A DNA stretch of 54,391 nucleotides from an uncultured Lachnospiraceae bacterium (lineage in GTDB: Bacteria; Bacillota; Clostridia; Lachnospirales; Lachnospiraceae), in NCBI GenBank assembly GCA_902793685.1, contig CADBEN010000013.1:1-54391 (forward strand), in the 5' to 3' direction. Shown here one piece after another: positions 1 to 54,391 of this stretch. Each line of letters begins with the position of its first letter. Positions within the stretch are counted from its first letter, which is position 1. Made by a program: the position numbers and the translations under genes. A model generated the notes under the pieces. That model was not told the DNA's origin. It did not search any database and was given only the letters and a program-made list of their open reading frames with translations.

Positions 1-65
1 GTTTTTTGCAAAATCCTGAGATGGCTCCGCAGGATGGCTCGGGGAGGCGGCCGGAACGGTGGAAG

Positions 66-110
66 GTTCCCGGAAACTCTGATACAATCGAGTCAAAGCT
101 TTCCGGGAAC
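66..110 (+). promoter_or_regulatory. Inverted repeat enclosing a possible extended -10 promoter
   Basis: A perfect 11-bp inverted repeat (GTTCCCGGAAA at 66-76, TTTCCGGGAAC at 100-110) brackets TGATACAAT at 80-88, which reads as an extended -10 element (TGn then TACAAT). No good -35 is visible. The repeat could be an operator over the promoter, or a hairpin in a transcript that starts further upstream. It lies 57 bases before the start of the binding-protein gene. The rest of the first 167 bases holds nothing else I can identify. Confidence 0.35.
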
Positions 111-167
111 AAGGCCGCTGCTCTTTTGCGGGCGGAAAAACCACCCGGGAAAGGAGGGGCCGGAAGT

Positions 168-1208
168 ATGGAAAAGCGGCTGCTGATGCTTCTCTTAAGT
201 TTCATGCTGCTCACCGGATGCAGCAGTCCCGCGCGGAATGACGCGGTTTTTTCCGATGTCTCCATCCCCGCGGCGGAAGACCGCCTGGTGGTCTTTACCT
301 CTCACCGGAAGGAGGTCTGGTGGCCGGTGGTCCGGGAATTTGAGGAGGAGACCGGGATCTGGGTCGATGTGGTCGAGGGGGGCACCAATGAGCTTCTGGA
401 TAGGCTCGTGAAGGGCGGAAATGCCCTTGCGGCGGATGTCATGTTCGGCGGCGGCGTGGAAAGTCTGCAGGCCCATGGGGAGCTTTTTCTTCCGTACCGT
501 CCCGGCGCGGAAGGGGAACTGGACCCGCGGTACCGGTCGGAGAACGGCATCTGGACACCATTCTCCGCACTGCCGATCGTACTGGTCTACAACACCAAGC
601 TGGTGGAAAAGAACGAGATCATTTCGTGGCAGGATCTCATGAAAAAAGAGTTCCGGGGAAAGATTGCCTTCGCGGATCCCCGGCGGTCCGGCTCCAGCTT
701 CACTGCCCTTATGACCATGAACGCTGCCACCGGTGATCCGGAGTTCGCTGACAGGTTCGCGGATCAGCTGGACGGCCGGCTTCTGGAAAGCTCCGGAGAT
801 GTGCTGGCGGAAGTCTCCGACGGCACAGCCCTCGCCGGCATCGCCCTCGAGGAAGCAGCACTCCGGAAAATCGCGGAGGGGGCCAATATTGCCCTCGCTT
901 ACCCGGCGGAGGGCACCAGCGCTGTGCCTGACGGGACGGCGGTCGTCCGGGGAACACAGCATCCGGAAGCGGCGGAAAGGTTTCTGGAGTTTACAGTGGA
1001 CCGGGATGTGCAGGAACTGCTCCCGAAGCGGTTCTGCCGCCGTCCGGTCCTTCAGAATGTGGCTGCGGATACCCTGGCGGCAGCCGGTCTGCCCGCCCCG
1101 GAGACTCTGAGGCTGATCGACTATAACGTGCAGGATGCCGCTGTCCGTCAGGACGCGGTCCTGATGAGCTGGAGCTTCCGGCTCGGCGGAGAGGAGGGGG
1201 CGAAATGA
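168..1208 (+). CDS. Extracellular solute-binding lipoprotein (iron/organic-ion type)
   Basis: A 346-aa periplasmic-binding-protein-fold protein of the ABC-transporter substrate-binding class (family 1/6, like Fe(III) or phosphonate binding proteins). The N-terminus is a lipoprotein signal peptide with lipobox LLTGC (Cys18), so it should be anchored on the outer face of the membrane. The core has typical features such as LVVFTSHRKEVWWPVV, FAALPIV-type hinge segments and GKIAFADPRRSGSS. The ATG at 168 is chosen because AAGGAGGGG lies at 151-159; an upstream in-frame extension has no such site. The stop overlaps the kinase start (ATGA). No permease or ATPase gene adjoins it, so it may act as the ligand-sensing partner of the kinase rather than in transport. 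The ligand is unknown. Confidence 0.85.
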   Translation: MEKRLLMLLLSFMLLTGCSSPARNDAVFSDVSIPAAEDRLVVFTSHRKEVWWPVVREFEEETGIWVDVVEGGTNELLDRLVKGGNALAADVMFGGGVESLQAHGELFLPYRPGAEGELDPRYRSENGIWTPFSALPIVLVYNTKLVEKNEIISWQDLMKKEFRGKIAFADPRRSGSSFTALMTMNAATGDPEFADRFADQLDGRLLESSGDVLAEVSDGTALAGIALEEAALRKIAEGANIALAYPAEGTSAVPDGTAVVRGTQHPEAAERFLEFTVDRDVQELLPKRFCRRPVLQNVAADTLAAAGLPAPETLRLIDYNVQDAAVRQDAVLMSWSFRLGGEEGAK

Positions 1209-2938
1209 TCCACTGGTTCAGAAGCTCTTTCCGGCGGCGTCTTCTGGCGGCCTTTGTCGCGGTTTCCCTGATCCCGCTTCTGCTCTGTTCCGTCATGATG
1301 CTGCGGGTCTTTACCCGGCAGCAGGAAGAACGCGAGATCGCCGAGGCACAGGAATATCTTGACACTGTGACCGGGAACATCGGCGCGCTGCACCGGGGGC
1401 TGGAGGAAGCGGGGAAACACCTGAACGACGATCCTCTGATCGCCATCGCCCTTCAGGGCGGAACGGTAAGTTCCGTCTCAGTCAACAACATTCTTTATGA
1501 GGCTTCAGAGAAGGTAAGGAATTTTGCCTGCTGTGACCTTTTCGACGCAGAGGGAAAGCTCCGCTATTCCACCAGGAGCACAGCCCATGCGGAACCGCTT
1601 CCCGTAAAGAGGGGCATCCTGAAGCTGGCGGCGAAGACGGACGGGCTGGTCTATTCTGTCACCGAGGACGTCACCGACACCGGGGACCCGCTGCTGCTCG
1701 CGGCGGCCCGGGTCCGGAAGAGAGACGGGGAGACGGCCGGATATTTCGTCGCGGAGATGTATCAGGAGGATTTCCGAAACATGCTTTCAGGAAAATACGG
1801 CGCGCAGAACGAGCTGATCCTGGTCAGCCGTTTCTGGCGTCCCGTATACTGTGCCCGGCCTGCCCTTGCCGCGGAGCTTACGCCCCTTCTCCGTGAGGCG
1901 GTGGTCAGGGGGACAAGGCCGGACGGCCTGCCGGACGGACTTGCCTATTCTGCCTCCCAGGAAGAAAACAGCGGGATCTACGCGATCCTTCAGCGGCCCC
2001 AGATGTTCACGGCGGATACGATCCGCCGCTTCCGGACCATCAGCATCCTGGCCCTGCTTCTGGGAAGCGTCACTGCGCTGATCCTGAGCCTGGTGCTCGG
2101 AAACCAGCTGTTCCGTCCGGTGGAGCGGCTTCGGAACGCCATGAGCCGGGTCACCCTTGACAACCTGGACGTCCGGGTCGAGACCGGGGACGATGAGCTG
2201 GGTGAGCTGGCGGGCCGCTTCAACCACATGACCGCGGCGCTGACCCGGAACCGCGCGGCGCTGATGGAGAATCAGGCGCGGCTCGTGCAGAATCAGAAGG
2301 ACCTGAACGAAGCCCAGATCCGCATGCTGCAGGCGCAGCTGAACCCCCATTTTCTGTGCAATACCCTGGACACCATGAAGTGGATGGGGAAGATCCGCGG
2401 AAGCGAGGAGATCGCAGTCATGTCCACGGATCTCGCCGACATCCTCCGCTTCGCCATTTCTCCGCAGGAGTTCGTGACGCTGGACGCTGAGACCCGTATC
2501 CTGGACCGTTATATTGAAATACAGCGGATCCGGCAGTCGGGTGCCCTCAGCTTCAGGCTGGAGATCCCGGAGGAACTGGAGGACTGTCTGGTTCCTAAGA
2601 TGATGCTGCAGCCTCTGGTGGAGAATGCGGTCCTGCACGGCCTGGACGGCGGAGAGCCCGGCGCCATCACAGTCCGGGCGGAGGAAGTGGAAAGCTCTTT
2701 CCTGAAGCTTTCAGTCACGGACAGCGGCCGCGGGATCCCGGAAGAGATGACCGGACCTTATGTGCCTCCGGAAGGAGAGGCGGCGCGCCATCATCTGGGC
2801 CTCTATAATGTGGACACGATCCTGAAAAAGAATTACGGCGAGGAATTCGGCCTCCGGCTCGACAACCTTCCTGACGGGAAGGGCGCTGTCGTGACAGCCG
2901 TGCTGCCGCTCCGGCGGAAGGAGGAAAACAGCTTATGA
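1205..2938 (+). CDS. YesM-type sensor histidine kinase
   Basis: A 577-aa membrane histidine kinase. It has a transmembrane segment near residues 13-33, an extracellular sensor region of about 240 residues, a second transmembrane segment near 278-300, a HAMP linker (about 300-352), and the His_kinase (PF06580) domain with the QLNPHFLCNTLD motif holding the predicted phosphorylated His382. The C-terminal HATPase has an N box (LVENAVLHGL, about residue 470) and G box (DSGRGIP, about 505). It overlaps the binding-protein gene upstream and the regulator gene downstream by 4 bases each, so all three are probably translated together. By family, it phosphorylates the adjacent AraC-type regulator. What it senses is inferred to come through the neighbouring lipoprotein. 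Confidence 0.93.
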   Translation: MIHWFRSSFRRRLLAAFVAVSLIPLLLCSVMMLRVFTRQQEEREIAEAQEYLDTVTGNIGALHRGLEEAGKHLNDDPLIAIALQGGTVSSVSVNNILYEASEKVRNFACCDLFDAEGKLRYSTRSTAHAEPLPVKRGILKLAAKTDGLVYSVTEDVTDTGDPLLLAAARVRKRDGETAGYFVAEMYQEDFRNMLSGKYGAQNELILVSRFWRPVYCARPALAAELTPLLREAVVRGTRPDGLPDGLAYSASQEENSGIYAILQRPQMFTADTIRRFRTISILALLLGSVTALILSLVLGNQLFRPVERLRNAMSRVTLDNLDVRVETGDDELGELAGRFNHMTAALTRNRAALMENQARLVQNQKDLNEAQIRMLQAQLNPHFLCNTLDTMKWMGKIRGSEEIAVMSTDLADILRFAISPQEFVTLDAETRILDRYIEIQRIRQSGALSFRLEIPEELEDCLVPKMMLQPLVENAVLHGLDGGEPGAITVRAEEVESSFLKLSVTDSGRGIPEEMTGPYVPPEGEAARHHLGLYNVDTILKKNYGEEFGLRLDNLPDGKGAVVTAVLPLRRKEENSL

Positions 2939-3795
2939 ACAGAGTGCTCGTAGTGGAAGACGAGGAGATGATCCGGAAGGGGATCGTCCTCACCGTGGAC
3001 TGGAAGGCCCTGGACTGCGAAGTCGCGGGCGAGGCTGCCAACGGCGAGGAAGGTCTCGCGGCCGCGGAGCGGCTGAAGCCGGACATTATCATCACGGACC
3101 TGAAGATGCCGAAGATGGACGGCATCGCCATGCTTACGGAGCTCCGAAAGCGGGGCTGTACGTCGAAGGTCATTATTCTGACTGCCTACAACAGCTTCAG
3201 CTATGCCAGGAGCGCCCTGCGCCTGGGCGCGGTGGATTTTCTCCTGAAGCCTTACCACGACGGCGAACTGGAGGAGGCCATCCTCAGACTCAGGGAGCTT
3301 TATCCGGAGGACGATGCTGAAGAGGCGGCGGGGGAAGCCGCAGCAGGAAGCGGCGCCGCGGATCCGGGCGCTTCGGGGACGGCCGTCGGCACTGTGTCAG
3401 GCAGTGCCGGGGAAGCCGGCGCCGGAGGGGCAGGAAAAGCTGAGGATGCGCTGCCGGTCCCGGAACTCTGGGACGGACAGGGCAGCCGCTATGTGCGCCA
3501 GGCTGTGGCCTACATCCGGGAGCATTACAGCGATCCGGACATCTGCGTCTCGGAGATCGCCGGGGCTCTCGGGATCAGCGAAGGCCATCTCAGCCATATG
3601 TTCAAGAAGGAGACCGGCGGGACCATCCTGTTCTGGATGACGCGCTGCCGTATCCGGGAAGCGATCCGCCTTCTGAAAGAAGGACGCATGAAGATCTACG
3701 AGGTCGCGGAAGCGTCAGGCTACCGGGACATCGCCTATTTCTCCTCGACCTTCAAGCGCATCACGGGGCACAGCCCCAGTGAATACCTTACTTAA
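2935..3795 (+). CDS. AraC-type response regulator (YesN-like)
   Basis: A 286-aa response regulator. The receiver domain (residues 1-120) has the acidic pocket VVEDEE, the phosphoacceptor Asp55 in ITDLKMPKMDG, and the switch Thr and Lys (LTAYNS, LLKPY). An alanine/glycine-rich linker (about residues 125-170) connects to an AraC double helix-turn-helix domain (about 185-286) ending in the usual TGHSPSEYLT. The family binds promoter DNA when phosphorylated. Targets are unknown; genes for sugar or ion uptake are typical. The long low-complexity linker is unusual compared with the short linker of most YesN proteins. ATG at 2935 overlaps the kinase stop. Confidence 0.93.
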   Translation: MNRVLVVEDEEMIRKGIVLTVDWKALDCEVAGEAANGEEGLAAAERLKPDIIITDLKMPKMDGIAMLTELRKRGCTSKVIILTAYNSFSYARSALRLGAVDFLLKPYHDGELEEAILRLRELYPEDDAEEAAGEAAAGSGAADPGASGTAVGTVSGSAGEAGAGGAGKAEDALPVPELWDGQGSRYVRQAVAYIREHYSDPDICVSEIAGALGISEGHLSHMFKKETGGTILFWMTRCRIREAIRLLKEGRMKIYEVAEASGYRDIAYFSSTFKRITGHSPSEYLT

Positions 3796-3913
3796 ATGAA
3801 AGAGGAATTCTTTCCCATAGACAGCATTGACAGAGAGGGTAAAATATCTGGTAGAGGAATATGCTTCCGGCCTGCGGAAACGCCGGCCGGCAGGGAAGGA
3901 AGGAGGAGACAGT

Positions 3914-4279
3914 ATGGATCGGGAACTTAAAGGAGAAGTCAGGGAACTGATCACGGGACTCCTGGAAATGCAGAAGCTGATCAGAGCAGAAGGAGAGGCA
4001 TCGGAGGAATGTTTTGACGGCCTCAGCGGACTGCGGGATTCCCTGGAATCTGTCCGGGACGATGCGGAGAACGCTTTAAACGATCTCCCTGAACAGAAAA
4101 AATACAGCACCTTCGGGGAGACGCTGGAGGAAGAAATCTCTGTCATGGAGGACACCATGGACCTTCTGGACGAGGGGCTTGCCCTTCGGGAAGAGGACGG
4201 GGATATCTCCCGGGATCTTCTCGACATTCTTTATGAGGCGGCGGAGATGCTGAATGATATCAGCCGCCCGGCAGGATGA
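3914..4279 (+). CDS. Small acidic helical protein, function unknown
   Basis: A predicted 121-aa soluble protein, strongly acidic and probably all-helical, with Leu/Glu spacing that suggests coiled coil. I recognise no family. The ATG at 3914 is preferred because AAGGAGGAGA sits at 3899-3909; a TTG at 3827 would give 29 more residues but has no ribosome binding site. It lies 118 bases after the response regulator and 58 bases before the ABC-exporter pair, so it may be a target gene of the two-component system. An 8-bp GC hairpin follows it. Confidence 0.6.
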   Translation: MDRELKGEVRELITGLLEMQKLIRAEGEASEECFDGLSGLRDSLESVRDDAENALNDLPEQKKYSTFGETLEEEISVMEDTMDLLDEGLALREEDGDISRDLLDILYEAAEMLNDISRPAG

Positions 4280-4299
4280 AAGACGGAGTGAACGCTTTA

Positions 4300-4319
4300 C
4301 CGGCCGCCTGAGCGGCCGG
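4300..4319 (+). terminator. GC hairpin without T-tract
   Basis: CCGGCCGC and GCGGCCGG form a perfect 8-bp stem around the loop CTGA, just after the small acidic protein and before the ABC-transporter start. There is no run of T after it, so it is at best a weak terminator or an mRNA processing/stability hairpin. Confidence 0.3.
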
Positions 4320-4337
4320 GATCGGAGTATCTGATTT

Positions 4338-5759
4338 ATGAAAGAAAACAGTGAGCGGCGCCTGTTCCTGTCCCTTCTGGACGGGAGCAGACGCTATTTT
4401 ATCCTTGGGGTCCTGGCAGCGCTGCTTATGACCTTCTGCGACATGCTGATCCCGCAGATGCTGCGCGTCACGGTGGACTCCTGTATCGGGGACGCGGAGC
4501 CTGAACTGCCGGCAGCATTGTCCGCAGTGTTCGCGGCGGCCGGCGGAAGAGTATGGCTGAAGGGACATCTCTGGGCTGCAGCCCTGGCTGTGGTGCTGAC
4601 GGCGGCACTGGGCGCCATGTTCCGCTGGTTCTCCACACTGGAGAACGCGAAGGGCGGGGAGCAGCTGGTGAAGACAGCCCATGACAGGCTGTACAGCCAC
4701 ATTGTGCGGCTGCCCTATGCCTGGCACATGTCCCATGCGGCGGGGGATATCATCCAGCGCTGTACCAGTGACGTGAACATGCTGAAGGAGTTCTGTTCGG
4801 AACAGCTCTACAACCTGGTCCGGGTGGTGCTGATGATCGCGCTGGCACTGGGCTTCATGGCAGCGATGCACGCGGGGCTCACCCTGGCGGTGCTGGCTTT
4901 TGTGCCGCTGATCGCCGGGTATTCCACCTTCTTCATGTTCCGGGTGCGGGACCAGTTTACGCAGTGCGATGAGAACGAGGGGCTCCTCTCCGCCATTGCC
5001 CAGGAGAATCTGACCGGCGTGCGGGTGGTGCGGGCCTTCGGCGCGGAGGCGCGGGAAGACCGGAAATTCAGGGCGCAGAACGACATTTACACAAACGCCT
5101 GGATGAAGCTCTGTGTCTATCTGGCGTGGTTCTGGGCCTTCGGCGACCTGGCCAGCGGCCTGCAGGTCCTGACGGTGGTGGCCCTGGGAGCCTGGCTCTG
5201 TGTGCACGGGACCCTGTCGCCGGGCAGCTACCTTGCCTTCATTTCCTACAACGGCATGCTGGTGTGGCCCATCCGCACCCTGGGCCGGATGATCTCGGAA
5301 CTCAGCAAGACGGAGGTTTCCATGCACCGCATCGCGGAGATCCTGAACGCGGAGCCGGAAAACAGCGGAGAGGCCGATGCCGGCGAAGATCCGGGGAGAC
5401 CCGCGGACAGCGCAGCCGGAGAAAGGGGCGTCACCCTGTCCGGCGGACAGCGGCAGCGCGTCGCCATCGCCCGGCTTCTGACAGAGCACAAGCCGGTCAT
5501 GATCTTTGACGATTCCCTTTCCGCGGTGGACGCGGAGACTGACAGCCGGATCCGGAAAGCGCTGCGGGAGGAGCTTGGGGAGGCCACGGTCTTCCTGATC
5601 TCGCACCGGGTCTCCACGCTGATGCACGCAGACCGGATCCTGGTGATGCGGGACGGCGGGATCGCGGAAGCCGGAACCCACGAAGAACTGGCGGCACAGA
5701 ACGGTCTCTATGCGAAGACCTGGAGACTCCAGTCACTGCCGGAGGAGGACGCCGTATGA
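4338..5759 (+). CDS. ABC exporter half-transporter with incomplete nucleotide-binding domain
   Basis: A 473-aa protein with a complete type-1 exporter membrane domain (about residues 20-335, including the family motif MSHAAGDIIQRCTSDV). The nucleotide-binding domain starts only at about residue 361, with GERGVTLSGGQRQRVAIAR (signature), IFDDSLSAVD (Walker B region) and LISHRVS (H-loop). The expected Walker A, Q-loop and beta-sheet region, about 115 residues, is missing; an acidic stretch (about 341-360) stands in its place. The reading frame is intact, so this is an in-frame deletion, not a frameshift. The stop overlaps the next half-transporter (ATGA), which has a full domain. The pair would form a heterodimer, but one ATP site lacks its Walker A, so function is doubtful. 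Full-length relatives are about 580-600 aa. Confidence 0.85.
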   Translation: MKENSERRLFLSLLDGSRRYFILGVLAALLMTFCDMLIPQMLRVTVDSCIGDAEPELPAALSAVFAAAGGRVWLKGHLWAAALAVVLTAALGAMFRWFSTLENAKGGEQLVKTAHDRLYSHIVRLPYAWHMSHAAGDIIQRCTSDVNMLKEFCSEQLYNLVRVVLMIALALGFMAAMHAGLTLAVLAFVPLIAGYSTFFMFRVRDQFTQCDENEGLLSAIAQENLTGVRVVRAFGAEAREDRKFRAQNDIYTNAWMKLCVYLAWFWAFGDLASGLQVLTVVALGAWLCVHGTLSPGSYLAFISYNGMLVWPIRTLGRMISELSKTEVSMHRIAEILNAEPENSGEADAGEDPGRPADSAAGERGVTLSGGQRQRVAIARLLTEHKPVMIFDDSLSAVDAETDSRIRKALREELGEATVFLISHRVSTLMHADRILVMRDGGIAEAGTHEELAAQNGLYAKTWRLQSLPEEDAV

Positions 5760-7576
5760 GCAGAGAGAAACTGACCCGGAACGGCGCTTCCGGAAACCTC
5801 CCCTGGTTCGGGCTGAAATTCCTGCTGCCGTGGCTGAAGCCCTACGGCATGGTGCTTGCAGTCATGGTGATCCCGGGACTCATCGGCGGGTTCATAGACA
5901 TCGTCCTCCCCTTCTTCCCGGACTATGCGATCCGGAATTTCATCGGGAAGAACACCACAGAGGGGATGGGGGCTTTTCTGGGGCTTTACATCGCGGTGCT
6001 GCTGGTGCAGATCTTCCTGAACGGGATCTCAGCCTACGCGGCCTGCGAGATGGAGATGTATGTGGGACGGGACCTCAAGAATTCCGCCTTCCGGCGGCTG
6101 CAGGAGCTGTCGGTGTCTTACTACAACCAGAACAGTGTCGGCTACCTGCACGCGCGGGTGATGAGCGACACGGACCGCATAGGGACGCTGCTGTCCTGGA
6201 ACACCATGCAGGCGGTGTGGAACGTGTCCTATCTGGCCGGAGCGGTGGCGGTGATGCTGTGGCTGCGGCCGGGACTTGCCGGTTGGATCCTTCTCCTGGT
6301 GCCGGTGACGGCGCTGCTCTCCGGATGGTTCCAGAAGCAGCTCATCGTCCTCGGACGGGATATGCGGGAGATCAACGCGCGGGTGACCTCGAACTTCAAC
6401 GAGGGCATCACCGGCGCCATGACCATCAAGACCCTGGGGATTGAAGAAGATATGGAACGGAAGTTCCGGGCGGAGACCGGGAACATGTACCGCACGGCGG
6501 TCCGGAACGGTCATATGCGGGGCGCCTTCCTGTCGCTGATCTCCTTCTCGGGTTTCGCTGCCCTGGCGGTGGTGCTGTGGCGCGGCGGGCTTCTGACGGA
6601 ACAGGGACTCATGGACCTGGGCACTCTCTCCGTGTTCATGTCCTATGCCCTGGGCATGATGGAGCCGGTCCGCTGGATCGTCAAGGTGATCTCGGACCTC
6701 ATCACCGTGCAGGTGAATATCGAGCGCTTCGCGCATCTTGTGACGGCGGATCCGGACGTGAAGGATACGGAGGAGGTCATCCGCGTCTACGGGGATTCCT
6801 TCGCGCCGAAGAAGGAAAACTGGGAGCCGGTGCGGGGCGAGGTCGTCTTCGACGACGTGACCTTCCGCTATCCCGACGGCAGCGTGAACGTGCTGGAGCA
6901 CTTTGACCTCACGGTCCCCCGGGGAACCATGGTGGCTATTGTCGGGGAGACGGGGGCCGGAAAATCCACTCTGGTGAACCTGGTCTGCCGCTTCTTTGAA
7001 CCGACGGAGGGCCGGGTCCTTTTGGACGGGAAAGATCTCCGGGAGCGGAGCCAGCTCTGGCTCCACAGCCATATCGGCTACGTCCTCCAGACACCGCATC
7101 TGTTCTCCGGAACGGTGATGGACAACCTGCGCTTCGGAAATCCGGACGCCTCCATGGAGGAGATCCGGACCGCCGTGCGCCGTGTCCGCGCGGAAGAGAT
7201 CATCGACCGTCTCGAAGGCGGCTACGAGGCCGATGTGGGCGAGGGCGGATCCCGTCTCTCTGCCGGCGAGCGCCAGATCCTTTCCTTTGCCCGGGCGCTG
7301 ATCGCGGATCCCGCCATCTTTGTGCTGGACGAGGCGACTTCTTCCGTGGATACGGTGACGGAGCAGGCTATCCAGGACGCCCTGGCGGAGGTGCTGAAGG
7401 GGCGGACATCCTTTGTGGTGGCCCACCGGCTTTCCACCATCCGGAAGGCGGACCTGATCCTTGTGGTGGAGGACGGACGCATCACGGAGAGGGGCACCCA
7501 CGCGGAGCTGATGGCAGCCCGCGGCATATACCGGCGGCTCTACACCCGGCAGTACGAGACGGAGGCGGCCGGATGA
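5756..7576 (+). CDS. ABC exporter half-transporter, ATP-binding and permease
   Basis: A 606-aa type-1 ABC exporter subunit: six transmembrane helices in the first about 330 residues, then a complete ATPase with Walker A GETGAGKST, Q-loop YVLQTPHLFSG, the variant signature LSAGERQ, Walker B FVLDEATSSVD and H-loop VVAHRLS. It is coupled to the shortened partner upstream by a 4-base overlap. Pairs of this type form heterodimeric multidrug, lipid or peptide exporters; the substrate cannot be told from sequence. A terminator follows at 7597, so the ABC pair ends the transcription unit. Confidence 0.93.
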   Translation: MSREKLTRNGASGNLPWFGLKFLLPWLKPYGMVLAVMVIPGLIGGFIDIVLPFFPDYAIRNFIGKNTTEGMGAFLGLYIAVLLVQIFLNGISAYAACEMEMYVGRDLKNSAFRRLQELSVSYYNQNSVGYLHARVMSDTDRIGTLLSWNTMQAVWNVSYLAGAVAVMLWLRPGLAGWILLLVPVTALLSGWFQKQLIVLGRDMREINARVTSNFNEGITGAMTIKTLGIEEDMERKFRAETGNMYRTAVRNGHMRGAFLSLISFSGFAALAVVLWRGGLLTEQGLMDLGTLSVFMSYALGMMEPVRWIVKVISDLITVQVNIERFAHLVTADPDVKDTEEVIRVYGDSFAPKKENWEPVRGEVVFDDVTFRYPDGSVNVLEHFDLTVPRGTMVAIVGETGAGKSTLVNLVCRFFEPTEGRVLLDGKDLRERSQLWLHSHIGYVLQTPHLFSGTVMDNLRFGNPDASMEEIRTAVRRVRAEEIIDRLEGGYEADVGEGGSRLSAGERQILSFARALIADPAIFVLDEATSSVDTVTEQAIQDALAEVLKGRTSFVVAHRLSTIRKADLILVVEDGRITERGTHAELMAARGIYRRLYTRQYETEAAG

Positions 7577-7596
7577 TGTGCAGATAATTGTAAAAT

Positions 7597-7619
7597 CCCT
7601 GCGTCCCGCAAGGGTTTTA
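7597..7619 (+). terminator. Intrinsic terminator after the ABC exporter genes
   Basis: CCCTGCG and CGCAAGGG pair around TCC (one bulged A), followed by TTTTAT. It sits 20 bases after the exporter stop and directly abuts the next promoter. Confidence 0.7.
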
Positions 7620-7628
7620 TGCTATATT
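7620..7628 (+). promoter_or_regulatory. Extended -10 promoter for metY
   Basis: TGCTATATT at 7620-7628 is an extended -10 element (TGn then TATATT). A -35 match is poor, as is usual for extended -10 promoters. Predicted transcription start is about 7635, giving a leader of about 120 bases before metY. Confidence 0.55.
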
Positions 7629-7632
7629 AGTA

Positions 7633-7715
7633 CTGTTCAGCATCTCGGGATCATGAGCAAAAGCAGGATGGAAAGCCTGCTGTCCGGGGTGCGGAAGCTT
7701 TCCTGCGGAGAACAG
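7633..7715 (+). promoter_or_regulatory. Structured 5' leader of metY
   Basis: Several nested stems are visible: CTGTTC (7633-7638) with GAACAG (7710-7715) as a closing helix, AGCAGG with CCTGCT inside it (stem within about 7661-7681), and a competing TCCTG/CAGGA hairpin around 7700-7717. The gene class is often under SAM riboswitch control in Firmicutes, but the SAM-I consensus is not present. There is no T-tract, so any control would be at translation. Low confidence that it is a regulatory RNA. Confidence 0.3.
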
Positions 7716-7755
7716 GAGCAGACAGAGAATCAGTTATACTGAGGAGGCAATAATC

Positions 7756-9045
7756 ATGAGCGATTACAGAATCAATACCAAGTGCGTGCAGGGCGGATAT
7801 CAGCCGGAGAACGGCGGACCGCGGCAGGTCCCGATCATCCAGTCCACCACCTTCCGCTATGCCACCAGCGAGGATATGGGAAAACTGTTCGACCTTGAGG
7901 CATCCGGATATTTCTACACCAGACTGCAGAACCCCACCAACGATTATGTGGCGGCGAAGATCGCAGAGCTGGAAGGCGGTACCGCAGGCATGCTGACCTC
8001 CTCCGGGCAGGCGGCGAATTTCTTCGCGCTGTTCAACATCTGTGAGAACGGAAGCCATATCGTTTCTTCTTCCTCCATCTACGGCGGCACCTTCAACCTG
8101 ATCGCCGTTACCATGAAGAAGATGGGCATCGCCGTGACCTTTGTCTCCCCGGACTGCACGGATGAAGAGCTGGACGCGGCGTTCCGGGAAAACACAAGAG
8201 CCGTGTTCGGCGAGACCATCGCGAACCCGGCCCTGACGGTCCTGGACATTGAAAAGTTTGCAAAGGCTGCGCACAGGCACGGCGTCCCGCTGATCGTGGA
8301 CAATACCTTCCCGACCCCGGTGAACTGCCGGCCCATCGAGTGGGGCGCGGACATTGTCACCCACTCTACCACCAAGTATATGGACGGACACGGTGTGGCA
8401 GTCGGCGGTGCCATCGTCGACAGCGGCAAGTTTGACTGGATGGCCCACGCGGATAAGTTCCCGGGTCTCACCACGCCGGACGAGTCCTATCACGGAATCG
8501 TCTACGCGGAGAAGTTCGGTCTCGGCGGAGCCTTCATCACCAAGGCGACCTCACAGCTGATGCGCGATTTCGGAAGCATCCAGTCCCCGCAGAACGCATT
8601 CTATCTGAACCTGGGGCTGGAGTCCCTGCACGTCCGCATGCCGCGGCACGTGGAGAACGGCCAGGCCGTCGCGGAATTCCTGCAGACCCGTCCGGAAGTG
8701 GCTTACGTCAATTATTCCGGTCTCCCGGGCAACAAGTATTATGAAGTCGCGAAGAAGTACATGCCGAACGGCGGCTGCGGCGTCGTTTCCTTCGAGCTGA
8801 AGGGAGGAAGAGAGGCAGCCATGAAGTTCATGGCGGCTCTGAAGCTTGCAGCCATCGAGACCCACGTGGCCGATGCCCGCACCTGCTGCCTGAACCCGGC
8901 GACCTCCACCCACCGCCAGATGAACGATGAGCAGCTGGCTGCAGCCGGCATCCCGGCGGGCCTGATCCGCATGTCCTGCGGCCTGGAGGACAAGGAAGAC
9001 CTGATCGCCGACCTTGCCCAGGCCCTGGATAAGATCCGGATCTGA
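7756..9045 (+). CDS. metY: O-acetylhomoserine aminocarboxypropyltransferase (sulfhydrylase)
   Basis: A 429-aa PLP enzyme of the Cys/Met metabolism (gamma-family) fold. It converts O-acetyl-L-homoserine and sulfide to L-homocysteine and acetate, in the direct-sulfhydrylation route to methionine. Visible family marks are YTRLQNPTNDYVAAKIAELE near the N-terminus, SSGQAANFFALF, and the PLP-binding lysine (about K207) in HSTTKYMDGHG. The length is normal for MetY (about 425-430), longer than cystathionine synthases/lyases (about 380-400). The ATG has GAGGAGGC upstream. It is a single-gene unit with its own promoter, leader and a downstream terminator inside a repeat element. Confidence 0.93.
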   Translation: MSDYRINTKCVQGGYQPENGGPRQVPIIQSTTFRYATSEDMGKLFDLEASGYFYTRLQNPTNDYVAAKIAELEGGTAGMLTSSGQAANFFALFNICENGSHIVSSSSIYGGTFNLIAVTMKKMGIAVTFVSPDCTDEELDAAFRENTRAVFGETIANPALTVLDIEKFAKAAHRHGVPLIVDNTFPTPVNCRPIEWGADIVTHSTTKYMDGHGVAVGGAIVDSGKFDWMAHADKFPGLTTPDESYHGIVYAEKFGLGGAFITKATSQLMRDFGSIQSPQNAFYLNLGLESLHVRMPRHVENGQAVAEFLQTRPEVAYVNYSGLPGNKYYEVAKKYMPNGGCGVVSFELKGGREAAMKFMAALKLAAIETHVADARTCCLNPATSTHRQMNDEQLAAAGIPAGLIRMSCGLEDKEDLIADLAQALDKIRI

Positions 9046-9275
9046 CAGAAAAAACGGGACGGGCTCTGTCTCTGCAGGCAAATGGCGCTTGTTCGAAGTT
9101 CCGCTGCGGTGCCATCGGCCATCGCTTTCGCCCGACTTGCAGAATTCGAAAAAAGACGCGGTACACTATTCAGTGTGCCGCGTCTTTACTGTAATACGGT
9201 CGGGCTCTCGCTCGGCTGGCACCTTGCGATCCTTCGAGCGCTGCCAGCGCCTGCATCGACAGAGCCGCTTTCTGT
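9045..9275. repeat. Dispersed palindromic repeat, copy 1
   Basis: An approximately 230-nt imperfect palindrome between convergent genes. Arms from outside in: ACAGAAA (9045-9051) with TTTCTGT (9269-9275); the 18-nt arm 9062-9079 with 9249-9266 (16 of 18 pair); GCCCGAC near 9130 with GTCGGGC near 9199; and a terminator hairpin at the centre. The segments around 9071-9147 and 9198-9258 recur in reverse orientation at 20758-20935, with most bases conserved (for example CTCTGCAGGCAAATGGCGCT and TTCGAGCGCTGCCAGCGCCT). No coding potential is evident. This covers the whole 272-base gap. Confidence 0.8.
9147..9190. terminator. Bidirectional intrinsic terminator
   Basis: A 16-bp stem (9152-9167 with 9172-9187, one G-U pair) around ATTC, with TTTAC on the plus side and a run of seven T on the minus side. 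It should stop both metY (plus) and the permease gene (minus), which converge here. It occupies the centre of repeat copy 1. Confidence 0.85.
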
Positions 9276-9317
9276 AGATTATTGGATCCGGATTATTCTG
9301 GAATCGGATGTGGTGAT

Positions 9318-10679
9318 TCAGCTCCAGATCAGCCAGATCAGGATGTAGCCGGTGATGACGGCGGCGAGGGTGAAGGGCACGCCGTACTTCATGAAGGTGC
9401 CGGAGCTGACTTCATAGCCCTCCCGGCGCAGGATCCCGATGGCGGTGATATTTGCGGAGGCGCCGATGGGCGTCAGGTTTCCGCCCAGGGTCGCGCCCAC
9501 CAGAAGACCGAAGTAGAGGAGATTCGGGTTGACCGTCATCCCGCCGGCCGCAGACAGTTCCCTGGCCAGGACCGCCACCACCGGAAGCATGGTCGCGGTG
9601 TAGGGAATATTGTCGATGAAGGCGGAGAGCAGGACCGAGACCCACACGATCACCGTGTAGACCAGGAATACCGAAGCCCGGGAGCCGTCTCCGCTGAGTC
9701 CCGCCAGAGTGCTGCCGATCAGGTCGATGACGCCGGCGCGGCGGATGCCGCCGATGACGACGAAGAGGCCTGCCAGCAGGGAGAGGGTGTAGTAGTCGAT
9801 CTCCCGGATGGCCCGGAGCGGCAGCGACATGTTCTTGTGCATGAAGATCTCCCGGGAGACGCCGATCAGGAAATAGAACAGGCAGATCAGGCCGTTGGAA
9901 ATATCCGGCTTATAGAACTGCCCCGGCGCAGCATTGTCCTTGTAGGGAATGAAGGAAGCCAGGATCAGGGTCATGATGGTCAGGACCAGAAGGACGGTCG
10001 GCACATAATCCTCGACGTAAGTGCGGTCGTCCAGGGTAATCATGGTGTTTTCTTTCCGGAACATCCAGAGGACGATGAGGGCAGATGCCAGCGCACCGCA
10101 CTCTGTCACGAAGAACATGCCGGGCTTTCCCTGAGTGACGAAGAAGTCCATGAAATCGAGACCTGCTGCTTTTGCGAGCAGGATCGAAGTGGTGTCGCCC
10201 ACCAGTGTCGCCGCGCCCTGCAGATTCGAGGAGACGGAAATGCAGATGATGGCGGGTACCGGGGAAATATCCAGGCGCTTGCAGATGGCCAGGGCCACCG
10301 GCGCGATCATCAGCACTGTGGCGACATTGTCCACGAAGGCGGAGATCAGGCCGGCGAACAGCGAGAGGGCCAGGACCATCCACTTGACGGAGCTCACGCG
10401 GGCGATGATGAAATCGCTGAGCTGCATCGGCATGCGGGAATCGATGAAGAGATAGACGGTCCCCATGGTGCCGGAGATCATCATCAGTACGTTCCAGTCG
10501 ATCTCCGAGAGTGCGTCGATCACGGAATAACGGAACTCCGGAAAGATCCCGAGGCTTCCGACGATCACGAACAGGATCGCGGCAGCGACGGAGATCATGG
10601 GCCGGAGCTTCTGGATCGTGAACATCAGTATATAGGCAATGACAAAGACGATCAGCGCAAATACGGTTGCGGAGCTCAT
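9318..10679 (-). CDS. ArsB/NhaD-type (ion transporter superfamily) permease
   Basis: A 453-aa polytopic membrane protein with about 11-12 hydrophobic segments and the twofold repeat of the ArsB/NhaD and SLC13-like families: SAFVDNVATVLMIAPVALAI in the first half and SAFIDNIPYTATMLPVV in the second. The NLQGAATLVGDTTSILLAK and GGNLTPIGASANI segments are the expected re-entrant motifs. Substrate could be Na+/H+, arsenite or an organic acid; sequence alone does not decide. The start at 10679 is chosen for its AGGAGG site; a longer in-frame extension upstream lies across a terminator hairpin in the leader. It is preceded by a good promoter and a long leader. Confidence 0.88.
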   Translation of the reverse strand: MSSATVFALIVFVIAYILMFTIQKLRPMISVAAAILFVIVGSLGIFPEFRYSVIDALSEIDWNVLMMISGTMGTVYLFIDSRMPMQLSDFIIARVSSVKWMVLALSLFAGLISAFVDNVATVLMIAPVALAICKRLDISPVPAIICISVSSNLQGAATLVGDTTSILLAKAAGLDFMDFFVTQGKPGMFFVTECGALASALIVLWMFRKENTMITLDDRTYVEDYVPTVLLVLTIMTLILASFIPYKDNAAPGQFYKPDISNGLICLFYFLIGVSREIFMHKNMSLPLRAIREIDYYTLSLLAGLFVVIGGIRRAGVIDLIGSTLAGLSGDGSRASVFLVYTVIVWVSVLLSAFIDNIPYTATMLPVVAVLARELSAAGGMTVNPNLLYFGLLVGATLGGNLTPIGASANITAIGILRREGYEVSSGTFMKYGVPFTLAAVITGYILIWLIWS

Positions 10680-10726
10680 GGCAGTTCCTCCTGAAAAACT
10701 GCTGCCAGACAGCTGCTGGCAGATAG

Positions 10727-10764
10727 AAAAAAAGACTTTTACCAGAAGATCTGGTAAAAGTCTT
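10727..10764 (-). terminator. Leader terminator (attenuator) before the permease
   Basis: A perfect 15-bp stem (10732-10746 with 10750-10764, loop of 3) followed on the minus strand by seven T. It lies between the permease promoter and its ribosome binding site, so it must be read through for expression, which is the layout of a transcription attenuator. A further 7-bp hairpin (CTGCCAG/CTGGCAG) lies between it and the start codon. Confidence 0.8.
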
Positions 10765-10872
10765 GCAGTCAGCATTGAGAAACAAGGCTGAATCGGACGC
10801 GGATGCCTTTTCGCACCGGGTATGGCGCGTTCGATTCCGGTGCGGGGACACCGGCAGCTACTCCCTTTTACG
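10765..10872 (-). promoter_or_regulatory. Candidate metal-ion riboswitch (yybP-ykoY-like)
   Basis: On the minus strand the leader starts with AAAAGGGAGTAGC, close to the GGGGAGUAGC element of yybP-ykoY (Mn2+) aptamers, followed directly by a 6-bp CCGGTG/CACCGG hairpin and later by GCGCCATACCC, which recalls the second conserved AUAC loop. CACCGG can instead pair with a later CGGTG, giving an alternative fold. The terminator downstream fits a switch. The match is by eye and partial; the aptamer class is uncertain. Confidence 0.45.
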
Positions 10873-10878
10873 GGGTTT

Positions 10879-10908
10879 ATTTTAGAAGCTTCCGGGGGGA
10901 CTCGTCAA
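10879..10908 (-). promoter_or_regulatory. Sigma-A type promoter for the permease leader
   Basis: On the minus strand: TTGACG (-35, 10903-10908), an 18-base spacer and TAAAAT (-10, 10879-10884). Predicted start is near 10872, giving a leader of about 190 bases. Confidence 0.75.
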
Positions 10909-10937
10909 GTAAAAAAACACTGAGATTTTCCCCTCGG
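10909..10937 (-). terminator. Weak terminator after the GH13 gene
   Basis: On the minus strand a short imperfect stem (ACCGAG with CTCAGT, one mismatch) is followed by GTTTTTTTAC. It sits just past the glycosidase stop and abuts the permease promoter. Confidence 0.45.
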
Positions 10938-10946
10938 TCCGGAACC

Positions 10947-12311
10947 TCATTCCGCAAAAGTGACGAACTCCGTACCGTTGCGGGAGATCAGCATCGTCCG
11001 CGCCGGGACCGTGATCTTCCCGGAATCCGGAATGTCAATGACTGCCGGGGCGTCGTCGATGTTGATGGCACAGACTGTGCGGTTCCCGTCCTTTTCCCGG
11101 GCAAAGGCGAAGGAGCGGTTCTGGAGGCGGAGCTCCTTGAAGGCGCCGGTCTGAAGCTCCGGCGAGGCGTTCCGGAAGCGGATCATCTCCGCAATCTTTT
11201 CCGTGAGGTCAGTCTCCCGGGGGGCGTCAAACGCCGGGCGGAGGGAAGCATCGCTCCCCTTTTCCTTGCGGCCTTCTGTCCCCCACTCGCTGCCGTAATA
11301 GATGCAGGGGATGCCGGGCAGGGTGAAGAGGAGACCGTAGATCAGCGGAAGCTTCTCCGGGTCCGCGAGCTTCGTTGCGATACGCTCCACGTCGTGATTG
11401 TCCGCGAAGGAGAAGAGCTGCCGCCCCCGGTACATTTCCCCGTAGTTCCGCTTGACGGTGTGGGCCAGCTCAAAGAGGTTGAAGGAGTTGAAGGAGGACC
11501 AGAGACCCTTGTAGCCCGGGTAGTCGGTGATGGCATCCACATGGCCCTGGTCGTAGAAGCGGCCCGCATTGTCCCCCAGGATCTCCCCGAGCAGGAAGGC
11601 GTCCGGCTTGAGGGCGCGGATCCGGTCCTTGATCATGGCGATGAACCACAGCGGCAGGAGATAGGCCACGTCCAGGCGGATCCCGTCGATGTCGAATTCC
11701 CGGAACCAGAGGTCGATGCTCTCCATCAGGTACTGCTGAACGGCCGGGTTATCGAGATTCAGCTTCACCAGCTCGTAGTGGCCTTCCCAGGCCTCGTACC
11801 AGAAGCCGTCGTGGAAAGGGGTGTCGCCGCCGAAATCGATGCGGAACCAGTCCTTGTAGGGACTGGCCTGCTTCTTTTCCTGCACGTCACGGAAGGCGAA
11901 AAAACCCCGGCCCACATGGTTGAACACGCCGTCCAGGACCACACGGATCCCGCAGGAATGGTACAGATCCACCACTTTCCGGAACTCTGCGTTCGTGCCG
12001 AGTCTCCGGTCCAGGACGCGGTAGTCCCGGGTGTCGTAGCCGTGGCTGTCGCTCTCAAAGATGGGGTTCAGGTAAACGCCGCCGATGCCGAGCTCCTGAA
12101 GATGCGGGGCGAAGACCTCCAGGCGGCCGATGCCGCCGGGGACGACGCCTGCCGCCCGGGAGGAAGTGTGTCCGGAGGAGCTGTTCAGGAAATGACCGGT
12201 TCCGCGGCCGTCACCTGTGGAGGCGCAGCCGAAGACCGGGGCGTTGACTGCGGGCGCGCCGCAGAGGGTCAGCGGATAGAGCTGATAAAAGACGCTTTCT
12301 TCAAACCACAT
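10947..12311 (-). CDS. GH13 alpha-amylase family glycosidase
   Basis: A 454-aa cytoplasmic GH13 enzyme (no signal peptide). The TIM barrel carries the four conserved regions: DGVFNHVG (region I), GIRLDVAY with nucleophile Asp214, LLGEILGD with acid/base Glu243, and FADNHD with the transition-state Asp307. It lacks the N-terminal domain of neopullulanases and is short for the family, nearest in look to cyclomaltodextrinase/neopullulanase-like maltogenic enzymes. It would hydrolyse alpha-1,4 glucosidic bonds in imported malto-oligosaccharides or glycogen. The ATG has GGAGGC upstream. It stands alone between a DUF3048 gene and the permease. Confidence 0.9.
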   Translation of the reverse strand: MWFEESVFYQLYPLTLCGAPAVNAPVFGCASTGDGRGTGHFLNSSSGHTSSRAAGVVPGGIGRLEVFAPHLQELGIGGVYLNPIFESDSHGYDTRDYRVLDRRLGTNAEFRKVVDLYHSCGIRVVLDGVFNHVGRGFFAFRDVQEKKQASPYKDWFRIDFGGDTPFHDGFWYEAWEGHYELVKLNLDNPAVQQYLMESIDLWFREFDIDGIRLDVAYLLPLWFIAMIKDRIRALKPDAFLLGEILGDNAGRFYDQGHVDAITDYPGYKGLWSSFNSFNLFELAHTVKRNYGEMYRGRQLFSFADNHDVERIATKLADPEKLPLIYGLLFTLPGIPCIYYGSEWGTEGRKEKGSDASLRPAFDAPRETDLTEKIAEMIRFRNASPELQTGAFKELRLQNRSFAFAREKDGNRTVCAINIDDAPAVIDIPDSGKITVPARTMLISRNGTEFVTFAE

Positions 12312-12374
12312 AGAGAGCCTCCGTGAATTCTGCCATCAAGTCGCAAAAAGCCGATCCCGCGCCATAAAGTCCGT

Positions 12375-12406
12375 CGCCCGCTTTCAGGCAAGCCTGCAGC
12401 GGGCGG
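12375..12406. terminator. Strong GC hairpin between DUF3048 and GH13 genes
   Basis: CGCCCGC and GCGGGCG close a stem with inner CAGGC/GCCTG around AA. It follows the DUF3048 stop on the minus strand by about 25 bases. There is only a weak TTT after it, so termination may be partial or factor-assisted. Confidence 0.45.
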
Positions 12407-12429
12407 GGACTTTCGGCGCTGTGATCATA

Positions 12430-13653
12430 TTATTTACACTCATACTTTGTCCCGTCAACGGTGAAGCTGTCCTGGCCGATCTGGGTGATGAAGATCATGG
12501 TCTTCCCGGTGTTCCAGGTGACTTCCTCCCCGTTATCGTCATAGAAGCGGGTCGGCTCATAATCGGTATTCTTGGTCCAGTGACCGTGGATCATCTTTCC
12601 GCCGGTGATGAACCAGCCTTCCTTCATCCAGTCCAGCACGTGGAACCAGAGATAGAGGCTTCCGCCGCGGCTGCCGGAATCACAGTTCAGGATGAAAACA
12701 TTGGTGAAGGCCAGCTGGTCGCCGGTGTTTCCGTCCTTCTGGGCGCTTCCGTAGATGGAGCGGTAATACTTGCGGGTTTCCGGGTCATAGCGGAGTACGG
12801 GCTTCGTGACGCCGTAGCTGCCTGCCATGTTGATTTCGGTGGCATCCACCGCGTCCGGGTAGTCCTCCAGGGAATGGGGGTGCTTCTCATTCACGAACCT
12901 GGAGTGCTCCGGCTGGTAATACTCCTCGCGGTGTGTGCGGGACCATCCGGCTTTCTCGATGGCCTTCGCCACGTTCCCGCCGCTGGTGTAGGCGGTGTGC
13001 TCAGACTTGCTGCCCTTCGGGACACGGAAGAAGGCACCGTAGCTGGAACCCATGGGGCCGTCGACGCCGTTGATGTTGTCCACGTCCTTCCGGGTCAGGA
13101 TCGGCTTTACAAAGGTCTCGGGACCGCCGAAGTGGACGACGATGGCATCCCATTCCAGCGCTTCATAGATAAAGTAATCGCGGACGCTGCGGACATTTCC
13201 GATGCGGGGCAGATCCGCCCAGTCCTGGATGACGCCCATCTGGCGGCTCATGCCGCCCTCCTCCTCGATCTCGTAGAACACATCGACCTTGTTCAGGCCG
13301 TACTGGGGCTGGGCTTTTCTGTCGATGGGGAACATGACTGCTATGGGCCGCTGGGCATCCAGCTCTTCCGGGATCCATTCATTGGTCAGTCTGCTGCGGA
13401 CCATACCTTCCTTCGGGGGAAGGTCCGCCTCGGTCTCCGGCTCCGTCTCCTCGACGGTCTCGGAGACGACCTCGATGACGCGCTCGGTCTCCGGCTCCGT
13501 CTCTGTCTCCGTGGGCGCGGCCGTGGTCTGGGAAGAAGCGCCGCCGCAGGCGGAGAGGACAGTTCCGGCGATCATGAAGACTGCCAGGAGCGCGGAAGCC
13601 GGACGCAGGTTACGGTGAGCCCTGCCCGGGAAGATCATGCGGAGTGGATTCAT
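12430..13653 (-). CDS. DUF3048 domain lipoprotein (YerB-like)
   Basis: A 407-aa lipoprotein. The signal peptide ends in a lipobox LSAC (Cys36), followed by a Thr/Glu-rich linker with repeated ETEPETE units, then the DUF3048 domain (from about residue 90: RPIAVMFPIDRKAQPQYGL, GNVRSVRDYF and the C-terminal QDSFTVDGTKYE). The B. subtilis YerB homologue is uncharacterised and the biochemical role is not known. The chosen ATG (13653) has AGGAGG upstream and overlaps the Nudix stop (ATGA), so the two are co-translated. Confidence 0.9.
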   Translation of the reverse strand: MNPLRMIFPGRAHRNLRPASALLAVFMIAGTVLSACGGASSQTTAAPTETETEPETERVIEVVSETVEETEPETEADLPPKEGMVRSRLTNEWIPEELDAQRPIAVMFPIDRKAQPQYGLNKVDVFYEIEEEGGMSRQMGVIQDWADLPRIGNVRSVRDYFIYEALEWDAIVVHFGGPETFVKPILTRKDVDNINGVDGPMGSSYGAFFRVPKGSKSEHTAYTSGGNVAKAIEKAGWSRTHREEYYQPEHSRFVNEKHPHSLEDYPDAVDATEINMAGSYGVTKPVLRYDPETRKYYRSIYGSAQKDGNTGDQLAFTNVFILNCDSGSRGGSLYLWFHVLDWMKEGWFITGGKMIHGHWTKNTDYEPTRFYDDNGEEVTWNTGKTMIFITQIGQDSFTVDGTKYECK

Positions 13654-14348
13654 AGGAGTTCCTCCTTCTTCTTCAGAAGACTGCAGAAACTGGCTGTGAT
13701 GCGGGCGGTCATTCCCCAAAGGACCGGGCTGGTCTCCATGTAGAAGGGAATATCATACTTGCGGAAGCCCCAGGGATAGCTTTTCCCGCCGGGGATCCGT
13801 TCGAAGGGGAAGCCGGGATCCAGCTCGGTGTAGGTCCTCGCGGGATAGCGCTCCGGTTCGTGGGTGAGGAACCAGGAGAGCGGCCGGAGCTGTACCTCGG
13901 CGACCTCGTCCGCGGAAAAACGGCCGTCATAGCCGTCTATTACGCCGACAAAGACGTAGACCGGATACCCCCGGGAGCCGACGATCTCTTCCAGCAGCCC
14001 GAGGATCCGGACCTGCTCCTTCCGGACGAACAGCTCCTCCGAGACTTCCCGGAGCACCGCATCCTGCGGCGTTTCCCCTTCTTCGATCCTGCCGCCTGGG
14101 AAGCAGACTTCGCCGGGCTGGACCTTCAGGTCATAAGCGCGCACCTCAAACAGGAGGTGCGGCTCCCCGTCTTTCCAGACAAGCGGGATCAGGACCGACG
14201 CCCCCCGTTTCGGTTCGGCTTTTTTCAGTTCATTGTTCCGCCGGATCAGCTCGGCGATCTCCAGAGCTTCCTCAGGCGCAGAGGATGCGGGATCCCCGGA
14301 TCCACACGACAATGCGTTACGGACGGATTTTTCTTCATTGATGTCCAT
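13650..14348 (-). CDS. Nudix hydrolase, coenzyme A pyrophosphatase type
   Basis: A 232-aa Nudix protein. The Nudix box spans residues 85-106 (GGRIEEGETP then REVSEEL), and the preceding VQPGEVCFPGG matches the CoA-pyrophosphatase signature (NUDT7/NudL type), which splits CoA into 3',5'-ADP and 4'-phosphopantetheine. The N-terminal 45 residues are variable. There is no ribosome binding site before the ATG; instead a consensus -10 lies 7 bases upstream, so the mRNA may be leaderless. It is the first gene of a two-gene unit with the DUF3048 lipoprotein. Confidence 0.88.
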   Translation of the reverse strand: MDINEEKSVRNALSCGSGDPASSAPEEALEIAELIRRNNELKKAEPKRGASVLIPLVWKDGEPHLLFEVRAYDLKVQPGEVCFPGGRIEEGETPQDAVLREVSEELFVRKEQVRILGLLEEIVGSRGYPVYVFVGVIDGYDGRFSADEVAEVQLRPLSWFLTHEPERYPARTYTELDPGFPFERIPGGKSYPWGFRKYDIPFYMETSPVLWGMTARITASFCSLLKKKEELL

Positions 14349-14355
14349 GAAACCG

Positions 14356-14364
14356 ATTATATCA
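14356..14364 (-). promoter_or_regulatory. Extended -10 promoter, probably giving a leaderless mRNA
   Basis: On the minus strand TGATATAAT is a perfect extended -10 element. Only 7 bases separate it from the Nudix ATG, so transcription would begin at or next to the start codon. Confidence 0.6.
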
Positions 14365-14439
14365 GAAATCAGTTTTACAGGGGACTAAAATCTGCTAATG
14401 TTGTGATTACAGCGGAATCGATTTCCGGAAACTAAATCA

Positions 14440-14448
14440 TGTTATAGT
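14440..14448 (+). promoter_or_regulatory. Extended -10 promoter for tcdA
   Basis: TGTTATAGT (TGn then TATAGT), about 28 bases before the tcdA ATG. It is divergent from the Nudix promoter 76 bases away. Confidence 0.55.
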
Positions 14449-14476
14449 TACGGTATACATACCAGGGAGGTGCGAG

Positions 14477-15202
14477 ATGCGGAGTCAGTATCAGAGAACG
14501 GAAATGCTGCTGGGAGAAGCTGCGATGGAGCGTCTTTTCAAGGCAAGAGTCGCCGTGTTCGGAATCGGCGGTGTCGGCGGATATGTGGTGGAAGCGCTGG
14601 CTCGCTCCGGCGTAGGGACGCTGGACCTGATAGACAACGATATCGTGAGTCTTTCCAACCTGAACCGGCAGATCATTGCCACCCACGACGTGATCGGCCG
14701 CCCGAAGGTGGAAGTCGCGAAGGAGCGGATGCTGTCCATCAATCCGGAGGCTGTAGTCAACGCTCATCAGATCTTCTATCTGCCGGACACCCCGTCGTCC
14801 CTGAATTTCAAAGACTATGATTACGTGGTCGATGCCATCGACACCGTGACGGGGAAGATCGGGCTGGTCATGGAAGCGCAGAAAGCGGGTGTGCCGATCA
14901 TCTGCTCCATGGGCACCGGGAACAAGCTGGATCCCTCCGCCCTGCGGGTCGCGGACATCTACCAGACTTCGGTATGCCCCCTGGCGCGGGTCATGCGCCG
15001 GGAACTGAAGAAGCGGGGCGTAGAGGCCCTGAAGGTCGTCTACTCCAGAGAAACACCGGTGGAACCCTATTCCAACTCACCGGCCTTCTCGGGCATGCCT
15101 GCCTCTGAAAAGAATGCAGTGCCGGGCAGCACGGCCTTTGTCCCTGCAGCGGCGGGACTTATTCTGGCGGGCCAGGTGGTCCGGGACCTTACAGGAGTCT
15201 GA
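14477..15202 (+). CDS. tcdA: tRNA threonylcarbamoyladenosine dehydratase
   Basis: A 241-aa ThiF/E1-like enzyme. It uses ATP to cyclise t6A37 in tRNA to the hydantoin form ct6A. The nucleotide-binding loop GIGGVGG is at residues 29-35, followed by the adenylation residues DNDIVSLSNLNRQI, and it has the family's CSMGTGNKLDP and SVCPLARVMRRELKKRG segments. The ATG has GGGAGGTGCGAG upstream. It is a single-gene unit. Length and motifs match TcdA/CsdL rather than MoeB or ThiF, although no CsdA/CsdE partner is nearby. Confidence 0.9.
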   Translation: MRSQYQRTEMLLGEAAMERLFKARVAVFGIGGVGGYVVEALARSGVGTLDLIDNDIVSLSNLNRQIIATHDVIGRPKVEVAKERMLSINPEAVVNAHQIFYLPDTPSSLNFKDYDYVVDAIDTVTGKIGLVMEAQKAGVPIICSMGTGNKLDPSALRVADIYQTSVCPLARVMRRELKKRGVEALKVVYSRETPVEPYSNSPAFSGMPASEKNAVPGSTAFVPAAAGLILAGQVVRDLTGV

Positions 15203-15335
15203 GCGTCTAAAGACACGCCCCGGGATCAGGCCGGAAAAAGCCCGGACTCCCGTCTTTCAGCTGAATTTGGGCGGAGATGCTACACTGTCGGAAAAGGAAC
15301 GGTCCTGATCTGTTCCGGCAGGAGGAATTACATAG

Positions 15336-16115
15336 ATGAAACACGGAGTTCTGGATATCATCGCGGCAACAGCAGCGGCGGCGTTTCTGGCAGCCGCTGC
15401 CTGCGTCACGTCTCTGGCGGCGGCGCCCACGGACTACAGTTATCTTTCGGAGACCTTCCGGTTCCGTCTGCCCTGGCTGGAGAGCCGGGTCGACGACCGG
15501 GGGCGCAGTCTTTCCGAGGTGCGTGACTGCGGGGATCACTATGAGGTCACCGGCGTTAGCTTTTTCACCCATATCAAATACAAAGCGGACGATGTTGCCG
15601 CCCAGGCATATCCGGGCGGAAAGCTGAATATCAGCGGAAAAGCCTACACTGTGGAGTCTGTTTCGGAGGACCGGTCGGAACTCCTGCTGGTCCGGAAGGA
15701 CGGGTACGGGGAAGCTTCTTATATCCGTCTTAAGCAGGTGGAGCCGGGAAAGAACAAGACAGGCTATTACATCGCGGCGCAGGAAGCGTCGGCCGCGGGG
15801 AGCTTTGACAGCAGCGAGCTCTATGCTACGGGCAGTGCCTTCGTGCGGAAGGACTGCCTGGTCTTCCCGGCCGGATCCACCGGCCTCACGGAAAGCGGAC
15901 AGGCCTCGGAGCCGGGAGAGAAGGTGCCGATGACGGTGCCGGAGGGGCAGACTATGGTGACGGCGGAGGAGTACCTTACCCGGAACCGGACGGACTATGA
16001 CCCGGAGGGACAGTTCCGTTACGGCTTCAATGCCCGGGAAGGGCTGATCACACTCCGCGGCAGCTTTACCATGGACGAGAACGGATATATCACCTCGATC
16101 GTGGAGAAGGAGTAA
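15336..16115 (+). CDS. Secreted protein of unknown function
   Basis: A 259-aa protein with an N-terminal Ala-rich hydrophobic segment (residues 8-30) that reads as a Sec signal peptide with cleavage near SLAAA. The mature part is beta-rich and contains no motif I recognise. The ATG has GGAGGAATTACATAG upstream. A strong terminator follows. It is separate from the LRR-VWA-ATPase genes downstream. Confidence 0.75.
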   Translation: MKHGVLDIIAATAAAAFLAAAACVTSLAAAPTDYSYLSETFRFRLPWLESRVDDRGRSLSEVRDCGDHYEVTGVSFFTHIKYKADDVAAQAYPGGKLNISGKAYTVESVSEDRSELLLVRKDGYGEASYIRLKQVEPGKNKTGYYIAAQEASAAGSFDSSELYATGSAFVRKDCLVFPAGSTGLTESGQASEPGEKVPMTVPEGQTMVTAEEYLTRNRTDYDPEGQFRYGFNAREGLITLRGSFTMDENGYITSIVEKE

Positions 16116-16134
16116 GACAGGACTGACAGACGGG

Positions 16135-16167
16135 AGACGCGGCGAAACTGGCATTCGCCGCGTCTTT
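16135..16167 (+). terminator. Intrinsic terminator after the secreted protein
   Basis: A 12-bp perfect stem (AGACGCGGCGAA with TTCGCCGCGTCT, loop of 7) followed by TTT. The next gene begins 17 bases later. Confidence 0.8.
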
Positions 16168-16183
16168 GCGTTATCATAGACTC

Positions 16184-17068
16184 ATGGCATGGATCTTTGA
16201 GAAAATTACACACCGGGGAGAGGAAGCCGCAGAAATCTGCGGCTTTGACGGCGTGCGGACAGTGCTGACCATGCCGGAGGAGATCGGCGGTCTCCCGGTG
16301 CGGCGGGTGGCCCGGCGCGCTTTTGCGGGACAGAAGGAGCTGAAGCAGATCACGCTGCCTGACACCCTCGTCTCGGTGGGGGAGTTTGCGTTCTACGGCT
16401 GTACGGGACTTCAGTTCCTTTCACTGAGCGATACGACGGAGGATCTTGGGGACGGGATGATCCGGGCCTGCGGGAATCTCCGGGAGCTGGAGCTCCGGGT
16501 GCGGAAGGGAAGCTTCCGGGCTGCCAAAGATCTTTTGAACGACACGGATACCGCGCTGTACCTCAGGTTTCTTTTCTCCGACGGGGAAGCCCTTCTCTAT
16601 TTCCCTGCCTTTGTGAATGATTTTGACGAAGATACGATGGCGCGGGCCATCCATCCGCGGATCGAGGGCTGCGGCTACGCTTACCGGGAGATGGTGACAC
16701 GGGCCGCGGTGAATTTCGCGGGATATGATGCCATGTTTTCCCGGGCTGCGGCGGACGGCGTGCTTGCAGCGCTGGAGACGGCGCTTTCCAGGCTTCAGTA
16801 TCCTTACCGTCTTTCGGAGGAAGCCCGGGATGCCTATGAGCGCTGGCTTCTTGGAAACAGCCCGGCGGCAGTATGCCGGCTCACCGGGTTATCGGACGAG
16901 CCGCGGGTCCGTTTCCTGGCGGAGCGCGGGTTCATCACGGCAGAAGCCGCTGGAGCCGGCATCGGCCGCGCGGCGGAAAAAGGACTGAGCGGGATCCTCG
17001 GGATCCTGATGGAATGCGAGCATGCCGGGCGTGCCGGCACACCGGCGGCGGAGGACTTTGAACTCTGA
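16184..17068 (+). CDS. Leucine-rich repeat (BspA/LRR_5 type) protein
   Basis: A 294-aa protein. Residues about 25-105 form two to three LRR_5 units (RVARRAFAGQKELKQITLPD, then VGEFAFYGCTGLQFLSL and NLRELEL). The rest is helical, with repeated FLAERGFITAEAA-type segments that recall ankyrin-like helices. There is no signal peptide, so it is cytoplasmic, unlike most BspA proteins. There is no ribosome binding site before ATG 16184; TATCAT at 16172-16177 could be a -10 for a leaderless transcript. It is the first gene of a run LRR, VWA, AAA ATPase, and probably an adaptor for the latter two (inference). Confidence 0.7.
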   Translation: MAWIFEKITHRGEEAAEICGFDGVRTVLTMPEEIGGLPVRRVARRAFAGQKELKQITLPDTLVSVGEFAFYGCTGLQFLSLSDTTEDLGDGMIRACGNLRELELRVRKGSFRAAKDLLNDTDTALYLRFLFSDGEALLYFPAFVNDFDEDTMARAIHPRIEGCGYAYREMVTRAAVNFAGYDAMFSRAAADGVLAALETALSRLQYPYRLSEEARDAYERWLLGNSPAAVCRLTGLSDEPRVRFLAERGFITAEAAGAGIGRAAEKGLSGILGILMECEHAGRAGTPAAEDFEL

Positions 17069-17106
17069 GACTGTTTTCAGACAGCGGAAACACAGGGAGG
17101 GAGGAC

Positions 17107-18417
17107 ATGGGACACAGGGAAGAACTGACGGCGGTCTGCGGACGGATCCTGCAGGCGCTCCGGGCGGAACTCTGCGTATCGATGCGCTTTCTCGGCCCGT
17201 CTCTCGACGCCCTGCCCGGCCGGATGGACCTGACGACCCGTTCCATCGGGACGGACGCCGCTTTTCTCCGCTTCAATCCGCAGTACCTTATGCAGGAGTT
17301 CGTCGCCCATCCCTACCGTCTGGAGCGTGCCATGCTGCATATGCTGCTGCATTGCCTGTTCCGGCACATGTACGCCCCGCAGAAAAGGGGGAAGGAAGGG
17401 CTCTGGGACCTGGCGGCGGATGTCGCCGTGGAGTCGGTGCTGGACGGGCTGGACTACGACATCATCCGCGTGCCCCTCACGGATTTCCGGGAGGAATGGT
17501 ACACGCGGCTCCGGGGGGAGACCGGCGTGCTGACCGCGGAAAAGGTGTACGCCTGGTTTCAGAATCACCGGCAGGATTACGATACGCTGGAAAAGCTTTC
17601 CGCGGAATTCCGGCGCTGTGACCACAGCTTCTGGGCGCGCATGGAGGAAGAAAGGAAGGACGGAGAGCCGCCCCGCTCCATGATGATGCCGCAGAAGTCC
17701 CGGGAGGACGAATGGAAGGACCGGGCGAAGCGGGCAGCGAATGAGATCGAGCTTACGGGAAAGGAAGCCGGCAGCGGCGGCGGAGGAATGGCGGAGCTGC
17801 TCCGCTTTGTGACGGAGGACCGCCCGGATTACCGGGAATTCCTGCGGCGTTTCGCGGTGATACGGGAGGAATCCCGGGTGGACCCGGATTCCTTTGATTA
17901 CGGTTATTATTCCTACGGGCTCTCGCTTTACGGGAACCTGCCTCTGATCGAGGAGAATGAATTCCGGGAGAGCCGGAAGGTGGAGGAACTGGTCATAGCC
18001 ATCGACACCAGCGCTTCCTGCCGGGCCGGTCTGGTGCAGGAATTCCTCTCGGAAACTGCGGCGGTCCTTTCCGGGCAGGAAAGCTATTTCCGGGAGGTCC
18101 GGATCCATCTTCTGGAGTGCGACGACCGGATCCGGGCGGACACGCTCTTCACCTCCCCGGACGGCCTGAAGTGCGCTGCCGGGGAATGGACCGTGCACGG
18201 CGGCGGCGGTACGGACTTCCGCCCCGTGTTTGCCTATGTCGAAGACCTGCAGGCAAAAGGAGAACTGCGGGACCTGCGGGGGCTAATGTATTTTACGGAC
18301 GGCTTCGGGGTCTACCCGGGGAAGGCGACACCCTACGAGACTGCTTTCGTGTTCCGGAAAGACCGGGAATACCTGGACCGGGACGTGCCCGGCTGGGCGA
18401 TGAAGCTCTATATATAG
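17107..18417 (+). CDS. VWA-like protein with zinc-protease-like N-terminus (COG3864)
   Basis: A 436-aa cytoplasmic protein. The N-terminal putative metallopeptidase-like domain (DUF2201 type) has HMLLH (His78, His82) and His87, the remnant of an HExxH-like site but without the Glu. The C-terminal VWA-like domain has a MIDAS-type AIDTSAS (about residues 298-304), GGGGTDFRP and YFTDGFG. By family it pairs with the MoxR-type ATPase encoded next, as chaperone or metal-insertion type machinery. The gene starts at ATG 17107 with GGGAGGGAGG upstream and is followed 18 bases later by the ATPase gene. Confidence 0.85.
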   Translation: MGHREELTAVCGRILQALRAELCVSMRFLGPSLDALPGRMDLTTRSIGTDAAFLRFNPQYLMQEFVAHPYRLERAMLHMLLHCLFRHMYAPQKRGKEGLWDLAADVAVESVLDGLDYDIIRVPLTDFREEWYTRLRGETGVLTAEKVYAWFQNHRQDYDTLEKLSAEFRRCDHSFWARMEEERKDGEPPRSMMMPQKSREDEWKDRAKRAANEIELTGKEAGSGGGGMAELLRFVTEDRPDYREFLRRFAVIREESRVDPDSFDYGYYSYGLSLYGNLPLIEENEFRESRKVEELVIAIDTSASCRAGLVQEFLSETAAVLSGQESYFREVRIHLLECDDRIRADTLFTSPDGLKCAAGEWTVHGGGGTDFRPVFAYVEDLQAKGELRDLRGLMYFTDGFGVYPGKATPYETAFVFRKDREYLDRDVPGWAMKLYI

Positions 18418-18435
18418 TTTTCGGAGAGGACTGCG

Positions 18436-19944
18436 ATGAATATCAGGGAAGCAAAACAGGAGATCATCAATACAGTCCGCGCGTATCTCGCGAAGGACGA
18501 CATGGGATCCTATCTGATCCCGCGGGAGCGGCAGCGTCCGGTGCTGGTCATGGGACCGCCCGGCGTCGGGAAGACCGCGGTGATGCAGCAGATCGCGGAG
18601 GAACTGGGCATCAGCCTCGTGTCCTACACCATCACCCATCACACCCGGCAGAGTGCCATCGGTCTACCTGCAATCTCGAAAAAGAAATACGGCGGGCAGG
18701 AATACTCCGTCACCGAGTACACCATGAGTGAGATCGTCGCTTCGATCTACGATCAGATCGAGCGCTCCGGGATCTCCGAGGGAATCCTCTTTCTGGACGA
18801 GATCAACTGTGTGTCGGAGACGCTGGCGCCTACCATGCTGCAGTTCCTGCAGTACAAAACCTTCGGCGCCCACCGTGTCCCCGACGGGTATATCATTGTC
18901 ACGGCAGGAAATCCGCCGGAGTACAACCGTTCCGTCCGGGACTTTGACATTGTCACTCTGGACCGGGTGCGCCGCCTGGACGTGGCGGAGGATTTTGAGG
19001 TCTGGAAGGAGTATGCGCTGCAGGAGGGCGTCCACGGGTCTGTCCTTTCCTACCTGGGGATACGCCGGGAGCACTTCTATTCGATCCGGACGGAGCCGTC
19101 AGGACGGAAATTTGTGACCGCCCGCGGCTGGGAGGACCTCTCGGATTCCATCAAGGTCTATGAGACCCTGGGGCTCCCGGTGACGCGGGAGATGACAGGC
19201 TCCTTCCTTCAGGATCCGGAAATCGCGGAGAGCTTTACCGGCTATTACGCGCTGTACCGGAAATACAGTGAGGTCTACCGGATCCCGGAGATCCTGGACG
19301 GAAAAGCGCCGGAGGCCGCGCTGCAGCTCAAGAATGCGCCCTTTGACGAAAAACTGAGTCTTCTCGGCCTTCTGACGGCGGCTCTGGGACAGGAGTTCCG
19401 GGACTGGGCGGAGGAACTGGACGTGCAGCGGACGGTCTTTGAACTCATGAAGGAACTCCGGGACGGCGTACAGAGCGGCAGCATCGGCTCGGCGGAAGAG
19501 TGGCTCAGCCTTCAGACAGAGCAGCGGAAAAAGGTTTTTGAGACAGAGCTGCGGGCCAGGCTCATCGGCCGCGGGCAGGAACGCAGGAAACGCATGGTCC
19601 TGCGTCGGCTTTCCGGCATGATGGAAGCTCTCCGCAGCAGGACCCGGGAAGACGGCCGCGGCGCCTACGCTTTCCTGCGGACCATGTTTACTTCGGAAGA
19701 GACTGCCCGGAAAGCCCGCGCGGAAGAGACCGGAAGACATCTCACCAACACCTTCCTGTTCCTGGACCGGGTCTTCGGGCAGGGACAGGAGATGGTCCTG
19801 TTCCTAACGGATCTCTCCGCCGGCCGTGACAGCCTGCGCTTTGTCCGGGAGCAGGGAAATGAAGAATACTATAAATACAACCGGATGCTGCTCCTGAAGG
19901 ACAGCCGGGAAGAACTGAGAAACGAGGTCATGAAGCTGCTATGA
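18436..19944 (+). CDS. MoxR-family AAA+ ATPase
   Basis: A 502-aa AAA+ protein: Walker A GPPGVGKTA (about 40-48), Walker B ILFLDEIN (about 117-124), sensor 1 VTAGNPPEYN and a conserved LDRVRRLDV arginine region. The C-terminal about 250 residues are a helical extension not found in short MoxR proteins. MoxR ATPases work with VWA proteins, here the preceding gene. The stop overlaps the dtd start (ATGA). Confidence 0.9.
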   Translation: MNIREAKQEIINTVRAYLAKDDMGSYLIPRERQRPVLVMGPPGVGKTAVMQQIAEELGISLVSYTITHHTRQSAIGLPAISKKKYGGQEYSVTEYTMSEIVASIYDQIERSGISEGILFLDEINCVSETLAPTMLQFLQYKTFGAHRVPDGYIIVTAGNPPEYNRSVRDFDIVTLDRVRRLDVAEDFEVWKEYALQEGVHGSVLSYLGIRREHFYSIRTEPSGRKFVTARGWEDLSDSIKVYETLGLPVTREMTGSFLQDPEIAESFTGYYALYRKYSEVYRIPEILDGKAPEAALQLKNAPFDEKLSLLGLLTAALGQEFRDWAEELDVQRTVFELMKELRDGVQSGSIGSAEEWLSLQTEQRKKVFETELRARLIGRGQERRKRMVLRRLSGMMEALRSRTREDGRGAYAFLRTMFTSEETARKARAEETGRHLTNTFLFLDRVFGQGQEMVLFLTDLSAGRDSLRFVREQGNEEYYKYNRMLLLKDSREELRNEVMKLL

Positions 19945-20408
19945 GACTGGTGATTCAGAGAGTGACCCACGCGGAGTGCGTGGTGGATGGAAACGTGACG
20001 GGCGCCATCAAGGACGGATTCCTGGTCCTGGCGGGGATCTCCGACACGGACGACGAGGAAATGGCGGGAAAGATGCTGCGGAAGATGCTGGGCCTCAGGA
20101 TCTTCGCGGACGCGGAGGGAAAGACCAACCTTTCCCTGAGAGATGTGGGCGGAAACGTCCTGCTGATCTCCCAGTTCACGCTGTACGCAGACTGCAGAAA
20201 AGGAAACCGGCCTTCCTTCACCAGGGCAGGAAAGCCGGAACATGCGTCAGCGCTTTATGAGTACATGCTGGCGGAGTGCGCGAAGGAGCTTGGAGAGGGC
20301 CGGGTGCAGCGGGGCGTTTTCGGCGCGGACATGAAGCTTTCGCTGCTGAACGACGGTCCCTTCACCATCATCCTGGATTCGGACGAGCTGGCCGGCCCCC
20401 GCAGGTAA
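19941..20408 (+). CDS. dtd: D-aminoacyl-tRNA deacylase
   Basis: A 155-aa DTD enzyme that removes D-amino acids (and glycine mischarged on tRNA-Ala) from tRNA. The family fingerprints are present: MRLVIQRVTHAECVVDG at the N-terminus, LLISQFTLYADCRKGNRPSF in the middle, and a variant of the Gly-cisPro loop (VQRGVFGADMKLSLLNDGPF). Length is normal. It overlaps the AAA gene by 4 bases and is probably co-translated, although the functional link is unclear. Confidence 0.95.
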   Translation: MRLVIQRVTHAECVVDGNVTGAIKDGFLVLAGISDTDDEEMAGKMLRKMLGLRIFADAEGKTNLSLRDVGGNVLLISQFTLYADCRKGNRPSFTRAGKPEHASALYEYMLAECAKELGEGRVQRGVFGADMKLSLLNDGPFTIILDSDELAGPRR

Positions 20409-20429
20409 ACCCCGGAAAAGGAGAACAAG

Positions 20430-20717
20430 ATGTCAGTAGAAGATACCCTCCAGATGCTGAAACACGAGGCGCGCCGCAGCCCGGAGCTCCGGGACGCGCT
20501 GCTCGCCGCGGCGGAGGAGAAGAACGCCCTGACGGCCTTCTGCCGTACGGCGACGGCTGCGGGCTTCCACCTGTATGAGATGGACCTTCTCTCCGCGGGC
20601 GAGGAGCGCTACGCGGCCATGCGCCGCAGCACCAACGGCGGCGGCGAAAACTCGCCGCTCCTGCAGTTTGAGGACGACACCTTCGAACTCTTCCTCGCGG
20701 AGCTTAGGGCGCTGTAA
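20430..20717 (+). CDS. Small Nif11-like domain protein
   Basis: A 95-aa soluble protein. Residues about 4-52 resemble the Nif11 fold (LRDALLAAAEEKNALTAFCR then AAGFHLYEMDLL), found in leader parts of ribosomally made peptides and in stand-alone nitrogen-fixation-linked proteins. The C-terminal half lacks the Gly-Gly cleavage site and Cys/Ser-rich core of a peptide precursor, and no modification enzyme is in the window, so it is more likely a stand-alone small protein. AAAAGGAGAACAAG precedes the ATG. It ends the dtd unit. Confidence 0.6.
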   Translation: MSVEDTLQMLKHEARRSPELRDALLAAAEEKNALTAFCRTATAAGFHLYEMDLLSAGEERYAAMRRSTNGGGENSPLLQFEDDTFELFLAELRAL

Positions 20718-20740
20718 ACTGAAATGCGGCTCCGCCGGCG

Positions 20741-20963
20741 TTTTTCAGCCATGCCGGCAGGCCCGGGCATTGCCGATGCAGGCGCTGGCAGCGCTCGAAG
20801 TCCCGCCAGGTGCCTGCCGAGCTTGAGCCCGACCGGTTTTCAGAGTTTCGCGAATTCTGCAAGTCGGGCGGAAGCGGATGGCAATGGCACCGCAGCGGGC
20901 CTTCGTACAAGCGCCATTTGCCTGCAGAGGCAATGCTGCCGGGGCAACCGGCATTCCTGAAAA
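20741..20963. repeat. Dispersed palindromic repeat, copy 2
   Basis: An approximately 220-nt imperfect palindrome, reverse-oriented relative to the copy at 9045-9275. Arms: TTTTTCAG (20741-20748) with CTGAAAA (20957-20963), ATGCCGG (20751-20757) with CCGGCAT (20948-20954), and 20767-20783 with the segment near 20919-20935 (15 of 17 pair). Conserved blocks shared with copy 1 include GCGCTGCCAGCGCCTGCATCG on the minus strand (partly) and CTCTGCAGGCAAATGGCGCT. The outer stem differs in sequence from copy 1 but keeps pairing. Like copy 1 it separates convergent genes and may also end transcription. It fills the gap 20718-20986. Confidence 0.8.
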
Positions 20964-20986
20964 TGCTGCCCGGCGCTGCTGCGGCT

Positions 20987-22099
20987 TCAGGTGCGCGCCC
21001 GCAGCTTCCGGCGGATGTGGTTCAGGCGCTTCTCAAAGTAGCCGCGGCTGATGTACTCCGCCAGCACATACTGGTCCAGGGACGGCACCGTGCAGGAGTA
21101 AAAGCCGATCCGGTTCCGGTAACGCCGGAGCAGCCGCTTCGGAAGCACCATGTAGCCCACGCGCATGGACGGCGCGATGCTTTTCGTGAAAGTGTTCAGG
21201 TAGATCACGGATCCCGTACTGTCCATGGAATAGAGCGTCTCCAGCGGTTTCCGCTGGACCGAAAACTCCGACTCGAAATCATCTTCCACGATCAGCGCCC
21301 GCCGGGCGTTGGCCCAGGAGATGTATTCGTAACGTTTTGCGGCCGGCGCGGTGACGCCGGTGGGATAAGAGTGGAAGGGTGTCACATGCAGAAGACCGGC
21401 CTGGGAATGCCGGAGCCCTTCGGCGCTGATCCCGTCTGCATCCATGGGAAGCAGCTCGCAGCGGATTCCGTGGGCGCGGTATACCAGGCGGATCTTTTCA
21501 TAGGATTCCTCCTCCAGAGCGAAGATGGTCCCCGGATCAATGAGCTGGGCGATCAGACCATAAAGATATTCCGAACCGGAGCCGATGATGATCTGCTCCG
21601 GTTCCGTTTTCATTCCCCGGTAGCGTTCCAGATAGGCGGAGATGGCTTCGCGCAGTTCGGGACAGCCGGCGTTCGGCGGGCGCCGGAGGAGCTTGTCTCC
21701 ATAATCGTTCAGCACCTCCCGGATCAGGCGAAGAAAGGTGGATACAGGAAAATCGCCGGACGCGCCGGTGGTCTCTTCCCGGGGAAGCCTGCCGCTTCCG
21801 ACATTCTGCAGCTCCACAGTCTGCGGGATGTCAGGAGCGATGCTTCCGGAGGGGAGAGAGATCTCGCTCACGAAAAAGCCGCTCCGGGGGCGGGAGACAA
21901 TGTACCCTTCATCCAGAAGCTGTCCGTAAGCCCCTTCCACGGTGATCACGCTGATCCCCAGATGCTCTGCCAGGGCCCGTTTGGACGGCAGCTTTTCCCC
22001 GGGCTTCAGCGTTCCCTTCAGGATATCTTCCCGGATCTGTTCATAGAGATATTCAAATTTGCTTTTTCCCTGCCGGTCTTCAAAGCTGTAGGTAAGCAT
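20987..22099 (-). CDS. MocR/PdxR-type GntR-aminotransferase regulator, C-terminally short
   Basis: A 370-aa protein with an N-terminal GntR winged helix (about 10-77) and an aminotransferase-like domain with PLP lysine Lys306 in NTFTKSIAPSMRVGY and the PLP-ring Asp274 (VEDDFESEF). MocR proteins are usually 450-500 aa; this one stops after HIRRKLRART, where about 80-100 residues of the small aminotransferase domain are expected. The stop lies about 24 bases from repeat copy 2. PdxR members sense pyridoxal phosphate and control vitamin B6 genes; the divergent ECF S component supports that role. Function of the truncated form is uncertain. Confidence 0.85.
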   Translation of the reverse strand: MLTYSFEDRQGKSKFEYLYEQIREDILKGTLKPGEKLPSKRALAEHLGISVITVEGAYGQLLDEGYIVSRPRSGFFVSEISLPSGSIAPDIPQTVELQNVGSGRLPREETTGASGDFPVSTFLRLIREVLNDYGDKLLRRPPNAGCPELREAISAYLERYRGMKTEPEQIIIGSGSEYLYGLIAQLIDPGTIFALEEESYEKIRLVYRAHGIRCELLPMDADGISAEGLRHSQAGLLHVTPFHSYPTGVTAPAAKRYEYISWANARRALIVEDDFESEFSVQRKPLETLYSMDSTGSVIYLNTFTKSIAPSMRVGYMVLPKRLLRRYRNRIGFYSCTVPSLDQYVLAEYISRGYFEKRLNHIRRKLRART

Positions 22100-22119
22100 G
22101 GGTTCTCCAATCTGACCTT

Positions 22120-22170
22120 ATAAAAAATACGAAAACTGACAATATCAATAATATCAGTTTTGATTATAAT
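22120..22170. promoter_or_regulatory. Divergent promoter/operator region of pdxR-like and ECF genes
   Basis: This AT-rich stretch has an inverted-repeat-like CTGACAATATC then AATATCAG near 22136-22157, TATAAT at 22165-22170 as a -10 for the ECF gene, and on the minus strand TTGATA with a possible TTTATA/TATAAG -10 for the regulator. The two promoters overlap the inverted repeat, which would suit autorepression by the MocR protein (inference). Confidence 0.45.
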
Positions 22171-22240
22171 AAGTGTAAAGAAAAAAAGCAATCCGGCGCA
22201 TCCCCGGAAGGGGACAGCCCGGTGAAAGGAAGTGGAGATC

Positions 22241-22870
22241 ATGCGTGCAAAGAATCCAGCCGTGACAGCAAACACAGACAGAGCCGGAGACAATGAGCAG
22301 GTCAATAAGGTCGTTCTGACCGGACTGATGGCGGCCCTCTGCTATGTGGCGTTCACCTTCCTGAAGATCCCGATCCCGACCCCGGCAGGCGGTATGACTG
22401 CCCTGCATATCGGAAATGCGTTCTGTGTGCTGGCGGCACTGATCCTCGGCGGCTTCTACGGCGGCCTGGCAGGTGCCATCGGCATGACGATCGCGGACCT
22501 GATGGATCCCGCCTATGTGGTCAGCGCCCCGAAGACCTTCTTCCTGAAGCTGATGATCGGCCTCATCGCAGGATTTGTGGCGCACCGCATCGCCCGCATC
22601 ACGGAAGACCACGACCGCGGCTATGTCCTCCGCTGGTCCGTCATCGCCAGCATCGCGGGCCTCGGCTTCAACGTCATCGCGGACCCGGTGGTGGGATACC
22701 TTTACAAGACCTATCTTCTGGGCGTGCCGCAGGAAGTCTCGAAGATCATGGCAACCTGGGCTGCCGGCGCCACAGCCTTCAACGCGGTGGTCGGAACCAT
22801 CGTCGTTGCGGCAGTCTACAACGCCCTTCGTCCCGTCCTGAAAAAGGCGGGAATGTTCTACCGGATCTGA
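22241..22870 (+). CDS. ECF transporter S component, likely vitamin B6 (PdxU-like)
   Basis: A 209-aa membrane protein with about six hydrophobic helices and the S-component hallmark of a small AxxxA-type first helix (VVLTGLMAALCYVAFTFLKI), GGFYGGLAGAIGMTIADLMD and a DPVVGYLYK segment. It would bind the vitamin and associate with a shared EcfA/EcfA'/EcfT module, not present in the window. The divergent PdxR-like regulator points to pyridoxine or related B6 vitamers, but the substrate is inferred only from context. ATG 22241 has AAAGGAAG upstream; a GTG 9 bases earlier is too close to that site. Confidence 0.8.
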   Translation: MRAKNPAVTANTDRAGDNEQVNKVVLTGLMAALCYVAFTFLKIPIPTPAGGMTALHIGNAFCVLAALILGGFYGGLAGAIGMTIADLMDPAYVVSAPKTFFLKLMIGLIAGFVAHRIARITEDHDRGYVLRWSVIASIAGLGFNVIADPVVGYLYKTYLLGVPQEVSKIMATWAAGATAFNAVVGTIVVAAVYNALRPVLKKAGMFYRI

Positions 22871-22940
22871 AGCGGGAATATTCACTGGCAGATCCCTCAG
22901 TATTATCAATATTTCTGATTTCCGACAAAACAACAATATA

Positions 22941-22974
22941 AAGAAGCCCGGGCATGGAGCCCGGGCTTCTTCAT
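22941..22974. terminator. Bidirectional terminator between ECF and hppA genes
   Basis: A 13-bp perfect stem (AAGAAGCCCGGGC, 22941-22953, with 22959-22971) around ATGGA. The AAGAA/TTCTT base gives T-rich tails on both strands. It separates convergent genes. Confidence 0.8.
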
Positions 22975-22984
22975 CGGACGAAAC

Positions 22985-25090
22985 TCAGTGCATGAACATT
23001 CCGGTCAGGTTGAAGGCCACGATCAGACCGGAGAAGACAATAGAGATGGTGGAGCAGAGCTTGATCAGGATGTTCAGGGACGGGCCGGAGGTATCCTTGA
23101 AGGGATCGCCGACGGTATCGCCGACGACAGCCGCCTTGTGGTTCTCGGAGCCCTTGCCGCCGAAGTTGCCTTTCTCGATGTACTTCTTCGCGTTGTCCCA
23201 GGCGCCGCCGGCGTTGGACATGAAGACTGCCATGGCGAAGCCGGTGACGGAGACGCCGCCCAGCAGGCCTACCACGCCTTCGCAGCCCAGGATCAGTCCG
23301 GTGACGATGGGGACGATGATGGCGAGAAGCGCCGGGACCACCATCTCACGGAGGGCGCCCTTCGTGCAGATCGCGACGCAGGAAGCGTAATCCGGCTTTG
23401 CCTTGCCTTCCATGATGCCTTTGATCTCACGGAACTGTCTGCGGACCTCTACCACGATGGACTGGGCGGAGTTCTGCACTGCGTTCATGGTGTAGGCTGC
23501 GAAAACGAAGGTCAGCATCGCGCCGATGAACAGGCCCACCAGGACCGAGGGGTTCGTGAGGGACAGGTCCATGATTTTTTTGCCTGCGGCTTCGAGTTTT
23601 GCGTCCGCGATGGAAACGTAGGAGACCAGCAGTGCCAGTGAGGTCAGGGAAGCGGAACCGATGGCGAAGCCTTTGCCGGTGGCCGCGGTGGTGTTGCCCA
23701 GGGAATCCAGGGCGTCGGTGCGCTCACGGACCATCTCCGGAAGGCCGGACATTTCCGCGATGCCGCCGGCATTGTCCGCCACCGGACCGTAGGCGTCAGT
23801 GGCCAGGGTGATGCCCAGGGTGGAGAGCATTCCGACCGCGGCGATGCCGATGCCGTACAGGCCCCTGTTATACTCTGCAAAGCCGCCGGACGCCGCGAAG
23901 GAGATCATGACTGCCGCCGCGACGATGAGGATCGAAGCCATGGTGGATTTAAGACCGAGGGAGATGCCGCCGATGATCAGCGGAGCAGCGCCGCTCTGGG
24001 AGGACTCGGACAGCTTCTGGGTGGGCTTGTAGCTGTCGGAGGTGTAATACTCGGTGAAGTAGCCGATGGCGGTGCCGCCGGCCAGTCCGCAGAGGATCGC
24101 GATGTAGACGCCGATGTTGCCGACCAGCATGATGGTGAGGGGCGCCGCGATGATCGCTGCCATGACTGCCGCGGAGTAGGTGCCCTTACGGAGAGAACCG
24201 AGCAGCGCCAGCTGGTCCGTGTTTTCGTCGGTCTTCACGAGGAAGGTGCCGATGACGGAGCAGAGGATGCCGGTGACCGCGATGGCGATGGGGAGAAGCA
24301 TGCCCTGATAGCCGTAGCCGGCCAGCGGGCCCAATGAGAAAGTGGCGAGAATGGAGCCGACATAGGACTCATAGAGGTCTGCGCCCATGCCTGCCACGTC
24401 GCCGACGTTGTCGCCGACATTGTCCGCGATGGTCGCCGGGTTCCGGGGGTCATCCTCGGGGATGCCTGCCTCGACCTTGCCCACCAGGTCCGCGCCGACA
24501 TCGGCCGCCTTTGTGTAGATGCCGCCGCCCACGCGGGCGAACAGCGCCATGAAGGAAGCACCCATGCCGTTCATGACCATGATGTTGCCGAGCTCAAGAG
24601 GATCGGTAATGCCGAAGACGAAGCGGAGCAGGAAGAACCAGATGGAGATGTCCAGCATGCCCAGGCCGACGACGGTGAAGCCCATGACGGAGCCGGAGGA
24701 GAAAGCGACGCGGAGACCGTGGTTCAGGCTTTCCATCGCGGCGTTCGCGGTGCGCGCGTTGGCGTTGGTCGAGATCTTCATGCCGATGTAGCCTGCCAGC
24801 ATGGAGAAGATGCCGCCCGTCAGAAATGCAAAGGGCGTGAACTTGGAAAGCATGGAGCCGTTGGTGCCGAAGGCCATGGCCAGCAGCGCCACGAAGACGA
24901 TCGCGAAGATCTTCGCAACAGTCGAATACTGCGCCTTCAGGTACGCGTCAGCGCCGTCGCGGATCGCCTGGGCGATCTCTGTCATCCTGTCGGTGCCTTC
25001 CGACTGGGACATGACGGCGGCCCTTCTGCTCTGGGCGAATCCCAGGGCGAGCAGGGAACCGATAAAACCGATTGCGAAATACATTTCCAT
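22985..25090 (-). CDS. hppA: Membrane-bound ion-pumping pyrophosphatase
   Basis: A 701-aa integral membrane pyrophosphatase that couples PPi hydrolysis to pumping of H+ and/or Na+. It has 15-16 hydrophobic helices and the catalytic motif DDPRNPATIADNVGDNVGD, plus the second acidic site DNAGGIAEM and DTVGDPFKDT near the C-terminus. GNTTAATGKG has Ala where K+-independent enzymes have Lys, so it should be the K+-dependent class. Whether it pumps H+ or Na+ cannot be settled by eye. The start at 25090 has AGAGGAGG upstream. It is a single-gene unit with its own promoter. Confidence 0.95.
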   Translation of the reverse strand: MEMYFAIGFIGSLLALGFAQSRRAAVMSQSEGTDRMTEIAQAIRDGADAYLKAQYSTVAKIFAIVFVALLAMAFGTNGSMLSKFTPFAFLTGGIFSMLAGYIGMKISTNANARTANAAMESLNHGLRVAFSSGSVMGFTVVGLGMLDISIWFFLLRFVFGITDPLELGNIMVMNGMGASFMALFARVGGGIYTKAADVGADLVGKVEAGIPEDDPRNPATIADNVGDNVGDVAGMGADLYESYVGSILATFSLGPLAGYGYQGMLLPIAIAVTGILCSVIGTFLVKTDENTDQLALLGSLRKGTYSAAVMAAIIAAPLTIMLVGNIGVYIAILCGLAGGTAIGYFTEYYTSDSYKPTQKLSESSQSGAAPLIIGGISLGLKSTMASILIVAAAVMISFAASGGFAEYNRGLYGIGIAAVGMLSTLGITLATDAYGPVADNAGGIAEMSGLPEMVRERTDALDSLGNTTAATGKGFAIGSASLTSLALLVSYVSIADAKLEAAGKKIMDLSLTNPSVLVGLFIGAMLTFVFAAYTMNAVQNSAQSIVVEVRRQFREIKGIMEGKAKPDYASCVAICTKGALREMVVPALLAIIVPIVTGLILGCEGVVGLLGGVSVTGFAMAVFMSNAGGAWDNAKKYIEKGNFGGKGSENHKAAVVGDTVGDPFKDTSGPSLNILIKLCSTISIVFSGLIVAFNLTGMFMH

Positions 25091-25115
25091 AAGCGGTACC
25101 TCCTCTTTATTCTGT

Positions 25116-25174
25116 TATTCCGCAGTGCGGAATACTGATAATTTCAGTTTAAGACAGTTTCACAGCTGTGGCAA
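25116..25174 (-). promoter_or_regulatory. hppA promoter and leader hairpin
   Basis: On the minus strand: TTGCCA (-35, 25169-25174), 17 bases, TAAACT (-10, 25146-25151). A perfect 8-bp hairpin (TATTCCGC with GCGGAATA, loop of 3; 25116-25134) lies in the short leader just before the ribosome binding site. The rest of the gap up to 25313 shows nothing clear. Confidence 0.6.
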
Positions 25175-25313
25175 GATTTAATAATAATTCGGAAGAAAAT
25201 GAAAAGATTTTCGGATAATCCGACGGATTCCGGGGCAATCAGCGGACGATTCCGGCCGGAACTGTCCCGGTCTGTCCATTCTGGCCGAAACGCATGCCGC
25301 TGTTTTTCTGTAT

Positions 25314-25342
25314 TTGAAATAAGGGGTGCGGTATGGTACTAT
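25314..25342 (+). promoter_or_regulatory. Promoter of tRNA-Gln(TTG)
   Basis: TTGAAA (25314-25319), 17-base spacer, TACTAT (25337-25342). The tRNA starts 12 bases after the -10. Confidence 0.7.
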
Positions 25343-25353
25343 AGTCGTCGTAA

Positions 25354-25425
25354 TGGGCCGTCGCCAAGCGGTTAAGGCAAAGGACTTTGACTCCTTGATC
25401 GAGGGTTCGAATCCCGCCGGCCCAG
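25354..25425 (+). tRNA. tRNA-Gln (anticodon TTG)
   Basis: A 72-nt cloverleaf: acceptor TGGGCCG with CGGCCCA and discriminator G, D arm GCC/GGC, anticodon arm AAGGA-CTTTGAC-TCCTT, and T loop TTCGAAT. CCA is not encoded. It is transcribed alone and followed by a terminator. A second glutamine tRNA (CTG) lies at 38871. Confidence 0.95.
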
Positions 25426-25435
25426 CGCAGAGAAA

Positions 25436-25480
25436 AACCCCGGAAAACCTTGTGTATTCAAGGCTTCCGGGGTTCTTTTC
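25436..25480. terminator. Terminator after tRNA-Gln(TTG)
   Basis: AACCCCGGAA pairs with TTCCGGGGTT, with an inner CCTTG/CAAGG stem, followed by CTTTTC. The opposite strand ends in a T-run too, so it may also serve the convergent citC gene. Confidence 0.85.
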
Positions 25481-25531
25481 ATCCTGGCGTGAGAAGTGTC
25501 CGCTTCTTAAGCGGCGGTCAGTCGTCCTGTC

Positions 25532-26602
25532 TCAGTGGTGGATGACGTCGGCGGTGCCGCGGATCCTGGCGATGACCGGCGCGGCCTCCGGGCTGCGGAA
25601 GAAAGCGTATGTGGTCGGCGGGACCAGCTTTTCCAGCGTGTCCCAGTCCCCGTCGTGGATGGCCTGGCGGGCTGCGGAAGCGCTGACGGGTACGCCGTCG
25701 ACGCCGAATCTGGGAAGGATCATGCAGTCGATGCCGGCGGCGGGCAGGGCTTCCCTCATGACCCGGTTGTAGATATTCGTGGTCTCGCTGAAGGGCTCCT
25801 CCGCCACGATGCGGCGGTCGATGTCCAGCGCCCTGGCGATGCGGACAAAGATGTCCAGGTCGATCCTTGCGTGGCTTTCCACCACAGCGTCGGCGTCCTT
25901 CTGGAAATAGCTCGGGAAGGTGGCGCTGCTGATGATATAGGGGCCGCTCTCATGGAAGACGATGTTCTTCAGGTCCGCCGTCCCTTCCCGGATCAGCTGC
26001 TTCCGGACAGAGAAGGGGACAAGGCTTGCGTCCTCACTCACGATGAAGAGGTGCACCAGCCGGTTCCCTCTGCAGGCGGACTCCAGGAGCGCCCGGTGTC
26101 CCCGGGTGAAGGGATTCGCGTTCATGACCACCGCGGCAGTGCCGGAGGCATCGGGGTCGAGATCCTCGTCCGCGGGGACCGGGTCCTGCTTCAGCTTTTC
26201 CAGGTAGGATGCAAAGCCGTTTCTCCGGTTCTCCATGAAAACGGCCTGGTCCTCTGCCCGGGCGATCTCGAAGAAGCCCAGGTCCGCGAAGAACTTGGCC
26301 GAGCTGCACTTGGTGTAGACGAAAAGGTGGGTATTTCCGCGGGCAAACTGGACGTCCGACAGATGGGAGACGATCTGGTTCATGAGGCCTTCGCCCTGAT
26401 GGTCCCGGCTCACGGCGAGGCAGCGCAGGGTGCTGCCGAAGCAGCTGCCGGTGCCGGCCATCTCGTAATCTTCGTTGTAAAGACCGCAGGAATAGTCGAG
26501 GTTCGCGTCGCGGCGGATACCTTCCTGCCGCAGCAGCTCGTCCATTTCCGCCTGCGCGCGGCGGTCGCGGGGATCAATCGGAGAGATAAAATATTCGGAC
26601 AT
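25532..26602 (-). CDS. citC: [Citrate (pro-3S)-lyase] ligase, orphan
   Basis: A 356-aa protein with an N-terminal GNAT-like domain (about 20-125) and a C-terminal nucleotidyltransferase domain with NANPFTRGH (161-169). CitC acetylates the prosthetic group of citrate lyase acyl carrier protein with acetate and ATP, switching on the enzyme. No citD, citE, citF, citX or citG is in the window, so the gene is away from the usual cluster. AACGGAGGCGCC precedes the ATG. It converges with the tRNA gene. Confidence 0.88.
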   Translation of the reverse strand: MSEYFISPIDPRDRRAQAEMDELLRQEGIRRDANLDYSCGLYNEDYEMAGTGSCFGSTLRCLAVSRDHQGEGLMNQIVSHLSDVQFARGNTHLFVYTKCSSAKFFADLGFFEIARAEDQAVFMENRRNGFASYLEKLKQDPVPADEDLDPDASGTAAVVMNANPFTRGHRALLESACRGNRLVHLFIVSEDASLVPFSVRKQLIREGTADLKNIVFHESGPYIISSATFPSYFQKDADAVVESHARIDLDIFVRIARALDIDRRIVAEEPFSETTNIYNRVMREALPAAGIDCMILPRFGVDGVPVSASAARQAIHDGDWDTLEKLVPPTTYAFFRSPEAAPVIARIRGTADVIHH

Positions 26603-26627
26603 GGCGCCTCCGTTTGTTGGGCCGGGC

Positions 26628-26671
26628 CGGAACAGTCCGGAGCAGGTCTGTGCCGGGGCGGAACAGTCCGG
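26628..26671. repeat. Pair of CGGAACAGTCCGG direct repeats
   Basis: Two identical 13-mers (26628-26640 and 26659-26671), 31 bases apart, each with partial dyad symmetry (CCGG to CCGG). They lie upstream of citC and near the divergent M20 gene, and so could be operator sites. The rest of the 267-base gap has an AT-rich stretch near 26700-26735 (with palindromic CTATACTATAG) that probably holds promoters for both directions, though no pair of boxes is convincing. Confidence 0.4.
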
Positions 26672-26869
26672 TAAGGTCCCGATCCGTCTTCCGGCGTGTG
26701 GAAAAAATTTACTGCTTACACTATACTATAGAAAAGACCGCAAGGTCACTGCAGAAGCGCAAAAAAACTGCTCCCATCCTGCGGACGGGCCGGAAGGATT
26801 CAGGGAAAAGGGCGATCCCGGGAAAAGAGAAAAGGACTCCGTACAAATGCGGGGACAGAGGATACAGAG

Positions 26870-28198
26870 ATGATCAGAAACGAGTGGAAAGATTTGATCG
26901 CGGCGGCGGAGGACCGCATCGCCGCGGCGGCGGAGGAGATGAGCACCTGGCTCTGGAGCCATCCGGAGATCAGCGATCAGGAATTCGGCGCCAGCCGGTA
27001 TCTCGCGGAGAAAGCTGCGGAGAAGGGCTTCCGGGTGACGATCCCCTTTGCGGGGCTGGAGACCGCCTTCCTCGCGGAATTCACCATCGGCGGTGAAGGC
27101 TTCGCGGAGAGTGCCGCGGCGCCCGCTGCTCCTGCCGCGGACCATGCCGCCCCTGCCGTCACGGCACCCGGGGCGCACATTCCCACCGCCGCCTTCCTGG
27201 CGGAATACGATGCCCTGCCGGGCTACGGTGACCTGAGCCCCGACGGCAGCGGAAACGGCCACGCCTGCGGCCACAACTGGATCGCAGCGGCAGCCTTTGC
27301 GGCGGCAGTGTCCCTGAAGGAGACGCTGGAAGAACTGGAGGCGGAACTGCCCGGCCTCAGGGGCCGGGTCCTGCTGATCGGCACGCCTTCGGAGGAGACC
27401 TGGGGCGGCAAGATCAAAATGTCCGAGGACGGTGTGTTCCGGGCCCTGGGCATCGACGCGGCCTTCGAGAGCCACCTGAGCGGCGCCAAAGGCTTCTGCC
27501 TCGAAAACTACATGCTGGCCTGCACGGATATCATGTACACCTTCCACGGGAAGGCGAGCCACGCCTCCGCCCATCCTGAAAACGGCATCAATGCCCTGGA
27601 CGCGGTGAACCTGACCTACGCCGGCATCAGCTGCCTCCGGCAGCACCTGCGGCCTGCTTCCAAGATGCACGGCATCATAGTGAAGGGCGGACAGGCCTGC
27701 AACATCGTCCCCGATCATACGGTGATGCAGTTTTACGCCCGCGCGGCGAAGCGGGATTATCTGGAGACGGTGATCGAAAAAATGAACAACTGCGCCAGGG
27801 GGGCGGCCCTGATGACGGGCTGCACCGTCGACATCGAGCGGAACCGCTACACCTTCGCGGACATGCGGAACAACGGCCCGCTGATGCAGTCCATGCAGGA
27901 GAGCATGGAGGCCTTTGGGATCACGGATTTCCGGAAGGACGACATCAACACCGCGGTGACGGGGGACATCGGGAACATTTCCTATGAAGTTCCGTCCCTC
28001 TACGCGATCTTCAGCACGGCGGAGACCGGAAACGGGGCGGATATCCATGAGGCCGGGTATCTGAAGGTCACGGATTCGGATTACGCCCACGGACTGCTCC
28101 ACACGGCGGCGAAAAGCATGGCGGCCTCGGCGCTGGAGATCGTGACGGACGAAGGAGTCCGGAATGCGGTCCGCGCTGCCTTTGAGGCGGATGCCTGA
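26870..28198 (+). CDS. M20 family amidohydrolase (AbgB-like)
   Basis: A 442-aa M20 zinc peptidase/amidohydrolase. The metal and catalytic motifs are LAEYDALPG, GHACGHN, TPSEETWGGK and the C-terminal GNGADIHEAGY. The dimerisation domain has FHGKASHASAHPENGINALDA. Such enzymes split the acyl or p-aminobenzoyl amide bond of small substrates such as aminobenzoyl-glutamate or acyl-amino acids. An unusual Ala/Pro-rich insertion (about residues 85-103) sits within the catalytic domain. It starts a unit continuing with the radical SAM and AAA-RyR genes; spacing to the next gene is 2 bases. Confidence 0.88.
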   Translation: MIRNEWKDLIAAAEDRIAAAAEEMSTWLWSHPEISDQEFGASRYLAEKAAEKGFRVTIPFAGLETAFLAEFTIGGEGFAESAAAPAAPAADHAAPAVTAPGAHIPTAAFLAEYDALPGYGDLSPDGSGNGHACGHNWIAAAAFAAAVSLKETLEELEAELPGLRGRVLLIGTPSEETWGGKIKMSEDGVFRALGIDAAFESHLSGAKGFCLENYMLACTDIMYTFHGKASHASAHPENGINALDAVNLTYAGISCLRQHLRPASKMHGIIVKGGQACNIVPDHTVMQFYARAAKRDYLETVIEKMNNCARGAALMTGCTVDIERNRYTFADMRNNGPLMQSMQESMEAFGITDFRKDDINTAVTGDIGNISYEVPSLYAIFSTAETGNGADIHEAGYLKVTDSDYAHGLLHTAAKSMAASALEIVTDEGVRNAVRAAFEADA

Positions 28199-28200
28199 GC

Positions 28201-29127
28201 ATGCGCCGGCTGAATGAAGTCCTGCGGGAACGCTTCGGAGGGAAGGTTTACAGGCTTTCCCTCAGCGCGGACGTGACCTGTCCGAACCGGGACGGGACCC
28301 TCGGGACCCGGGGCTGCATTTTCTGCTCGGCAGGCGGTTCCGGGGATTTCGCGGCATCCGCGGCGCTTCCCATCGATCGGCAGATCGAGGAGGCAAAGAA
28401 GCGGGTCGCTGCCAAGGCCGGCCCGGACTGCCGTTACATCGCCTATTTTCAGAGCTTTACCGGGACCTACGCGCCGGTCCCGTATCTCCGGAAGATCTTC
28501 ACGGAGGCCATGGCGCCGGAGGAGATCTGCGCCCTGTCCGTGGGGACGCGGCCGGACTGCCTTGGGGACGATGTCGTCGCCCTCCTCTCGGAACTGAACC
28601 GGAAGAAACCGGTCTGGGTGGAGCTGGGACTCCAGACCATTCACGAGCGGACCGCGGAATATATCCGGCGCGGCTACCCGCTGGCGGTCTATGACGACGC
28701 GGTACGCCGGCTGAAGAACGCCGGGCTCGAAGTTATCGTCCACGTGATCCTCGGACTTCCGGGAGAAACCGTGGAGGACATGGAAGAGACGGTCCGCTAT
28801 GTGGTGGATCCCCGGACGGACCCGCTGACCGGAATGGTCCGGCCGGCGGCGGACGGAATCAAGCTGCAGCTTCTGCACATCCTGAAGGGAACGGATCTCG
28901 CGGAGGAATATCTCGCCGGCCGGGTGCCGGTGATGACTCTGGAGGAATACACGGCGCTGCTTCTTCGCCTTGTCCCCCTGATCCCTGACACGGTGACGGT
29001 CCACCGGCTGACGGGGGACGGCCCGAAACGGCTCCTGCTGGCCCCCCTCTGGTCCGCGGACAAGAAGCGGGTCATGAATACGGTGGAGCACGCGCTCCGG
29101 AACACAGAAAGGAGGATACTGCTTTGA
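28201..29127 (+). CDS. Radical SAM protein, TIGR01212 (YhcC) family
   Basis: A 308-aa radical SAM protein. The Fe-S cysteines are Cys27, Cys39 and Cys42 (CPNRDGTLGTRGCIFC), the wide-spaced pattern of the TIGR01212 family rather than CxxxCxxC. Family features ALSVGTRPDC and the ELGLQTIHERTAEYIRRGY segment follow. The family is widespread, and its substrate was long unknown; a role in tRNA/translation or metabolism is not established here. The ATG overlaps nothing but comes 2 bases after the M20 stop, and the stop overlaps the TTG of the next gene. Confidence 0.9.
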   Translation: MRRLNEVLRERFGGKVYRLSLSADVTCPNRDGTLGTRGCIFCSAGGSGDFAASAALPIDRQIEEAKKRVAAKAGPDCRYIAYFQSFTGTYAPVPYLRKIFTEAMAPEEICALSVGTRPDCLGDDVVALLSELNRKKPVWVELGLQTIHERTAEYIRRGYPLAVYDDAVRRLKNAGLEVIVHVILGLPGETVEDMEETVRYVVDPRTDPLTGMVRPAADGIKLQLLHILKGTDLAEEYLAGRVPVMTLEEYTALLLRLVPLIPDTVTVHRLTGDGPKRLLLAPLWSADKKRVMNTVEHALRNTERRILL

Positions 29128-31058
29128 AGTCAGAAGCATCTTACTGTACATATACTCCCGGGACGCCTCTGTCGGAAGCCTTCCCGGAGGACAAGATCCC
29201 CATGCTCCAGATGAGACATCTTCGGGAACTGGACTTTCCCATCACACGGCGTATCTCTTATGAGCGTACTGTGGATGAGTTCCTGCTGCAGCTTGCGACG
29301 AACGACGCGCTGCGGGGACTGCGGAACCGGAAGGATATGGTGATCTGCCTGAATGAGGAAGGGGCGCTGATCCGGGAGAACGGAAACTGGACTCTCCTGT
29401 TTACGCCGACCCGCGGCGAGAAGCTGACCCTTGCGGAGGACGCACCGCTTTATCCGGTCCTGAAGCAGCTGATGAAGGATATCAAGAGCGGGATGGTCTG
29501 CAGTCTTCCGGTGCCGAAGCGGAGTCTGAAGACCCTGGTGTCAGGCATCGCGCCGTTTTCGATCCTGGACGAATACTGCAAGCGCCAGCCCGGACGGTAT
29601 CTGTCTGTGGCGGAGCAGATCGTCCTCGGAGGGACGGACGAGCTGTTCCGGAACGTGCCGGTCTGCAAGTACAACAAGATGTCTACGGTGGACAAGGATG
29701 AGGTGGAGAATTATCACACCATCAAGGCACTGCTGGAGGACTACATTTACCGTTACGACCACAATGAAGAAGAGGAAGAGCTTCAGCCTCTTTCCGTCGC
29801 CGTATTCGGACCTCCCGGTGCGGGGAAATCCTTCGGCGTGAAGCAGATCGCAAAGACCTGCGGCCGGTTCGCCATCGCGACGCTGAATCTTTCACAGTAC
29901 AGCACTCCGGTGGAGCTGTTCGAAGCCATGAAGGAAGCCCTGAACCGCAGGAAGGACGATATTCCGCTGATCTTTTTCGATGAGTTTGATTCCGAACTGA
30001 ACGGCACCCCGCGCGGATGGCTCAAATATTTCCTGGCTCCGATGCAGGACGGGGAATACACGCTGAACGGCACGCTCTGCCGCACGGAGGGCGCGGTGTT
30101 TGTGTTCGCCGGGGCGACCGCCTCCAGCTTCAAGGAATTCCTGCCCCAGACCCCGGAAGAGAACGAGCTGTTCCGGAGAGTCAAGGGAACGGACTTCGTC
30201 AGCCGCCTGAAGGGCATCCTGAACATCAAGGGGCCGAATCCCACAGACGTGACGGACCGAAGTTCCATCATCCGGCGCGCCATCCTGCTCCGGGAGCAGA
30301 TCATCAAGAACGTCCCCGGAATCTATTATGAACAGATGCACTGGGTCAATATCTCGAAGAGCCTGCTGGCGGCAATGCTGAGTGTTTCCGAGTACCGCCA
30401 CGGTTCCCGTTCCATCTCCTTCTTCCTGGCAATGAGCCGCCTCACTGAGGTCTCCCGCTTCACGCCGTCTTCCCTGCCCACTGACGAGCAGCTGGATATC
30501 CATCTGGATGTGAAGGATTTCCGGCGCAAGCTGATGTTTGAGCAGGTCATGGGAGACTCTGTCAACAAGTATGCCGAGGTCGCCCACAAAAAGTACTGTG
30601 AGAGTGTCCTTGCAGAGGCGGAAAAGCGCGGTCTTTCGGCGGAAGAAATTGAGGATATCCGGAAGGAACCGGAGATGGCGGACTGGGCACAGCTGGATGA
30701 GTTCTATAAAGAGGGCCACCGCTCCCAGATCCGGTATCTCGGGGAAAAGCTCATGGACTATGACAACAACATCGGTCTGCGTCCCATCGTCCCGGGAGCG
30801 ACAGATTCCGTACAGGAGCTTTACGGGCCGCTGCTGGAGGAAATGTCCGAGTGGGAGCACGAACGCTGGATGCAGGACAAGCTGGCGGACGGCTGGCGTT
30901 ACGGAAGGAACCTGGATCCGGAACTGAAGCTCACACCGGACATGGTCCCTTATGATGAGCTGGAACCGCGGGTGCAGGAATTTATCCGGAAGTCCGTCCG
31001 GAATGTCCCGGAATATCTCGAAGCCATCGGCTACGAACTGTACCGGAAGAGCTTCTGA
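29124..31058 (+). CDS. AAA ATPase with C-terminal RyR domain
   Basis: A 644-aa protein. The first about 200 residues have no clear family. Then an AAA module follows: Walker A FGPPGAGKS (about 228-236), Walker B LIFFDEFDSE (about 281-290), and a sensor-like FVFAGATASS. The last about 75 residues match a RyR domain (EWEHERWMQDKLADGWRYG, MVPYDELEP and the ending VPEYLEAIGYEL). Bacterial RyR domains are proposed ligand-sensing modules, so this looks like an ATPase gated by a small molecule (inference). The start is TTG 29124, chosen for AGAAAGGAGG upstream and the overlap with the previous stop. A strong terminator follows. No nuclease or toxin gene adjoins it. Confidence 0.85.
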   Translation: MKSEASYCTYTPGTPLSEAFPEDKIPMLQMRHLRELDFPITRRISYERTVDEFLLQLATNDALRGLRNRKDMVICLNEEGALIRENGNWTLLFTPTRGEKLTLAEDAPLYPVLKQLMKDIKSGMVCSLPVPKRSLKTLVSGIAPFSILDEYCKRQPGRYLSVAEQIVLGGTDELFRNVPVCKYNKMSTVDKDEVENYHTIKALLEDYIYRYDHNEEEEELQPLSVAVFGPPGAGKSFGVKQIAKTCGRFAIATLNLSQYSTPVELFEAMKEALNRRKDDIPLIFFDEFDSELNGTPRGWLKYFLAPMQDGEYTLNGTLCRTEGAVFVFAGATASSFKEFLPQTPEENELFRRVKGTDFVSRLKGILNIKGPNPTDVTDRSSIIRRAILLREQIIKNVPGIYYEQMHWVNISKSLLAAMLSVSEYRHGSRSISFFLAMSRLTEVSRFTPSSLPTDEQLDIHLDVKDFRRKLMFEQVMGDSVNKYAEVAHKKYCESVLAEAEKRGLSAEEIEDIRKEPEMADWAQLDEFYKEGHRSQIRYLGEKLMDYDNNIGLRPIVPGATDSVQELYGPLLEEMSEWEHERWMQDKLADGWRYGRNLDPELKLTPDMVPYDELEPRVQEFIRKSVRNVPEYLEAIGYELYRKSF

Positions 31059-31091
31059 AACTGAATTGCAGGAATTGACGCAAAAAAGCGG

Positions 31092-31151
31092 AAAGGACTG
31101 CCGCATTGAGGGGGATGAAAGACTTGTTCCCTGATGCGGTGGTCCTTTTTA
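31092..31151 (+). terminator. Terminator after the AAA-RyR gene
   Basis: A long interrupted stem: AAAGGAC with GTCCTTT, CCGCAT with ATGCGG, AGGG with CCCT, then TTTTT. It is the only obvious terminator for the M20-radical SAM-AAA unit. Confidence 0.85.
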
Positions 31152-31214
31152 ATGCACAGAAACGGTAAAGTTGTCTATATATGTATAATTTTCCGTGTGT
31201 ATTCTCTTTATTTT

Positions 31215-31307
31215 GACATAATCCTGTGATAATTGACGGGATTCATTTAGGCAATGCTGTTCAATTCGGTGAAAAAGTATTATATTAAAAATCAGAAAAC
31301 CAGCATT
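31215..31307 (+). promoter_or_regulatory. AT-rich upstream region of the sucrose module
   Basis: TTGACA at 31214-31219 has no good -10 at 17 bases. A weaker pair TTCAAT then TATTAA lies near 31260-31288. An inverted repeat AATGCTG (31253-31259) with CAGCATT (31301-31307) flanks that pair and could be an operator. The assignment is tentative; the region 31152-31347 otherwise holds no gene. Confidence 0.3.
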
Positions 31308-31347
31308 ATTATCCGTAAAGTATAAGAAACGATGGGAGCGTCGCGAT

Positions 31348-33363
31348 ATGGCAAATGAGACCAGGGAGTATGCGCCGGAATTCCGGCAGCGTCTGGACAG
31401 GTATTATGATGAACTGAAGTGGCTGTACTGTGAGATCTACCACAATGATATGCAGGCATTTGATTACTTTGTCTCCATGCTTTATGAGTATTACTGCGCC
31501 CGGAAGCCGGCTCTGAAAGAGTGGGACGAAGCCCGGGAGCTGGTTCCGGACTGGTACCGGGGAAATGAGATCCTCGGCATGATGCTCTATACCGGTGCCT
31601 TCGCGGGAACGCTGCAGGGCGTTAAGAAGCACATCCCCTACCTTCAGGAGACCGGGGTGAACTACGTGCATCTCATGCCGCTGCTGGAGAGCCCGAAGGA
31701 CCGGAGCGACGGCGGCTACGCTGTTTCGGATTTCCGGAAGGTCCAGCCGGAGCTGGGCACCATGGAAGACCTTGCGGATCTTGCAGATGCCTGCCATGAA
31801 CGGGGCATGAGCGTATGCCTTGACTTTGTCATGAACCACACCAGCGAGGACCATGAGTGGGCAAAGCGGGCCCGCGCCGGGGAGAAGGAATACCAGGACC
31901 GCTATTTCTTCTATGACGACTGGCTGCTGCCGAACGAATATGAAAAGTACGTCCCCCAGGTCTTCCCGACCACGGCTCCCGGGAACTTCACCTGGTGTGA
32001 AGAGGCGAAGAAGGTCGTCATGACCACCTTCTATCCCTATCAGTGGGATCTGAACTACGCGAATCCGGTCGTTTTCAACGACATGACCGCGAACATGCTG
32101 AACCTCTGCAACCACGGCATCGACATCATCCGTCTGGATGCAGTCCCCTATATCTGGAAGACCCTGGGAACGAACTGCCGCAACCTGCCGCAGGTCCACA
32201 CGCTGGTGCGGATCATGCACATGGCAGCCGACATCGTCTGCCCCGGCACTCTGCTTCTCGGAGAGGTGGTCATGGAGCCGTCCAAGGTCGTCCCGTATTT
32301 CGGAACCGTGGAAAAGCCCGAGTGCCACATGCTTTACAATGTCACGACCATGGCCAGCACCTGGCACACCGTCGCGACGCGGGACGTCCGTCTGCTTCGC
32401 CATCAGCTGGACCAGGTCTTCGCACTCCCGAAGCAGTATACCTTCCTGAATTACCTTCGCTGCCACGACGACATCGGCTGGGGCCTGGACTACCAGTTCC
32501 TGAAGCAGTTCGGCATGGAAGAGGTGAAGCACAAGAAGTACCTGAACGACTATCTGACCGGCAATTACTGGGGCAGTGACGCGAGAGGCGAGCTTTACAA
32601 CGACGACCCGCGGCTTGGCGACGCGCGCCTCTGCGGAACCACCGCTTCTCTCTGCGGCATCGAGGCTGCGGAGTATGAGCGGAATCCGGAGAAGACTGAC
32701 TGGACCATTAATCTTGATATCATGCTCCACGCATTCCTGTTCACCCAGAGCGGCATCCCGGTACTGTACGCGGGAGATGAGATCGGCCAGCTGAACGATT
32801 ACACCTACCACGACGATCCCATCAAGGCGGAGGACAGCCGCTATCTGCACCGCGGCGATATGATCTGGAGCGATGCGGAAAAGCGGAATGATCCGGAGAC
32901 CCGGCAGGGACGGATCTTCCAGGCGCTGAAGAAGCTGGAAGCGATCCGGAATGAGCATCCGGTCTTCGAAAGCGCTGCGGACACCTGGACGCTGGAGCCC
33001 TACAACGATCACATCCTGTGCATAGGCCGCTATTATCAGGAGGAAAAACTCCTGGCCCTCTTCAACTTCGGCGAGCGCGAGGAGACCGCATGGCTCAACG
33101 AGGGAGAGGAGTATACGGACCTCATGACCGGAGAAAAGCGGGACGCAAAGGCGGTCAGTGTTCCGTCCCACGGCTTCCTCTGGCTGTATCACAGCTATAA
33201 GCCGGTGAAGGAAGAGACTCCGGAAGCAGCGGCAGAGCCGGAAGCGGAAGCAGCTGCCTCACCGGCGGCGGAAGCCGAACCGGCACCGGAGAAGAAAAAA
33301 GCTCCGGCAAGGAAGAAGGCTGCGAAGAAAACTGAAAAAAAGGATGCAAAGGCGGAGAAGTGA
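31348..33363 (+). CDS. Amylosucrase-like GH13 enzyme with Lys/Ala-rich tail
   Basis: A 671-aa GH13 protein of the amylosucrase (GH13_4) type. It has a helical N-terminal domain (about 1-95), then the barrel: FVMNHTS, IIRLDAVPYIWK (nucleophile Asp near 262), LLLGEVV (acid/base Glu near 307) and RCHDDIGWG (Asp near 374). Amylosucrase turns sucrose into alpha-1,4-glucan and fructose, or hydrolyses it. The last about 55 residues are an Ala/Pro/Glu stretch turning into KKKAPARKKAAKKTEKK, not part of the family and histone-like in composition. GGGAGCG precedes the ATG. It heads a unit with a HAD phosphatase, PTS EIIBCA and enzyme I, so the substrate is probably sucrose or its phosphate. Which of these it acts on cannot be told. 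Confidence 0.85.
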   Translation: MANETREYAPEFRQRLDRYYDELKWLYCEIYHNDMQAFDYFVSMLYEYYCARKPALKEWDEARELVPDWYRGNEILGMMLYTGAFAGTLQGVKKHIPYLQETGVNYVHLMPLLESPKDRSDGGYAVSDFRKVQPELGTMEDLADLADACHERGMSVCLDFVMNHTSEDHEWAKRARAGEKEYQDRYFFYDDWLLPNEYEKYVPQVFPTTAPGNFTWCEEAKKVVMTTFYPYQWDLNYANPVVFNDMTANMLNLCNHGIDIIRLDAVPYIWKTLGTNCRNLPQVHTLVRIMHMAADIVCPGTLLLGEVVMEPSKVVPYFGTVEKPECHMLYNVTTMASTWHTVATRDVRLLRHQLDQVFALPKQYTFLNYLRCHDDIGWGLDYQFLKQFGMEEVKHKKYLNDYLTGNYWGSDARGELYNDDPRLGDARLCGTTASLCGIEAAEYERNPEKTDWTINLDIMLHAFLFTQSGIPVLYAGDEIGQLNDYTYHDDPIKAEDSRYLHRGDMIWSDAEKRNDPETRQGRIFQALKKLEAIRNEHPVFESAADTWTLEPYNDHILCIGRYYQEEKLLALFNFGEREETAWLNEGEEYTDLMTGEKRDAKAVSVPSHGFLWLYHSYKPVKEETPEAAAEPEAEAAASPAAEAEPAPEKKKAPARKKAAKKTEKKDAKAEK

Positions 33364-33364
33364 G

Positions 33365-34195
33365 ATGAGTACGGATAAAAAGCTGATCTTTCTTGACATT
33401 GACGGAACGCTGGTGCAGCCGGGAGAGAATACCCCCCCGGAGAGCGCGGTGCAGGCCATCAAGGCGGCACAGGCGAAGGGAAACAAGGTGTTCCTCTGTA
33501 CCGGACGGAACCTCGATATGCTGAAGCCCCTGCTCCGCTTCGGATTTGACGGCATGGTGGCCAGCTCCGGCGGATATGTTACGGTCGGGGACGAGGTGAT
33601 CTACGACAATCCCATGACGGTGGAGGATACCAAGCTTGCACTGGCGGTTCTCCACGAGAACGGTGTGTTCTGCACGGTGGAAGCGGTGGACGGCTCCTTT
33701 GGTGACGAGAACCTCGGAGAGTTCCTCAGCGGACAGGCCGAGGGCAATTCCGAGATCGAGCGCTGGAGGAAGGCCCTCTCCGAAAACCTGAATATCCGCC
33801 CCATGGGCCAGTATGACTGGCGGCCGGTCTACAAGGTCGTCATCATGTGCCTGAAGATGGAGCAGCTGGACGCGGCGAAACTCCTGCTGTCCGACAGATA
33901 TGACTTCGTGGTCCAGGATGTCCCGGAGCACGGATGTGTGAACGGCGAGATCTGCCCGAAGGCCTTCGACAAAGGCCGCGGTGTCCTGCATGTCTGCGAG
34001 AAGCTTGGGATCCCGGTGGAGAACACCTACGGATTCGGGGACAGCATGAATGATCTTGCGATGATCCAGACTGTCGGAACCTCTGTCTGCATGGCCAACG
34101 GCAGCGAGACGCTGAAGGGTCTCAGCGACATCATCTGCCCCTCCGTAGCGGAGGACGGACTGGCGAAGGCGTTCCATGACCTGGGCCTGGTCTGA
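33365..34195 (+). CDS. HAD-family (Cof type) sugar phosphatase
   Basis: A 276-aa HAD hydrolase of the Cof/YidA class: motif I IFLDIDGTL (nucleophile Asp in the first D), motif II LCTGR, motif III lysine, and motif IV GFGDSMND. The mid-protein cap domain suggests a sugar-phosphate or small phosphoester substrate. ATG 33365 follows the previous stop by 1 base, so translation is coupled. In this setting it may dephosphorylate a sugar phosphate delivered by the PTS (inference). Confidence 0.88.
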   Translation: MSTDKKLIFLDIDGTLVQPGENTPPESAVQAIKAAQAKGNKVFLCTGRNLDMLKPLLRFGFDGMVASSGGYVTVGDEVIYDNPMTVEDTKLALAVLHENGVFCTVEAVDGSFGDENLGEFLSGQAEGNSEIERWRKALSENLNIRPMGQYDWRPVYKVVIMCLKMEQLDAAKLLLSDRYDFVVQDVPEHGCVNGEICPKAFDKGRGVLHVCEKLGIPVENTYGFGDSMNDLAMIQTVGTSVCMANGSETLKGLSDIICPSVAEDGLAKAFHDLGLV

Positions 34196-34202
34196 AAACG
34201 AT

Positions 34203-34235
34203 ATGTCTTAACACCGGCAGAACATCCGGCGTTAA
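34203..34235 (+). other. Hairpin between HAD and PTS genes
   Basis: TTAACACCGG with CCGGCGTTAA (one mismatch) around CAGAACAT, followed by an AT-rich stretch without a T-run. It could be a weak terminator or part of a control region for the PTS gene. The remaining gap to 34332 shows no clear promoter or BglG-type antiterminator site. Confidence 0.35.
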
Positions 34236-34332
34236 AATATATATGGAAAAGTGTTTATTGTGTTAGGGCAGCCCGTCAATCATTTGTTTCATATCTACAT
34301 GCAGTACCAAAAATCGTGAGGGGGAATTTCAT

Positions 34333-36213
34333 ATGGCACTGGATTACAGAAAATGCGCGGAACAGATCGCTGCGAATATCGGCGGCGGAGAAAACGTCGT
34401 AAGCGCTGCGCACTGCGCGACCAGACTTCGTCTTGTTATCGCTGACAACGGCAAGGTCAATAAGGCAGCCCTGGAAGAGGTCGATGGCGTCAAGGGCATG
34501 TTCGAATCCAACGGACAGCTCCAGCTGATCATCGGCACCGGCACTGTAAACAAGGTTTTTGACGAGTTCATTGCCGTGACCGGTGTCGCGGCAGGCACCA
34601 AGGATGATGTCAAGGCGGCGGCTGCCGCGAAGCAGCCCATCTGGAAGCAGATGCTGAAGACCGTCGGCGACGTTTTCGTCCCGATCCTTCCGGCCATCGT
34701 CGCATCCGGTCTGATGATGGGTCTCGTCGAGGCCCTGGCAAAGATCCCGGGACTGGGCTTCGGCGATTCTGACTGGTTCCAGTTCCTCGATGTCGTTGCA
34801 AACACCGCATTCGCTTACCTGCCCGTCATTGTCGCGGTCTCCGCGGCGCGAGTCTTCGGCGGCAACATTTTCCTCGGCGCGGTCATCGGTCTTCTGATGA
34901 TCCACTCCGCTTTCCTGAACGGCTGGAACGTCGCGAACACAGATGCCATCAACAGCTTCTTCGGCGTCACCGACGGCGTGATCCCGAAGTGGCACCTGGT
35001 CGGAAATATCGTCGCGATCCAGAGGTCAGGCTATCAGGGCCATGTCATCCCGGTCATTATCGCAGTATTTATCATGAGTAAGGTCGAGAAGTGGCTGCAC
35101 AAGCACGTCCCGGAGATGATCGACCTCTTTGTCACCCCGCTGACCACCGTCTTTGTCACCGCCCTTGTCACCCTGTGGATCGTGGGACCGATCTTCTCCA
35201 CCCTGGAGACCATGGTCCTTGCAGGCGCAAAGGTCCTTGTCCGGAACCCCATCGGCGCAGGTATCATGGGTGCGGTCTACCCGGTCACCGTCGTCATGGG
35301 TCTGCACCACATGTACAACGTCATCGAGGCCGGTATGCTTGCTGAGAGCGGCCTGAACACCTGGATGCCCATCGCATCCGCCGCAAACTTCGCACAGTTC
35401 GGCGCCTGCCTTGCAGTCGGTCTCAAGGCGAAGAACCAGAAGACCAAATCCGTGGCGATCCCGTCCTCTATGTCCGCTGCACTGGGCATCACGGAGCCGG
35501 CGATCTTCGGTGTCAACATGCGTTTCTTCAAGCCCTTCGTAGCCGGCATGATCGGCGGTGCCGTTGGTTCCCTGATTGCTGCGTTCCTCGGCTTCGGTGC
35601 GACTGCATACGGCGTTACCGGTATCCCGGGTTATCTGACTGTCAACAATCCTGCACTGTACACCATCGTCCTTGCCATTGCAGGCGGCATTGCATTTGCA
35701 GTCACCACGGTGCTCTGGCATGAGGAAGCGAAGCCGGCGGCAGCTCCGGCTCCGGCAGATGCAGCTCCTGCAGCACCGGCTCCCGAAAACACCATCATCA
35801 CCTGCGAAGCAGGCGAGATCAGGCAGCCCACCCCCGGCGTCGTCATCCCGCAGGACAAGATCCCGGATGAGACCTTCGCTTCCGGCGTCCTGGGTCAGGG
35901 CGTCGCCATCGATCCGGCAGAGGGCGTGGTCTATGCTCCCTATGACGGAACCATTTCCTCCGTCGCGGATTCCAGGCACGCCATCGGCATCACCGGCGCG
36001 GGCGACATGGAAGTCCTGATCCACGTCGGTGTCGACACGGTTGCCATGAACGGCGACGGTTTCGTCGATTTCGTCAAGGAAGGCGACGAGGTCAAGGCAG
36101 GCCAGAAGATCATGACCTTCGACAGAGCGAAGATCAAGGCCGCGAATCATCCGGACTGCGTCGTAGTGCTGCTCACCAACGCTGATGACTACGAGAAGGT
36201 GGAGATCAGCTGA
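34333..36213 (+). CDS. PTS transporter EIIBCA, sucrose/beta-glucoside class
   Basis: A 626-aa three-domain PTS permease. The EIIB domain (1-85) has the phosphorylated Cys28 in HCATRLR. The EIIC domain (about 105-455) has ten or so hydrophobic helices and MGLHHMYNVIE and TEPAIFGVN segments. An Ala/Pro linker leads to a glucose-type EIIA (about 485-626) with the active His near 564 (LIHVGVDTVAM). EIIC most resembles sucrose permeases (ScrA), for example GYQGHVIPVIIAVFIMSK and GVTGIPGYLT. It imports and phosphorylates the sugar, with phosphate from the adjacent enzyme I via HPr. GAGGGGGAATTTCAT precedes the ATG. Substrate call is inferred. Confidence 0.88.
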   Translation: MALDYRKCAEQIAANIGGGENVVSAAHCATRLRLVIADNGKVNKAALEEVDGVKGMFESNGQLQLIIGTGTVNKVFDEFIAVTGVAAGTKDDVKAAAAAKQPIWKQMLKTVGDVFVPILPAIVASGLMMGLVEALAKIPGLGFGDSDWFQFLDVVANTAFAYLPVIVAVSAARVFGGNIFLGAVIGLLMIHSAFLNGWNVANTDAINSFFGVTDGVIPKWHLVGNIVAIQRSGYQGHVIPVIIAVFIMSKVEKWLHKHVPEMIDLFVTPLTTVFVTALVTLWIVGPIFSTLETMVLAGAKVLVRNPIGAGIMGAVYPVTVVMGLHHMYNVIEAGMLAESGLNTWMPIASAANFAQFGACLAVGLKAKNQKTKSVAIPSSMSAALGITEPAIFGVNMRFFKPFVAGMIGGAVGSLIAAFLGFGATAYGVTGIPGYLTVNNPALYTIVLAIAGGIAFAVTTVLWHEEAKPAAAPAPADAAPAAPAPENTIITCEAGEIRQPTPGVVIPQDKIPDETFASGVLGQGVAIDPAEGVVYAPYDGTISSVADSRHAIGITGAGDMEVLIHVGVDTVAMNGDGFVDFVKEGDEVKAGQKIMTFDRAKIKAANHPDCVVVLLTNADDYEKVEIS

Positions 36214-36240
36214 TCGCGGCAACATAGCTTAAGATCCTTT

Positions 36241-36266
36241 CCGGGGCAGAGAAACCTCTGCCCCGG
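36241..36266 (+). terminator. GC hairpin between the PTS and ptsI genes
   Basis: A perfect 11-bp stem (CCGGGGCAGAG with CTCTGCCCCGG) around AAAC, followed by TCATTAAG instead of a T-run. It probably gives partial termination or protects the upstream mRNA end, so ptsI may be made at a different level from the permease. Confidence 0.5.
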
Positions 36267-36318
36267 TCATTAAGTCTCAAGTGTTCTATACATTTTTATA
36301 TTGAAGGAGAAAAAGGAT

Positions 36319-37974
36319 ATGCAGGTAGGAACCGGTAAAAGCATTCTGAACGGAATCGCAATTGCAAAGATCAAGATCTATAAGGCACCGAAGCTTGAGA
36401 TCCCGCAGGGGATCATCGATGATCCGGAAGCTGAGATCGCACGTCTTGACGAAGCGGTAGAGAAGGTCATCGCCGAGCAGAATATGCTGTGTGAGAAGGC
36501 AAAGATCACTGCGGGCGAAGACAGTGCAGCTATCTTCGAGGTCCATGCGATGATGATGGAAGATGACGACCTGATGGATGCCATCAAGGAGATCATCGAG
36601 AACCAGAAGCGCTCCGCAGAGTATGCAGTAGATGTCGCGTTTGACAACCAGGCTGAGGTCTTCAAGTCCATGGATGATCCCTACATGCAGGCGAGAAGCG
36701 CGGACATGTACGATCTGAAGCAGTCCACCCTGAACTTCCTGATGGGCGCGGATCCGGGTGCCATGCAGGGCACCGAGCCGGCGATCCTTGTCGCGGAGGA
36801 TCTGGCTCCGTCTGAGACGGTCCGTCTGGACAAGTCCCTCCTTGTGGGCATGATCACCCGCGAGGGAAGCTCCAACAGCCACACCGCGATCCTGGCACGT
36901 TCCATGAACACCCCGGCGCTGATCCAGTGCAAGGAGATCAATGACAGCTGGGACGGCAAGCTTGCCATTCTGGACGGCTACAACAGCTGCGTCTATGTCG
37001 AGCCCACCGAGGACCTGCTCAAGACTCTGGGCGACAAGATGAAGGCAGACCAGGCGAAGCTCGCGCTCCTGCAGGAGCTGAAGGGCCAGCCGAACACCAC
37101 CATCGACGGCCACACCATCAAGGTCTACGCGAACATCGGCGGCCCGAGCGACATCGGTGCAGTCCAGCAGAACGACGCTGACGGCGTCGGCCTGTTCCGC
37201 TCTGAGTTCGTTTATCTGAACAGCAAGGAAGCTCCTTCCGAGGAAGATCAGTTCATGGCTTACAAGCACGTTCTTGAGAGCCTTGCTCCGCGGACGGTCG
37301 TCATCCGTACCTGCGACATCGGCGCTGACAAGACCATCGACTACATGAAGCTGGATCACGAGGACAACCCGGCCCTGGGTCTCCGCGCGCTCCGCATCTG
37401 CCTGACCAGAAAGGACTTCTTCAAGACACAGCTCCGCGCCCTGCTCCGCGCGTCTGCTTTCGGCCACCTTGCCATCATGTTCCCGATGGTCATCTCCGTC
37501 TGGGAGCTGAAGAAGGCGAAGGCGATCCTCGCGGAGTGCCGTCTCGAGCTTGAGAAGGAAGGCTACAAGATGGCTCCGGAAAGCGATATCGAAGTCGGCA
37601 TCATGATCGAGACTCCGGCAGCGGTATTCATGGGCGACGAGCTCGCTGAGGAAGCGGACTTCTTCTCCATCGGAACCAACGACCTGACCCAGTACACTCT
37701 GGCGATCGACCGTCAGAACGCGAAGCTGGAGCCGTTCCTGGATACCCACCATCCGGCAGTCCTCCGCGCCATCAAGGCGACCATCGACGCCGGACACAGA
37801 CACGGCATCTGGGTCGGCATCTGCGGCGAGCTCGGTGCTGACCAGGCTCTGACCGAGACCTTCCTCCGCATGGGCATCGACGAGCTGTCCGTCAACGCGA
37901 AGAGCGTTCTTCCGCTGAGGAAGATCATCCGCAGCACGGATCTCAGCAAGCCGGCGGCGAACAAGCTGTATTGA
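36319..37974 (+). CDS. ptsI: PTS enzyme I (phosphoenolpyruvate-protein phosphotransferase)
   Basis: A 551-aa enzyme I. It takes phosphate from PEP onto a histidine (about residue 188, in GSSNSHTAILARSM; the common TSH is NSH here) and passes it to HPr. The C-terminal PEP-binding domain has IMIETPAAVFMGDELAEEA, FSIGTNDLTQYTLAIDR and the Cys in GICGELG. ATG 36319 is chosen for AAGGAG upstream; a TTG at 36301 would be too early. Enzyme I is usually with ptsH, but HPr is not seen here. Codon use is strongly biased, as in highly expressed genes. Confidence 0.95.
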   Translation: MQVGTGKSILNGIAIAKIKIYKAPKLEIPQGIIDDPEAEIARLDEAVEKVIAEQNMLCEKAKITAGEDSAAIFEVHAMMMEDDDLMDAIKEIIENQKRSAEYAVDVAFDNQAEVFKSMDDPYMQARSADMYDLKQSTLNFLMGADPGAMQGTEPAILVAEDLAPSETVRLDKSLLVGMITREGSSNSHTAILARSMNTPALIQCKEINDSWDGKLAILDGYNSCVYVEPTEDLLKTLGDKMKADQAKLALLQELKGQPNTTIDGHTIKVYANIGGPSDIGAVQQNDADGVGLFRSEFVYLNSKEAPSEEDQFMAYKHVLESLAPRTVVIRTCDIGADKTIDYMKLDHEDNPALGLRALRICLTRKDFFKTQLRALLRASAFGHLAIMFPMVISVWELKKAKAILAECRLELEKEGYKMAPESDIEVGIMIETPAAVFMGDELAEEADFFSIGTNDLTQYTLAIDRQNAKLEPFLDTHHPAVLRAIKATIDAGHRHGIWVGICGELGADQALTETFLRMGIDELSVNAKSVLPLRKIIRSTDLSKPAANKLY

Positions 37975-37990
37975 TTCAGAAGCGCGCGGC

Positions 37991-38185
37991 TTCATAACAT
38001 CAAATGACCCTGGCCCGCTTTGAAAAACCTTGCCTTACCCTTACATCCTGCTCGGATGCATCTGTCTTTTCCGCTCGGTCGAGTGGCCTGACGGCATACT
38101 CTCGGTCGCGGAAAAGACAGCATCCGCAGGATGTGCGGTCAGGCTTCGATGTTTTTCAAAGCGGGCTGTGTCATTTTGCTATGAA
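37991..38185. repeat. Long hairpin A with conserved apical core
   Basis: A nearly 200-nt hairpin. Arms from outside in: TTCATA (37991-37996) with TATGAA (38180-38185); AAATGAC with GTCATTT; a perfect 16-bp arm 38013-38028 with 38151-38166; CATCCTG (38044-38050) with CAGGATG; and CTGTCTTTTCCGC (38062-38074) with 38108-38120. The apex 38075-38107 is a 33-nt core that includes GAGTGGCC then GGCATACTC around TGAC, flanked on both sides by CGGTC. The same core recurs inverted in hairpin B with 32 of 33 bases identical. The element lies after ptsI and has no reading frame of note. Confidence 0.85.
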
Positions 38186-38212
38186 TCTTCACTGAAGGAA
38201 TAATCGCTCAGT

Positions 38213-38316
38213 CGATCTGCGATGTTTTTGAAGGGGCGGCAGGGCCGTTTCCTTATACTGACCGGCAGTACGAAAGCGGCATGTTCCGGATCCTTCGACA
38301 AAACCGTCGCAGATCG
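38213..38316. repeat. Middle hairpin C, overlapping an arm of hairpin B
   Basis: CGATCTGCGA (38213-38222) pairs with TCGCAGATCG (38307-38316), AAGG near 38231-38234 with CCTT at 38292-38295, and GCCGTTTC with GAAAGCGGC further in. The CCTTC used here is the same one used by the outer arm of hairpin B, so the two foldings exclude each other. Confidence 0.6.
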
Positions 38317-38450
38317 ACCGATCGATCCGTGAACGTTGTACTTTCCGCGACCGAGAGTATGCCGTAAGGCCACTCGACCGAGCGGAAAGTACAGATACGT
38401 TCGAACGGATCGTGAGGGTAGATCAAGGGTTTTGGAGAAGGATCCCGGAA
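38284..38450. repeat. Long hairpin B with the same core, inverted
   Basis: Arms: TTCCGGATCCTTC (38284-38296) with GAAGGATCCCGGAA (38437-38450, one bulge); AAAACC with GGTTTT; CGATCCGT (38323-38330) with ACGGATCG (38405-38412); and GTACTTTCCGC (38338-38348) with GCGGAAAGTAC (38382-38392). The apex 38349-38381 is the reverse complement of the hairpin A core except for one base in the tetraloop (TTAC for TGAC). Stem sequences differ from A. It ends about 20 bases before the ribosome binding site of the DUF1294 gene. Confidence 0.85.
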
Positions 38451-38480
38451 CAAACGCTTAGAAATTATGGGGAGGAGAGT

Positions 38481-38753
38481 ATGCAGCAGTACATTCCGGC
38501 GTATTATGCCGCGGTAAACATTCTCGCGCTGCTGATGTACGGCGCGGACAAGGCGAAGGCAAAGACCGGAGCCTGGCGGATCCCCGAGCGTGAGCTGCTC
38601 GGTATTGCGTTCCTCGGCGGGGCGTTCGGCGCCTTCCTCGGCATGCAGCTGTTCCGGCACAAGACGAAACACGCCGGTTTCGTGATCCTCGTCCCCCTGT
38701 TCTGCGTTCTGCATGCCGTTCTCCTGTTCCTTTTGTTTCGGGGGAAAGTCTGA
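38481..38753 (+). CDS. DUF1294 small membrane protein
   Basis: A 90-aa protein with two or three hydrophobic helices and the DUF1294 core DKAKAKTGAWRIPERELL, GGAFGAFLGM and FRHKTKH. The function of the family is unknown. ATG 38481 has GGGGAGGAGAG upstream; the preceding 23 codons of open frame lack any site and lie in hairpin B. It has no operon partner and is followed by the tRNA-Gln promoter. Confidence 0.88.
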   Translation: MQQYIPAYYAAVNILALLMYGADKAKAKTGAWRIPERELLGIAFLGGAFGAFLGMQLFRHKTKHAGFVILVPLFCVLHAVLLFLLFRGKV

Positions 38754-38820
38754 ACCGCCGGGCAGAAAAACGTGATGAAGAACGGGCAGAAACCATCCTC
38801 AAGTATTTTTCAGAAAATGG

Positions 38821-38849
38821 TTGACTTTCGTGACAGGGAACGCTATAAT
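38821..38849 (+). promoter_or_regulatory. Promoter of tRNA-Gln(CTG)
   Basis: TTGACT (38821-38826), a 17-base spacer and consensus TATAAT (38844-38849), 21 bases before the tRNA. Confidence 0.9.
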
Positions 38850-38870
38850 TCAACCGTTGTCACAAAAGAT

Positions 38871-38943
38871 TGGGCTATCGCCAAATGGTAAGGCAACGGA
38901 CTCTGACTCCGTCATTGTGAAGGTTCGAATCCTTCTAGCCCAG
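38871..38943 (+). tRNA. tRNA-Gln (anticodon CTG)
   Basis: A 73-nt cloverleaf: acceptor TGGGCTA with TAGCCCA and discriminator G, anticodon arm ACGGA-CTCTGAC-TCCGT, T arm GAAGG-TTCGAAT-CCTTC. CCA is not encoded. It has its own promoter and terminator. Confidence 0.95.
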
Positions 38944-38950
38944 CTTAAAA

Positions 38951-38993
38951 CCACGTTTTTAACCAGATATGGTTTAAAAGCGTGGCTTTTTTT
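38951..38993 (+). terminator. Terminator after tRNA-Gln(CTG)
   Basis: CCACG with CGTGG and TTTTTAACC with GGTTTAAAA form a long stem around AGATAT, followed by CTTTTTTTAT. Confidence 0.9.
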
Positions 38994-39057
38994 ATCTCAG
39001 CGGGAGCCCCGCTTCGAAGCGGCAGGATCCTGATCCGAAGGGAAGAGGAAAACGGTC

Positions 39058-40413
39058 ATGCTGCAGTATTGTACCGAGTATTTGTCAAATATGATGCCCG
39101 AACCGCTGGCATTGCTGCTGAGCGGCTTCCTGCTGTTTGTTGTGGTGATGGCGGCCGCGCTGGCTGCGGTAAAGATCAAGAACCTGATTTTCGGAAAATT
39201 TATCCGTGACAGGTCCATCCACTGGAAGTACATCAAGTCACTCCTGTCTTTTGCAATCTTCTTTATGGGAATCCTCGTGCTCAGTGCAGCCTATGGATAT
39301 ACCAGGGACATGAACCGGGTGCTGTTCGGCAGTGCCGGACTTCTGGTCGCGATCCTGGGTTTTGCCGCGCAGCCGGTGATCTCGGACATCGTCGCAGGAT
39401 TCGTCCTGGGATGGAGCCATCCCTTTGATCTCGGGGACAAGGTGGTGCTGGAAAAAAGCGGGATCAGCGGATCTATCCGGGACATCACGATCCGTCATGT
39501 CGTGATCCATCAGTTTGACGGCCTTTACGTCGTGGTCCCGAACAGTGTGATGAACCAGGAGATCATCACGAACAACACTTACAAAAAGGCGCTGACCGCG
39601 ACGGAGGTGGAGTTCGCCATCAGTTACGACAGTGACATCTGGAAAGCCATGAAGATCATCCACGGCGTGGTGGAGACCTCCAGATATACTGTTCCCTATA
39701 CGGAGGAGAATCCGGAAGGAAAAAACGCGGCGGTCTATATCACCGGCTTCGGGGACAGCTCCGTGAAGCTCAGGACTGTTATCTGGGCGCATAATGCGGA
39801 CGACTCTTTCATGGCGAGAAGCGACATCCTGTACCGGGTGAAAAAGGCGTTTGAGGAAAACGGCATCGAGATTCCGTATCCTTTCATGAACGTCGTGCAG
39901 CGTGAATATGTTGAGCGGGAGATCGCCGAAAAGGAGTCACCCGAAGAGAAGCGGGACATCAAAGACAAAAAGATGGCGACGATCCTGGACAAGGCAGACG
40001 CTTTTTCTAAGGCCAACGGTCTCTCCAGAAAAGATTCCGGGCAGATCCGTCTCCTGACAGAGGAATCGGTCCTTCTTCTCCGGAAGGCGACGGGAAAGAA
40101 TTCCTGCGACTTCTGGCCGCGGATTCTGAAGCACCGCGTGGAGCTCAGCTTCTTTGTTTCCATGCAGGACATCAGGAACATGAACAGCATCAGAGATCTG
40201 AATTCGGAAAAACAGTACGGTATCCTGCGCAGGATCCGTGACATGATAAGCACACGGGACAGAAAGGACAATGAGTGGTCCATGTCCGGGGAACCCGAGG
40301 TCAATGAAGACATGCTGGAACGGTCGATCCTGGAAAACCTTGCGGACGATATCCGGATCAGTGTGAAGAATCAGAAACTGGAGTTGACGATTGTCAAAGA
40401 ACTGTCCGTGTAA
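39058..40413 (+). CDS. MscS-type mechanosensitive channel with extra C-terminal domain
   Basis: A 451-aa protein. Three transmembrane helices (about 12-35, 55-80 and 85-110) lead into the MscS pore/beta domain (GFAAQPVISDIVAGF, then DLGDKVVLE and VVVPNSVMNQEIITNN). The MscS part ends near residue 285. A C-terminal region (about 300-451) is not part of the classical channel: LTEESVLLLRKATG and LERSILENLADDIRI then LELTIVKELSV look like an RsbW/histidine-kinase-like ATPase fold or a stand-alone relative of it. That last point is a guess by pattern. It would relieve osmotic pressure, perhaps with added control. Confidence 0.82.
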   Translation: MLQYCTEYLSNMMPEPLALLLSGFLLFVVVMAAALAAVKIKNLIFGKFIRDRSIHWKYIKSLLSFAIFFMGILVLSAAYGYTRDMNRVLFGSAGLLVAILGFAAQPVISDIVAGFVLGWSHPFDLGDKVVLEKSGISGSIRDITIRHVVIHQFDGLYVVVPNSVMNQEIITNNTYKKALTATEVEFAISYDSDIWKAMKIIHGVVETSRYTVPYTEENPEGKNAAVYITGFGDSSVKLRTVIWAHNADDSFMARSDILYRVKKAFEENGIEIPYPFMNVVQREYVEREIAEKESPEEKRDIKDKKMATILDKADAFSKANGLSRKDSGQIRLLTEESVLLLRKATGKNSCDFWPRILKHRVELSFFVSMQDIRNMNSIRDLNSEKQYGILRRIRDMISTRDRKDNEWSMSGEPEVNEDMLERSILENLADDIRISVKNQKLELTIVKELSV

Positions 40414-40448
40414 GAACTGATCACGGAACAGAGGAAAGGGGCTTTCAG

Positions 40449-41288
40449 ATGGAGCTTGGAAAGCTGCAGGAACTGAAGATCGTGAGATTCCGGGAATTCG
40501 GCGCGTTTCTCGCCGACCCGGAGAGCGGGGCAGGAGCGGAGACGGTCCTGCTTCCGAAAAAGCAGGTCCCGGAAGGGGCAAAAGAAGGGGACATCGTCCG
40601 GGTCTTCCTCTATAAGGACAGCGCGGACCGGCCCATAGCGACCGTGAAAGAGCCGTATGTGACGGTGGGCAGGATCGCGAAGCTCAGGATCCGCGACGTG
40701 ACAAAGATCGGTGCCTTCCTGGATATCGGCCTGGAGCGGGACGTCCTGCTTCCTTTCCGTGAGCGGGAAGGGGAGATCCATCCCGGGGATACGGTCCTGG
40801 CGGCGCTCTATGTGGACCACAGCGGGCGCCTGGCGGCGACCATGCGGATCTATCCTTACCTGACCGCCGCACAGGGCATCGAAAAGGATGCTGAGGTGAA
40901 GGGCACAGTCTACGAGGTCCGGGACATGGGCGTCTTTGTCGCTGTGGAGGACCGGTATTTCGGACTCATCCCGAAGAGCGAGGCCTACGGGGAGTTCCGC
41001 GTCGGCCAGGAGATCACGGCCCGCGTAATGCGGGTCCGGGAAGACGGAAAGCTGGATCTCAGCCCCCGGAAGGCGTCCTACAGGCAGATGGACGATGACG
41101 CGGAAAAGATCCTTGAAAAGCTGGAGGCTTCCGGAGGAAGACTGAAGCTTTCCGATGATTCGGATCCTGAGGAGATCCGCCGGATCCTCGGAATCTCCAA
41201 AAATGCCTTCAAGCGCGCCGCCGGCCGTCTCCTGAAACAGGGGAAGATCGGCATGGCTGATGGTGAGATTTACAGAAAAAACGCATAA
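40449..41288 (+). CDS. cvfB: S1 RNA-binding protein CvfB (YitL-like)
   Basis: A 279-aa protein with tandem S1-type OB-fold domains (GRIAKLRIRDVTKIGAFLDI and then KGTVYEVRDMGVFVAVEDRY) and a C-terminal winged helix (RRILGISKNAFKRAAGRLLK). CvfB homologues bind RNA and affect virulence gene or general expression in Firmicutes. AGAGGAAAGGGG precedes the ATG, and the length is typical. It lies 35 bases after the channel gene and may be co-transcribed. Confidence 0.92.
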   Translation: MELGKLQELKIVRFREFGAFLADPESGAGAETVLLPKKQVPEGAKEGDIVRVFLYKDSADRPIATVKEPYVTVGRIAKLRIRDVTKIGAFLDIGLERDVLLPFREREGEIHPGDTVLAALYVDHSGRLAATMRIYPYLTAAQGIEKDAEVKGTVYEVRDMGVFVAVEDRYFGLIPKSEAYGEFRVGQEITARVMRVREDGKLDLSPRKASYRQMDDDAEKILEKLEASGGRLKLSDDSDPEEIRRILGISKNAFKRAAGRLLKQGKIGMADGEIYRKNA

Positions 41289-41423
41289 AAACAGGGGGAA
41301 TCCTTCGACCTTTTTCATAAATCGTGGGAAATGACCTCTGAAAAGCCGGGGGAAAGTGAACAATTTTTCTTTCCGGAAATGTGAAAAGTGCACATAAAAA
41401 ATTCGTTGTTTTTAACAATTCCC

Positions 41424-41452
41424 TTGATATTCCCTTCTGCTTGTCTTATGAT
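41424..41452 (+). promoter_or_regulatory. Promoter of the cdaR-ftsEX unit
   Basis: TTGATA (41424-41429), 17-base spacer, TATGAT (41447-41452). The predicted start is near 41459. The upstream gap from 41289 shows no clear terminator for cvfB. Confidence 0.7.
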
Positions 41453-41520
41453 GATTCTGCAGACATTTATGTAAAGTATGTATGCCGCGCAAATGCGCTG
41501 CTTCGGGAAAGGAGAATGTT

Positions 41521-42609
41521 ATGATTTCGAACCAGATTCTGCAGACGACCCTGGAAGGTCTGAAGACGATTTCGAGGATCGACCTGTGCATCACAGATGT
41601 GGACGGCAAGATTATTGCCAGCACATTCCCCGGAGCAGAAGCCTTTGAGAGCGCAGCGCTTGCCTTTGCGGAATCTCCCGCGGAGTCCCAGCTGGTGAAC
41701 GGATGCCAGTTCTTCAAGGTGTTCGATGAAGCCCAGCTGGAGTATGTGCTTCTCGCGGAAGGCTCCAGCGACGACGTCTATATGGTCGGAAAGCTCGCCG
41801 CTTTCCAGCTGCAGAATCTCCTGACAGCCTACAAGGAGCGCTTTGACAAGGACAACTTCATCAAGAACCTGCTGCTGGACAACCTGCTGCTGGTGGATAT
41901 CTACAACCGCGCGAAGAAGCTGCACATCGATACGGACGTGCGCCGCGTGGTCTATATCATTGAGACCAGGAACGACCGGGACATCAATATCCTGGAGACG
42001 GTCCGCAGCTTCTTTACCGGAAGGATCCGTGATTTTGTCACGGCTGTAGACGGCAGGAACATCATCCTCGTCAAGGAACTTCTGGAGGATGAGGGCTACG
42101 AGGATCTGGACAAGGTCGCGGAGGAGATCCTGACCGGTCTCCGGGGCGAGGACATCACGAACGTCAACATCGCCTACGGAACGATCGTCAGCGAGATCAA
42201 GGAAGTCTCCCGGTCCTACAAGGAAGCCAAGATGGCGCTGGACGTCGGAAAGATCTTCTACAGCGGACAGAGCGTGGTGGCGTACAACCGTCTTGGCATA
42301 GGCCGCCTGATCTACCAGCTGCCCATCCCGCTCTGCAGGATGTTCATCCGGGAGATCTTCGAAGGCAAGAACCCGGATGATTTCGACGAAGAGACGCTGC
42401 AGACCATCAACAAGTTCTTTGAGAACAGCCTGAATGTTTCCGAGACCTCCCGCCAGCTGTACATCCACAGAAACACGCTGGTCTACCGTCTTGACAAGCT
42501 TCAGAAGACGACGGGCCTGGATCTCCGGGTGTTTGAGGACGCCATCACCTTCAAGATCGCCCTGATGGTCGTCAAGTACATGAAGTACATGGAATCTATT
42601 GATTACTGA
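41521..42609 (+). CDS. CdaR/PucR-family transcriptional regulator
   Basis: A 362-aa regulator. The N-terminal diacid-recognition-like sensing domain (about 1-130) is followed by a GGDEF-like middle fold (about 135-280) and the PucR C-terminal helix-turn-helix (NVSETSRQLYIHRNTLVYRL, about residues 305-324). Members respond to sugar diacids or other metabolites; the ligand is unknown here. It sits 39 bases before ftsE in a conserved Clostridia order, hinting at control of, or joint expression with, cell-division genes. ATG 41521 has AAAGGAGAATG upstream. Confidence 0.85.
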   Translation: MISNQILQTTLEGLKTISRIDLCITDVDGKIIASTFPGAEAFESAALAFAESPAESQLVNGCQFFKVFDEAQLEYVLLAEGSSDDVYMVGKLAAFQLQNLLTAYKERFDKDNFIKNLLLDNLLLVDIYNRAKKLHIDTDVRRVVYIIETRNDRDINILETVRSFFTGRIRDFVTAVDGRNIILVKELLEDEGYEDLDKVAEEILTGLRGEDITNVNIAYGTIVSEIKEVSRSYKEAKMALDVGKIFYSGQSVVAYNRLGIGRLIYQLPIPLCRMFIREIFEGKNPDDFDEETLQTINKFFENSLNVSETSRQLYIHRNTLVYRLDKLQKTTGLDLRVFEDAITFKIALMVVKYMKYMESIDY

Positions 42610-42648
42610 AATAAGAACGGATGAACCAAGGAGGCAGAGGAACTGCCT

Positions 42649-43314
42649 ATGATCGAACTGAACAATGTCAGCAAATCCTATGAACGGGGAAAGCGCGCGC
42701 TGAAGAACGTAACGCTTACCATCCGGGACGGGGAATTTGTGTTTATCATGGGACGCTCGGGCGCCGGAAAATCGACGCTTCTGCGTCTCCTGATGAAGGA
42801 GACGGATCCCACCGAGGGAACCCTGGTGGTAAATGACGTGGACCTGAACAGACTGTCCAGAAGAAACGTCCCGAAATACAGGAGGACCATCGGTGTGGTC
42901 TTTCAGGATTTCCGTCTCCTGAAGCATCTGAATGTCTATGAAAATGTCGCTTTTGCCCAGCGCGTGATCGGAAAGAGCACTGCGGAGATCCGGGAAAATG
43001 TTCCGGAGGTCCTCCGCAGGGTGGGGCTTTCCGCAAAGTACAAGGCGAATGTCCGGGAACTTTCCGGCGGAGAGCAGCAGCGCGTCGCCATCGCCAGAGC
43101 CCTGGTGAACCGGCCGAAGCTTCTGCTGGCGGACGAGCCCACGGGAAATCTGGACGCGAAGACTGCGGAGGATATCATGCGTCTTCTGGAGGAGATCAAC
43201 GAATCCGGGACGACGGTCGTCGTGATCACCCATTCCGCGGATATCGTGGCGAAAATGAAAAAAAGAGTCGTCATCCTGGATAAGGGGACGCTGAGAAGCG
43301 ACGAGGAGCTCTGA
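42649..43314 (+). CDS. ftsE: Cell division ATP-binding protein FtsE
   Basis: A 221-aa ABC ATPase: Walker [11 protein letters not shown]-loop VFQDFRLL, signature LSGGEQQR, Walker [13 protein letters not shown] and H-loop VVVITHS. With FtsX it powers activation of peptidoglycan hydrolases at the septum or side wall. AAGGAGG precedes the ATG. FtsX begins 4 bases after its stop. Confidence 0.95.
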
Positions 43315-43318
43315 GTTC

Positions 43319-44227
43319 ATGAATCTAAACACCATTGGCTACTGCGTAAAGCAGGGCCTGAGAAATATATGCCGGAATCTGAAGTTCTCGCTTGCAAGCG
43401 CGGCGACTGTTTCGGCATGTATTTTTTTGTTCTGCATGTTCTTTTCTATTGTAAAAAACCTGGACTATGTCGTGAAGAACGCGGAGAGCAACCTGGGAAT
43501 CACGGTGCTCTTCGACGAGTCTCTTCCGGAGGAAAAGATCCGGGAGATCGGAGAGGAGATCGGAAAAAGGCCGGAGGTCCGGGAGATGGAATTTGTGTCC
43601 GCGGACGAGGCGTGGAACGAGTTCAAAACTGAGTATTTTGCGGGGAGGGAAGAACTGGCGGCCGGATTTGAACAGGACAACCCCCTGGCGGGAAGCGCTT
43701 CCTGGAATATCCTGATCAACGATATCCAGCAGCAGGAGGGTCTGGTGGCGTGGCTGAAGGAGCAGCCCGGCGTCCGTGCAGTCAATTATTCCAGCAGCGC
43801 GGTCTCGAGCCTGATCCGCCTGAACCGGGTCATCACCCTGCTTTCCGGCGGCATCATCCTCATCCTGCTCCTGGTCGCGGTCTTCCTGATCAGCAACACC
43901 ATCACGGTGGCTGCCGCGTTCCGGAGAAACGAGAATGAGATCATGCGCCTCATCGGCGCGACCAACGGCATGATCCGCGCGCCCTTCGTGATCGAGGGAA
44001 CGCTGATCGGGCTGATCGGGGCGATCGTCCCGCTGCTGCTGGTCTCCGCGATCTACCGGAAAGTGCTGGTGTATCTCACGGAACGCTTCAGCGTCCTGTC
44101 CGACATCTTCCGCTTCCTGCCCCTTTCGGAGGTCTTCCCGACCATGGCAGGCGCGGCACTGGGCCTGGGCGCGGGAATCGGCTTCCTGGTCAGCTACGTC
44201 ACGATCTGCAGGAACCTCAGAGTCTGA
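43319..44227 (+). CDS. ftsX: Cell division membrane protein FtsX
   Basis: A 302-aa permease-like protein with four transmembrane helices (one near residue 25, three after about 175) and a large extracellular loop between the first two. The FtsX C-terminal MacB-like core has NTITVAAAFRRNENEIMRLIGATNG. It transmits ATP-driven change from FtsE to an extracellular hydrolase, here plausibly the M23 peptidase encoded next. Length and topology are typical. Confidence 0.95.
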   Translation: MNLNTIGYCVKQGLRNICRNLKFSLASAATVSACIFLFCMFFSIVKNLDYVVKNAESNLGITVLFDESLPEEKIREIGEEIGKRPEVREMEFVSADEAWNEFKTEYFAGREELAAGFEQDNPLAGSASWNILINDIQQQEGLVAWLKEQPGVRAVNYSSSAVSSLIRLNRVITLLSGGIILILLLVAVFLISNTITVAAAFRRNENEIMRLIGATNGMIRAPFVIEGTLIGLIGAIVPLLLVSAIYRKVLVYLTERFSVLSDIFRFLPLSEVFPTMAGAALGLGAGIGFLVSYVTICRNLRV

Positions 44228-44242
44228 ACGGGAGGTGCAGGT

Positions 44243-45490
44243 ATGATACGAAATCGGATCATCCGGATCGCCGCCGCAGTCCTCTGCGGGGCAGTGCTGG
44301 CGTCACAGCCGTCGGTGCCGGCCTTCGCAAAGGCGAACGCGGAGGAGCAGAAAAAACTGGACGCTGCCGCGGAAAAGAAGAAAAAGCTGGAAGAGGAAAA
44401 GAAGAAGACCCAGGGCACCATCAACCGACTGAACGGGCTCAAGGCCGATGTCGCCGCTTATATGCGGGAGCTGGACAACACCCTTTCCGAGATCGCCGAT
44501 GAGATCGAGCGCCTGGACGGGGAGATCGGGACCAAGGAGACGGAGGTCGAGGGCCTGAAGACAGACCTCGCCGCTGCGGAAGAGACTGCGGACAGACAGT
44601 TCGCGGACATGAAGCTCCGGATCAAGTACATGTATGAAAAAGGAGAGACCGGATTCCTGGACATGCTTCTGAACGCCCGGAACCTGACGGACTTTTTCAA
44701 TCATGCCGAGTATATCGAAAAGATCTCGGAGTATGACCGGGCTCAGCTGGACGCCTATGAGACGACCTGTGTGGAGATCGAGGAAAAGAAAGCCGGTGTA
44801 GAGGCGGAGATCGAAACACTGGAGGGCCTGAAGACCGATCAGGAGGCAAAGCAGGAATCCTCGAAGACCCTTCTGGCGGAAAAGCAGAAGGAACTCTCGA
44901 AATACACGGCCCAGATCAGCGAAGCTGAAAGTGAGCTGAGCGATTATAATAAAGACATCGCTGCCCAGGAGGAAGCCATCAAGGCAGTGGAGGCCCAGAT
45001 CAAAAAACGTGAGGAAGAAGAGCGGAAGGCAGCGGAGGCTGCTGCCAGGGCTGCTGCCGCGGCGAAAAAGCGGCAGGCGACCGTATCTCTGGGAGACATC
45101 CGGTTCCGCTGGCCCTGCCCGGCAAGCGGACGCATCACCTCCGGATTCGGAAGCCGCAAATCTCCGACGAAGGGGGCAAGCACCTACCATAACGGCATCG
45201 ATATCGGCGCCCCGACAGGTTCTGCCATCGTCGCGGCTGCCGCGGGCGAGGTCGTCACGGCCACTTATTCCGGCTCGGCGGGCAATTATATCATGCTGAG
45301 CCACGGCGGCGGGATCTATACACTCTATATGCACTGCTCCAAGCTGAACGTCAGCGTCGGGCAGACGGTGAAGGCCGGGCAGACCATCGGAAAGGTGGGA
45401 TCCACCGGTTATTCCACCGGCCCCCATCTCCATTTCGGGATCCGGGCCAACGGATCATATCTGAATCCGAGCAAGTATGTAAGCCCGTAA
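44243..45490 (+). CDS. Secreted coiled-coil M23 peptidase (EnvC-like)
   Basis: A 415-aa exported protein. A signal peptide (about 1-28, ending FAKA) is followed by two long coiled coils (about 32-110 and 165-275) and a LytM/M23 domain (about 285-415) with the zinc residues in YHNGIDIG and HLHFGIR. EnvC-like proteins are the activators or hydrolases controlled by FtsEX. The His and Asp ligands are intact, so it may be a true endopeptidase. ATG 44243 has GGGAGGTGCAG upstream, 16 bases after ftsX. Confidence 0.92.
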   Translation: MIRNRIIRIAAAVLCGAVLASQPSVPAFAKANAEEQKKLDAAAEKKKKLEEEKKKTQGTINRLNGLKADVAAYMRELDNTLSEIADEIERLDGEIGTKETEVEGLKTDLAAAEETADRQFADMKLRIKYMYEKGETGFLDMLLNARNLTDFFNHAEYIEKISEYDRAQLDAYETTCVEIEEKKAGVEAEIETLEGLKTDQEAKQESSKTLLAEKQKELSKYTAQISEAESELSDYNKDIAAQEEAIKAVEAQIKKREEEERKAAEAAARAAAAAKKRQATVSLGDIRFRWPCPASGRITSGFGSRKSPTKGASTYHNGIDIGAPTGSAIVAAAAGEVVTATYSGSAGNYIMLSHGGGIYTLYMHCSKLNVSVGQTVKAGQTIGKVGSTGYSTGPHLHFGIRANGSYLNPSKYVSP

Positions 45491-45577
45491 GTCTGTGATC
45501 ACTCAGCATCCCGGAGCAGAGGGTGCCGTGTGTGAGCAGGTACGTAATTGTATAAGAAAGGACAGGATCTGAGATCC

Positions 45578-46960
45578 ATGGAAGAACAGAAGGACATGAA
45601 CACCGTGTCCGCGGATACGGAAGTAAAGGAAGCAGCCGCCGGAGAGACTATGCAGGCGGAAGCGCCGGCCGCGGCGCCGGATGCAGCACAGAGGGCGGAA
45701 AAGAAGAAAAGAAGGATCGGGTTCCTGCCGGGTTTCCTGATGGGGTTTGCAGTGGCGCTTCTGATAGGCGCGGTCACTGCGGGAACCTTTTTCCGGTGGT
45801 TCGTCCGCCAGGAATTCGGTTTCAGCAATGCCGCGGGAACGCATGGCGAGGTCACGGTGAAGCCGGAAAAGCCGGTGGAACCGAATCCCGAGAACCTGGA
45901 TTATGACCGGATCACGGCAAAGATCCGGCTCCTCCAGAAGGTCATCAGCCGGAACTACCTTTTTGACGAGGACCCGGTGGCAGTGGAGGAGGGCATTTAC
46001 AGCGGCATGATGGAGGGACTCGGCGATCCCTATTCTGTTTACTATACCGAGAAGGAGTACGCGCAGCTGACGGAGGAGACTTCAGGAACCTACTCCGGCA
46101 TCGGCGCCCTGCTCTCCCAGGATCCGGACACGAAGATCTGCACAGTCCTGAAGGTCTTCCGGGGCTCGCCTGCGGAGGAGGCCGGCCTGAAGGACGGAGA
46201 CATCCTCGTTTCGGCGGACGGCCATGAGATCACCGGAGAGGATCTGGATTACTTTGTTTCGACCTATATCCGCGGCCCGGAGAACACGGAAGTTGAGCTG
46301 GTCGTGCTCCGCGGTGAGAAGCGGGAGGAAGTCACGCTGAACATCACCCGCAAGAGCATCGATACCCCCACTGTGGAATGGAAGATGCTGGACAACAAGG
46401 CGGGATACATTGCAGTCTCCCAGTTTGACATCGTCACCCCGGACCAGTTTGAAAAGGCGGTCAACGAGCTCACGGAGCAGGGAATGACCAGTCTGGTGAT
46501 CGATCTCCGTAACAATCCGGGCGGCGTCGTCCAGTCCGCCACCAGGATGCTCGATTACATGCTGCCCGACGGACTTCTGGTCTATACGGCCGGCAGGAGC
46601 GGCGTCGGCGAAAAGTTCTACGCCACGGATGACCATGAAGTGGACATCCCGACAGCGATCCTGATCAACGGGCATTCCGCCAGCGCTTCGGAGATCTTTG
46701 CCGGCGCCTACAAGGATTACGGCAAGGCAAAGATTGTGGGGACCACCACCTTCGGCAAGGGCATCGTGCAGTTTGTCCTGCCCCTCGGGGACGGCAGCGC
46801 GGTGAAGATCACGACGCAGCACTATTACACGCCGAACGGATTTGATCTCCACGGCAAGGGAATCGAGCCTGATGTAAAGGCAGAACCCGGCGAGGACGAC
46901 GTGATCGGCAGCGACAAAGATGCGCAGCTGGAAGCCGCGCTGAAAGCAATCGCAGAGTAA
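45578..46960 (+). CDS. Carboxy-terminal processing protease (S41, CtpA type)
   Basis: A 460-aa S41 peptidase. An N-terminal Ala/Glu-rich cytoplasmic part precedes one transmembrane segment (about 50-75), a PDZ domain (about 175-265: GTYSGIGALLS, GLKDGDILVSADGHEI) and the Ser-Lys catalytic domain with NGHSASASEIFAGAYKD (Ser) and TFGKGIVQ (Lys). It degrades or trims extracellular proteins. ATG 45578 is favoured; a TTG at 45548 is possible but lacks a ribosome binding site. It ends the ftsEX-M23 unit. Confidence 0.92.
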   Translation: MEEQKDMNTVSADTEVKEAAAGETMQAEAPAAAPDAAQRAEKKKRRIGFLPGFLMGFAVALLIGAVTAGTFFRWFVRQEFGFSNAAGTHGEVTVKPEKPVEPNPENLDYDRITAKIRLLQKVISRNYLFDEDPVAVEEGIYSGMMEGLGDPYSVYYTEKEYAQLTEETSGTYSGIGALLSQDPDTKICTVLKVFRGSPAEEAGLKDGDILVSADGHEITGEDLDYFVSTYIRGPENTEVELVVLRGEKREEVTLNITRKSIDTPTVEWKMLDNKAGYIAVSQFDIVTPDQFEKAVNELTEQGMTSLVIDLRNNPGGVVQSATRMLDYMLPDGLLVYTAGRSGVGEKFYATDDHEVDIPTAILINGHSASASEIFAGAYKDYGKAKIVGTTTFGKGIVQFVLPLGDGSAVKITTQHYYTPNGFDLHGKGIEPDVKAEPGEDDVIGSDKDAQLEAALKAIAE

Positions 46961-46962
46961 TA

Positions 46963-47005
46963 CAAGGTGCCGCAGCCGGCAGGAAATCGGCTGCGGCACT
47001 TGTTA
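46963..47005 (+). terminator. Terminator after the S41 peptidase gene
   Basis: GTGCCGCAGCCG (46967-46978) pairs with CGGCTGCGGCAC (46988-46999), flanked by CAAG/CTTG, then TTATTC. The tail overlaps the -35 of the next promoter. Confidence 0.75.
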
Positions 47006-47027
47006 TTCATGAAAATACGGTTATAAT
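47000..47027 (+). promoter_or_regulatory. Promoter of the amino-acid ABC transporter
   Basis: TTGTTA (47000-47005), 16-base spacer, TATAAT (47022-47027). It gives a leader of about 125 bases with a short GCGG/CCGC hairpin near 47080 but no recognised riboswitch. Confidence 0.7.
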
Positions 47028-47157
47028 GTTATTTATTCGGGCTTGCAGTGTAATTTGTCGAATTGTGCAAAAATTGATGCGGCTGCACCGCGCGGCAATG
47101 CATCGCCCTGCAGGCGGAATAATAATAGAAAAACAATTGCAACAGGAGGTAATAATT

Positions 47158-47985
47158 ATGAAAAAAGGTATTAGCATTCTTCTGGCGGCGGCCATGCTGG
47201 CAATGACTGCCTGCGGCGGTTCCTCCGCAACGGCAACCACTGCGGCACCGGCAGCCACTACTGCAGCGGCAGCTGAGACCAAGGCAGCTGAGGCAGCACC
47301 GGCGGCAGTGAAGACGGTTCAGGAAGGCAAGCTGGTCATGTGCACCAACGCGGAGTTCCCGCCCTATGAGTATCATGACAACAATACCATCGTCGGCATC
47401 GATGCGGACATCTGCGCAGCCATCGCCGAGAAGATGGGCCTGGAACTGGAGATCGAGGACATCGCTTTCGATTCCATCATTCCGGAGATCTCTTCCGGCA
47501 AGGCGGACATCGGCGCAGCCGGCATGACGGTCACCGAGGACCGCAAGCAGAACGTCGACTTCTCCGAGACCTACGCGAAGGCATCCCAGGTCATCATCGT
47601 GACCGAGAATTCCGAGGTCAAGGGTTTTGACGACCTGAAGGGCAAGAAGGTCGGCGTCCAGACCGGAACCACCGGCGACATCTATGTTACCGGAGACCTG
47701 GGCGATGAGTGTGTCGAGCGCTACGCAAAGGGTATGGAGGCTGTCCAGGCTCTGTCCCAGACCAAGATCGACGCAGTCGTCATCGACGGCGAGCCGGCGA
47801 AGAAGTACATCAGCGAAGTCCCCGGCCTGAAGATCCTTGACGAGTCCTACACCGACGAAGAGTATGCCATCGCGATCCGCAAGGGCAACACCGAGCTTCT
47901 TGATGCAGTCAACAAGGCCATCGGAGAGCTGAAGGCAGACGGAACCCTCGACGCGATCGTCGCGAAGTATATCAACGCTGACTGA
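47158..47985 (+). CDS. Polar amino-acid ABC transporter substrate-binding lipoprotein
   Basis: A 275-aa lipoprotein of the family-3 (SBP_bac_3) class. Lipobox MTAC (near residue 19) is followed by an Ala/Thr linker. The core begins LVMCTNAEFPPYEYHDNN and includes GIDADICAAIAEKMG, GKADIGAAGMTVTEDR and KGKKVGVQTGTTGDIY. Such proteins bind His, Gln, Arg or cystine; the ligand is not clear. ATG 47158 has ACAGGAGGT upstream; the longer frame lacks one. It is followed by a terminator-like hairpin and then the permease gene. Confidence 0.92.
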   Translation: MKKGISILLAAAMLAMTACGGSSATATTAAPAATTAAAAETKAAEAAPAAVKTVQEGKLVMCTNAEFPPYEYHDNNTIVGIDADICAAIAEKMGLELEIEDIAFDSIIPEISSGKADIGAAGMTVTEDRKQNVDFSETYAKASQVIIVTENSEVKGFDDLKGKKVGVQTGTTGDIYVTGDLGDECVERYAKGMEAVQALSQTKIDAVVIDGEPAKKYISEVPGLKILDESYTDEEYAIAIRKGNTELLDAVNKAIGELKADGTLDAIVAKYINAD

Positions 47986-47999
47986 ATCATTGTGAAGCG

Positions 48000-48045
48000 G
48001 GACCCCCGGCCTGTTATCTTTCCGGACCGGGGGTCCGTATTTTCT
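48000..48045 (+). terminator. Attenuating hairpin within the transporter unit
   Basis: A perfect 10-bp stem GGACCCCCGG (48000-48009) with CCGGGGGTCC (48027-48036), then GTATTTTCTT. It probably lets most transcripts end after the binding-protein gene, giving more of that protein than of the membrane parts. Confidence 0.65.
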
Positions 48046-48067
48046 TCCAGAAGGAGAATCCATATCC

Positions 48068-48757
48068 ATGCAGAGTCTTTATGAGTCATTTGTCCTGAAT
48101 TTTATCAAGGACGACCGCTGGAAGTACCTGACGAACGGTCTTGCAGTCACACTGAAGATCACTTTCTTCGCGGTACTTCTGGGTCTTGCGATCGGCTTCG
48201 TCATCGCCATGATCCGCAGCACCTATGAGAACACCGGGAAGCTGAAGATCCTGAACGCCATCACCAGCCTTTATCTGCTGGTCATCCGCGGAACGCCTGT
48301 CGTTGTCCAGCTGATGATCATCTACTTCGTCATCTTCGGCTCTGTCCGGATCGACAAGTCCTTTGTCGCGATCCTGGCCTTCGGAATCAACTCAGGCGCC
48401 TATCAGGCGGAGATCTTCCGCTCCGGAATCCAGTCGATTCCCCGCGGACAGTTTGAGGCAGGCCGCAGCCTTGGCTTCAACTACCGCGAGACCATGACGA
48501 ACATCATCATGCCCCAGGCATTCAAGAACGTCATTCCGACCCTGGCCAACGAGTTCATCGTCCTCCTGAAGGAGACTTCGGTCGCAGGCTACATTGCCCT
48601 CGAGGATCTGACCAAGGGCGGCGACATCATCCGCAGCCGGACCTACTCCGCGTTCATGCCTCTGATGGCGGTCGCGCTGATCTACCTGCTGCTGGTCATG
48701 CTGTTCTCCCAGGGAGTGAAGCTGCTGGAAAGGAGGCTGAAGAAGAGTGAGCGCTGA
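48068..48757 (+). CDS. Amino-acid ABC transporter permease
   Basis: A 229-aa HisM/GlnP-type permease with five predicted helices and the EAA loop [24 protein letters not shown]. The start of the domain [18 protein letters not shown] is typical. It forms the membrane channel with the adjacent ATPase. ATG 48068 has AGAAGGAG upstream. It overlaps the ATPase start. Confidence 0.95.
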
Positions 48758-49511
48758 GAATAAAAACGGTGCGGCTGCACCTCAGCCCATCATCCAGGTC
48801 CGGGATCTCTGCAAGGCATTTGGGGATCACGAAGTTCTGAAGCACATCGCGGTGGATATCGACCAGGGCGATGTGGTCTGCGTCATCGGACCCTCCGGCT
48901 CCGGAAAATCCACCTTCCTCCGCTGCCTGAACCGGCTCGAGGAGCCCACCGGCGGCGAGATCATTTTTGACGGAGTCAACATCTGCGATCCGAAGACGGA
49001 CATTGACAAGCACCGTCAGAGAATGGGTATGGTGTTCCAGCAGTTCAATCTGTTCCCGCATATGAATATCATGCGGAACCTGACGCTGGCGCCCACGAAG
49101 CTGCAGGGCCTCAAAGAAGAGGAGGCGAAGGAGCACGCGCTGGATCTTCTGAGGAAGGTCGGTCTTGCGGACCGTGCAGACTCCTATCCAAGTCAGCTGT
49201 CCGGCGGACAGCAGCAGCGTATCGCCATTGTCCGGGCACTCTGCATGAGACCGGAAGTCATGCTTTTCGACGAGCCGACCTCCGCGCTGGATCCGGAGAT
49301 GGTCGGAGAAGTTCTGAACGTCATGAAGGATCTTGCGGAGCAGAAGATGACCATGGTGGTGGTCACCCATGAGATGGGATTTGCGAGAGAGGTCTCGAAC
49401 CGTGTCATGTTCCTCGAGAACGGTTACTTCCTTGAGGAGAATGAGCCGTCCGAGTTCTTTGCGCACCCGAAGGATGAGCGTCTGAAGTCCTTCCTCAGCA
49501 AGGTACTGTGA
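48747..49511 (+). CDS. Amino-acid ABC transporter ATP-binding protein
   Basis: A 254-aa GlnQ-type ATPase: Walker [11 protein letters not shown]-loop [11 protein letters not shown], signature [15 protein letters not shown], Walker [14 protein letters not shown] and H-loop [15 protein letters not shown]. The start is GTG 48747, ten bases after AAGGAGG, overlapping the permease stop by 11 bases. It ends the unit. Confidence 0.95.
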
Positions 49512-49561
49512 GATCCGGAAGGGATTCCAGGAAGAAGATAATACTGACTGAGCAGAACAAT

Positions 49562-49595
49562 GCCGCGGGGGGCGCATCCTTCCGCGGCGTTTTTC
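49562..49595 (+). terminator. Terminator after the amino-acid transporter
   Basis: GCCGCGG with CCGCGGC around a 13-base loop, followed by GTTTTTC. Confidence 0.85.
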
Positions 49596-49737
49596 TCTTT
49601 CAAACATATGTTCTGTGTGCTACAATGTTAATTATTCAGCACCCCTGGAAATGCGGGCAGAATCTGAACGGGAAACTTGTTCACCGGACACCGGTATGAG
49701 GGTGCAGAATAATGAAGATTACAGGCAGGGAGACGAT

Positions 49738-52563
49738 ATGGGGAAACAGTATATTAAGATCCGCGGGGCGTCGGAGCACAATCTGAAGAACGTGTCCCTG
49801 AACATTCCGCGGGAGGAACTGGTGGTCCTGACAGGCCTCTCCGGTTCCGGAAAATCGAGTCTCGCGTTTGACACGATCTACGCGGAAGGGCAGCGGCGCT
49901 ATATGGAGTCGCTTTCTTCCTATGCCCGGATGTTCCTGGGCCGGATGGAGAAGCCGAACGTGGAGAGCATCGAGGGCCTTTCCCCTTCCATTTCCATCGA
50001 CCAGAAGAGCACGAACCGGAACCCCCGTTCCACCGTGGGCACGGTGACGGAGATCTACGACTACATGCGTCTTCTGTACGCCCGGATCGGCATCCCTCAC
50101 TGTCCGAACTGCGGAAAGCCTATCATGAAGCAGTCCATCGACCAGATGGTGGACCAGGTGCTGAAACTTCCGGAAAAGACAAGGATCCAGCTTCTGGCGC
50201 CGATGGTCCGGGGAAAAAAGGGCCGGCACGAGAAGATCCTTGCCCAGGCAAAGAAGAGCGGCTACGTCCGCGTCCGGGTCGACGGAAACCTGTATGAGCT
50301 TTCCGAGGACATCGTCCTCGACAAGAACATCAAGCACTCCATCGAGGTAGTGGTGGACCGTCTTGTGATCCGGGAAGGAATACAGAAGCGTCTCACGGAC
50401 TCTCTGGAGACTGCTCTGGCCCTGACCGGCGGTACCGCCATGGTGGAGGTGGTCGGGGGGGAGATGCTGAACTTCTCCCAGAGCTTCGCCTGTCCGGACT
50501 GCGGGATCTCCATCGAGGAGGTGGAGCCCCGGAGCTTTTCCTTCAACAATCCTTTCGGCGCCTGTCCGGTCTGCGCAGGACTGGGCTACAAGATGGAGTT
50601 TTCCACGGAACTGATGATCCCGGACGAGAGTCTGTCCATCAGCCAGGGCGCCATCATCGCCCCCGGCTGGGCCTCCTCCGCAAAGGAGGGGAGCTTTACG
50701 AACGCCGTCCTCGTAGCGCTGGCGGAGCATTACGGTTTCAGCCTGGACACGCCCTTCCGTGATTATCCGGAGCGGATCCGGGATATCCTGATCAACGGGA
50801 CCGGCGGAGAGGAGATCAAGGTCCGTTACAGGAGCCAGCGGGGGGAAGGCGTCTACGACGTCGCCTTCGAGGGCCTGATCGAGAATGAGAACCGACGCTA
50901 CCGGGAGACCTTCTCCGACAGCATGAAGGCAGAGTATGAGACCTTCATGCGCTTCTCCCCCTGCACGGAGTGCGGCGGAAAGCGCCTGAAGAAATCGAGT
51001 CTTGCGGTGACCGTGGGCGGCATCAACATCTACGATGCCACGGATATGTCCATCACCAAATTCCGGATGTTCCTGGACCGTCTGGAACTCTCGGAGATGC
51101 AGCAGATGATCGGCGCCCAGATCCTGAAGGAGATCCGGAACCGGGTGACCTTCCTGATCGATGTGGGCCTGGACTACCTGACACTGTCCCGGGCCACCGA
51201 ATCCCTGTCCGGCGGGGAAGCCCAGCGTATCCGGCTGGCGACCCAGATCGGGTCGGGACTGGTGGGTGTCGCCTACATCCTGGACGAGCCCAGCATCGGC
51301 CTCCACCAGAGAGACAATGACAAGCTGCTGGGAACGCTTAAGCATCTGCGGGACCTGGGGAATACCGTGATCGTGGTGGAGCACGACGAGGACACCATGC
51401 GTGCCGCGGACTGGATCGTCGACATCGGCCCGGGCGCCGGAGAACACGGCGGACGGATCATCGCCGAGGGCACGGCCGCGGACCTGGAGAAATGCGAAAA
51501 CAGTATCACAGGGCAGTATCTGGCCGGGAAGCTGAAGATCCCGGTGCCGGAGAAGCGCAGGGAGCCCGCCGGATGGCTGACGGTCCGGGGAGCGCAGGAA
51601 CACAACCTGAAAAACATCGATGTGAGCTTCCCTCTGGGGATCATGACCTGTGTGACCGGCGTGTCAGGCTCGGGAAAGTCCTCCCTGGTGAACGAGATCC
51701 TGTACAAATACCTGGCAAAGCGGCTGAACCGGGCCCACGAGATCCCCGGAAAGTTCGGGTCCATCGAGGGACTGGAGAAGCTGGACAAGGTCATCGCCAT
51801 TGACCAGAGCCCCATCGGCCGCACGCCCCGGAGCAATCCGGCGACCTACACCGGTGTCTTCGACATGATCCGCGACCTCTTCGCGGCGACGGCGGACGCC
51901 AAGGCCAAGGGCTACGGGAAGGGACGCTTCAGCTTCAACGTGAAGGGCGGACGCTGCGAAGCCTGCACCGGCGACGGCATCATCAAGATCGAGATGCATT
52001 TCCTGCCGGATGTCTACGTGCCCTGCGAAGTCTGCCGCGGAAAGCGTTACAACCGCGAGACTCTTGATGTAAAATACAAAGGTAAGTCCATTTACGACGT
52101 CCTGAACATGACGGTGGAGGAGGCCCTGGAATTCTTTAAGAATGTGCCCACCATCGCCCGGAAGATACAGACGCTCTACGACGTGGGTCTTTCCTATATC
52201 CGGCTGGGGCAGCCCAGCACGGAGCTCTCCGGCGGCGAGGCGCAGCGCATCAAGCTCGCCACAGAGCTGAGCCGCAGGGGCACCGGGAAGACCGTCTATA
52301 TCCTTGACGAGCCCACCACCGGACTGCACTTCGCGGACGTCCACAAGCTGGTCAACATCCTCCGCAGGCTCTCAGACAGCGGGAACACTGTCATCGTGAT
52401 CGAGCACAACCTTGATGTGATCAAGACTGCGGACTACATCATCGACATGGGGCCCGAGGGCGGAGACGGAGGCGGAACGGTCATCGCCGAGGGAACGCCC
52501 GAGCAGGTGGCTGCCATGCCGCACAGCTACACCGGCCAGTATCTGCGGAAGATGCTGGTATAG
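49738..52563 (+). CDS. uvrA: Excinuclease ABC subunit A
   Basis: A 941-aa UvrA, damage-recognition ATPase of nucleotide excision repair. Both ATPase halves are complete: Walker [10 protein letters not shown] and GVSGSGKSS, signatures [12 protein letters not shown] and [12 protein letters not shown]. The zinc finger pairs CPNCGKP, CPDC-CPVC and CEACTGDG with CEVCRGKRY are all present. ATG 49738 is chosen; an upstream in-frame ATG at 49615 would add 41 residues not found in the family. The usual neighbour uvrB is not in the window. Confidence 0.97.
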
Positions 52564-52583
52564 CAGACAGAAAGGAGACGACA

Positions 52584-54140
52584 TTGGAGATTCAGAACCA
52601 GGAAAAGATCCTCGTGATCGACTTCGGCGGCCAGTACAACCAGCTGGTGGCGCGCCGGGTCCGTGAAAACAACGTCTACTGTGAGATTTACTCTTACAGG
52701 ACCCCGCTGGAAAAGATCCGGGAGATGCAGCCGAAGGGCATCATCCTTACCGGAGGTCCCGCCAGCTGTTACGAAGAAGGAGCCGCATCCTGCGATCCGG
52801 AGCTGTTCCGCATGGGCGTTCCGGTCCTCGGACTCTGCTACGGCGCGCAGCTCATGCAGTGGGTGCTGGGCGGCAAGGTGGAGCGCGCGGCGAACCGGGA
52901 ATACGGACGGACGGAGATCCAGCTGGACACGGCGGATTCCCCGCTTCTGAAGGGTGTCCCCTCCCGGACCGTGGTGTGGATGAGCCATTTCGATTTTATC
53001 TCCCGCATGGCGCCGGGCTTTACCGTGGCGGCTCATTCCCTGAACTGCCCGGTGGCGGTCTGTGAGGACCGCGCATCGAAGCTCTACGGGATCCAGTTCC
53101 ATCCGGAGGTCCTCCATACAGAGGAAGGCTTTAAGATCCTCGGAAACTTTGTCCATGATATCTGCGGCTGCAGCGGCAGCTGGAGGATGGATGCCTTTGT
53201 GGCCCAGACCGTGGAGCAGATCCGGGAGAAAGTCGGAGACGGAAGAGTGCTGCTCGGCCTTTCCGGCGGCGTGGATTCCTCTGTGGCGGCGGTCCTGCTC
53301 TCCAAAGCCATCGGCGAGCAGCTGACCTGCGTGTTCGTGGACCACGGGCTTCTGAGAAAGAATGAAGCGGACGAGGTAGACGCGGTCTTCGGTCCTTCCG
53401 GTCCCTACAGGCTGAACTACGTTCATGTGGACGCAAAGCAGCATTTCTACGACAAGCTGGCCGGCGTCAGCGAGCCGGAGGCGAAGCGCCACATCATCGG
53501 AGAAGAGTTCATCCGTGTGTTTGAGGCGGAGGCGAAGAAGATCGGCGCGGTGGAGTTCCTGGCCCAGGGAACCATCTACCCCGACGTGGTGGAAAGCGGT
53601 CTCGGCGGCGAGAGCGCGGTCATCAAATCCCATCACAACGTAGGCGGCCTGCCGGAACACGTGGACTTTAAAGAGATCATCGAGCCGCTCCGCGCCCTCT
53701 TCAAGGACGAGGTCCGGAAGGTGGGACTGGAACTCGGCATCCCGGAAAAGCTTGTGTTCCGCCAGCCCTTCCCGGGGCCGGGACTGGGCATCCGCATCAT
53801 CGGCGAGGTGACGGAGGAGAAGGTGAAGATGGTGCAGGACGCGGACGCGATCTTCCGGGAGGAAGTGGCGGCTGCCGGCCTGGACCGGGAGCTGAACCAG
53901 TACTTTGCGGCACTCACTAACATGCGCTCCGTGGGCGTCATGGGCGACGAACGCACCTACGACTACGCTGTATGCCTCCGCGCGGTGAAGACCATCGACT
54001 TCATGACCGCGGAGAGCGCGGAGATCCCGTGGCCGGTGCTCCAGAAGGTCACCAGCCGCATCATCAACGAGGTCCGGCACGTGAACCGCGTGATGTACGA
54101 CATCACCAGCAAGCCGCCGGGCACCATCGAGCTGGAATAA
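52584..54140 (+). CDS. guaA: GMP synthase (glutamine-hydrolysing)
   Basis: A 518-aa enzyme turning XMP, ATP and glutamine into GMP. The class-I amidotransferase domain has the nucleophile Cys in GLCYGAQLM and His-Glu in QFHPEVLHT; the ATP pyrophosphatase P-loop is LSGGVDSSV. The C-terminal dimerisation domain ends [16 protein letters not shown], complete. The start is TTG 52584 with AAAGGAG upstream, 20 bases after uvrA; no ATG lies near. The 3' end of guaA is a known integration site for mobile elements. Confidence 0.97.
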
Positions 54141-54149
54141 ATATTGAAC

Positions 54150-54190
54150 GTCCGGAAACCAGCATAAACACTGGGTTTCCGGACTTTTTC
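54150..54190 (+). terminator. Terminator after guaA
   Basis: GTCCGGAAACC (54150-54160) pairs with GGTTTCCGGAC (54174-54184), with AG/CT inside, followed by TTTTTC. Confidence 0.9.
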
Positions 54191-54199
54191 TATGTCTCG

Positions 54200-54218
54200 T
54201 GAGTACATTTTGAGTACA
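54200..54218. repeat. Tandem TGAGTACA direct repeat
   Basis: TGAGTACA occurs twice (about 54200-54207 and 54211-54218), spaced by TTT, between the guaA terminator and the end of the minus-strand gene. Such repeats can be arm-type binding sites of an integrase, but that is inference from position. Confidence 0.4.
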
Positions 54219-54228
54219 CTTTTCAAAA

Positions 54229-54391
54229 TTATTCCGTTTCAGAGTCGGCATCATCGCTGTGGTCACAGGTCTTATCCAGTTTCTTCTGAGACGCTTGCAG
54301 GTCCAGCTCGATCTGCTCCAGCATCTCCCGAAAATCATCAGCGACATATTTCTCATCTTCAGAAGAATTTCCTTTTGTCAGCAGCTCCTGA
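54229..54391 (-). CDS. 3' end of an unidentified gene, cut by the window
   Basis: The last 53 codons of a minus-strand frame, open to the window edge and ending in TAA (54229-54231). The visible part is acidic and helical (YVADDFREMLEQIELD, then a DDADSETE tail) with no domain I recognise. The AT content is higher than in neighbouring genes. Position at guaA suggests it belongs to an integrated element, perhaps an integrase C-terminus, but the visible residues do not show it. Confidence 0.5.
   Translation of the reverse strand, partial: QELLTKGNSSEDEKYVADDFREMLEQIELDLQASQKKLDKTCDHSDDADSETE

Follow-up and report, generated by a model that had tools for sequence, protein, structure and literature searches.

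A dispersed hairpin-forming repeat with constant internal loops and changing stems in an uncultured Lachnospiraceae genome

The gap between ptsI and a DUF1294 gene in the genome of an uncultured Lachnospiraceae bacterium contains two large hairpins, A and B. On balance we consider that they are probably copies of a small non-coding palindrome, a non-autonomous mobile DNA that is REPIN/BIME-like in behaviour and recognised by its shape. The initial annotation of this DNA had named a palindromic mobile repeat as one possibility, and it is the one that we prefer. The copies are dispersed, patchily present and constant in architecture across two genera, with paired changes in their stems and slower change in their loops; mobility, a single-stranded intermediate and recognition through the loops are what we infer. 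Neither excision nor a polymorphic empty site was seen, which argues against mobility.

Hairpins A and B between ptsI and the DUF1294 gene

The hairpins reported between these two genes are real features of the window (the whole stretch of 54,391 nucleotides that was analysed). Hairpin A occupies 37991-38185, exactly as claimed, and its ends read TTCATA..TATGAA. Hairpin B is present as well, with limits (38283-38451) that lie one base beyond the 38284-38450 first given for it at each end. The 33-nt apices at 38075-38107 and 38349-38381 were described as reverse complements that differ once, in the tetraloop, on stems of unlike sequence that retain their pairing, and both descriptions hold. As single-stranded DNA, 37985-38190 (A) has a folding z of -11.4 and 38200-38460 (B) one of -8.2, values that were each equalled by 0 of 200 shuffles. 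The features of the gap and its neighbours are as follows.

36301..37974, plus strand: ptsI (PEP-utilising enzyme; Pfam PF02896, PF05524, PF00391), the upstream neighbour, outside the element
37991..38185, minus strand: hairpin A, whole; GACCGA loops read on the minus strand
38013..38021, no strand assigned: outer stem of A, left arm GCCCGCTTT, a locus-specific 9-mer
38018..38162, minus strand: copy A of the dispersed core (model R1, 163.8 bits, E 1.0e-42; A is in the training set)
38075..38107, minus strand: apex of A, with a symmetric GACCGA/GACCGA internal loop (minus-strand reading) and a tetraloop
38158..38178, plus strand: outer stem of A, right arm and tail AAAGCGGGCTGTGTCATTTTG, 19/21 identical to the stretch after ptsI in the congener G003
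38203..38230, minus strand: truncated third copy CAAAAACATCGCAGATCGACTGAGCGAT, 5' arm of the core only
38283..38451, plus strand: hairpin B, whole; GACCGA loops on the plus strand
38294..38438, plus strand: copy B of the dispersed core (model R1, 167.1 bits, E 1.2e-43; B is in the training set)
38349..38381, plus strand: apex of B
38412..38753, plus strand: open frame with the DUF1294 gene (Pfam PF06961), the downstream neighbour

No 3' arm of the truncated third copy was found between A and B. Judged by eye, the true start of the DUF1294 gene is probably the ATG at 38481, so hairpin B would be upstream of the gene. The window also carries two tRNA-Gln genes, at 25354-25426 (anticodon TTG) and, after the DUF1294 gene, at 38871-38944 (CTG).

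Copies and architecture of the repeat in two genera

A DNA search of the genome that holds the window (G000; 2.54 Mb in 63 contigs) gave further places, and a covariance model, R1, was built from 11 copies in this genome. At E ≤ 0.001, R1 finds 12 places there, A and B among them, each with a non-coding core of about 136 nt; its E-values are rough owing to short calibration. The 11 training copies score 144 to 172 bits and the twelfth (C24), which has the other apex, 71 bits. Two 36-nt matches at E 0.003 to 0.006 (C11:4189-4224 and C19:29637-29672) were left out of the copy count. Across the 11 copies with the type-1 core, the spacing of the conserved ends varies by at most one base, and identity between copies is 62% to 88% (mean 75%). 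Since the copies are this divergent, it is doubtful that the repeat would still be active in its own genome. Inverted pairs occur at two loci, A/B and C4m/C4p, and the remaining eight copies are single. The C4m/C4p pair (L010:5042-5384) is located downstream of serS and, like A/B, has its minus copy first and its plus copy second. Copy C24 (L034:5000-5136, the same as G000:C24:8699-8835) combines the second apex type with the longest locus-specific arms, in which pairing reaches about 60 nt or more past the core.

Presence among relatives is patchy. None of the six congeners matches the model, even at E ≤ 1 with laxer filters. With stricter filters, the own genome is the only match among 61 relatives (itself included), and matches among 397 family genomes are confined to the own genome and G255, a member of another genus; since the 397-genome search regained 8 of the 12 copies in the own genome itself, its negatives elsewhere are uncertain. 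The occurrence of copies in related genomes, with stems that covary, had been proposed as the test of a selected structure. Run in part, it did not refute the structure: copies with covarying stems occur both in this genome and in another genus, and all six congeners are without the repeat.

A BLAST search of G255 with the L063 stretch gave 44 matches, of which 8 long hairpins of full length were analysed. These are about 215 nt long and have the second apex type. The L067 match lies, by eye, apparently within coding sequence. Short hairpins of about 85 nt (L146-L159) have outer arms in common with the long ones and a loop/end of TCAAGAAAATTC, and by inspection their stems covary. In all six loci where both kinds were recognised by inspection, the short hairpin lies upstream of its long partner in inverted orientation; at one locus an additional short hairpin follows downstream. 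The 12 short-hairpin matches in G255 include one that looks like chance (L158:5060) and two that are cut by contig ends (L155 and L156). At L157:10-98, a long hairpin has lost its distal part and has a TACA loop, as if by slippage. A search of 18 sequences from the own genome for short hairpins of the G255 type gave one match, which is unconvincing. Plasmid and phage records contain no match to the own element or to a G255 element. Three patterns gave 0 stretches in viral contigs, and a 16-mer gave 47, which have little meaning at that length. An exact-pattern contig scan returned five stretches; none is matched by the model at E ≤ 10, and they were taken as chance.

Read on the GACCGA strand, the outer part of the core consists of CAAAACC, a loop ATCGCA/AAG, a stem, and then GA/GTA, CT/AG and GA/GA. 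The inner part is a variable stem, a bulge GA, a variable stem, a bulge GAT and a variable stem, and the top is GACCGA/GACCGA, an apical stem and a tri- or tetraloop. What stays constant in the repeat is a series of bulges and internal loops spread along its length, not the apex. The initial annotation had seen a conserved apex on covarying stems. Both arms do change and still pair, but the apex is not the conserved unit and is not invariant: the GAGT/ACTC apical stem is replaced by GACT/AGTC in C1 and C4m, and the whole apex is of another kind in C24 and in the G255 copies.

In the alignment of 11 own copies, standard pairs fill 97.6% of 539 pair cells, both sides have changed in 31 of 49 pairs, and the covariation score is 0.522 versus 0.200 in shuffles; each of these values was reached by 0 of 500 shuffles. 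Because the structure was derived from this same alignment, and from related copies, these controls favour it and are not probabilities. Slid controls of this alignment are 27% to 46% paired. Further pair types show no excess, with 43 in the alignment and 43.8 in shuffles. An alignment of 17 copies from both genera (12 own and 5 from G255), which was fitted to the model and is biased to its structure, has 96.3% of 779 cells paired and 39 of 49 pairs double-changed, and its further pair types are reached by 35 of 500 shuffles. The architecture is held in both genera. The difference rate between copies is 0.289 in paired columns and 0.113 in unpaired ones (2.6-fold), a pattern which suggests that the folded shape is what matters for the repeat.

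Covariation had also been read as the mark of selection. The stems do covary, but covariation alone is not proof of selection, because template switching can alter both arms together; PMC8794818 describes how template switching in replication can change both arms of a hairpin at once. On this basis the copies could be ancient, inactive insertions in which quasipalindrome correction maintains complementary arms and the structure is unselected. Such an origin is favoured by five sister-copy comparisons in which 42 pair positions changed on two sides and 8 on one (58 versus 11 in all seven comparisons), and by double changes that cluster along the stem in one of the seven (C4m/C1, p = 0.006; the remaining six range from p 0.069 to 0.50). 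However, under template switching the loops should drift at least as fast as the stems and tend to be copied into the arms, yet the unpaired columns are slower and the loop sequences recur in another genus. Since loops that change more slowly than stems would not be explained by template switching alone, we judge this account improbable. A parsimony reconstruction gave 59 two-sided and 31 one-sided branch events, but in 19 of those 31 the reconstructed ancestor is an unpaired C-A, and parsimony is therefore not leaned on.

Genomic context, transcription and the ptsI terminator

All 12 own copies lie in gaps between genes, as called by a simple composition score, and their orientation to the neighbouring genes is mixed. 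In 11 of the 12, a simple ORF call has one or both flanking genes ending toward the copy, as a raw count. The neighbours are ordinary genes (ptsI, DUF1294, secDF, tgt, serS, prs, lacI-type and pfkB-type genes, dnaA, rnpA, divIC/S4/HU, DHFR, pyrI, SHMT and others). A Pfam scan of 29 ORFs adjacent to copies or close by gave no transposase family as a best match; DnaA has a minor IstB_IS21 match via its ATPase domain, and one ORF has no match. Copy C25 (L012:5011-5155) lies between dnaA (minus) and rnpA (plus), upstream of both and perhaps near the replication origin.

The repeat could instead be a structured RNA, either a 3'-UTR element or a trans-acting RNA family, with stems kept by selection on the transcript. 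Several properties of the sequence would fit such a role. The GACCGA/GACCGA loop on the GACC strand could form tandem G.A pairs, this strand is the more stable under RNA parameters in 10 of 12 copies (by a mean of 2.5 kcal/mol), the interval from A to B has one promoter-like site where 0.3 were expected, and the loops recur in another genus. However, the mixed orientation of the copies to flanking genes and the lack of the repeat in all six congeners speak against an RNA. No Rfam family matches the repeat: nothing was found at 37950-38500 at E ≤ 5. A known RNA family was likewise rejected, the only Rfam gathering-score matches in the window being the two tRNAs. Constraint on RNA alone is expected to accept G-U far more readily than A-C. 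Because A-C on one strand corresponds to G-T on the opposite one, G-U should be strongly favoured wherever only the RNA is constrained. In the own copies G-U is rare, with 5 cells against 3 A-C among 539, and the G255 copies, truncated copy L157 included, have 16 against 9 among 510 lettered cells. G-U does exceed A-C overall (21 versus 12), counts too small to argue against an RNA preference, and the near balance leans toward pairing on both strands or as DNA. We regard an RNA as an unlikely, though still substantial, alternative to a mobile palindrome.

A REPIN or REP-type element moved by a RAYT (Y1 transposase) would share with REPINs, as PMC3116915 presents them, the extragenic position, hairpins and compensatory changes seen here and the inverted doublets seen at some loci. 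The own genome has six matches to Y1_Tnp (PF01797; L140-L145). The REP tag GTAG is present in 7 of 11 own copies; it lies there within the 3' half of the core, in an internal and not a terminal position. Of the six Y1_Tnp matches, one covers almost the full profile, another contains an internal stop and the rest are shorter, and two of them lie at contig ends. Beside these loci the model has no significant match and only one in all, at E 0.89. In G255, no Y1_Tnp match was found at E ≤ 0.1; the assembly is 89% complete, and a missed gene is possible. The units are also far longer than REPs, for which PMC3733652 gives 20 to 40 bp. A RAYT-moved element is thus very improbable in our view, and because no Y1 transposase was found in G255, the repeat is not filed as a REP or REPIN.

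Beyond CAAAACC/GGTTTTG, the arms of each own copy pair better with each other than with those of other copies. For the 12 own copies, the mean duplex energy is -51.6 kcal/mol in true pairs and -28.0 (sd 7.9) in cross pairs; 10 of 12 fall below the 5th percentile of cross pairs, and 4 of 12 do so 25 nt further out. The same test in G255 gave 0 of 8 at both distances, and the arms there are common to the copies. By eye, the outer stems of C1, C4n, C4p and C24 run into T tracts, and the others are without a clear tract.

From 38158, the right flank of A matches the stretch just after ptsI in G003 at 19 of 21 bases (score 15), and that stretch folds as a terminator-like hairpin. Among 2302 overlapping segments taken from congener loci the runner-up scores 11, and 4306 segments drawn from own and G255 loci score 12 at most; 0 of 5000 shuffles reach 15. 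With a flank cut three bases shorter, which was our first choice, the score is 12, reached by 1 of 5000 shuffles and exceeded by the best of 2000 other shuffles (13). The left-arm 9-mer of A also occurs after ptsI in G003, as the left arm of the terminator-like hairpin; it is the complement of the right arm and so is not independent evidence. Copy A thus seems, from these alignments, to be located in the loop of a ptsI terminator that one congener still has, and a single comparison supports insertion into that loop. The flanks at serS, rqcP and prs score 9 to 11 against congeners, which is background level, and the comparison that resembles an empty site comes from the ptsI site only. Insertion into terminators as a general rule was rejected, the support being at ptsI in one congener.

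Proposed mechanism and closest known systems

In the mobile reading that we prefer, the repeat would spread, or would once have spread, as a folded single-stranded hairpin. A putative trans-acting factor would read the fixed internal loops and bulges and not the sequences of the stems, which would be free to drift while both arms stay complementary. Its copies are found between genes and in both orientations, some of them arranged as inverted pairs. The copy at ptsI would have entered the loop of the terminator hairpin and lengthened it. A more specific form of this proposal is a shape-defined mobile element: a hairpin of 136 nt would enter the loops of other hairpins, terminators for example, and extend them coaxially so that the terminator is kept, and its row of conserved internal loops would be read by a factor unrelated to the known REP transposases. 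We offer it as a speculative reading that is unlikely as it stands.

The 12 copies in one genome and the sister set from another genus vary in their stems and hardly at all in their loops, a natural collection that allows a test of whether a repeat can be recognised by its folded shape alone. The same set would allow tests of DNA versus RNA recognition and of the share of template switching in the paired changes. If insertion into terminator loops were general, such a repeat could enter compact genomes with little harm.

The initial annotation knew of no named family with this core, and a search of Rfam bears this out for that database. No description of this repeat was found among the top-ranked papers in searches of an open-access library. 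PMC2267715 reports many stem-loop repeat families.

REPINs are described in PMC3116915 as extragenic, hairpin-forming inverted doublets with compensatory changes. The repeat resembles REPINs and BIMEs as they appear there and in PMC2817692, being extragenic and dispersed, with hairpins, inverted doublets at some loci and compensatory changes in its arms. Like REPs, it consists of extragenic palindromes dispersed in one genome (12 copies). It differs from REPINs, which have conserved REP ends and covarying spacer arms, in its constant internal loops along a 136-nt core. Its units range from about 85 to more than 200 nt, with a type-1 core of about 136 nt, against the 20 to 40 bp stated for REPs in PMC3733652. 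REPs have GTAG at one end; the GTAG of the own copies is internal, and at that place the G255 copies read GCAG (by eye). No cognate Y1 transposase was found, with no match in the 89% complete G255 assembly and no significant hairpin alongside the six in the own genome.

The MITE-like repeats ERIC, YPAL, NEMIS and RUP are characterised in PMC3733652 as non-coding, gene-adjacent sequences of 70 to 300 bp with strong hairpins. All of these features are shared by the repeat, which is set beside them by description only. MITEs have terminal inverted repeats common to their copies, whereas the arms here are locus-specific in G000 and common in G255.

Intrinsic terminators offer another likeness: downstream of ptsI in one congener lies a stretch that the outer arm of copy A matches, and some outer stems run into T tracts. 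In contrast to terminators, the repeat has a conserved 136-nt core with fixed loops in place of a short loop, and C25 lies upstream of both its neighbours. Integron attC sites are recognised by their folded structure and extrahelical bases, and their stem sequence is variable. Recognition by shape and variability of the stems are common ground with the repeat as we interpret it; unlike attC sites, the repeat is longer, and the neighbours that were scanned are ordinary genes and not a cassette array. The repeat is best placed among the dispersed bacterial palindromes, where it is unusual in that its loops, more than its arms, carry its identity.
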